Positions 1-38,514 of a stretch of 38,514 bases of DNA are shown here, piece after piece. This stretch comes from Lysobacterales bacterium (lineage in GTDB: Bacteria > Pseudomonadota > Gammaproteobacteria > Xanthomonadales > SZUA-36). The stretch covers positions 1 to 38,514 of the forward strand of contig JABDPF010000021.1 in the NCBI GenBank assembly GCA_013042915.1, given 5' to 3'. The notes beneath the pieces are model-generated. The model was given only the letters and a program-made list of their open reading frames with translations, was not told where the DNA came from and did not search any database. The stretch's first letter is position 1, and every line of letters starts with the position of its first letter. A program made the position numbers and the translations under genes.

Positions 1-302
1 CATCTTCGGAAGCGCGCAAGAAGTTCAGCAAGATCGCCAAGGAAGAAGGTTGGGCCGGTGACGAGCACCAATGGCTGTGGAGTTCACGGATCGGCGGAAA
101 GTCGAAACTTCTGCTGGTTGTTCCGCATTCAGACTTCGCCGACATGACGCCTCCCGAGACGACGTTTTACGAGTTCATGACGACCAAGATGAGCGCGGAC
201 GAGGCCGACGCGATGTTCGACAACTTCGGTTCAGGATTCTCGGGGTCCGAATTCACCGTTTGGATGCACCGGGAGGACCTGTCGATCAACGATAGCGAGT
301 AG
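1..302 (+). CDS. C-terminal end of an unrecognised protein (5' truncated)
   Basis: An open frame enters from the left edge, with its first complete codon at position 3, and stops at TAG 300-302, giving about 99 residues. The tail is soluble and acidic, with a WLW motif, a short hydrophobic strand (LLLVVPH), an ADMTPPE segment and a C-terminus ending in DSE. I do not recognise the family. The frame was preferred over the overlapping frame starting at 71 because its composition is balanced and protein-like, whereas the other is very Arg-rich. A strong hairpin terminator follows 21 bp after the stop, which supports this as the real 3' end of a transcribed gene. No function is proposed. Confidence 0.6.
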   Translation, partial: SSEARKKFSKIAKEEGWAGDEHQWLWSSRIGGKSKLLLVVPHSDFADMTPPETTFYEFMTTKMSADEADAMFDNFGSGFSGSEFTVWMHREDLSINDSE

Positions 303-323
303 GATCAAGACCAGGGTAAGTAG

Positions 324-351
324 AAAACCCGCGGATTTCCGCGGGTTTTTT
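324..351. terminator. Intrinsic terminator, probably bidirectional
   Basis: An 11-bp perfect stem (324-334 with 339-349) encloses a 4-nt ATTT loop. It has a GC-rich core, an A-run on the left and a T-run on the right. It lies between the stop of the plus-strand gene at 302 and the stop of the minus-strand GNAT gene at 417, so it can end transcripts from both sides. Confidence 0.88.
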
Positions 352-416
352 AGTGCAGACATTTCTGGAGTTGATGGTGCTGTCGAATGACCAAGCTCTC
401 AGAACCGTGGCGGGCT

Positions 417-716
417 TCAACCGGTTGGACGCCGCAACACGTCGCGGTCGTCAGGATGGCGCTCGAACTTGCGGACGACATAACTGCAGGTCGGCGTGAC
501 CTGCAGCCGTTCGCGCCGGGCGTAATCCACCATCGCGCGATACAACTGGCTCGCGAGCCCCTGGCCTTCGAATTCTTTCGCGACCCGGGTGTGGTTGACG
601 ATGATGTGCCCGTCGCCCGCGTTGCGGTAGGTCATGACGGCTTTGCGGCCGATCAGGAATTCACCGCCGCTGGCCGAGGCTTTATGGATTACGTGTTCCG
701 ATTCGCTGTTCATCAT
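417..716 (-). CDS. GNAT-family N-acetyltransferase (COG2388/YjdJ-like)
   Basis: This 99-residue protein looks like a single short GNAT domain of the COG2388 type. Such proteins transfer an acetyl group from acetyl-CoA to a substrate that is unknown for this subfamily. The central segment has the expected strand, then the EGQGLASQLYRAM acetyl-CoA-binding loop and helix (about residues 50-62), and ends with the typical P-T-C-S-Y-V stretch and HPDD. The length is usual for the family. A GGAGG sequence at 722-726 precedes two adjacent ATG codons. The first (716) has a 5-nt spacing and the second (713) an 8-nt spacing, so either could be used. The gene is a single unit closed by the terminator at 324-351. 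Substrate and role cannot be read from context. Confidence 0.85.
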   Translation of the reverse strand: MMNSESEHVIHKASASGGEFLIGRKAVMTYRNAGDGHIIVNHTRVAKEFEGQGLASQLYRAMVDYARRERLQVTPTCSYVVRKFERHPDDRDVLRRPTG

Positions 717-721
717 TTTTT

Positions 722-742
722 CCTCCCGGCAAATGTGCCGGG
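722..742 (-). promoter_or_regulatory. Hairpin overlapping the GNAT ribosome-binding site
   Basis: Arms CCCGGC (725-730) and GCCGGG (737-742) form a 6-bp stem with a 6-nt loop. On the minus strand the 3' arm ends inside the GGGAGG ribosome-binding site of the GNAT gene (722-727). Part of the site would be paired when the hairpin forms. Whether this regulates translation is inference. Confidence 0.35.
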
Positions 743-863
743 TTCATGACGTTGTAGTCAGACTCCAGTTGGCCTGCGGAGCCGCAGGCGGGAACAGGGA
801 AGCGAGACTCCTTAAATGCCGCTCCGCCCGACAATACCCAACCGATCTCCAATAGCGATCTGA

Positions 864-1103
864 CTATTGACCGTCTCCGTCATCGAGCTTTCTGTTTCGC
901 TCATACTTTTCAAAAGTGGCATCGACCCGCGCGCGGCACTCGTTGTACTGGGCCAGGTTGGCGGAGAGGTCCGCACACTCGTTTTGGGCGCCCACCTTCG
1001 ATGGCTCGACAGACGGGGCCGACGCACAGCCTCCGCACAAGATCGCCGTCGCCAGAATCGCTACTTTTGGATGAATCACGTCCCTAATCTTCCTCGTATT
1101 CAA
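864..1103 (-). CDS. Small hypothetical protein, possible lipoprotein
   Basis: This is a 79-residue frame beginning with TTG at 1103. A GTG at 1079 would give a 71-residue product and places the hydrophobic segment closer to the N-terminus. The start VIHPKVAILATAIL followed by CGGC-ASAPS looks like a lipoprotein signal sequence, but position -3 before the Cys is Cys rather than Leu, so the lipobox is imperfect. The rest is a short polar, probably helical domain with two Cys (ECADL and ECRAR), ending in an acidic tail. It matches no family I can name. It lies alone between the rpoD terminator and the GNAT gene on the same strand. Real expression is plausible but not certain. Confidence 0.5.
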   Translation of the reverse strand: MNTRKIRDVIHPKVAILATAILCGGCASAPSVEPSKVGAQNECADLSANLAQYNECRARVDATFEKYERNRKLDDGDGQ

Positions 1104-1230
1104 TTAACGCTTCACCAATGCGGTGCATCCAACCATTCACAGTTCACCGGGCCGCAACCGAGTGGCCTGGGTAACCGAATCGCGCACACGCATCGGTTCC
1201 AATGCATCGCAAGCCGCCACGCCGCTATCC

Positions 1231-1257
1231 AAAAAAGCCCGCGGTCGCGGGCTTTTT
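1231..1257 (-). terminator. Intrinsic terminator after rpoD
   Basis: The GC stem GCCCGCG/CGCGGGC (1237-1243 with 1246-1252) is extended by A-T pairs and has T-runs on both strands. It sits 26 bp beyond the rpoD stop. On the minus strand it reads as a hairpin followed by six T residues. It closes the rpsU-yqeY-dnaG-rpoD operon. Confidence 0.9.
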
Positions 1258-1282
1258 ATTTTTGCGCGGATTACGCGGTGGC

Positions 1283-3160
<1,878 letters not shown>

Positions 3161-3231
3161 AAATTTTTCAACGCCAACTAACTATAGTTGAAGATCACGA
3201 ACCCGGCGACAGGTTGCATGTGCGATATCAC

Positions 3232-4968
3232 TTACTCTTCCCCTTGCAAGCGTCCGATTAACTCCTGGCGTCTGTTTTGCAATGCCAGAAGCTCGCTTTT
3301 CTGTTCAGGGCCCAGGTCGACGATTTTAGGCATCTCCGCGATGCGGGCCTCCGTCCACTGCAGCTCCAAGCCTGTCACCGCATCACGAAATTCCCGGGCC
3401 CGCTGCTCGTCGTCTCCGGGCAATTGCCAGGTAGCCAATTTTTCAAGGTGCGAACGCGCGGGATGGTCGTGCAAAAGTTCCAATAGCTGAGCGGTAGTCA
3501 TATTGGGGCTTTTGGAGCAGAAGTCAACCAATTCGAGCCATATTTCAAAGCCTTTTAAAGTGCAGCCCTGCAGCGCCTCGTCGTGGTCGTGCGCGGCCGA
3601 ACCTGCCAGGGACGGATCCTGCACGAGATGCGCCAGCGCAACGCGCATCGGAGTGCGCTGCAGTGCGGGTCGACCGGTCGTTTGTCGAGCCCCCCGCGCC
3701 GACGTTATCGAGGCCCGGCTCCTGAGTCGATGCTGGGCGAGGGTGCCGAGCCTTTCGAACATCATGTCGCGAAACACCCCGTCGGGGATCACCTCCAGCG
3801 CCGGCCGGGCCTTGGCCACCAAGCGGGCGCGCCCGTCCAGCGCGGCCATGTCGACCTCTGCGGTGAAATGCTCGAAAAAATAGTCCGAGAGGGGCTGCGC
3901 CGCATCGAGGCGACGATTGAACGCCTCGGCGCCTTCCTGCCGCACCATGCTGTCGGGATCCTCTCCCTCGGGCAGGAAGAGAAAGCGTGCCTGGCGCCCA
4001 TCCTTCAATCGCGGAAGCGTGTTTTCAAGCGCTCGCCAGGCCGCCTGCCGTCCGGCACGATCGCCATCGAAGCAGAAGATGACCTCGTCCGCGGCTCTAA
4101 AAAGCAGCTCGGCGTGATCACCCGTTGTGGCCGTCCCCAGCGTGGCCACGCAGTTGCGCAGGCCGAATTGTGCCAGCGCCACCACGTCCATGTAACCCTC
4201 CACCACCAGGATACGCTCCAGCTTCGCCTCGCTGCGGCGGGCCAGATACAGGCCGTAGAGTTCGCGCCCTTTGTGAAACAGCTCGGTTTCCGGAGAATTA
4301 AGATACTTCGGACCGTCGTCACCCAGCGCCCGGCCGCCGAAAGCGATCACCCGGCCGCGCCGGTCGTGGATCGGGAACATGATTCGATGGCGAAATTTAT
4401 CGTACTCGCCGCTGCGGCCCTTGCTGATCATGCCGGCCTTGCGCAGGTGGTCGAGGCGCTTCTCATCCGTGCCCAGTTTGCCGATCAGCCCGTCCCAACC
4501 GGGCGGCGCGTACCCGATACCGAAGTCCTTCGCGACTTCACCCGAGAGACCGCGCTGCTTCAAGTACGCGACGGCCTCGGAATTGTCCTTGAGTTGTTGC
4601 TGGTAAAAAACGGCGGCCTTGTCGAGCAACTCGTAGAGCCCGGCAGACGGCCGCGGCCGGCTTGACGCCTCGCGCGGCACCTGCAGCCCGGCGTGGCGAG
4701 CGAGCTCTTCCACCGCATCCACGAACTCGAGGCCCTCGTAGTTCATCATGAAACCAATGGCCGAGCCGTGCGCTCCGCAACCGAAACAGTGGTAGAACTG
4801 CTTTTGCGGGCTGACGGTGAAGGAGGGGGTTTTTTCGTCGTGGAAGGGGCAACAGGCCTGGAATTCGCGGCCGGCTTTTTTCAGGGGTACACGGCGCTCG
4901 ATAATCTCGACGATATCGATACGCCCAAGCAACTCTTCGATAAATGAATCGGGGATCAGGCCGCCCAC
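3232..4968 (-). CDS. dnaG: DNA primase DnaG
   Basis: DnaG makes RNA primers for the replication fork. This 578-residue protein has the N-terminal CHC2 zinc finger (C40, H43, C61, C64), the RNA polymerase/TOPRIM core and a C-terminal region that should bind DnaB helicase. In the TOPRIM domain, E257 (VVEGYMD) and the DGD pair D301/D303 are the metal-binding acidic residues. The GTG start at 4968 gives MGGLIP, which aligns with the E. coli start MAGRIP, and no other in-frame start fits. The gene begins 12 bp after the yqeY stop, so the two are probably translated from one mRNA. Size and motifs are normal. Confidence 0.97.
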   Translation of the reverse strand: MGGLIPDSFIEELLGRIDIVEIIERRVPLKKAGREFQACCPFHDEKTPSFTVSPQKQFYHCFGCGAHGSAIGFMMNYEGLEFVDAVEELARHAGLQVPREASSRPRPSAGLYELLDKAAVFYQQQLKDNSEAVAYLKQRGLSGEVAKDFGIGYAPPGWDGLIGKLGTDEKRLDHLRKAGMISKGRSGEYDKFRHRIMFPIHDRRGRVIAFGGRALGDDGPKYLNSPETELFHKGRELYGLYLARRSEAKLERILVVEGYMDVVALAQFGLRNCVATLGTATTGDHAELLFRAADEVIFCFDGDRAGRQAAWRALENTLPRLKDGRQARFLFLPEGEDPDSMVRQEGAEAFNRRLDAAQPLSDYFFEHFTAEVDMAALDGRARLVAKARPALEVIPDGVFRDMMFERLGTLAQHRLRSRASITSARGARQTTGRPALQRTPMRVALAHLVQDPSLAGSAAHDHDEALQGCTLKGFEIWLELVDFCSKSPNMTTAQLLELLHDHPARSHLEKLATWQLPGDDEQRAREFRDAVTGLELQWTEARIAEMPKIVDLGPEQKSELLALQNRRQELIGRLQGEE

Positions 4969-4980
4969 AGGCCTAATCGC

Positions 4981-5427
4981 TCACGACATCAAGTGGGTCT
5001 TGACGGACTGGCTGACGGACTTCATGTCGGCTCGGCCCTGCACCTTCGGACGCAGGGCGTTCATGACCGAACCCATGTCCTTGATGCTGCTCGCCCTGGT
5101 CTCAGAGATGGTGTTCTTGATCAGCTCGGCGAGTTCGTCTTCACCCAGCTGGGCGGGGAGATAGGTCTGTATGAGTCCCAGTTCAAAGGCTTCCTGTTCG
5201 GCCAGGTCGTCCCGACCGGCCTCGCGGTACTGGTCCAGCGACTCGCGGCGTTGCTTCGTCATCTTGTCGAGCACGGCCAGTACCTGCGCATCGTCGAGCT
5301 CAATGCGCTCGTCCACTTCTTTTTGCTTGATCGCAGCCGTTACCAGGCGCAAAACCGCCAACCGCTCGCGCTCCTGCGCGCGCATGGCGTTTTTGACGTC
5401 TTCCTGGATACGATGCTTGAGGGACAT
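4981..5427 (-). CDS. yqeY: GatB/YqeY domain protein
   Basis: The 148-residue protein belongs to the stand-alone YqeY family, which is related to the C-terminal tRNA-recognition domain of GatB amidotransferase subunits. It is all-helical and highly charged. It starts MSLKHRIQEDVKNAMR and has the typical RLVTAAIKQKEVDER and LGLIQTYLPAQL segments. The cellular role is not settled for the family. Its position between rpsU and dnaG is common in gammaproteobacteria. Gaps of 6 bp to rpsU and 12 bp to dnaG indicate cotranscription. Confidence 0.95.
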   Translation of the reverse strand: MSLKHRIQEDVKNAMRAQERERLAVLRLVTAAIKQKEVDERIELDDAQVLAVLDKMTKQRRESLDQYREAGRDDLAEQEAFELGLIQTYLPAQLGEDELAELIKNTISETRASSIKDMGSVMNALRPKVQGRADMKSVSQSVKTHLMS

Positions 5428-5433
5428 GCAGCC

Positions 5434-5649
5434 TTAATAAAGGCGGGTGCGACGAACCGCTTCCCGCGACAGGCGACGCATATTACGCTTCACGGCCGCG
5501 GCGGCCTTGCGCTTGCGCTCCTGGGTGGGCTTTTCGTAGTACTCGCGGCGGCGGGTTTCAGCCAGCACACCGGCTTTCTCACAGGACCGCTTGAAGCGGC
5601 GCAGCGCGTACTCGAAGGGCTCGTTTTCGCGAACTTTAACACTCGGCAT
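5434..5649 (-). CDS. rpsU: 30S ribosomal protein S21
   Basis: This 71-residue basic protein has the full S21 signature: [19 protein letters not shown], then [10 protein letters not shown], and the Arg/Lys-rich tail ending RRTRLY. S21 sits on the 30S platform and helps initiation on mRNAs. It is the first gene of the macromolecular synthesis operon. A GGAAGAG ribosome-binding site lies about 10 nt before ATG 5649, and a promoter candidate lies at 5704-5733. Confidence 0.98.
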
Positions 5650-5703
5650 GTAAAATCACTCTTCCTTTTGCCGCTCTCACGACGTTAATGGGTGTAGCCG
5701 AGC

Positions 5704-5733
5704 ATTTTACCCCGAATTCCGTGGCGTGTGCAA
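5704..5733 (-). promoter_or_regulatory. Candidate sigma-70 promoter for rpsU operon
   Basis: On the minus strand, TTGCAC (5728-5733) and TAAAAT (5704-5709) are separated by 18 bp. The -10 matches consensus at 5 of 6 positions and the -35 at 3 of 6. The start point would be near 5697, about 48 nt before the rpsU ATG. I see no LexA-type box here, unlike E. coli. Confidence 0.5.
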
Positions 5734-5752
5734 AGTCGAGGACGTTTTTTTG

Positions 5753-7318
5753 TTATCGACGGGCGAAGCCCACCACGCCGCCGCGCCGCGGGTCACCTGC
5801 GCCATCGAAAACGCCACCCTCTTCCACCGATACGGTGTGCACCCCGCCGAAAAACAGGTTCTTATCGGGCCAGAGATGGCTGGATGGAACCGATGCGTCC
5901 AACGCGGTGAGCGCCTTGCTGGGAATTCCCGGCTCGATGCTCAGCAATCGGCCTTCGAGGTGGATGCGCGGTGCCTCAACGGCTTCGCGCGGCGCCATGC
6001 CGAAATCAAGCAGGTTCACTAGGGTCTGGGTCACCGCGCTGCGAATGCGGTTAGCACCGCCAGAACCCAGGGCAAAGCGTTTTCCCTGTGGCGTTTCGGC
6101 GATCGTGGGCGACATCATCGAAGCCAGGCGCGTGTCCGCTTTCCAGCGATTGAAACCGGCCGGGTGCAGGTCTTCCTCGCCCAGCATGTTGTTGAGCATG
6201 ATCCCGGTCCCGGGCAGCACGAACCCGCATCCTTCGCCGTTCGACGCAGTCAGGCTGGCGATGCTGCCTTCCGCGTCGGCCACGCTGATGTGCGTGGTGC
6301 CGCGGCTGAACAGCGAATGGGTATCCAGCGAGGCCTGCCATTCGCGAATGGTCTCTTCGTCGAGCAAACGCCCCATCACCTCGCGGTCCAGGCCCCCTTC
6401 CATCGAATATTCATGGCGCGCTACGCTCGCGGCCCGCATTCCGCGCAGCAGGTTCATGAAGTGCGCCTCGCTGCCCCATTCGGTATCCTCGGAATCCCAA
6501 TCGCTCATCACGCCCAGCGCAAACGCCACCAGGCAGCCGCCCGGCGACGGCGGCGGATTGATCGCCACTCTGGCGCCGCGGTAGCGGAAAACCACGGGAT
6601 CCCGCCGCTCGACCCGGTAGCCCGCGAGGTCGTCGCGCGTCAGAAAACCGCCGTGTTCCTCGCACTCACTCGCCAGCCGGGCGGCCCACTCGCCCCGGTA
6701 GAACAGGTCCGGGCCCTCCGCGGCGAGTGCCTCGAAGGCACCGGCGATATCGGCGTTGGAAAAGCGTTCGCCTTCGTGAATCAATTCGCCCGGGCGTGTG
6801 GGAGATTCAAACAGCGCAAAGGACCGGGGAGTTGCGCGCATGATGGGTTCCAGGATCCGCACCACGTACGCATGAAAATAGTCTGCCTCGATTCCCTCCC
6901 GAGCCAGGCAAGCCGCCGGGGCCATGATCTCGGCGATCGGCATCCGGCCCAGTTCCCTATGCGCCTCGAAGATGCCTGCAATCACGCCCGGCACGGCGCT
7001 CGAGCCCAGGCCGATATGAAACTCCTGTGCCGCCGTACCGAAATTGGCAATGATCGGGTAAAAATCAATGTTTTGCGGATCACGATGTCGCTTGGGTGTG
7101 TGGCAGAAGAAATCGTAGACACACGGTTTTGCGCCTTCCGGCAGCGCCATCAGGAAACCACCACCGCCGAGGCTGGCCAGCAGCGGCTCGGCCACAGACG
7201 CCGTGCACAGAGCACCGAGCACGGCGTCGAACGCATTGCCGCCCGCTTCGAGGATATCGACCGCGGTTTGTGTGACTTCGGCGCTGCCCGAGGCGGCAAC
7301 ACCCGCGTAGCTGGTCAA
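5753..7318 (-). CDS. ggt: Gamma-glutamyltransferase (GGT), no signal peptide
   Basis: This N-terminal nucleophile hydrolase family cleaves gamma-glutamyl bonds (glutathione and conjugates) or transfers the glutamyl group. The precursor normally self-cleaves before a catalytic Thr. Here that Thr is T341 in [13 protein letters not shown]. The small-subunit motifs [22 protein letters not shown] and GSGGANR follow. The N-terminal AAS-x(13)[10 protein letters not shown] motif and SLGGGGFLM are also normal. I chose TTG 7318 because an AAGG site lies 9 nt upstream, an extended -10 lies at 7352-7360, and the product (521 aa) then begins at the conserved region. In-frame ATG 7387 and GTG 7402 exist but would overlap the tsaD promoter. 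No start gives a signal peptide, so the enzyme is probably cytoplasmic. It separates rpsU from tsaD, which are usually adjacent and divergent. Confidence 0.88.
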
Positions 7319-7351
7319 AAGACTTTGCCTTCTGCTGGAAAACAGGCAGAC

Positions 7352-7360
7352 ATTATCGCA
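7352..7360 (-). promoter_or_regulatory. Candidate extended -10 promoter for ggt
   Basis: On the minus strand TGC-GATAAT forms an extended -10 element with no good -35. A start point near 7344 would leave a leader of about 25 nt before TTG 7318, with AAGG (7328-7331) inside it. Confidence 0.4.
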
Positions 7361-7380
7361 TGCCAATTGGACCGCAGGCA

Positions 7381-7409
7381 TTGCCATTCCAGGCCGCTGC
7401 ACCTATAAC
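7381..7409 (+). promoter_or_regulatory. Candidate sigma-70 promoter for tsaD
   Basis: TTGCCA (7381-7386) and TATAAC (7404-7409) are separated by exactly 17 bp. Each matches consensus at 5 of 6 positions. The expected start point, 6-8 nt after the -10, falls at or next to the A of the tsaD ATG (7417), which predicts a leaderless or nearly leaderless mRNA. Confidence 0.55.
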
Positions 7410-7416
7410 AGGAACC

Positions 7417-8433
7417 ATGTTGATCCTCGGCATAGAAACTTCCTGCGACGAGACCGGCGTCGCGCTATACGACGGTAAGCGAGGCCTCCTGGCGCATTCG
7501 CTATACTCTCAGGCCCACGTGCACGCCGAATACGGTGGCGTGGTGCCTGAAATCGCCTCGCGCGACCACGTGCGGAAGCTGATACCCCTGCTCGAAGAGT
7601 GCCTGAACAAGGCGGGTTGCGGCAGGAATGACATCGACGCGGTTGCCTACACCTCAGGGCCCGGACTGGTCGGCGCCCTGTTGGTCGGCGCGTCCACCGG
7701 GCGTGCAATGGCCGCCGCGCTGGGTGTCCCCGCCATCGCCGTCCACCACATGGAAGGCCACCTGCTGGCGCCGATGCTGGAAGCAAATCCGCCGGCTTTC
7801 CCGTTCGTCGCGCTGCTCGTATCGGGTGGCCACAGCATGCTGGTCGAGGTCGCCGAAATCGGCTCCTACCGCGTGCTTGGCGAAACCCTGGACGACGCCG
7901 CCGGGGAAGCGTTCGATAAAACCGCGAAGCTGCTGGGCCTCGGTTACCCCGGGGGACCGGCCGTGGCCAAGGCCGCCGAGAAGGGCGATCCGGACAAGTA
8001 CCGTTTCCCCCGACCGATGACGGATCGGCCAGGACTCGAATTCAGCTTCAGCGGCCTGAAAACGCACACGCGGAACCTGTTTCAAAAACACCAGAACGAA
8101 CCGAACGCCGTCGAGGATATCGCCGCGGGCTTCCAGAAGGCGGTCGTCGAGACCATGGTGATCAAGTGCCGCCGGGCTATGAAGCAAACCCGTTGCGAGC
8201 AATTGGTGATCGCGGGCGGGGTTGGAGCCAACCGAATGCTGCGCAAGTCACTGTCTGAAGCCGGTCGCAAGTTCGGCTGGAGGGTTTCCTACCCCCGCAT
8301 CGAATTTTGTACAGACAACGGCGCGATGATCGCGCTGGCGGGCTATTACCGGCTTCAAGCCGGGCAGACCGAACCCGAAATCATCCGCGCCCGGCCACGT
8401 TGGCCGGTTCGTGAGCTGGCCAGCCTGGCCTGA
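7417..8433 (+). CDS. tsaD: tRNA N6-adenosine threonylcarbamoyltransferase TsaD
   Basis: TsaD (Gcp/Kae1 family) transfers the threonylcarbamoyl group to A37 of tRNAs that read ANN codons, working with TsaB and TsaE. The product from ATG 7417 is 338 residues, essentially the E. coli length, and begins [14 protein letters not shown]. The metal-binding pair H111 and H115 lies in [15 protein letters not shown] nucleotide motifs [32 protein letters not shown] and [10 protein letters not shown] are all present. A longer in-frame GTG/ATG start upstream was rejected because it lies across the promoter. TsaC, which makes the activated intermediate, is encoded at 27337-27903; TsaB and TsaE are not in the window. 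folB follows after 9 bp. Confidence 0.98.
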
Positions 8434-8442
8434 GGGCAACGC

Positions 8443-8805
8443 ATGGATCGTGTGTTCATCGAAAACCTGACCGTCGAGACCGTGATCGGCATTTTTGACT
8501 GGGAGCGGGAAATCCGGCAAACCGTGGCGCTCGACCTGGAGATGGCCTTCGACATCCGAAAGGCGGCGGCCAGCGACCGGATCGAGGACACCCTGGACTA
8601 CAAGTCGGTGGCAAAACGGCTAATCCGCTTTGTCGAGCAGAGCGAATTCCAGCTGGTGGAAACCCTGGCCGAACGCTGTGCCGGGATTGTCCTGGCAGAG
8701 TTCCCGGTTGCGTGGCTCCGCCTCAGGCTCAGCAAACCCGGCGCCGTTCGGGGCTCCAGCGCCGTCGGTGTCATCATTGAACGCGAGAGGCAACCCGAAC
8801 CATGA
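8443..8805 (+). CDS. folB: Dihydroneopterin aldolase FolB
   Basis: FolB converts 7,8-dihydroneopterin to 6-hydroxymethyl-7,8-dihydropterin and glycolaldehyde in folate synthesis. The 120-residue product has the usual size and the family pattern: DRVFIENLTVETVIGIFDWE at the N-terminus (with the catalytic-region Glu), DYKSVAKRL in the middle, LAERCAG, and the C-terminal LSKPGAVRGSSAVGV containing the conserved Lys. GAGGG precedes ATG 8443. Its stop overlaps the folK start as ATGA, so the two steps of the pathway are translationally coupled. Confidence 0.95.
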   Translation: MDRVFIENLTVETVIGIFDWEREIRQTVALDLEMAFDIRKAAASDRIEDTLDYKSVAKRLIRFVEQSEFQLVETLAERCAGIVLAEFPVAWLRLRLSKPGAVRGSSAVGVIIERERQPEP

Positions 8806-9284
8806 CCACCGCTTATCTCGGCATCGGCAGCAACATCGACGCCCCCAAGCACGTTCCCGCCGGTATACAGGCCTTGCGCGACACCTTCGACGACGTTGCG
8901 TTTTCTCCTGTCTACCAGAGTCCCGCGATCGGCCTTGAAGGGGATGATTTCCTGAACCTGGTGGCCCGGGTGGAGACGGATCTGCCGCCCCTGGACCTGG
9001 ACGCCGCCCTGCACGCCATCGAAGACAAGCAAGGACGCGACCGCACCCAGCCGCGCTGGTCCAGCCGCACGCTGGATATCGACATCCTGCTTTACGGCGA
9101 CCTCTGGTTACTGGGACCGAAGCTGGAAATTCCACGTAAGGAAATCCTGACCGCCGCTCACGTTCTCAAGCCTCTAGCCGACCTCTCCCCCGACCTGGTC
9201 CACCCGGTGGAACGCAAACCCATCAAGGAACTCTGGGCGGCGCTCTCCCGCGAAGGTCTGCAGTTGCAGCCATACGCTCTGTAG
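8802..9284 (+). CDS. folK: 2-amino-4-hydroxy-6-hydroxymethyldihydropteridine pyrophosphokinase FolK
   Basis: FolK transfers pyrophosphate from ATP to the pterin made by FolB. The 160-residue protein shows the complete HPPK pattern: AYLGIGSN near the start, YQSPAIGLEGDDFLNLV, and the signature RWSSRTLDIDILLYGD with the two metal-binding Asp residues (DID). C-terminal HVLKPLADLSPDLVHP is also typical. It starts inside the folB stop codon (ATGA). No folP follows; instead a 302-bp non-coding stretch with an inverted-repeat element separates it from a convergent pteridine reductase gene. Confidence 0.96.
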   Translation: MTTAYLGIGSNIDAPKHVPAGIQALRDTFDDVAFSPVYQSPAIGLEGDDFLNLVARVETDLPPLDLDAALHAIEDKQGRDRTQPRWSSRTLDIDILLYGDLWLLGPKLEIPRKEILTAAHVLKPLADLSPDLVHPVERKPIKELWAALSREGLQLQPYAL

Positions 9285-9317
9285 CTTCCTTCCTGTAACG
9301 GTAGCGCCCACATTTAA

Positions 9318-9534
9318 CCCGGCCGTACTGTCGGGGTATCCCTGTCCGGTTCATGTCCGGCGGTCGCCTGCGGCGACTGCCCTCGCGATCGATCCGCTGA
9401 CGGCGCCGCCCTGAAGGCACATCCTGTACCATCAGGGCTCGATTCGCCGTCCAGGCGAATCGTCCCCTGCGCTCCTCGCCTGCTCGGCGCCAGCCTTGAT
9501 ATTCACCGCACAGGGATACCCCGACAGCCCGGCC
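9318..9534. mobile_element. MITE-like element with terminal inverted repeats
   Basis: The 302-bp gap between folK and the pteridine reductase gene holds an 18-bp perfect inverted repeat, CTGTCGGGGTATCCCTGT at 9328-9345 and its complement at 9510-9527. With two mismatches it extends outward to GGCC. Both ends carry the direct repeat CCCGGCC (9318-9324 and 9528-9534), which could be a target duplication, although GGCC is self-complementary and part of the inverted repeat. Inside are hairpins 9363-9377 (GTCGCC/GGCGAC), 9409-9437 (CCCTGA/TCAGGG) and 9440-9462 (9-bp stem, 5-nt loop). I see no protein. I see no second copy in this window. Confidence 0.5.
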
Positions 9535-9568
9535 TGGGGCTCCGGCAGAGAATGGTATGAAGGCACGT

Positions 9569-9580
9569 GTGGGTACCCAC
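9569..9580. repeat. 12-bp perfect palindrome next to reductase stop
   Basis: GTGGGTACCCAC is fully self-complementary and lies 6 bp beyond the stop of the pteridine reductase gene. It has no loop or T-run, so it is not a standard terminator. It could be a protein-binding site; no function is assigned. Confidence 0.4.
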
Positions 9581-9586
9581 CGGTAA

Positions 9587-10324
9587 TCACATGTTCAATG
9601 ACCGCCCACCGTCCACGGCGAGGATCTGGCCGGTGACGTACGGCGCGTCGAGGGCGAAATAGGCGACCGCGGTGGCGATGTCGTCGGCTTCTCCTATGCG
9701 TTTCATTACCGTTTTATCCAGAACGGCTTGCTTGGCGGAATCATCGGACTCGTTCTCGGGCCAGAGGATGGCACCGGGCGAAACCCCGTTCACCCGAATC
9801 GTGGGGCCAAGCTCTGCTGCCATGGACTGGGTCATCATCTCGAGGCCCGCTTTCGATATCACGTAGACCCCGTGGTTTGATAGCGGACGGCGAGCATAGA
9901 TATCCACGATGTTGATGACCGAGCCACCACCCGTTTTCAGGTCTTCGAGCAAGGCCTGCACCAGGAAGTAAGGCCCTCGCAGGTTGCTGTTGATCAGGTC
10001 CTCCCACTCCCAGACCTGGGTCTCGCCGACCTGCGTCGGGTAAAAGCGCGACGCGTTGTTCACCAGGATGTCCAGGCGATCGAATCGGGCACGAAACGCC
10101 TCGGCCAACGACTGTATATCGTCGAGGCTCGACAGGTCCGCGCTGGCGACCGCCGCGCTGTCCGGGCGGATACCGTTGAGGCGATCGGCCAGCGACTCGG
10201 CCCGGTCTACGCTGGAATTGCAGTGCAACAGCACGTCACAACCTCGCGCGTGCAGGGTTTCGGCAGTGCAGGCGCCAATGCGCGCAGCGGCGCCGGTAAC
10301 GAGGGCAGTTTTTCTACTGGACAT
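9587..10324 (-). CDS. Short-chain dehydrogenase, pteridine reductase (FolM/PTR1-like)
   Basis: The 245-residue protein is a classical-size SDR. It has the nucleotide motif TGAAARIG (10-17), NNAS near 89-92, and catalytic Y154 and K158. At the usual Ser position of SDRs it has Asp141 in NIVDIYARR. The D-x(12)-Y-x(3)-K spacing matches PTR1-type pteridine reductases (D181, Y194, K198 in trypanosomatid PTR1) and the FolM family. The likely reaction is NADPH-dependent reduction of dihydropterins, for example to tetrahydromonapterin, or of dihydrofolate. ATG 10324 was chosen with GGAG upstream; a GTG 21 bp further out is less likely. It lies convergent to folB-folK, and that pterin context supports the call. 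It is divergent from the next gene by 30 bp. Confidence 0.82.
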   Translation of the reverse strand: MSSRKTALVTGAAARIGACTAETLHARGCDVLLHCNSSVDRAESLADRLNGIRPDSAAVASADLSSLDDIQSLAEAFRARFDRLDILVNNASRFYPTQVGETQVWEWEDLINSNLRGPYFLVQALLEDLKTGGGSVINIVDIYARRPLSNHGVYVISKAGLEMMTQSMAAELGPTIRVNGVSPGAILWPENESDDSAKQAVLDKTVMKRIGEADDIATAVAYFALDAPYVTGQILAVDGGRSLNM

Positions 10325-10354
10325 GCTCAGTTTGCTCCAACACACTTCGGGGAT

Positions 10355-11527
10355 ATGGCTTCAGACATCCTGCCCGAACCCCCTCCAGAGCTCAAGCGCC
10401 ACAGCGCGCACCTGGCAAGCCGCATTCGTGCCGTCATTCGCGACCAGGGACCCATGCCCTTCTCTCGGTACATGGATATGGCGCTTTACGAGCCCGGACT
10501 CGGCTACTATTCGGCCGGCCTGCACAAGTTGGGCAAAGAAGGTGATTTCACGACCGCTCCCGAACTGGGCGGCCTGTTCGCGGCTTGCATGGCCCGTCAA
10601 TGTGCCGAGATAGGTGAGGAACTCGGCACATTCGAAATCCTGGAGGTCGGGGCGGGCACCGGGCGGCTGGCCGCCGCAATTCTTGGTGGCATGAATCCGG
10701 AAGGTGGTCCCGCCCGCTATCGAATTCTGGAGCGCAGCGCCGACCTTCGCGCCGTGCAGCGCGAGACGATCGCCGAGCGCGTTGCCGATGGGCTGGAGCG
10801 TGTCGAGTGGTTGGACCAACCTCCCGACCGGGACTGGCAAGGCGTGCTGATCGCCAACGAGGTGATTGATGCCCTCGCGGCAGAGCGTTTCGAGGTGCAC
10901 GGCGGCGCCGTTCGGCAACTGTGCGTACGGGAATCCGGGGAGGGATTCAATTGGGCCACGCGCCCTGCCCCCACCGTCCTCGAAACCGCCGTCCGAAATC
11001 TGGAGTCGGATCTGGACAAGGCGTTCAAACACGAATACCGCTCCGAGCTACACCTGCAACTGGCGCCCTGGCTGAGCGCCATCACCGTGCGAATGACGCG
11101 AGGGCTCGCGCTGTTTGTCGATTACGGCTATCCGCGCAGCGAGTACTACCTGCACGAGCGCAGCGACGGCACGCTGATGTGCCACTACCGCCACCGTGCA
11201 CACGCCGACCCGTTCTTCTGGCCGGGCTTGCAGGACATCACGGCATGGGTGGATTTCACGGCGCTGGCAGAGGCGGCAGACGCCTGCGGCCTCGAGGTGG
11301 AGGGCTACACAACGCAGGCGATGTTCCTGACCGGCTGCGGGCTCGAGGCGGTTCTGCAGGAAAGAGCGGCGACGGCCGACGATGGCGGCCTTGCGCTGGG
11401 CGCGGAAGCCCGTCAGTTACTCATGCCCGGCATGATGGGCGAGCGTTTCCAGGTAATGGGGCTTGGCCGTGGGCTTGAGCGCATGCCGTCCGGCTTCAGC
11501 CTGGTCGACCTGAGATTCCGGCTATAG
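10355..11527 (+). CDS. MidA/NDUFAF7-family SAM-dependent methyltransferase
   Basis: The product from ATG 10355 is 390 residues. The N-terminus holds the DUF185/COG1565 signature: PFSRYMDMALYEPGLGYY, then GDFTTAPELGGLF. A SAM-binding LEVGAGTGRLAA follows near residue 90, with FVDYGYPRSEYY and MCHYRHRAH further on. The mitochondrial relative NDUFAF7 methylates an Arg of the complex I subunit NDUFS2. Bacterial members are uncharacterised, so the substrate here is unknown. The frame is also open upstream to 10223, but that part overlaps the reductase gene and does not look like the family. Its 3' end overlaps the convergent cca gene by 32 bp. Confidence 0.92.
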   Translation: MASDILPEPPPELKRHSAHLASRIRAVIRDQGPMPFSRYMDMALYEPGLGYYSAGLHKLGKEGDFTTAPELGGLFAACMARQCAEIGEELGTFEILEVGAGTGRLAAAILGGMNPEGGPARYRILERSADLRAVQRETIAERVADGLERVEWLDQPPDRDWQGVLIANEVIDALAAERFEVHGGAVRQLCVRESGEGFNWATRPAPTVLETAVRNLESDLDKAFKHEYRSELHLQLAPWLSAITVRMTRGLALFVDYGYPRSEYYLHERSDGTLMCHYRHRAHADPFFWPGLQDITAWVDFTALAEAADACGLEVEGYTTQAMFLTGCGLEAVLQERAATADDGGLALGAEARQLLMPGMMGERFQVMGLGRGLERMPSGFSLVDLRFRL

Positions 11528-12728
11528 CCTCGATACGGGCCTCGCGCAGCTTATTGCCGATCTGGCTGCCTTTCAAACCCGTGGTTTCGAGATCGCGGGC
11601 TCGCACCGCTAGCGCCGCCTGCAGGGCTGCCGCGAGCAAGTCAGCCTGCGGATAGGGCCGGTTTTCGTAATTTTTTCGACCACGGTAATCCGCCTCGCAG
11701 GCGCGCACGAAATCATCCAGGCCTTCCGGCCGGCGCAACAGATCGGCTTTTTCGAGCAACCGTAACCGGGTGGCAGGCTTCATTTCGGCCATCATGTGAC
11801 AGCGCAGGTGCAGCCCGGTCACCCGGATCGCCAGGTCGCTGTAGCGACCGGGCGCGCGCAGACGCTCGCAGATGCGACGCGCCAGCGGCACCCCGCGCTG
11901 TTCATGCCGGCGGTGCGAAGGCCATTCCTCGCGCGGCGTGACGCCTTTACCCACGTCATGCAGCAGCAAGGCGAACACGACCTCCGGACCCCAACCCCGG
12001 CGGGCCGCGTAATCCATGGCCAGGACCACGTGTTGCCCGGTGTCGATTTCAGGATGATAGCGCTCGGGTTGCGGAACCCCGAACAGGGCATCGACTTCGG
12101 GCAGCAGGCGCTCCAATGCGCCGCATCCTCGCAATACGTCGACAAAAACGCCCGGGCGTGGCGAGGCCATCGCGCCCGCGATCTCGGTCCAGATACGCTC
12201 CGCGGCCAGGTAGGCGAGTTCTCCCGACTCCGTCACACTGCGCATCAGATCCATCGTTTCGGGGTGCACGGTGAAATCCATCGGGGCAAGCCGGGCGGCG
12301 AAGCGGGCCACGCGAAGCACGCGCAGGGGGTCTTCGCGAAACGCCGGTGATACGTGACGCAGCACCCGGCGCTCCAGGTCTGCTCGACCGCCATGGGGAT
12401 CGATCAGATCACCATCGGCATCCCGGGCCATCGCGTTCACCGTCAGGTCACGGCGTAGCAAGTCCTCTTCCAGGCTGACTTCCGGGCCAAAGTCGACGGT
12501 GAAACCATGGTAGCCGTGTCCCTGCTTGCGCTCGGTCCGGGCCAGGGCGTATTCCTCGGCCGTGTCGGGGTGCAGAAATACGGGAAATGAGGCCCCCACC
12601 TGACGATAGCCCTGCTCGAGCAGATCCTCGGGCCGCGCGCCCACCACCACCCAGTCGATTTCCCGGGGCTCCAGGCCGAGCAGTTCGTCGCGCACCGCGC
12701 CGCCGACCCGGTAGACACGGTAGCTCAT
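11496..12728 (-). CDS. cca: CCA tRNA nucleotidyltransferase with HD domain
   Basis: Cca adds or repairs the CCA end of tRNAs. The 410-residue protein aligns along its length with E. coli Cca (412). It has VGGAVRDELLG (head domain), the RRDLTVNAMA motif, DPHGGRADLERRVLRHVSPAF, EDPLRVLRVARFAARL, and a C-terminal HD phosphohydrolase motif LLHDVGKG. One departure: the catalytic DxD metal pair reads E23-I-D25 (EIDWVVVG), where E. coli has DRDWVVVG. The codon is GAA. The gene starts 1 bp beyond the stop of the NDUFA9-like gene, so it is coupled to it. It overlaps the convergent methyltransferase gene by 32 bp. Confidence 0.96.
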   Translation of the reverse strand: MSYRVYRVGGAVRDELLGLEPREIDWVVVGARPEDLLEQGYRQVGASFPVFLHPDTAEEYALARTERKQGHGYHGFTVDFGPEVSLEEDLLRRDLTVNAMARDADGDLIDPHGGRADLERRVLRHVSPAFREDPLRVLRVARFAARLAPMDFTVHPETMDLMRSVTESGELAYLAAERIWTEIAGAMASPRPGVFVDVLRGCGALERLLPEVDALFGVPQPERYHPEIDTGQHVVLAMDYAARRGWGPEVVFALLLHDVGKGVTPREEWPSHRRHEQRGVPLARRICERLRAPGRYSDLAIRVTGLHLRCHMMAEMKPATRLRLLEKADLLRRPEGLDDFVRACEADYRGRKNYENRPYPQADLLAAALQAALAVRARDLETTGLKGSQIGNKLREARIEAIAGISGRPG

Positions 12729-12729
12729 C

Positions 12730-13665
12730 TCAACGGGATTGGCGTCGGGAAGCGTCGAGACGCTGCTGGTGTTTGCTCTGGCCCAGATAGTCCGGCACCA
12801 GGCTCTCGATCGAGCGTGGTTGGATATCGAAACGGGGCAAGCTGCTGTTGTCGCTGGTATTCGGGGTCTGCAATGAGCGGAAATTATCGGTGGAAAACGG
12901 CTTTCCGGGAACGAAATCCATCACCATTGCCTGCATTCGGGAAATTCCGTCGGGCAGCCCGATTACCGGACGCTTGACGCCGGCCGCTTCCGCCGTGTAC
13001 TCCACCAGTTCCTTGAGGCTGTACTTCCGCGGCCCCACCGCAACGAGGGTCTCACCGGCCGTTTCGGGGTCATCCAGCACCTTGGCCAGAAGGGTAGCCA
13101 CGTCGCCTGCCCAGACCGGCTGCATGCGAGCATCAGGGCACGCCAGCGGGAGGAAGGGAGACAACTTCAACAAGGTCGCGAAGCGGTTGAAGAAGTCGTC
13201 GCCACGCCCGAATATCACCGACGGCTGGATGATCGTCACCTGCATGTCGTCGGCCGCTTTGAGATAGGCCTCGGCCTCACCCTTGCTTTGCAGATAATGG
13301 CTGCTGCCCTCTCCGGCGCCCAGCGCACTGACCTGGACGAAGCGAGTGATACCGGCACGCCGGCACGCCTCCACGGCCTGTTCCACCAATGCAACGTGGA
13401 CTTTACGAAAGCCGTCCCCGTCGCGCCCTTTCTCGTTCAGAATCCCAACCATGTTGACCACGGCATCGGCGCCCTCGAAGCGGTCGACCAGGGCCTCGAT
13501 GCCCCAGTCTTTCTGCTGCTTGATGCTCACCCTGGGTACTACGCTCAAGTCACGGCAACCGGGCTTGTAGCGCGTCAGGGCCACGCAGTCGTGCCCGGCC
13601 GCGGACAGGGCCGGCAGTACGTAGTGACCCAGAAATCCGGTGGCACCAAGTAAAACGATTCGCAT
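12730..13665 (-). CDS. NDUFA9-like NAD(P)-binding protein (extended/atypical SDR)
   Basis: The 311-residue product begins MRIVLLGATGFLGHYVLPAL, an N-terminal NAD(P)-binding GxxGxxG loop. It continues with VNMVGILNEKGRD, FVQVSALGAGEGSSHYLQSK, IIQPSVIFGRGDDFFNRF and a conserved MQPVWAGDVA. These are hallmarks of the complex I NDUFA9 subunit family of atypical SDRs. In bacteria the role is unproven; quinone or electron-transport assembly is often suggested. ATG 13665 has a strong GAGGAG site 7 nt upstream. A 6-bp hairpin (13679-13696) lies between it and slt. It is the middle gene of slt - this gene - cca. The open frame upstream of 13665 is only the shadow of slt. Confidence 0.93.
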   Translation of the reverse strand: MRIVLLGATGFLGHYVLPALSAAGHDCVALTRYKPGCRDLSVVPRVSIKQQKDWGIEALVDRFEGADAVVNMVGILNEKGRDGDGFRKVHVALVEQAVEACRRAGITRFVQVSALGAGEGSSHYLQSKGEAEAYLKAADDMQVTIIQPSVIFGRGDDFFNRFATLLKLSPFLPLACPDARMQPVWAGDVATLLAKVLDDPETAGETLVAVGPRKYSLKELVEYTAEAAGVKRPVIGLPDGISRMQAMVMDFVPGKPFSTDNFRSLQTPNTSDNSSLPRFDIQPRSIESLVPDYLGQSKHQQRLDASRRQSR

Positions 13666-13700
13666 GATCAACTCCTCTGGTCCCTGCCGCGGGACCTGGC

Positions 13701-15773
13701 TCAACTTTCGGCTCTGCAAACGACCTCGGCCGTTCCCGGCGGATCGGCCTGCGGCAGACCGATGGGTGGCATCCGCGAGGATACCCGGGGAACAGGCTGA
13801 CCGAGCCGCCAAGCGTAAATCGTAGCAAAAGCCATTACCCTTGGGATGTAATCCCGTGTCTCGAAGTACGGCAGCGTATCGATCCAGACGACGGGGTCCC
13901 CAGTGTAACCATCGGCGATCCAGCGGTCGACCGCGCGTGGCCCGGCATTGTAGGCACCGGTGGCCAGCACGGGATGGCCCTGAAAACGCGCGAGCATCTC
14001 GGCCATGTAAGTCGTGCCGAACATGATGTTTGCGGCAGGATCCAGCAATTGAGAGCGACCCTGATACGTCAGCTTGTGGCGGCGCGCCAACTGAGTGGCC
14101 GTGTGGGGCGTCACCTGCATCAGCCCGCGGGCCCCGGCGTGCGAAATCGCATCTGCCGCGAGCGCGCTCTCCGAGCGCATCAGCCCCATCACCCACGATG
14201 GATCGACCCCGGCCTGGGCAGAGCGCGCCCGAACGAGTTCGATGTAATCGAGCGGAAATCGCCAATCGTACCAGCGCGTGTCGCCGCTGTTCCCCAACGC
14301 CGAGATCGCCGCGTCCGGCCAACCCTCCTCGACTGCCACGGCCGCCGCGGCACGCAGCGTATCGTCGTCCACGCCCTGCGCTGCCCTGCGCCATTCGCTT
14401 CGTGCCCAATTTGAGAGGCCGACGGCCCGTAATTCAAGCGCTCGCTGGACGGCCGCGTGCTGGCGGAACCCATCGATCGCCTCCATCGGTACGCGGGGAG
14501 GTTCGGGGCAAATGGTGTACGGCAGGTCGAGGACATCGGCGGCGAGGAAGCCATAAAACGTCGCGCGCGAGGCCAGCTCGGCCATCTGCCGATTGCCTTC
14601 GTCGACTTGCCCGGTCTCCAGCGCCGCACGTGCCATCCAGTAGAGCCAGCGGGAGTCGTCCTGGAGAGTCGATGACAGTTCCGCGATGGTACGGGAGGCG
14701 CCAGTCCAGTCGCCCTCGAACACTTGATAGCGAGCCTGCCACTCGAGCAGGCGGTCCTGTCGGAAGGCCTTGGGGACCGCCTCTAAGCGCTCGGGGGTCG
14801 CAGGCGAGCGGTTGACAGCCGACCACAGGGCCAGTTCCGCCAGCAGGCCGCCACGCGTATCCTCCGACCAGTCCTGCGAGTCATCCAGCAATTGGAAGAG
14901 CTCCCACGCCCGATCAGGATCGTTCCGCGCCAGGCGTCGCAGACCAAAATCGATAATCTGTCTTGCGCGCTCACCGGCTTCCCAGTGAACGGCCTGGTTG
15001 AGTGAGCGATAATCGCCCAGGTCCTGTCGGCGCCAGCGCTCGGCCCATGGCCTCTGTTCTGCATCGAGGAATCGCGCGGCGTAGCGTGCAAGGTTTCTCT
15101 CCCGCGCTCCCATCGCGAGCGCCACGCGCTCCCAGGCCAGCCCGTCCGTGATGCCGCCGGTGTCCCTGAGCCAGGCAAATACCGGATCACAGGCATCGGG
15201 TTGTGAGCTCCCGGCCGCCCAGAGTTGGCGCGCCACCGGCGCCAGGTCGTGGGTATCTCCCCGCTTGATTCTCGCGCGGGCGACATGGCAACGAACGGCG
15301 ACGTCGCTGGACTTTGGGCCGTACTGCAGCACCTCATCCCAACGACCCTGCTCGCCCAGGGAGCGCAGCCATGCCGTTTCGAGGGCGGGCGTGAAGGCCC
15401 AGTCGCGGTGATCGTCAAGGAACTGCGACAGGGTTTCGACAGGCACCTGCGCGCGCCGGTGACGAAAATCCTCGTATTGCAGGTAGGGGTAAAGCAGGTA
15501 GCGCCGAAGCCCCGGCATGGCTTGCCGGAAGGCATCGTGCTGGCCCTTCCTGGCGGATTCCCAGGCCTCGGCAAAGGCCTTCCTTTCTCCCTCGAGCGAC
15601 GCGGGATCGGCCGCCGCATGGCCGAAACCGAGACAGATCAGCACCAGCAACCCTGTCAGCAGGCGGGCACGAAGGGTAAACTCGCGGAGAGCTTCCCGCT
15701 TGGGGGACGGCCCGTCCGCGGGATGGACTGGATGAGAACGCACCGCGACAGCATAAGTAAAACCACCGCCCAT
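13701..15773 (-). CDS. slt: Soluble lytic murein transglycosylase (Slt70-type)
   Basis: Slt cleaves the peptidoglycan glycan strand to 1,6-anhydromuropeptides in the periplasm. From ATG 15773 the product is 690 residues (E. coli Slt70 is 645). It has a hydrophobic export segment (LLTGLLVLICLGFGHAAA, about residues 36-53), a long superhelical alpha-domain of repeats, and a C-terminal lysozyme-like domain. The catalytic Glu is E535 in LMRSESALA, followed by GARGLMQVTP and AYNAGPRAVDRW. The start is uncertain: ATG 15773 has no clear ribosome-binding site, and GTG 15743 would shorten the region before the signal peptide. The gene is divergent from the TauE-like permease by 17 bp. Confidence 0.93.
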   Translation of the reverse strand: MGGGFTYAVAVRSHPVHPADGPSPKREALREFTLRARLLTGLLVLICLGFGHAAADPASLEGERKAFAEAWESARKGQHDAFRQAMPGLRRYLLYPYLQYEDFRHRRAQVPVETLSQFLDDHRDWAFTPALETAWLRSLGEQGRWDEVLQYGPKSSDVAVRCHVARARIKRGDTHDLAPVARQLWAAGSSQPDACDPVFAWLRDTGGITDGLAWERVALAMGARERNLARYAARFLDAEQRPWAERWRRQDLGDYRSLNQAVHWEAGERARQIIDFGLRRLARNDPDRAWELFQLLDDSQDWSEDTRGGLLAELALWSAVNRSPATPERLEAVPKAFRQDRLLEWQARYQVFEGDWTGASRTIAELSSTLQDDSRWLYWMARAALETGQVDEGNRQMAELASRATFYGFLAADVLDLPYTICPEPPRVPMEAIDGFRQHAAVQRALELRAVGLSNWARSEWRRAAQGVDDDTLRAAAAVAVEEGWPDAAISALGNSGDTRWYDWRFPLDYIELVRARSAQAGVDPSWVMGLMRSESALAADAISHAGARGLMQVTPHTATQLARRHKLTYQGRSQLLDPAANIMFGTTYMAEMLARFQGHPVLATGAYNAGPRAVDRWIADGYTGDPVVWIDTLPYFETRDYIPRVMAFATIYAWRLGQPVPRVSSRMPPIGLPQADPPGTAEVVCRAES

Positions 15774-15790
15774 CAGCAAGAGGGAAGACG

Positions 15791-16582
15791 ATGAGCCTGT
15801 TGATCGTGCAATTACTCGCCATTGGCCTGTTGGCCGGCTACCTCGCCGGCTTCCTGGGCATCGGCGGCGGATTCGTTGTTGTCCCTGCGTTGACCTGGCT
15901 GTTCCTGCAGGACCCGGCCACCGCGCCGTTTGCCATCCACATGGCCATCGGGACGTCCCTGGCGACAATGCTGGTCACGTCGTTGAGTTCCATCGCGGCG
16001 CACCATCGTAAACAGGCCATCCGCTGGCCACTGGTGCGCATGCTGGCGCCCGGTCTTCTGCTGGGCGCGGTACTGGGCGCGGTCATCGCGGATTACCTGG
16101 AGCCGGGGATGCTGATTCGCGTGGTGGGCGTGTTTGCCGTGCTGGCTGGGCTTCAACTCATCCTCGGCCGCAAGGTTACCGGCGAGAAACCGTTACCCGG
16201 TCGTGCGGCGGTCGGCGGGGTGGGCCTGGTGATCGGGACCATCTCCAGCCTGATCGGGATCGGCGGCGGCGCCCTGACGGGGCCGTGGCAACTCTGGCAC
16301 GGGATTCGTGCCCAGAATGCGGTTGCCACCTCCGCCGCCTGCGGCTATCCGATCGCGATCGCCGGCTCGGTGACCTTCCTGTTACTGGGGATGAACGGCG
16401 GGCTGCCGCAAGGTTCGCTGGGCTATATCAACGTACCGGCCTTCGCCGGTATCGCCCTCGCCAGCGCCCTGGCCGCGCCGCTGGGCGCCGCGACGGTCCA
16501 CCGGCTGCGGCCGGCCACCGTCAAGCGCGTGTTCGGGGGATTCCTGATCCTGGTCGGGCTGAGAATGCTGGCCGGTTTCTGA
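15791..16582 (+). CDS. TauE/SafE-family (UPF0721/DUF81) membrane permease
   Basis: This 263-residue, very hydrophobic protein has about eight predicted membrane segments in two homologous halves. Each half has the family glycine motif: FLGIGGGFVVVPAL near residues 21-34 and LIGIGGGALTGPW near 155-167. Family members export sulfite, sulfoacetate or other small organic anions across the inner membrane. The substrate here cannot be inferred because no sulfur metabolism genes are adjacent. AGAGGG precedes ATG 15791. It is a single gene on its strand, ending convergent to the EEP gene with a 45-bp gap. Confidence 0.92.
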   Translation: MSLLIVQLLAIGLLAGYLAGFLGIGGGFVVVPALTWLFLQDPATAPFAIHMAIGTSLATMLVTSLSSIAAHHRKQAIRWPLVRMLAPGLLLGAVLGAVIADYLEPGMLIRVVGVFAVLAGLQLILGRKVTGEKPLPGRAAVGGVGLVIGTISSLIGIGGGALTGPWQLWHGIRAQNAVATSAACGYPIAIAGSVTFLLLGMNGGLPQGSLGYINVPAFAGIALASALAAPLGAATVHRLRPATVKRVFGGFLILVGLRMLAGF

Positions 16583-16627
16583 CCCGAACCCGGCAGCGGT
16601 GTTTCGTGAGTCGATGCGGCTCTCGGG

Positions 16628-17458
16628 CTAGACCCAGCCGCTGCTCTCGAGGCTCACCACGGGTCGCGCGGCCGGCAATTGAAGCCCCTTCGGCAACGCG
16701 ATTTCCAGCGCGACCGGACAGTGGTCCGAGAACGTCAGGTCGTGAACCTCTGCGGCCCCAACGTCGAGGCTTTCGCTCACCAGGATGTGATCGATCGCCC
16801 GTTGTGGCTGCCAGGAGGGGTAGCTGGCCATCTCTCGCGTCGGTGCACGTAGTGCCAGGGTTTCGCAGAACTCTCTCACCAGGGGACTGTCGGCGGACGT
16901 GTTGAAGTCACCCATCACGACCAGGTGGCGGCCCGAATCCAGTTCCCGCGCCAGGAACCGCAGCTGCTGAGCACGGGCCCGTTTGCCCAGCGCCAGGTGA
17001 ACAATGGCCACGTCGAGTCCGTTGCAGCTGGTTTCGAACCGCGCCAGCAACGTGCCGCGGCCGGGGATCACGCCGGGAAGCCGGTGCTCTTCCACCGCGT
17101 CGGGTTCAAAGCGGCTTAGGAACCCGTTGCCTGCGTAAGCCACTGTGCCGACCTTGCGGTTCGACTGGTGACACCAGAAAGGCATATCGGCGTGCGTGGC
17201 CAGGTACTTGGACTGGTTGATGAAACCGGAACGCAAACTGCCGGAATCGGCTTCCTGCAGCCCAACCATGTCGAAACCGGATGCGAAGTCCGCTATCGCG
17301 TCAAGATTCTCGACGCGCTGGCTGTGCGGTAAAACCTGACGCCAGCTGTGCGTGACGTACTGGCGATAGTGGGCAGTCGAGGTGCCTGCCTGGATATTGA
17401 AGCTCAGCAGACGTATTTTCTGCCCGGAGAGTGGGTCATTCTGCTGCGACACTTGCAC
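16628..17458 (-). CDS. Endonuclease/exonuclease/phosphatase (EEP) family hydrolase
   Basis: The 276-residue protein has the ordered EEP (PF03372) motifs: LSFNIQ near residue 18, GLQEAD near 66, MGDFNT near 182, IDHILVSE near 216 and SDHCPVALE near 244. The metal-binding Glu, the catalytic Asp/Asn pair and the final His are all intact. It hydrolyses a phosphodiester or phosphomonoester, but substrate cannot be told from sequence. There is no signal peptide or membrane segment. The GTG start at 17458 overlaps the end of dsbA by 23 bp and has a weak ribosome-binding site, so translation probably depends on coupling. From memory, Pseudomonas species have the same yihA / cytochrome c4 / dsbA / EEP arrangement. 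Confidence 0.9.
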   Translation of the reverse strand: MQVSQQNDPLSGQKIRLLSFNIQAGTSTAHYRQYVTHSWRQVLPHSQRVENLDAIADFASGFDMVGLQEADSGSLRSGFINQSKYLATHADMPFWCHQSNRKVGTVAYAGNGFLSRFEPDAVEEHRLPGVIPGRGTLLARFETSCNGLDVAIVHLALGKRARAQQLRFLARELDSGRHLVVMGDFNTSADSPLVREFCETLALRAPTREMASYPSWQPQRAIDHILVSESLDVGAAEVHDLTFSDHCPVALEIALPKGLQLPAARPVVSLESSGWV

Positions 17459-18116
17459 TCTTCAACCGGGCGCGCTCGATTTCCACCAGGTAATCTACGA
17501 CATCGAGCATCGCCTCAAAACTCGGCAGCGCCGCGTTTCCAGATATGCGGTATTTCCCATTCACCACCAGCGAAGGGGTCCCGGTGATGCCATAGGCCCG
17601 AACGAGCTGTTGCTCTTTGCGGATCTTGCCATCCACGGCGAACGATTGTGCCGTCGAGAGGAACTTTTTCTTGTCGGCTCCGAACTGCACGTAGAAGTCA
17701 GCGATTTCGTCCAGGCTGCGCATGACCTTCTTCTCTTTCCAGAGCCGGTCCATCATGGCCATGTGGACTTCTTCGGGAAGGTTCATGATGTGCGCCGTGG
17801 CGAAGGCCCGCGCGTAGAGCTCCCATGAACCACGGCCGAATACGACCGCAACGCGTTTGAAGTCAACGTGTTCCGGGGTTTTCGCTGCCCACGCATTGAT
17901 ATAAGGCTCAAACGTGCTGCAGTGGCTGCACAGGTAGCTGAACAGCTCCAGCACTTCGACCTTGTCGCCGGTCACGGCGGAGGCGTTGTCGATCTCGAAG
18001 TAGTGGAGTCCTTCCTGGTACGGAACAAGCCCCCGGCCCTGCGCCTGAACGGCGCCGGCCATTATCGTTGTCAGGGCCAGCAGCGTGGCTGCCAGCCCGA
18101 ATTTATTTACCTTCAT
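17436..18116 (-). CDS. dsbA: Thiol:disulfide interchange protein DsbA (CSHC active site)
   Basis: DsbA introduces disulfides into exported proteins in the periplasm. The 226-residue precursor has a signal peptide of about 25 residues (cleavage near AVQA-Q), then a thioredoxin fold with an inserted helical domain. The active site is C63-S-H-C66, in place of the usual CPHC. The cis-Pro loop is normal (GTPSLVVNG). ATG 18116 has GGAGAG 7 nt upstream; an upstream TTG was rejected. It follows the cytochrome c4 gene after 66 bp, a gap that contains a 6-bp hairpin (18145-18150 with 18163-18168). The EEP gene overlaps its end. Confidence 0.95.
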   Translation of the reverse strand: MKVNKFGLAATLLALTTIMAGAVQAQGRGLVPYQEGLHYFEIDNASAVTGDKVEVLELFSYLCSHCSTFEPYINAWAAKTPEHVDFKRVAVVFGRGSWELYARAFATAHIMNLPEEVHMAMMDRLWKEKKVMRSLDEIADFYVQFGADKKKFLSTAQSFAVDGKIRKEQQLVRAYGITGTPSLVVNGKYRISGNAALPSFEAMLDVVDYLVEIERARLKSASVAAE

Positions 18117-18182
18117 ATCAAAACTCTCCAAATGTATTCTGCGCTCGGGGCTCTAATTACGACCCCGATGCCCTTACTGGGT

Positions 18183-18806
18183 TCATTCGGCCCGGTGCAA
18201 CCCCTGGATATAACTGGCGACGGCCGCGATTTCTTCGTCGGTAAGCGGCGCCGCAACACCGTTCATGACCAGGCTGGCGGCGTCTTTCTCGCCCCAGTTC
18301 TTGCCGTCGCGGTAGTCTTTGAGCATCTTGGCCGTATAAACCGCGTGCTGGCCCGCCAACATCGGGTAGCCTGACAGCGGATTGCCCGAACCGGCGGGGC
18401 CATGGCAGGCCATGCAGGCCGCCACGCCTGTCTCCGGGTTGCCGGCGCGATACGTGCGCTCACCCAGTGCCACCAGGGCCTCGTCCGCAACACCGCCGCT
18501 CATTTCCTGCGACGAGAAATAGGCAGCCAGGTCCTCGATATCCTCCTGGTCGAGACCGGGCGTAATACCCGCCATCTCCGGGACCATCCTGGCTCCGGAC
18601 TTGATCAGGACAATATGGCGGACCAGGTATGCCTCGTGCTGGCCGGCAATTTTTGGCCAGTTTGGCACAGCGCTGTTTCCGTCCATACCGTGGCAGGCGG
18701 CACAGATCGCCGACTTGGCCTGGCCTGCCGCAGCATCTCCCTTGGCAAACGCCGGCAGGCTCATGAACAAAAGAACGCTGGCGAGGACGCGGAGCATTAA
18801 ACTCAT
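18183..18806 (-). CDS. Diheme cytochrome c4
   Basis: Cytochrome c4 is a periplasmic, often membrane-associated electron carrier that feeds terminal oxidases. The 207-residue precursor has a signal peptide (cleavage near PAFA-KGD) and two c-type heme sites, C35-A-A-C38-H39 and C131-M-A-C134-H135. These lie in two homologous halves of about 85-95 residues. Each half has a downstream Met (RMVPEM and the second-half VMNGVA region) suited to be the axial ligand, and the repeated IAGQH/LAGQH motif seen in the family. ATG 18806 has GGGAGA 6 nt upstream. The gene is divergent from yihA and leads dsbA and the EEP gene. Confidence 0.95.
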   Translation of the reverse strand: MSLMLRVLASVLLFMSLPAFAKGDAAAGQAKSAICAACHGMDGNSAVPNWPKIAGQHEAYLVRHIVLIKSGARMVPEMAGITPGLDQEDIEDLAAYFSSQEMSGGVADEALVALGERTYRAGNPETGVAACMACHGPAGSGNPLSGYPMLAGQHAVYTAKMLKDYRDGKNWGEKDAASLVMNGVAAPLTDEEIAAVASYIQGLHRAE

Positions 18807-18852
18807 TTTCAATCTCCCGAAATCATAGAGGCTTGGGTAATCACGCTGGGTC

Positions 18853-18873
18853 AAACGCGCTATTATCGCGTTT
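18853..18873. promoter_or_regulatory. Inverted repeat between cytochrome c4 and yihA genes
   Basis: AAACGCG (18853-18859) and CGCGTTT (18867-18873) form a perfect 7-bp inverted repeat around CTATTAT. The TATTAT at 18861-18866 resembles a -10 box for yihA, so a protein bound here would cover that promoter. It could equally be a transcript hairpin. No -35 was found at the right distance. Confidence 0.4.
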
Positions 18874-18908
18874 TAAGCGGCGGCGTTCCAGCTTCAGAAG
18901 TGGATGAG

Positions 18909-21377
<2,469 letters not shown>

Positions 21378-21390
21378 GTTCAACCCTGCC

Positions 21391-22056
21391 CTATCCCCGC
21401 CTCGGGAAATCGCCGACGATCTCTCCGTCTTCGTTCAGTTCCGGGTAATCCAGGTCGCGATCGCGGCAAAACTGGGCCACGACCGGGTGAAGCCATTCGA
21501 AGCGCTGTACTCGGGCGGTCGCCTCGTCCAGGCGTGACCTACCGTAATACCCGGCGCGGTCGCGCTGTCGTAAAGCCTCGTACAGGACAATCGCGCAGGC
21601 CACGGAGACATTCAGCGATTGCGTCATTCCCATCATCGGAATCATCACCTGGCCTTCACAAAGCGCCAGCGCCTCTTCACTGACGCCGAACAACTCCGTT
21701 CCGACAACCAGCGCGATGGGCACGGTGTAGTCGATCTTCCGGTAATCTTCGGCTGTGTCCGACAGGTGCGCGGCAACGAGCCGGAAACCCTGCTTGCGCA
21801 GGTAGCGGCAGCCATCGTCGACGCTTTCATGGGTGCGCACTTTCATCCACTTCTCGGCGCCCTGCGACGTATTCCAGTGCACGGCAAGGCCTTCCTCTCC
21901 GGGCACCGCATGCACCTCGTTGATACCGACGGCGTCGCAGGTACGGACAATGGCGGAAAAATTGCGCGGCTTGTGCAGGCGCTCGGCGAACACGGTCAGG
22001 TCAGGCTGGCGGCGGGCCAACACGGCGTCGATCGCATCGCGCCGGCGGTCGATCAT
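21391..22056 (-). CDS. trmH: tRNA (guanosine-18-2'-O)-methyltransferase TrmH
   Basis: TrmH methylates the 2'-OH of G18 in the D-loop of tRNAs. From ATG 22056 the protein has 221 residues (E. coli 229) and tracks E. coli TrmH closely. It has MLARRQPDLTV-like AVLARRQPDLTVFAE, motif 1 HKPRNFSAIVRTCDAVG with the catalytic Arg, AHLSDTAEDYRKIDYT, motif 2 GTELFGVSEEAL, and motif 3 MGMTQSLNVSVACAIVLYEA in the trefoil knot. Its ATG overlaps the stop of the upstream TRAP small permease gene (ATGA). The open frame beyond 22056 is a shadow of that gene. Confidence 0.96.
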   Translation of the reverse strand: MIDRRRDAIDAVLARRQPDLTVFAERLHKPRNFSAIVRTCDAVGINEVHAVPGEEGLAVHWNTSQGAEKWMKVRTHESVDDGCRYLRKQGFRLVAAHLSDTAEDYRKIDYTVPIALVVGTELFGVSEEALALCEGQVMIPMMGMTQSLNVSVACAIVLYEALRQRDRAGYYGRSRLDEATARVQRFEWLHPVVAQFCRDRDLDYPELNEDGEIVGDFPRRG

Positions 22057-22580
22057 CGAGCGACCGGGCGCCCCGAGCGAAGCACCGCGATGCATTCCAG
22101 GGCCGTGACGACGGCCTGCAAAAGCAGAAACCCGGGCAGCACCAGGACCAGTGACTTCAGCAGCCAGACCAGCGGCAGGCCGCCGGGTTCGGAAGACGCT
22201 TCGCGGACCGCCCAGGCCGCGGCCACGTAGTCCCATCCGATGTACAACATGAACACGCTGAACGGCAGCAGGAACATCACCGTACCGGCCAGGTCGACCC
22301 CGGCACGGTAACGATCAGAGCGCTCCCGGTAAAAGATGTCGACCCGAACGTGTTCATCGGCCTGCAGCGCCCAGGCCGCGGCCACCATGAACACCGTGGC
22401 GTGAAGGTAGGTCACGCTCTCCTGCATCCAGATCCAGCCCTGGTTGAAGCCATAGCGCAACAACACCACCAGGAAGGTCAGCAAGGTCATCACGAGCGTC
22501 AGCCAGGCCACCGCTCGACCGGCAACGGCCACCAGGCGTGCCAGCGGAGCCACGGTCACGGCCGCGGCGTTCAATCCCAT
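22053..22580 (-). CDS. TRAP transporter small permease (DctQ-like), orphan
   Basis: This 175-residue protein has four predicted membrane helices at about 20-44, 52-72, 97-120 and 138-165. It has the DctQ-family pattern: FLVVLLRYGFNQGWIWMQES after helix 1, DEHVRVDIFY after helix 2. In TRAP transporters DctQ pairs with the large permease DctM and a periplasmic binding protein DctP to import organic acids with Na+. Neither partner is here; trmH overlaps its 3' end (ATGA) and the DUF2782 gene overlaps its 5' end by 10 bp. Partners may be encoded elsewhere, or the protein may act in another role. Confidence 0.85.
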   Translation of the reverse strand: MGLNAAAVTVAPLARLVAVAGRAVAWLTLVMTLLTFLVVLLRYGFNQGWIWMQESVTYLHATVFMVAAAWALQADEHVRVDIFYRERSDRYRAGVDLAGTVMFLLPFSVFMLYIGWDYVAAAWAVREASSEPGGLPLVWLLKSLVLVLPGFLLLQAVVTALECIAVLRSGRPVAR

Positions 22581-22987
22581 TCCTTAATCTTCCAGTAAAC
22601 GGGCTGGACGGGGTTGAGGGCCTGCTGGTCGGGGTCCAACTCGAGCTTGCCGTCGCCGTTGGTGTCGATGTAGTAGTAAGCCGGCCCCTTGGCCGGGGTC
22701 ACCTTCACCATGTAGACCTGCCCGTTGCGGGAATACTCCTCGATCCTGCGGTCTTCTTCGTCAATGATCCGCACGGTGGGCTCGATCTGCTCCTCCTGGA
22801 TCTTCGGCGGAATCGGCACGTCCCCCTCGGTATCTGTTTCAGGCGTCAACGGCCGGTAATCCGCGGATTCTTCGGGGATCGGCGGGGGCCTGGCCAGGTC
22901 ATCGTCGACCTGCGCTTCGGCGACACCGGCATGACCCGCAGCCGCCACTGCCAGGGCCAGTGCAAAAAGGGTAAACAGCTTTCTCAT
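22571..22987 (-). CDS. DUF2782 exported protein
   Basis: The 138-residue precursor begins with a clear signal peptide (MRKLFTLFALALAVAAAG, cleavage near AEA-Q). A Pro- and acid-rich linker follows, then a compact C-terminal domain with EPTVRIIDEEDRRIEEYSRN, VYMVKVTPAKGPAYYYIDTN and a GDGKLE stretch. This is the DUF2782 pattern, and genes of this family commonly sit divergent to polA, as here. The function is unknown. The strong GGAGG site 8 nt before ATG 22987 fixes the start. It heads the minus-strand run DUF2782 - DctQ-like - trmH. Confidence 0.88.
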   Translation of the reverse strand: MRKLFTLFALALAVAAAGHAGVAEAQVDDDLARPPPIPEESADYRPLTPETDTEGDVPIPPKIQEEQIEPTVRIIDEEDRRIEEYSRNGQVYMVKVTPAKGPAYYYIDTNGDGKLELDPDQQALNPVQPVYWKIKEWD

Positions 22988-23096
22988 CGCGCCTGCCTCC
23001 TCTGGGTTAGACTTGTGGCTTGCGAGACGAGACCGGCGGCGCCGTGTCTCGATCACATGATATCAGACCACCTCGCCATCAAGACTCCAGGTGACC

Positions 23097-25781
23097 ATGA
23101 GCAAGAAACCCACGCTGTACCTCGTTGACGGATCCTCCTATCTTTACCGCGCCTTCCACGCCCTGCCCAATCTCGGCAACAGCCGGGGCGAACCGACCGG
23201 CGCCCTGCTGGGCGTGGCCAACATGCTGCGCCGTCTTCTGAAAGAGGAAGACCCGAAGCATATCGCCGTGGTGTTCGACGCCAAGGGGCCCACTTTTCGG
23301 CACGAGATATATCCCGATTACAAGGCGAATCGGCCGCCGATGCCTGCCGACCTGCGCAAACAGGTCGAAGCGATCCATGACTTCACCCGGCTGCTGGGAC
23401 TGCCCCTGCTGCAGGTCGACGGGGTCGAAGCCGACGACGTGATCGGTACCCTGGCACGCCGGACCGAGGCGGACGGCTTTGAATGCGTGATCTCCACGGG
23501 TGACAAGGACATGGCGCAACTGGTCAGCGACACGACCACGCTGACCAACACGATGACGGGCGTGGACACCGACCGCGAGGGCGTGCGGGAAAAGTTCGGC
23601 GTCGAACCGGAACAGATCGTCGATTTCCTGGCCTTGACGGGCGACAAGTCCGACAACATACCGGGCGTGGAAAAATGCGGTCCGAAAACCGCGGCCAAAT
23701 GGCTAAACGCCTGGCAGGACCTGGACGGCGTAGTCGATCACGCCGGCGAGGTCGGGGGCAAGATCGGCGAGTACCTGCGCGAGGCCCTGGAACAACTCCC
23801 GCTGTCGCAGGAGCTGGCCCGAATCCGCTGCGACGTCGAACTGGACGCGGGCCCGAAGGATCTACAGCGCGGCGAAGTCGATCAGGACAGCCTGATGCAG
23901 GCATTGAGACGGTACGAGTTCAACAGCTGGCTCGAAGAGCTCGCCGGGACGGCCTCCGTTTCCGAGGCGCCAGAGACGGAATACAGCGCCATTACCACTT
24001 CCGTGCAACTCGACGCGCTGATCACCGAACTCGAACGGGCCGAACTGTTCGCCTTCGATACCGAAACCACCAGTCTCGATGCGATGCAGGCGGAACTGGT
24101 CGGTATCAGCGTCTGCATCGACCCAGGCCGCGCACACTACGTACCGCTCGGGCACGACTACCCCGGGGCGCCCTCTCAGCTCGACCGCGAAGAAACCCTC
24201 GAACGGCTGCGCCCGCTGCTGGAAGACCCCGACAGGCCCAAGTGCGGACAGCACATCAAGTACGACATGAACGTGCTGTCGCTTTACGACATCTTTGTGC
24301 GTGGGGCCTCGTTCGACACGATGCTCGAATCCTACGTTCTCAACAGCACCGGCAGCCGGCACGACATGGACTCGCTGGCCCTGAAGTACCTCGGGCTTAG
24401 GACGACCAAGTACGAGGACATCTGCGGCAAGGGCGCCAAGCAAATCAGTTTCAGCGAGGTCGAGGTCGAGAAGGCCACGGATTACGCCGCCGAAGACGCC
24501 GACATCACGCTCAAGCTGCACCGGCGGTTGTGGCCGGAACTCGAAGCGGTGCCGAATCTTCAAATCGTCTTCGAAGAGATCGAACGGCCATTGATACCGG
24601 TGCTGGCCCGAATGGAACAGACCGGCGTGCTGATCGACGGCGAGCAGCTGGCCGCGCAGAGCCGGGAACTGGCAAAGCAGATCGAAGAGCTCGAAGCCGC
24701 GGCGCACAAGGCGGCGGAACAGCCTTTCAACCTGGGCTCACCCAAACAGCTGCAGGAAATCCTGTTCGAAAAGCAGGGTCTGCCGGTGATCCGAAAAACG
24801 CCAAAGGGACAGCCATCGACCGCCGAGGACGTACTGCAGGAACTGGCGGCGGACTACGAATTGCCGCAGCTGGTGCTGAAATACCGCTCATTGTCCAAGC
24901 TGAAGTCCACTTATACCGACAAGTTGCCGCAGCAGATCAACCCGCGCACGGGGCGCGTGCATACCTCCTATCACCAGGCCGTGGCGGCGACCGGGCGATT
25001 GTCTTCCTCGGACCCCAACCTGCAGAACATCCCGATCCGCACACCGCAGGGCCGACGCATCCGCGAGGCCTTCGTTGCGCCGCCGGGCAGCCTGGTGATG
25101 GCCTGTGATTACTCCCAGATCGAACTGCGCATCATGGCCCACCTGTCCGGTGACAAAGGCCTGCTCAAAGCCTTCCGGGATGGCGTCGACGTTCACCGGG
25201 CCACCGCCGGCGAGGTATTCGACGTGCCCTACGACACGGTGAACAGCGATCAGCGTCGCGCCGCCAAGGCGATCAACTTCGGGCTGATGTACGGCATGTC
25301 CGCTTTCGGTCTGGCACGCCAACTGAACCTCAGCCGCGGTGAGGCCCAGGTCTACATGGATACGTATTTCGAGCGATACCCCGGCGTGCAGGGCTTCATG
25401 GAGCGCACGCGTGAGACGGCCCGCGAGAATGGCTACGTGGAAACGCTGTTTGGCCGCCGACTCTACCTGCCGGACATCAAGGCCTCCAACATGCAACGGC
25501 GGCAGGCGTCCGAACGCGCCGCCATCAACGCCCCGATGCAGGGAAGCGCCGCGGACATCATCAAGCGCGCGATGATCACGGTGGACGATTGGCTGCAGAC
25601 GGAAAAGCCCGATGCCCGGCTGGTGATGCAGGTTCACGATGAGCTCGTATTCGAAGTGGCCGAAAACGCACTCGAAGAGCTTCGCGATGCCGTCGAGCAG
25701 CGCATGTCGGCAGCGGCCGAACTCGATGTGCCGCTGGTGGTCGACACCGGCCACGGCAAAGATTGGGATACCGCCCATTGA
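23097..25781 (+). CDS. polA: DNA polymerase I
   Basis: Pol I removes Okazaki primers and fills repair gaps. The 894-residue protein has three domains. The 5' nuclease is at about 1-290 (LYLVDGSSYLYRAFHAL, VVFDAKGPTFRHEIYPDYKA). The 3'-5' proofreading domain is at about 310-500 with an intact Exo I motif D321-T-E323. The polymerase domain has motif A D671 (DYSQIELRI), motif B RRAAKAINFGLMYG and motif C D848 (QVHDELVFEV). All catalytic residues are present, so both exonucleases should be active. ATG 23097 was chosen over GTG 23091 because the family starts with a short basic leader before LYLVDG. Confidence 0.98.
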   Translation: MSKKPTLYLVDGSSYLYRAFHALPNLGNSRGEPTGALLGVANMLRRLLKEEDPKHIAVVFDAKGPTFRHEIYPDYKANRPPMPADLRKQVEAIHDFTRLLGLPLLQVDGVEADDVIGTLARRTEADGFECVISTGDKDMAQLVSDTTTLTNTMTGVDTDREGVREKFGVEPEQIVDFLALTGDKSDNIPGVEKCGPKTAAKWLNAWQDLDGVVDHAGEVGGKIGEYLREALEQLPLSQELARIRCDVELDAGPKDLQRGEVDQDSLMQALRRYEFNSWLEELAGTASVSEAPETEYSAITTSVQLDALITELERAELFAFDTETTSLDAMQAELVGISVCIDPGRAHYVPLGHDYPGAPSQLDREETLERLRPLLEDPDRPKCGQHIKYDMNVLSLYDIFVRGASFDTMLESYVLNSTGSRHDMDSLALKYLGLRTTKYEDICGKGAKQISFSEVEVEKATDYAAEDADITLKLHRRLWPELEAVPNLQIVFEEIERPLIPVLARMEQTGVLIDGEQLAAQSRELAKQIEELEAAAHKAAEQPFNLGSPKQLQEILFEKQGLPVIRKTPKGQPSTAEDVLQELAADYELPQLVLKYRSLSKLKSTYTDKLPQQINPRTGRVHTSYHQAVAATGRLSSSDPNLQNIPIRTPQGRRIREAFVAPPGSLVMACDYSQIELRIMAHLSGDKGLLKAFRDGVDVHRATAGEVFDVPYDTVNSDQRRAAKAINFGLMYGMSAFGLARQLNLSRGEAQVYMDTYFERYPGVQGFMERTRETARENGYVETLFGRRLYLPDIKASNMQRRQASERAAINAPMQGSAADIIKRAMITVDDWLQTEKPDARLVMQVHDELVFEVAENALEELRDAVEQRMSAAAELDVPLVVDTGHGKDWDTAH

Positions 25782-25866
25782 GGGATTTACTTCCATCGGC
25801 CATCCAATTCCTGCAATCTATAGACTACCCAGGGGCGGGCATCGAGGAATCAAGGAGAGAACGAAG

Positions 25867-26352
25867 ATGACGCAAGCTACAGACCAGGCTTCAAACAAGC
25901 CACGGCCCGAAGACATCAAGTCGCCGGATACGATTATCGAGGCCTTCTACGAGGCCCTCTCCGGCCCGGCCGGCAAACGAAACTGGCAGCGCCTGCGCAG
26001 TCTGTACCTGGAGGGCGCGCGGGTGATCCCGGTCGGCAACCGCATCCACGCCGAGGGCAATACGCACGTGATGTCCGTGGCCCAGTGGATCGAGGACATC
26101 ACGCCCTACTTCGCCGAACACGCATTTTTCATCCGCGAAATCCAGCGCCACGAAGACCGCTTCGGCGACATGATCCAGGTATTCAGCACCTACGAAGCCG
26201 GTAATGACCCGGAAGACGACCGCAAAACCCGCGGCATCCGCGCGATGCAATTGCTGCACCGCGACGACCGCTGGTGGATCGTCAACATGATGTGGGACAA
26301 CGAGACGCGCAACAATCCGCTGCCCGGCGAGTACACGCCCTACCTGTGGTAA
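25867..26352 (+). CDS. NTF2-like / SnoaL-fold protein of unknown function
   Basis: This is a 161-residue soluble protein. It has an N-terminal helix (DTIIEAFYEALSGP), WQRLRSLYLEGARVIP, then alternating strands ending in a Trp-rich C-terminus (RWWIVNMMWDNET). The pattern of helix, W-x-RL-x-SLY and terminal WWIVNM is that of an NTF2-like cone fold, used by small enzymes or ligand-binding proteins. There is no signal peptide or recognisable catalytic set. AAGGAGAG upstream of ATG 25867 makes the start clear. It follows polA by 85 bp, probably with its own promoter, and converges on hemF. Confidence 0.8.
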   Translation: MTQATDQASNKPRPEDIKSPDTIIEAFYEALSGPAGKRNWQRLRSLYLEGARVIPVGNRIHAEGNTHVMSVAQWIEDITPYFAEHAFFIREIQRHEDRFGDMIQVFSTYEAGNDPEDDRKTRGIRAMQLLHRDDRWWIVNMMWDNETRNNPLPGEYTPYLW

Positions 26353-26388
26353 TAGAAACGCTTGCTACGCGGGGTCTGGGGGGTTGAG

Positions 26389-27336
<948 letters not shown>

Positions 27337-27903
27337 TCAACCGGCCCGTATCACCCGGCCGCTGGCCAGGTCGCGAATTTCACTGGGTTGGTCGCCCTTG
27401 CCTAGTTCACCCGCCATGATTCCGCACAGCTGGTTGGGAAAGTAGTTCGCTACTTCCTGCGCGCTGCGGGCCGGCTCTTCGTCGCGGGGGTTGGCGCTGG
27501 TCGAGACGACGGGCTTGCCGAACGCTTCGCACAACGCGCGGCAACCGGCATGCGCGGTGAGACGCAAGGCGATGGTCGAATGCGTTCCGGCCAGCCAGTC
27601 CGGCACCCCCGCAGCTCGCGGGAACAACCAGGTGACCGGGCCAGGCCAGACGGCGAGCGCTCTGTCGCGTAGTTCCGCGCCAACGGGCTCGATATACGGG
27701 GCAAATCGCTCCAGGCGATCGGCGATAAGGATCATGCCGGCCGAGGCCAGGCGGCTTTTCAACCGCAGGATTCGACGGACGGCGGCTTCGTTGTCGGGGT
27801 CGCAACCCAGGCCGTAAACCGCTTCGGTCGGGTAAGCAATGACGTCCCCCCCTGCCAGGCACTGGGCCGCTTGCCGCGGAGTCAGGGAAACCGGGTAAGC
27901 CAT
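27337..27903 (-). CDS. tsaC: L-threonylcarbamoyladenylate synthase TsaC (YrdC/RimN)
   Basis: TsaC makes threonylcarbamoyl-AMP from Thr, bicarbonate and ATP, the substrate for TsaD in t6A synthesis. The 188-residue protein matches E. coli TsaC in length (190). It has VIAYPTEAVYGLGCDP, WPGPVTWLFP, VSTSAN and PSEIRDL. One motif differs: E. coli reads KQRPVDKGLIL in the nucleotide-binding loop, whereas this protein reads KSRLASAGMIL, so the Pro and the second Lys are replaced. The ATG 27903 lies 6 bp after the topA stop, and hemF abuts the 3' end. The order topA-tsaC-hemF is seen in other gammaproteobacteria. Confidence 0.94.
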   Translation of the reverse strand: MAYPVSLTPRQAAQCLAGGDVIAYPTEAVYGLGCDPDNEAAVRRILRLKSRLASAGMILIADRLERFAPYIEPVGAELRDRALAVWPGPVTWLFPRAAGVPDWLAGTHSTIALRLTAHAGCRALCEAFGKPVVSTSANPRDEEPARSAQEVANYFPNQLCGIMAGELGKGDQPSEIRDLASGRVIRAG

Positions 27904-27909
27904 CGGAGA

Positions 27910-30288
27910 TCAGCCGGAGCCGGCTTTCTTCTTGCTGGCTTTTTTCCGGGCGGTTTTCTTTTTCGAAGTTTTTTTCTTCGAGGTCTTTTTCTTGCTGGTC
28001 TTTTTCTTTGCCGTTTTCTTCTTGGAGGCCTTTTTCTTGCTTCGCTTGTCGGGCGCCGCGTCCAGCAATTCCTGGCATTCTTCCAGGGTCATGGAATCGG
28101 GCTCGCGGTCCTTCGGCATGCGGGCGTTCTTGTTGCCGTCGGTGATGAACGGCCCCCACCGACCCTTGACGATCTGCACGTCGCTATCGTCCCAGGTGCG
28201 CAGAATGCGATCGAGATCCGCCTGCTTTTTCGCGGCAATCAGCTCCAGCGCTGTGTCCAGGGTGACCGTGTGCGGATCGTCGTCTTTCAACGAGACGAAT
28301 TTGCTGCCGTAACGAATGTAAGGGCCGAATCGTCCGATGCCGGCGGCGACGGTTTCGCCCTCCTCGGTCTCCCCGAGGGTGCGCGGCAGCTTGAACAATT
28401 CGAGCGCCTCTTCCAGCGTGATGGTCTCCAGGCGCTGTCCGTTGCGCAAACCCGCAAACTTGGGCTTTTCATCGTCCTCGACGCTACCGATCTGCGCGTG
28501 CGGGCCGAAGCGACCCAGCCGCACCGAAACTTCCTTGCCCGTTTTCGGATCGTTTCCGAGTACGCGGGTCGCGCGCGCTTCCTGGCGGCTAACGCTTTCT
28601 TCCTTGTCCTCGATCCGCTTGGCAAACGGCTTCCAGAACTGCATCAGCGGTGGAATCCAGTGCATCTCGCCGCGCGAGATTTCGTCCAGCGTATCCTCCA
28701 TTCGGGCGGTGAACTCGTAATCCACGTAAGGCTCGAAGTGCTTCTCGAGGAAACTCGCCACCACCCGGCCGGTTTCCGTGGGAAAGAAGCGCCGGCGGTC
28801 GAGCTCGACGTAATTTCGCCGCACCAGGGTCTGGATAATGCTGGCATAGGTGGAGGGCCGGCCGATGCCGTAGTCTTCAAGCGCCTTGACCAGGCTGGCC
28901 TCGGAGAAGCGGGGCGGCGGCTCGGTGAAATGCTGCTCGGCGCGGATCTCCTCGACACTCACCACGTCGCCTTCGCGCATGTCGGGCAAACGGTTTTCTT
29001 TTTCTTCCTTGCCGGCCGGCCGTGATTCCTCGTAAGCGCGCAGGAAGCCGGGAAAGGCAATCACCGAACCGTTGGAACGGAACGACGCGCCCTCGCCGCA
29101 GGCGAATTCAACCGCCACCATATCCACCAGGGCGGGCACCATCTGCGAAGCCACCGCGCGTTTCCAGATGAGTTCGTAGAGGCGGGCCTGGTCGCCCTGC
29201 AGGCGTTTTTTCAAGGTATCAGGCGCATCGCAGGCCGAGGTGGGGCGAATGGCCTCGTGCGCCTCCTGGGCGTTCTTCGACTTGGTCTTGTAGAAATTGG
29301 GTTTTTCGGGAACGAATTCGTCGCCGAAACGACCCTTGATGCAGCCACGGATGTCGGACAACGCATCCGCCGACAGGTGCACCGAGTCGGTTCGCATGTA
29401 GGTGATGAAACCCGCCTCGTAAAGACCCTGGGCCGTTCGCATCGTTTTCTGCGCCGAGAAGCGAAGTTTACGAGCGGCGTCCTGCTGCAGGGTCGAGGTA
29501 ATGAACGGAGGCGCGGGCCGGCGCTTGCGCTGGCTGCGCTTGACCTCGCCGACCTTCAGCTTGCCGCCCGCGTCGTCAAGCAGGCGCCGGCGAACTTCCT
29601 GCGCCTGTTTCTCGTTGTTGATGTCGAATTGCTTCAGCCGCTCGTTACCCAAACGCACCAGGCGGGAATCGAAACCCTGCTCTTTGTGCTTCAGATCGGC
29701 CTCGATGGTCCAGTATTCCTGCGCGTCGAAGGCCTCGATTTCGCGTTCGCGCTCGACCAGCATGCGCAACGCAGGGCTCTGCACACGGCCTGCGGACAGT
29801 CCGGTCTTGATCTTTTTCCACAGCAGCGGCGACAGGTTGAAACCCACCAGGTGGTCCAGGGCGCGCCTCGCCTGCTGAGCGTTGACGAGGTCCATCGAGA
29901 GCTCCCGCGGATGATCAACGGCTTCCCGAATGGCTCTCTTCGTGATCTCGGAAAATGCGATCCGGTAGAACGGAATTTTTTCGGCCAGGCCTTTCTCGCG
30001 CAGGATTTCATAAATGTGCCAGGAAATGGCCTCGCCCTCGCGGTCGAGGTCTGTCGCGAGATACACCGCCTCGGCTTTCTTCGCCGCGGCCACGATCGCG
30101 CGCACGTGCCGTTCGCTGCCCTCGTTCAGCTCATAAATCATGGCAAAGTCGTTTTCAGGATCGACCGCGCCGTCTTTGGACGGCAGGTCCCGCACATGGC
30201 CATAGGAGGCCAGCACCTTGAAGTCGGGCCCCAGGTAGCGATTGATGGTGGTCGCCTTGGCCGGCGATTCTACGATGAGCAGTTTGAT
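27910..30288 (-). CDS. topA: DNA topoisomerase I, apparent ATC start codon
   Basis: TopA relaxes negative supercoils. Domains: TOPRIM with E7 (LLIVESPAK) and D80/D82 (ATDLDREGE), then the type IA core with active-site Y297 (ITYMRTDS). C-terminal Crpt-type repeats follow (GRFGPHAQIG, GRFGPYIRYG, GRWGPFITDG) without zinc ribbons, then a Lys-rich tail of KKKTS repeats. The frame opens after TAA 30301-30303 and contains no ATG, GTG or TTG before the conserved TOPRIM strand. The codon before KLLIVESPAK is ATC (30286-30288), preceded by AGAGGG with a 6-nt gap. I take ATC as the start, giving 792 residues. GTG 30216 would delete the catalytic Glu. A base error is possible. It lies 33 bp after smg. 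Confidence 0.93.
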   Translation of the reverse strand: MKLLIVESPAKATTINRYLGPDFKVLASYGHVRDLPSKDGAVDPENDFAMIYELNEGSERHVRAIVAAAKKAEAVYLATDLDREGEAISWHIYEILREKGLAEKIPFYRIAFSEITKRAIREAVDHPRELSMDLVNAQQARRALDHLVGFNLSPLLWKKIKTGLSAGRVQSPALRMLVEREREIEAFDAQEYWTIEADLKHKEQGFDSRLVRLGNERLKQFDINNEKQAQEVRRRLLDDAGGKLKVGEVKRSQRKRRPAPPFITSTLQQDAARKLRFSAQKTMRTAQGLYEAGFITYMRTDSVHLSADALSDIRGCIKGRFGDEFVPEKPNFYKTKSKNAQEAHEAIRPTSACDAPDTLKKRLQGDQARLYELIWKRAVASQMVPALVDMVAVEFACGEGASFRSNGSVIAFPGFLRAYEESRPAGKEEKENRLPDMREGDVVSVEEIRAEQHFTEPPPRFSEASLVKALEDYGIGRPSTYASIIQTLVRRNYVELDRRRFFPTETGRVVASFLEKHFEPYVDYEFTARMEDTLDEISRGEMHWIPPLMQFWKPFAKRIEDKEESVSRQEARATRVLGNDPKTGKEVSVRLGRFGPHAQIGSVEDDEKPKFAGLRNGQRLETITLEEALELFKLPRTLGETEEGETVAAGIGRFGPYIRYGSKFVSLKDDDPHTVTLDTALELIAAKKQADLDRILRTWDDSDVQIVKGRWGPFITDGNKNARMPKDREPDSMTLEECQELLDAAPDKRSKKKASKKKTAKKKTSKKKTSKKKTSKKKTARKKASKKKAGSG
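27922..28045 (-). repeat. Degenerate 15-bp tandem repeat coding the TopA Lys-rich tail
   Basis: The 3' end of topA is a pyrimidine-rich (plus strand) low-complexity run. It encodes repeated five-residue units of the form KKKTS/KKKTA, ending AGSG. The period is 15 bp with synonymous changes. Such tails give non-specific DNA binding. Copy number may vary between strains by slippage. Confidence 0.7.
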
Positions 30289-30321
30289 AACCGTCCCTCT
30301 TTAGGTTCTTATCGCTTTTTA

Positions 30322-30798
30322 TTAATGGCGGTAGTCCTGCTCGCTGTCAAACATCAGGTCTTCCATCCAGGCGAAATTGGCCTCCTGGCCCGGTTGGTTG
30401 AACAGCACCATCAACACGACCCACTTCACGTCTTCGAGGTCGATCTCGTGAGATTCCAATGCCATCAGGCGGTCCAGCACCAGTTCGCGGCGTTGCGCGT
30501 CGAGCACGCCACAATTGGACAGGTACATCAGGAAATCGCGGCAGCCGGTATCCAGCCGCACAATCTCGTTTCCTGCGAAGACCCTAACCGGCTCGTCCGT
30601 GCGCATGTTGAGCTCGGGCTGGAATCGCTGTTCGGCGAGTCCGTCGAGCCATTTGAAGGCTTTTTCGATTTCCCCGTTGGTAAAGCCGGCTTCGTGCAGG
30701 TTCTGTTCCAGGGAGTCGCGGTCGGGTTGTGTCTCGGGTTCTTCGTAGAAATAGTTCTCGAACAGGTACATGAGGACGTCGAGTACATTTTCTTTCAT
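30322..30798 (-). CDS. smg: Smg/DUF494 family protein
   Basis: The 158-residue acidic protein begins MKENVLDVLMYLFENYF and continues with AGFTNGEIEKAFKWLDGL, RVFAGNEIVRLDTGCRDFLMYL, LDAQRRELVLDRLMAL and EDVKWVVLMVLFNQPG. These are diagnostic of the Smg (DUF494) family found between dprA and topA in beta- and gammaproteobacteria. The molecular function is unknown. ATG 30798 overlaps the dprA stop by one base (TAATG) and has AGAGGT upstream. Confidence 0.95.
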   Translation of the reverse strand: MKENVLDVLMYLFENYFYEEPETQPDRDSLEQNLHEAGFTNGEIEKAFKWLDGLAEQRFQPELNMRTDEPVRVFAGNEIVRLDTGCRDFLMYLSNCGVLDAQRRELVLDRLMALESHEIDLEDVKWVVLMVLFNQPGQEANFAWMEDLMFDSEQDYRH

Positions 30799-31973
30799 TA
30801 AATACCTCTGTTTTTCTTGCGGCTGTAGGCTCCTCCCGGGTGGGCCTCAACCATTCCTCTCAGCTCCAGCATGAGCAGCATGGCCGACACGGCCCGTGCC
30901 GTCAATCCACATTTTTCGATAACGGCATCGACGGGGCGTGGATCGTAACCCAGGCAATCCCACAGCGCGAGATAGTCCGGATCCGATTCCCAGGGCGCCT
31001 GTTCCAGCCCGTCTGCAGCGCCACGCGCCGAGTCTTCCAGCTTGGGGTGGCCGGCATCCGACTCAAGCCCCTGCGGCGCGTCATCGACGTTTCGTTGCTG
31101 CAAATCAACCGCCATCCGCCCGGCGAGCGCAGCCAATTCCTGCAGAATTTCCGATACGTTTTCGACCAGGCGGGCGCCATCGCGTATCAGGCGATGACAA
31201 CCCTTGGCCATCGGGTTGTGTATCGAACCCGGCAGGGCAAAGATCTCGCGCCCCTGTTCGCCGGCCAGCCGTGCAGTGATCAAGGTACCGCTTCGCAGCC
31301 CGGCCTCGATCACGAGCACGCCCATGCTCAGGCCCGAGATGATGCGGTTTCGTGAAGGAAAGTGCGTGCGCCTGGCGGGCGTTCCCAGCGGAAACTCCGA
31401 AACCAGGGCGCCCCGTTCGCTGATGCGTCGTGCGAGGGACCTGCCCGACGCCGGGTAGACCACGTCCGCGCCGGTGCCGAGGACCGCCACCGTGCTGCCG
31501 CCTGCATCGAGCGCGGCCATGTGAGCCTCGGAATCAATACCGTCCGCCATCCCGCTGGTGATGGTCAGACCCTGACGGGTCAACTCACTGGCGAAGTCGC
31601 GGGCATTGTCACGGCCTCCGGACGTTGGGTTGCGGCTGCCGATGACCGCCAGCTGTGGCTGCCACAGCACGTCAACATCCCCATCCACGAACAATGCGGC
31701 CGGGGGCGAAGACAGGTTGCGCAATAACGAGGGATAGCGCTCGTCGTTCCAGGTCATCAGGGTGTGACCGGGGGCCTTGAGCCATTCGAGGTCCTGCCGT
31801 AAAAGAGATTCGTCGAAATGCCTGATCGCCTCGAGGCTGTCGTCTTTCAGCCCTGCGCGGCGCAAATCGGGTGCACTGGCAGCGACGAAGGCGTTCACTC
31901 CGCCGAAGCGTTCAATCAGTTTAACCAGGCGCGCGCCCCCCCCAGTCGGGGAACGCGCAACGCCATTAGCCAA
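30798..31973 (-). CDS. dprA: DNA-processing protein DprA (5' end uncertain or frameshifted)
   Basis: DprA binds incoming single-stranded DNA and loads RecA during transformation. The Rossmann-like core is intact: AVIGSRNPTSGG, SGMADGIDSEAH, VLGTGADVVYPA, FPSRNRIISGLS, EAGLRSGTLITAR and ALPGS. A C-terminal winged-helix domain follows. The open frame begins at TTG 31973, but its first 13 residues (ANGVARSPTGGG) look unlike DprA. In the frame shifted by one base, the same DNA reads DTRENWLMALRVPRLGG, a good DprA N-terminus. The two frames meet in a run of eight G (31936-31943); nine G would join them. So either the assembly is one base short, or the gene is shifted, or the tract is variable. smg overlaps the 3' end. 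Confidence 0.88.
   Translation of the reverse strand: MANGVARSPTGGGARLVKLIERFGGVNAFVAASAPDLRRAGLKDDSLEAIRHFDESLLRQDLEWLKAPGHTLMTWNDERYPSLLRNLSSPPAALFVDGDVDVLWQPQLAVIGSRNPTSGGRDNARDFASELTRQGLTITSGMADGIDSEAHMAALDAGGSTVAVLGTGADVVYPASGRSLARRISERGALVSEFPLGTPARRTHFPSRNRIISGLSMGVLVIEAGLRSGTLITARLAGEQGREIFALPGSIHNPMAKGCHRLIRDGARLVENVSEILQELAALAGRMAVDLQQRNVDDAPQGLESDAGHPKLEDSARGAADGLEQAPWESDPDYLALWDCLGYDPRPVDAVIEKCGLTARAVSAMLLMLELRGMVEAHPGGAYSRKKNRGI
31936..31943 (-). repeat. G8 homopolymer tract at the start of dprA
   Basis: Eight C on the plus strand (G8 in dprA) sit exactly where the conserved N-terminal DprA reading frame changes to the downstream frame. Tracts of this kind are prone to slippage and to sequencing error. 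Confidence 0.75.
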
Positions 31974-32035
31974 TTTTCCCGTGTATCGATGACAACCCCC
32001 GTTGCCGGGCGCTGCCAGAAAACGCCGGGCGTTGT

Positions 32036-33202
32036 TTACGGTTTCGTATCCGGGTGCCGCAGCACGTCGTACTCGCGAACGACCCGGTCACCGCCCATGA
32101 CCATGCCGTAGCTGATGTCATCGAACGTGCGGAACACCATGACTATGCCATCGTACACATCCGGCAGGCGAACCTCGGCATCCTTCGAGAAACTGCCGTA
32201 ACGGTAACCGACCTCGTCATCGATTTTTTTACCGCGGTTGAATGCCGCGAACACGTGGCCCGGCATAATTCCATCGCTGGTACCGCCATTGATCGAAACG
32301 ATCTGGTACAGGCCGACACCCGAGCGCTGACCGGACGTGGCCAGGACCCTGAGACCGTCGGGCACGGTGTCCATGGCGCGCGGGAAGAAGACTTCCTCGT
32401 AACCCGGATCTCCGCCTGGAAGTATATAGTCGCCCGGTTTCACCTCTGTGCGATCCCGGATGATGTCGAGGACGGAAATTTCCCCGGTTTGCGCCACGCG
32501 CACCCGGCTGACCTCGATCATCTCGTAACCCACCGGGTTTTTGGCCCTGCGGTCCCAGGGGTGCACCGTGTTGAACGGATCTTCCTGGCGATCCCAGATG
32601 TTGGGCACTTCCTTCCAGTGCTCCTTGGGCAGCACACGGCGGACTTCGCCGTCACCGATATCATCGTAAATGCTGCTGAGCCGCGCGACGATGTAAACCT
32701 GTCCAACCGCCGCGTCGAGACCACGGCCATAGGTGACGTCGCTGTAGGTCGCGTTCATGCGCTGGTCGTTGTTAGCCACGATGTAAGGCAGTCCCTCGAA
32801 TTCCTCGGGGGAAAGCACCTGGACATTGCGTATGTAGGGTGAAATCTTGTCGAACGGCACGGCGCGGAGCGCATCGTTGCGGTCGGTTACCCGAACCGCC
32901 GGACTGAGCTTCTTCGTGCCGCCGCGGTTGACCCGCAGCTGAGGTACGCCATCGACGTATACCAGAGAAATCACGTCGCCTGGATAGATCAGGTGCGGAT
33001 TCTCGATCTGCGGATTGGCGTGCCATATCGCGGGCCACTGCCAGGGCTTGTCAAGGAACCGTCCGGAGATGTCCCAGAGGGTGTCTCCCTTGACGACGAC
33101 GTATTCACCAGGATGATCGGATCGCACCGACACGTCCTGTGCCACGGCGGTTCCGAAAAACAATAGAGCCGCAAGGGTGGAGTAAATGAGCTTTCTGATC
33201 AC
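32036..33202 (-). CDS. Exported LysM-domain peptidoglycan-binding protein
   Basis: The 388-residue precursor starts at GTG 33202 and has a signal peptide (LIYSTLAALLFFGTAVA, cleavage near VAQ-DV). One LysM domain follows at about residues 33-80 (YVVVKGDTLWDISGRF, WPAIWHANPQIENPHLIYPGD). The remaining 300 residues form an uncharacterised beta-rich domain with YIVANNDQRM and GDYILPGGD. Proteins with this layout are usual between dprA and def in gammaproteobacteria and are presumed to act at the cell wall. A GGAAGG sequence precedes the start. It is divergent from def, with 139 bp between them. The 62-bp gap to dprA contains only a weak hairpin near 32021-32033. Confidence 0.93.
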   Translation of the reverse strand: MIRKLIYSTLAALLFFGTAVAQDVSVRSDHPGEYVVVKGDTLWDISGRFLDKPWQWPAIWHANPQIENPHLIYPGDVISLVYVDGVPQLRVNRGGTKKLSPAVRVTDRNDALRAVPFDKISPYIRNVQVLSPEEFEGLPYIVANNDQRMNATYSDVTYGRGLDAAVGQVYIVARLSSIYDDIGDGEVRRVLPKEHWKEVPNIWDRQEDPFNTVHPWDRRAKNPVGYEMIEVSRVRVAQTGEISVLDIIRDRTEVKPGDYILPGGDPGYEEVFFPRAMDTVPDGLRVLATSGQRSGVGLYQIVSINGGTSDGIMPGHVFAAFNRGKKIDDEVGYRYGSFSKDAEVRLPDVYDGIVMVFRTFDDISYGMVMGGDRVVREYDVLRHPDTKP

Positions 33203-33230
33203 GTTCCTTCCTCTCTAGTAGGCATCCAGC

Positions 33231-33243
33231 CATCTGTCAGATG
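33231..33243. promoter_or_regulatory. Inverted repeat in the LysM-def intergenic region
   Basis: CATCTG-T-CAGATG is a perfect 6+1+6 inverted repeat 29 bp upstream of the LysM gene start on its strand. It is compatible with a repressor or activator site for either divergent gene. I cannot name the regulator. Confidence 0.35.
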
Positions 33244-33341
33244 CGGTCAGTATTTACTCTGGCGAACGGGGTCCGCCAACGGCTATCATAATAAAACCCG
33301 AGACAAAGTTCACCTGAATTATTTTTAGCGCGTGTAACCCT

Positions 33342-33869
33342 ATGGCGAAATTAGAAATTCTTGAGATACCCGATCCCCGCTTGCGAACCGTCGCAAAACC
33401 GGTAGAAACCTTTGACGAGGCGCTTTCGGAGTTGGTCGAAAATATGGTCGAAACCATGTACGACGCCCGCGGCATCGGCCTGGCGGCGACCCAGGTCAAT
33501 GTCCATCGGCGCCTGCTGGTGCTCGACGTCAGCGATGCGCAGGATACGCCGCGCGAGTACGTCAACCCCAGGATCCTGGAAGCAGAAGGAACCGAGACCT
33601 GCGAAGAAGGCTGCCTGTCCGTACCGGGTATCTATGCCGATGTCAGCCGGGCCGAGCGGATTCGAATCGCAGCTTGCGACCGGCACGGCAACGCCTTTGA
33701 GGAAGACCTGGACGGCATGCACGCCGTCTGCCTTCAACACGAGATTGACCACCTGGATGGCAAGCTGTTCGTCGACTACCTGTCGCCGCTCAAACGCCGC
33801 ATCGTGATGAAAAAACTGGAAAAAGCGCGCAAGCAGGCCGAGAAAAACGCCGCCAAGGCCCGACTCTGA
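33342..33869 (+). CDS. def: Peptide deformylase
   Basis: Def removes the formyl group from the N-terminal Met of new proteins. The 175-residue enzyme has all three motifs: GIGLAATQV (about 44-52), EEGCLSVPG with the metal-binding Cys (about 87-95) and QHEIDHLDG with the two His and catalytic Glu (about 131-139). The C-terminus is a Lys-rich helix. It starts the def-fmt-rsmB operon and is 3 bp from fmt. It is a type I Gram-negative enzyme by length and sequence. Confidence 0.98.
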
Positions 33870-33872
33870 GCC

Positions 33873-34817
33873 ATGTTGGAACCCGGGAAACCCAGGATCA
33901 TTTTCGCGGGCACCCCGGACTTCGCGGTGCCACCGCTGCGCGCGTTGGTGGACGCGGGTTTCAAACCCGTGGCGGTGCTGACACAGCCCGACCGGCCAGC
34001 CGGACGCGGCCGCCGCATGCAGCCCAGCCCGGTGAAGCAAGCGGCCGAATCTGCAGGCATCGAGGTGTGGCAACCGCAAACGCTGAAATCCGCCGGCCCG
34101 CAGGAAGAACTACGCGCTCTCGCACCTGACCTGATGGTGGTCGTCGCCTATGGCCTGATTCTGCCGGCCGAGGTGCTCGCGATCCCGGCCCATGGTTGCT
34201 GGAACATCCATGCTTCGCTGCTGCCACGGTGGCGCGGTGCTGCGCCCATTCAGCGGGCGATCGAGGCGGGCGACCCGGAAAGCGGGGTCTGCATCATGCG
34301 GATGGAAGAAGGGCTCGACACCGGGCCGGTGATGAAAACCGTGCGCGTATCCCTGGCCGCGGACGAAACGGGGGGCAGCCTGCACGACCGGTTGGCCAGT
34401 GCCGGGGCCGATGCGCTTGTCGACTGCGTCGGCGCACTGGCTGCCGGAGCGCCACCGCTCCCCGAGGCCCAGGCCGAGGCAGGCGCGACCTACGCCCGGA
34501 AACTGGACAAGTCGGAGGCCCGCATCGACTGGTCGCGGCCGGCCCGTGTTCTCGAAAGATCGATCCGCGCATTCAACCCCTGGCCCGTGGCCTGGTGCAT
34601 GGCCGATGGAGAGCGCACGCGGGTTTGGATGGCCGCAGAAGTCTCTACACCGACGGACGCCGTTCCCGGAACCGTACTGAACGGGCATCGTGAAGGCATC
34701 GACGTGGCCACCGGAGAGGGCGTGCTGAGGCTGCTCGAATTGCAACGTCCGGGCAAACGCCGCACCAGCGCGGCGGACTATCTCAACGCCGCCCCCCCGC
34801 CGGACCGCTTCGAATGA
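33873..34817 (+). CDS. fmt: Methionyl-tRNA formyltransferase
   Basis: Fmt formylates Met-tRNA(fMet) from 10-formyl-THF for initiation. The 314-residue protein has the Rossmann start [17 protein letters not shown], the loop [11 protein letters not shown], the active-site block [20 protein letters not shown] (with N, H and a following D in LDTGPV), and the C-terminal OB-fold domain with RAFNPWP and [13 protein letters not shown]. Length equals E. coli Fmt (315). It follows def by 3 bp and precedes rsmB by 6 bp, so formylation and deformylation are cotranscribed. Confidence 0.98.
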
Positions 34818-34823
34818 ACATTT

Positions 34824-36125
34824 ATGAGCCATCAACCTGACGCACGCTTGATGGCAGTCGCTCTCATCGGGGCCGTGCTCGATGACGGCGCCGTGCTGGG
34901 CGACGTGCCGGCGCATCCCACCGCGGACCCGCGCGACAAGGCCTACGCGCGCCATCTCGCGTACGGCACGCTCCGATGGTTCTCCGCGCTTGACTGGTTG
35001 GCTTTGCAACTTCTGCAAAAACCCCTGAAACAAAAAGACCGCGACATACACCGCTTGCTGCTGTTGGGTCTGTTCCAGTTATGGAAAGACCGCACCGCCG
35101 GCCACGCGGCGGTCAACGAGACCGCCGGGTGCGCGCGGAAGCTGGGAAAACGTTGGGCAACCGGCCTGGTGAACGCGGTTCTGCGCAGGTTCCAGCGCGA
35201 GCGAGGCGAACTGCTGGGCCGGCTCGAGCAGCGCGACGAGCGGTTCGCCCATCCCGAGTGGCTGCTGAGTGCTCTGCAGCGAGACTGGCCGGGGCAGTGG
35301 CAGGAAATCGTTGAGGCCAATAACCGGGCCGCCCCCCTGTGGTTGCGCATCGATGCGCGCGCCTCGTCCGAAGAGGTCACGGAGAATTTGAGAGCAGGTG
35401 GGCTCGAGGTCGACGGGCATCCCTGCGCGCCCGAGGCGGCGCGCGTCGAACCGGCCAGGCCGGTCCGGGACCTACCCGGATTCGATGCCGGCCGGGTCTC
35501 CGTGCAGGACCCCGCGGCCCAACTGGCCGCCGGACTCCTGGATTGCACTCCCGGCGATCGCGTGCTGGACGCCTGCGCGGCCCCCGGCGGCAAGACCGGC
35601 CACTTGCTGGAGCGCTATCCTGACATCGATTTGTTGGCCCTCGACCGCAGCGAAGTCCGCCTCGAGCAGGTGCGCGACAACCTGCAACGGCTCGATCTCT
35701 CGAAACGGGCGGAGCTATGCGTGGCGGACGCGGCTCGGCCGGACACCTGGTGGGACGGCCGCCCTTTCGACAGGCTCCTGCTGGATGCCCCCTGCACTGC
35801 CACGGGCGTGATTCGCCGCCACCCGGAAATCAAGTGGTTGCGCACGCCCTCGCAGGTCGAGGAAGCCGTTTCTCTGCAAACCCGGCTGCTGGATGCCCTC
35901 TGGCCCCTGCTCAAACCCGGCGGTATGCTTCTGTATGCAACGTGCTCGGTGCTCGCGGCCGAAAACCGCGAGCAGGCCGCCGCCTTCATCGAGCGCCACG
36001 ACGATGCCACGGCGAACTTGCCGGAGCTCGACTGGGGACTGGCCAGCGGTCCTGGACGGCAAATCCTGCCGGGTGACAAGGAGATGGACGGTTTCTACTA
36101 TGCCCGTGTTCAGAAACAGGCCTGA
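34824..36125 (+). CDS. rsmB: 16S rRNA (cytosine(967)-C(5))-methyltransferase RsmB
   Basis: RsmB makes m5C967 in 16S rRNA. The 433-residue protein has an N-terminal NusB-like RNA-binding domain (about 1-140, with RHLAYGTLRW, LLLLGLFQL and GHAAVNETA). A SAM-dependent domain follows, with SVQDPAAQLAA, the SAM loop DACAAPGGKTGHLLE, the motif IV Cys in LDAPCTATGV, the catalytic motif VI Cys in LLYATCSVL, and DGFYYA at the end. Both conserved Cys are present. The next gene starts inside its last codons, overlapping by 26 bp. Confidence 0.97.
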   Translation: MSHQPDARLMAVALIGAVLDDGAVLGDVPAHPTADPRDKAYARHLAYGTLRWFSALDWLALQLLQKPLKQKDRDIHRLLLLGLFQLWKDRTAGHAAVNETAGCARKLGKRWATGLVNAVLRRFQRERGELLGRLEQRDERFAHPEWLLSALQRDWPGQWQEIVEANNRAAPLWLRIDARASSEEVTENLRAGGLEVDGHPCAPEAARVEPARPVRDLPGFDAGRVSVQDPAAQLAAGLLDCTPGDRVLDACAAPGGKTGHLLERYPDIDLLALDRSEVRLEQVRDNLQRLDLSKRAELCVADAARPDTWWDGRPFDRLLLDAPCTATGVIRRHPEIKWLRTPSQVEEAVSLQTRLLDALWPLLKPGGMLLYATCSVLAAENREQAAAFIERHDDATANLPELDWGLASGPGRQILPGDKEMDGFYYARVQKQA

Positions 36126-36693
36126 TGGCCCGCTCCGCGGCCCGCTCGCCTGGCTGCTGACCGCCCTAGTGCTGGGTGGTTGCGGCCCGGCACCGGAAGG
36201 CGGGCGTTTCGATGCCGAACAGCTCGATGCCAACTGGAGCACCGGCCATCTGGAGGTCCATTTCACGCAACGGCTGCAGCTGAGCCCGGAAGCGCGCGAC
36301 GCCCTGCAGCATGGCGTTCCCCTGACCGTTGGCGTGGAATTGGTTTTGCGTGATGCGCACACTCAAAATCGGATACGCAGGGAACGATCGTTTTACGAAA
36401 TCCGCTACCTGCCTTTGAGTGAGCATTATCAACTCGCGCGTATTGCAGACGACGGGCAGGACGAAGTCCGAACATTTCCGCGCTTGCGCCACGTCCTGGC
36501 CGAGCTGAGCGACCTGCGCCTTAGCGTCGAAACCGGTGCCCTGCCGGGCGGCGAATACGAGCTACTCGCCCGAAGTTACCTCGACAAGCACAAGATGCCA
36601 CCGCCGATGCGCCTGCCGGTGCTTTTCTCGCCACGCTGGACCCACGAGTCGGCGTGGACGTCCGCAACCCTAGAAATCGAACCGGGAGCCTGA
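36100..36693 (+). CDS. DUF4390 family putative lipoprotein
   Basis: From ATG 36100 the product has 197 residues. The N-terminus is a basic stretch followed by LAWLLTALVLGGC-GP, a good lipobox (LGGC) with the Cys near residue 28. The mature part is a beta-rich domain with VHFTQRLQLSPEARDALQHG, VPLTVGVELVLRD and YEIRYLPLSEHYQLA. It ends LFSPRWTHESAWTSATLEI, the usual DUF4390 ending. The role is unknown. Family members commonly lie between rsmB and an NtrY-like sensor kinase gene, as here. It overlaps rsmB by 26 bp and is 4 bp from the kinase gene, so all are cotranscribed. The frame extends upstream inside rsmB but that part is a shadow. Confidence 0.85.
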   Translation: MPVFRNRPDGPLRGPLAWLLTALVLGGCGPAPEGGRFDAEQLDANWSTGHLEVHFTQRLQLSPEARDALQHGVPLTVGVELVLRDAHTQNRIRRERSFYEIRYLPLSEHYQLARIADDGQDEVRTFPRLRHVLAELSDLRLSVETGALPGGEYELLARSYLDKHKMPPPMRLPVLFSPRWTHESAWTSATLEIEPGA

Positions 36694-36697
36694 GGCG

Positions 36698-38514
36698 ATG
36701 AACCCGTCCGGACGCCAGAAAAGCCGGTTGAACCGCTGGCTGTTCCGCATCCTGCCCGGCCTGGCGCTGCTCGGCGCCCTGCTGATCGCGTTGTTCCTGA
36801 TCAGCGGCGTGCAGCGGGGGGCCGGCGATGCGGTGCTGGACGACGGCTACATATGGGTCTTGATCGTCACGGTCCTGGCCTTGATCATCCTGCTCTGGGC
36901 GATCTCGGAACGAATCGTTTCGCTGGTCCGAAACGTGCGTGCCGGTGTGCCCGGCGCACAACTCTCGGCCCGTTGGGTGCGAAATTTCCTGCTGCTTTCC
37001 CTGCCCCCGGCGCTGATCGTCTTCATTTTCTCTGCCTACTTCCTGAGCAGCACAATCGACAGCTGGTTCGACGTGCAGGTCGACTCGGCACTGCAGGATT
37101 CCCTGAGCCTGGGTCAGCAGTTCCTGGACACGCGCACTTTGGAAGTACGCAATCAGCTGCGGGAGATCGCCGACGACCTCTCTCTGTCGCGGGAAGACGG
37201 CGAACAGCTTCGCCGCGCGCTGCTGGAGCGGGTACGCTCCTCCGGGCCCAGCGAATTGACCGTCATGGAGACGGACGGCACCCTCGTCGCAACGGCCAAC
37301 ATCAACGCCCTGACCGGCCTGCCCGAGCGCCCCGAGGATTTCGCCATCCTCCAGGCCGCCGAGCAGGGCGAGTACGCCGCGGACGAACCCACCCGGGACG
37401 GCCGCCGTCAAATCCGCGTGATCCAGTTGATGCCCGCCCTCTACCCCGGCGATTCGTCTCGGCTGCTGCAGGCGATCTACCCGCTGCCGCCGGACATCAC
37501 GGACCTGTCGAATTCGATCGAGAACGAATACTTCCGTTACCAGAATGTCCGCTACCTGCGCGACCGCCTCAAGCAGAGCTTCCTGCTGATCCTGTCCCTG
37601 GTACTGCTGCTGACGGTTCTGCTGGCCATTCTCGCCGCGTTGTTCTCGGCCCGGCGGATGGTCACGCCTCTCTCCAAGCTGTCCCGGGCGACACGAGAGG
37701 TCGCCGAGGGCGATTTCGAGCAGGAAGTCGCCAGCGGCGAGCGCGACGAGATTGGATTCCTGGTGTCCTCGTTCAACCAGATGACCCAGGCGCTCAAGTC
37801 GGCCAGCCAGGAAGCGGAGGTGAGCCGGGCGGAATTGCAGGCCCAGGGTGAATACCTGCAAACCGTGCTCAGCAACCTGTCCTCCGGCGTACTGACCCTG
37901 GACGAGAGCGGCCGCATCATCACCGCGAATGACGCCTGCAAGCGGATTCTCGCGCTGCCCGGTGAATTCGCCGAGGCCGGCACCGCCCCGGAAAAGCGGC
38001 GATTGGAAGGTTTGGCGGCATGCAACCCGGCCATCGGCGAATTCGCCGATGCGGTCCTGGCCCAGGTGTCGAGAGGCCGCGGCGAATGGCAACAGGAGAT
38101 CAAGATCGACCGGGCGGATGCGCCCCTGGTGTTACTGATGCGAGGCTCGCGGCTTCCTCTACCGGGTGAGCAAGGTCACGGCCACGTGGTCGTGTTCGAC
38201 GACGTCACCATCCTCAACCAGGCACAGCGCGAGGCCGCGTGGGCGGAGGCGGCGCGGCGCCTGGCCCACGAGGTGAAGAATCCCCTGACCCCGATCCGGC
38301 TGGCCACCGAGCGGTTGCACATGCGCCTGTCCAGCAAGCTGGAAGGCCGGGACGCCGACATTCTCGAAAAAGCGTCCACCACCATCGTCGCCCAGGTGGA
38401 GGCACTCAGGAAATTGGTCGATGCTTTCGGCGACTACGCCCGCGAGCCCGAACTCAACCGCGAGGCGATTGATCTTGGAACATTGATTCGCGACATCGTG
38501 GCGCTTTATCAGCA
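36698..38514 (+). CDS. NtrY-like sensor histidine kinase (3' truncated by window end)
   Basis: The 605 visible residues form the sensor of a two-component system. Three membrane helices lie at about 15-37, 51-70 and 94-116, then a periplasmic region of about 175 residues, then a fourth helix at about 294-317. A HAMP linker (319-370) follows, then a PAS domain (about 385-500), and the HisKA region with H524 in RRLAHEVKNPLTPIRLA. The ATPase domain lies beyond the window. The topology and the HEVKNPLTPI H-box are those of NtrY kinases, which pair with an NtrX sigma-54 activator; that gene would be expected just downstream. The stimulus is unknown, and nitrogen sensing should not be assumed. ATG 36698 follows GAGG. 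Confidence 0.93.
   Translation, partial: MNPSGRQKSRLNRWLFRILPGLALLGALLIALFLISGVQRGAGDAVLDDGYIWVLIVTVLALIILLWAISERIVSLVRNVRAGVPGAQLSARWVRNFLLLSLPPALIVFIFSAYFLSSTIDSWFDVQVDSALQDSLSLGQQFLDTRTLEVRNQLREIADDLSLSREDGEQLRRALLERVRSSGPSELTVMETDGTLVATANINALTGLPERPEDFAILQAAEQGEYAADEPTRDGRRQIRVIQLMPALYPGDSSRLLQAIYPLPPDITDLSNSIENEYFRYQNVRYLRDRLKQSFLLILSLVLLLTVLLAILAALFSARRMVTPLSKLSRATREVAEGDFEQEVASGERDEIGFLVSSFNQMTQALKSASQEAEVSRAELQAQGEYLQTVLSNLSSGVLTLDESGRIITANDACKRILALPGEFAEAGTAPEKRRLEGLAACNPAIGEFADAVLAQVSRGRGEWQQEIKIDRADAPLVLLMRGSRLPLPGEQGHGHVVVFDDVTILNQAQREAAWAEAARRLAHEVKNPLTPIRLATERLHMRLSSKLEGRDADILEKASTTIVAQVEALRKLVDAFGDYAREPELNREAIDLGTLIRDIVALYQ

Follow-up and report, generated by a model that had tools for sequence, protein, structure and literature searches.

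A conserved AUC, AUA or AUU codon at the predicted start of topA in one clade of the family SZUA-36

Few bacterial genes are known in which a near-cognate start codon has been retained. At AUC, AUA and AUU (collectively AUH, or ATH in DNA) the initiator tRNA reads the codon with a third-base mismatch, and the Shine–Dalgarno (SD) sequence holds the 30S subunit in place. The accessible portions of two papers describe infC as starting at AUU in Escherichia coli and at AUA in Staphylococcus aureus, with help from the SD sequence and feedback by IF3 (PMC9410913, PMC13009471). In the accessible part of PMC9410913 the AUU-start genes of E. coli are counted as two, infC and pcnB, and a title cited there describes expression of pcnB, which encodes poly(A) polymerase, as limited by its inefficient start codon. 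Conserved non-canonical starts with an extended SD sequence are described for S. aureus ccpN (AUA) and cvfC1 (AUU) in the available text of PMC13009471, where AUU and AUA reporters yielded ~10% of the AUG level in poor medium and ccpN up to 30% in rich medium.

Here we analyse the start of topA in a window of 38,514 nucleotides (contig JABDPF010000021.1) from a Lysobacterales bacterium, and in the genomes of its family. Like infC, topA of one clade within the family appears to have an evolutionarily conserved near-cognate AUH start; the product of infC, however, discriminates against the start codon of its own gene, forming a closed feedback loop, whereas topA would be at most a downstream target. 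With pcnB it shares a position outside the initiation machinery, but pcnB of this family carries ATH in genomes with either type of topA start, whereas the AUH codon of topA is confined to one clade. The conserved non-canonical starts of ccpN and cvfC1 are comparable, although these are other genes in a distant host and their starts were mapped by ribosome profiling, that of topA by sequence comparison alone. The near-cognate starts of infC and pcnB were already known and that of topA would be a new addition; we found no conserved AUH start of topA described in the open-access literature, subscription journals being mostly outside this coverage.

Start region of topA in the window

A profile search identified the product of the window gene as a bacterial TopA (TIGR01051 topA_bact, 761.9 bits against a cut-off of 456.4). 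Its domains are TOPRIM (PF01751), Topoisom_bac (PF01131) and C-terminal repeats (PF13368), and it has a lysine-rich C-terminal tail (Table 1). The original prediction held that the topA frame runs from an in-frame TAA to the TOPRIM motif without any ATG, GTG or TTG, and this was confirmed on the minus strand from 30303 to 30268, the stretch that ends at the TOPRIM Glu. The codons following ATC read AAA CTG CTC ATC GTA GAA; the Glu encoded by the last of these is invariant in a 12-row alignment, and we take it to be the catalytic Glu. The AGAGGG sequence lies, as claimed, six nucleotides from ATC, with ACGGTT as the spacer (30294–30289, minus strand). The best anti-SD duplex of this leader reaches −7.8 kcal/mol, its best 9-base stretch extending 3' of AGAGGG. 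The upstream smg-like gene ends 33 nt from the topA start on the same strand, and the same upstream gene end was found at 13 of the 14 clade loci (at the other, in G003, our script gave no upstream ORF).

Table 1. Features of the topA start region and neighbouring gene in the window
Feature	Coordinates	Strand	Basis
topA (DNA topoisomerase I), 792 codons from ATC	27910..30288	−	TIGR01051, PF01131, PF01751, PF13368
ATC, inferred start codon (fMet-Lys-Leu-Leu-Ile-Val-Glu)	30286..30288	−	AUH in all 14 genomes of the clade
Shine–Dalgarno AGAGGG, 6 nt 5' of ATC	30295..30300	−	Sequence and anti-SD pairing
In-frame TAA upstream of ATC	30301..30303	−	Sequence
GAA, TOPRIM Glu, codon 7	30268..30270	−	Alignment to LVIVESPAK in E. 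coli TopA (4rul_A)
GTG, first in-frame canonical start codon, codon 25	30214..30216	−	Rejected as start; excludes TOPRIM Glu
smg-like gene (DUF494), next upstream	30322..30798	−	NF002897, 188.5 bits, slightly below cut-off of 191

An ORF list restricted to ATG, GTG and TTG puts the start of the window topA at GTG 30216. Such a start leaves out the TOPRIM Glu, as claimed. When the protein is begun there, the Pfam Toprim score is 40.0 bits, compared with 63.8 from the ATC, and the match to the profile sets in at position 26 instead of 2. A second type IA topoisomerase that might spare the cell a dead TopA was considered and ruled out, since the window genome (G000, a draft assembly of 2,685,552 bases in 105 contigs, 96% complete) holds a single PF01131 match.

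A conserved AUH codon of single origin

The family set comprised 39 genomes of 14 genera, 38 of them evaluable (the G062 match is cut short by a contig end and has no N-terminus). AUH stands at the topA start codon in 14 of the 38, as ATC in 10, ATA in two and ATT in two. Initiation at ATC, as predicted for the window, is supported by this comparison, since the codon is never ATG, GTG or TTG within the group (0/14). The genomes concerned (G000, G002, G003, G004, G005, G011, G012, G014, G015, G016, G021, G022, G026 and G030) fall into seven genera (g1, g3, g4, g5, g6, g12 and g13). In the remaining 24, topA has an ATG two codons upstream of the AUH position, and 16 of these relatives open the gene with ATG GCN AAA AAY CTN. 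A tree was built from 34 family and five outside TopA N-terminal domains, four g7 sequences having been dropped by a length filter. The AUH rows form one clade in it (support 97/96), which recurs in 96% of bootstrap trees.

Thirteen of the 14 AUH genomes are devoid of canonical codons from the upstream in-frame stop to the TOPRIM motif, the exception being G002, in which a GTG stands 26 codons ahead of the motif and codon 4 is TTG. In G012 and G015 the upstream stop is followed by just one sense codon before ATC. Canonical codons in frame are first met at codon 4, 24, 25, 26, 35 or 50, depending on the AUH genome. Values of pN/pS (0.026 for codons 2–11, 0.15 for codons 2–24 and 0.12 for codons 45–200) show strong constraint on codons 2–11 of topA at the protein level.

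In all 14 AUH genomes a GAGG (13) or AAGG (one, G015) ends 7–9 nt 5' of the codon, at 8 nt in 11 of them; most of the leader, unlike this core, varies in length and sequence. The SD of the AUH group shows a core GAGG or AAGG at proper spacing; the S. aureus cases have an extended SD. The best pairing of the leader with the anti-SD in the 16S rRNA tail averages −6.4 kcal/mol over the 14 AUH leaders (range −5.8 to −7.9) and −2.5 kcal/mol over the 24 ATG relatives (Mann–Whitney p 1.8e-6, uncorrected for kinship). One clade represents one evolutionary event, so the association of a strong SD with AUH counts as a single contrast and not as 14. Among the ATG-type loci, L172 pairs at −6.4 kcal/mol, equal to the AUH group, and L013, L015 and L021 at −4.9 to −5.2. 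For folding of the leader, the mean ensemble energy from −30 to +30 is −9.7 for the AUH group (14) and −11.4 for the ATG type (24). As a separate observation, eight of the 24 ATG-type members (L018, L019, L022, L023, L027, L029, L053 and L056) show no anti-SD pairing at topA, and because of this topA may be translated there without an SD.

Outside the clade, a canonical codon was found in every control topA that could be parsed. All 24 other evaluable family members have one ahead of the TOPRIM motif, as do all 78 parsed loci (of 80) in a wide set from named genomes, which includes two family contigs, L061 and L090, both of the ATG type. At order level, 20 loci were taken from 24 genomes and 19 parsed, all with a canonical codon ahead of the motif (18 ATG, one GTG); L088 of the wide set and L178 of the order set are probably one record, a slight overlap between these controls. 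A class-level search of 369 genomes gave a match in 355. Start codons were read in 20 loci among the matches listed, 18 of which were picked for an alignment with the window protein that starts at residue 1 or 2; each of the 20 carries an ATG three or five codons ahead of the motif.

infC, pcnB and other genes of the same genomes

The expected start of infC is ATC in all 23 family loci that could be parsed, from 31 examined (L141–L170 and L176; L151 is that of the window genome), and 11 of the 23 sit in AUH-topA genomes. No canonical codon occurs in the open frame ahead of the conserved motif in 22 of them; in the infC of G034 a GTG is also present far upstream. An IF3_N match was obtained in 12 of the 14 AUH clade genomes, that of G021 being partial, and in neither G014 (77% complete) nor G030 (76%). 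G011 shows a second, weaker IF3_N match (G011:C74:3648-3842, 72.8 bits against 110.9 for the main infC), which could reflect either another copy of the gene or contaminating sequence.

For pcnB, 30 genomes were examined (L263–L292; in the window genome G000:C60 near 10202) and G030 was dropped at a contig end. Of the 29 evaluable genomes, 28 have ATH as the homologous codon (ATC 14, ATT 13, ATA one), at a fixed position 39 codons before VGGxVRD and in AUH-topA and ATG-topA genomes alike, comparable with the AUU start of pcnB in E. coli. Canonical codons are absent upstream of the conserved region in 20 of the 29; G036 has an ATG one codon upstream of the ATH position. The leaders of pcnB also differ: the AGGA- or GGGA-like SD of most ATG-topA relatives is missing in eight of 10 evaluable AUH-topA genomes, and in seven of these eight (L263, L264, L268, L269, L270, L271 and L272) it is replaced by GCGTA, ending 7–8 nt before the ATH codon.

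A crude coding scan covered 649,148 bases of the window genome, namely the window together with up to 20 kb from the beginning of contigs C1–C40 (~24% of 2,685,552), with 445 predicted genes. It returned 14 rows with topA second; the top row (L237:4324) is just 15 codons after its first canonical start, and it and the rest were judged by eye to be noise. topA ranked first in a smaller scan (370,816 bases, 257 genes). The scan of ~24% of the genome, a weak control, gave no sign of general AUH start use; infC scored −0.2 in it and contig C60, which carries pcnB, lay outside the sample, and further AUH genes may exist in this genome. As regards other topoisomerase genes, an ATG lies close to the N-terminus in both PF00521 genes (gyrA/parC type) and in one PF00204 gene; the second PF00204 ORF, which is gyrB-like, reaches its first canonical codon, an ATG, at index 82 of the open frame.

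Alternative explanations and a possible role for IF3

The window comes from a draft assembly in 105 contigs, and a misreading of ATG as ATC had been raised as the simple alternative to an ATC start. The chance of this is negligible and we regard it as excluded: the 14 ATC, ATA or ATT codons come from separate assemblies, thirteen family genomes besides the window genome carry such a codon and none carries ATG, and a single error cannot yield three third bases across seven genera. Hardly more credible is programmed frameshifting, by which ribosomes would begin in another frame and shift into that of topA. Out-of-frame GTG or TTG codons do occur near the site in some relatives (for example GTG at −14 in G022, G030 and G021), but the window has no out-of-frame ORF that spans the site and has an upstream ATG, GTG or TTG, the same holds for G026, G004, G003, G012 and G002, and no such frame is common to all 14. 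A little less improbable, but still very unlikely, is a start at some other codon, either GTG 30216 downstream or an unusual one upstream, with ATH as an ordinary isoleucine codon. A gene caller limited to ATG, GTG and TTG indeed picks the downstream GTG, G002 has an in-frame upstream GTG, and an isoleucine could be conserved at this position given some unrecognised upstream initiation. However, a downstream GTG start drops the TOPRIM Glu, and the position of such a codon shifts from genome to genome; the stop one codon 5' of ATC in G012 and G015, the very low pN/pS over codons 2–11 and an SD spacing that suits the ATH codon all argue against a start elsewhere.

Comparison of the sequences establishes where the codon lies, that it has stayed AUH without becoming AUG in any of the genomes, that the SD stands at a nearly constant distance from it, that no other usable start is present and that the trait arose once. 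We consider it very likely that topA of this clade starts at a near-cognate AUC, AUA or AUU, which initiator tRNA would decode with the help of the SD. In the mechanism that we propose, the tRNA would pair with AUC, AUA or AUU with its third base mismatched while the SD anchors the 30S subunit. With such a start topA would belong with infC, pcnB, ccpN and cvfC1 among the genes that have retained a near-cognate start codon. Whether this start regulates anything is a distinct question, since an AUH codon could be genuine and yet have no regulatory role, having arisen once by chance, been compensated by a stronger SD and persisted. This explanation is compatible with the proposed start site and competes just with regulation; it gains from the single origin and from an SD that looks compensatory in 14 of 14 genomes. 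Against it, ATG is one base away and has been taken up by none of the 14, even though the third base has varied between C, A and T, a pattern that suggests selection against AUG at this codon; few independent changes are involved. As one origin amounts to one event, a harmless leftover accompanied by a compensating SD must be taken seriously as an account of function, though not of the start site, and we would put its likelihood as appreciable but short of even.

Initiation at the AUH codon is probably inefficient, which would keep TopA low. The translation rate of topA is probably low and set by its start codon, given that AUU and AUA reporters in S. aureus gave a fraction of the AUG yield. 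Since non-AUG codons are rejected by IF3, a high ratio of IF3 to ribosomes would in addition be expected to lower the output of TopA, just as it does for infC. Control of topA by IF3 is plausible, with indirect support from the codon class that topA shares with infC and pcnB in these genomes. The further proposal that topA of the clade is a target of start-codon discrimination by IF3, so that the amount of IF3 available per ribosome would determine the level of TopA and hence DNA supercoiling, is a tentative one, which we hold to be possible rather than probable. If it were true, infC, pcnB and topA could make up a set of AUH-start genes under one initiation factor, a suggestion we advance with the same reserve. 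Cold would be a weak candidate for a setting in which IF3 lowers TopA: according to the accessible portions of PMC6511846, the ratio of initiation factors to ribosomes in E. coli rises ~3-fold in the cold, but the IF3 bound to 30S subunits stays constant.

Genes of this kind are easily mis-annotated as truncated, because a caller confined to ATG, GTG and TTG shifts the start and loses the TOPRIM Glu. A core DNA topoisomerase with AUC, AUA or AUU at its start across seven genera would add a central gene to the near-cognate set, and the AUH start of topA offers a cheap test of whether the fidelity of initiation controls DNA supercoiling.
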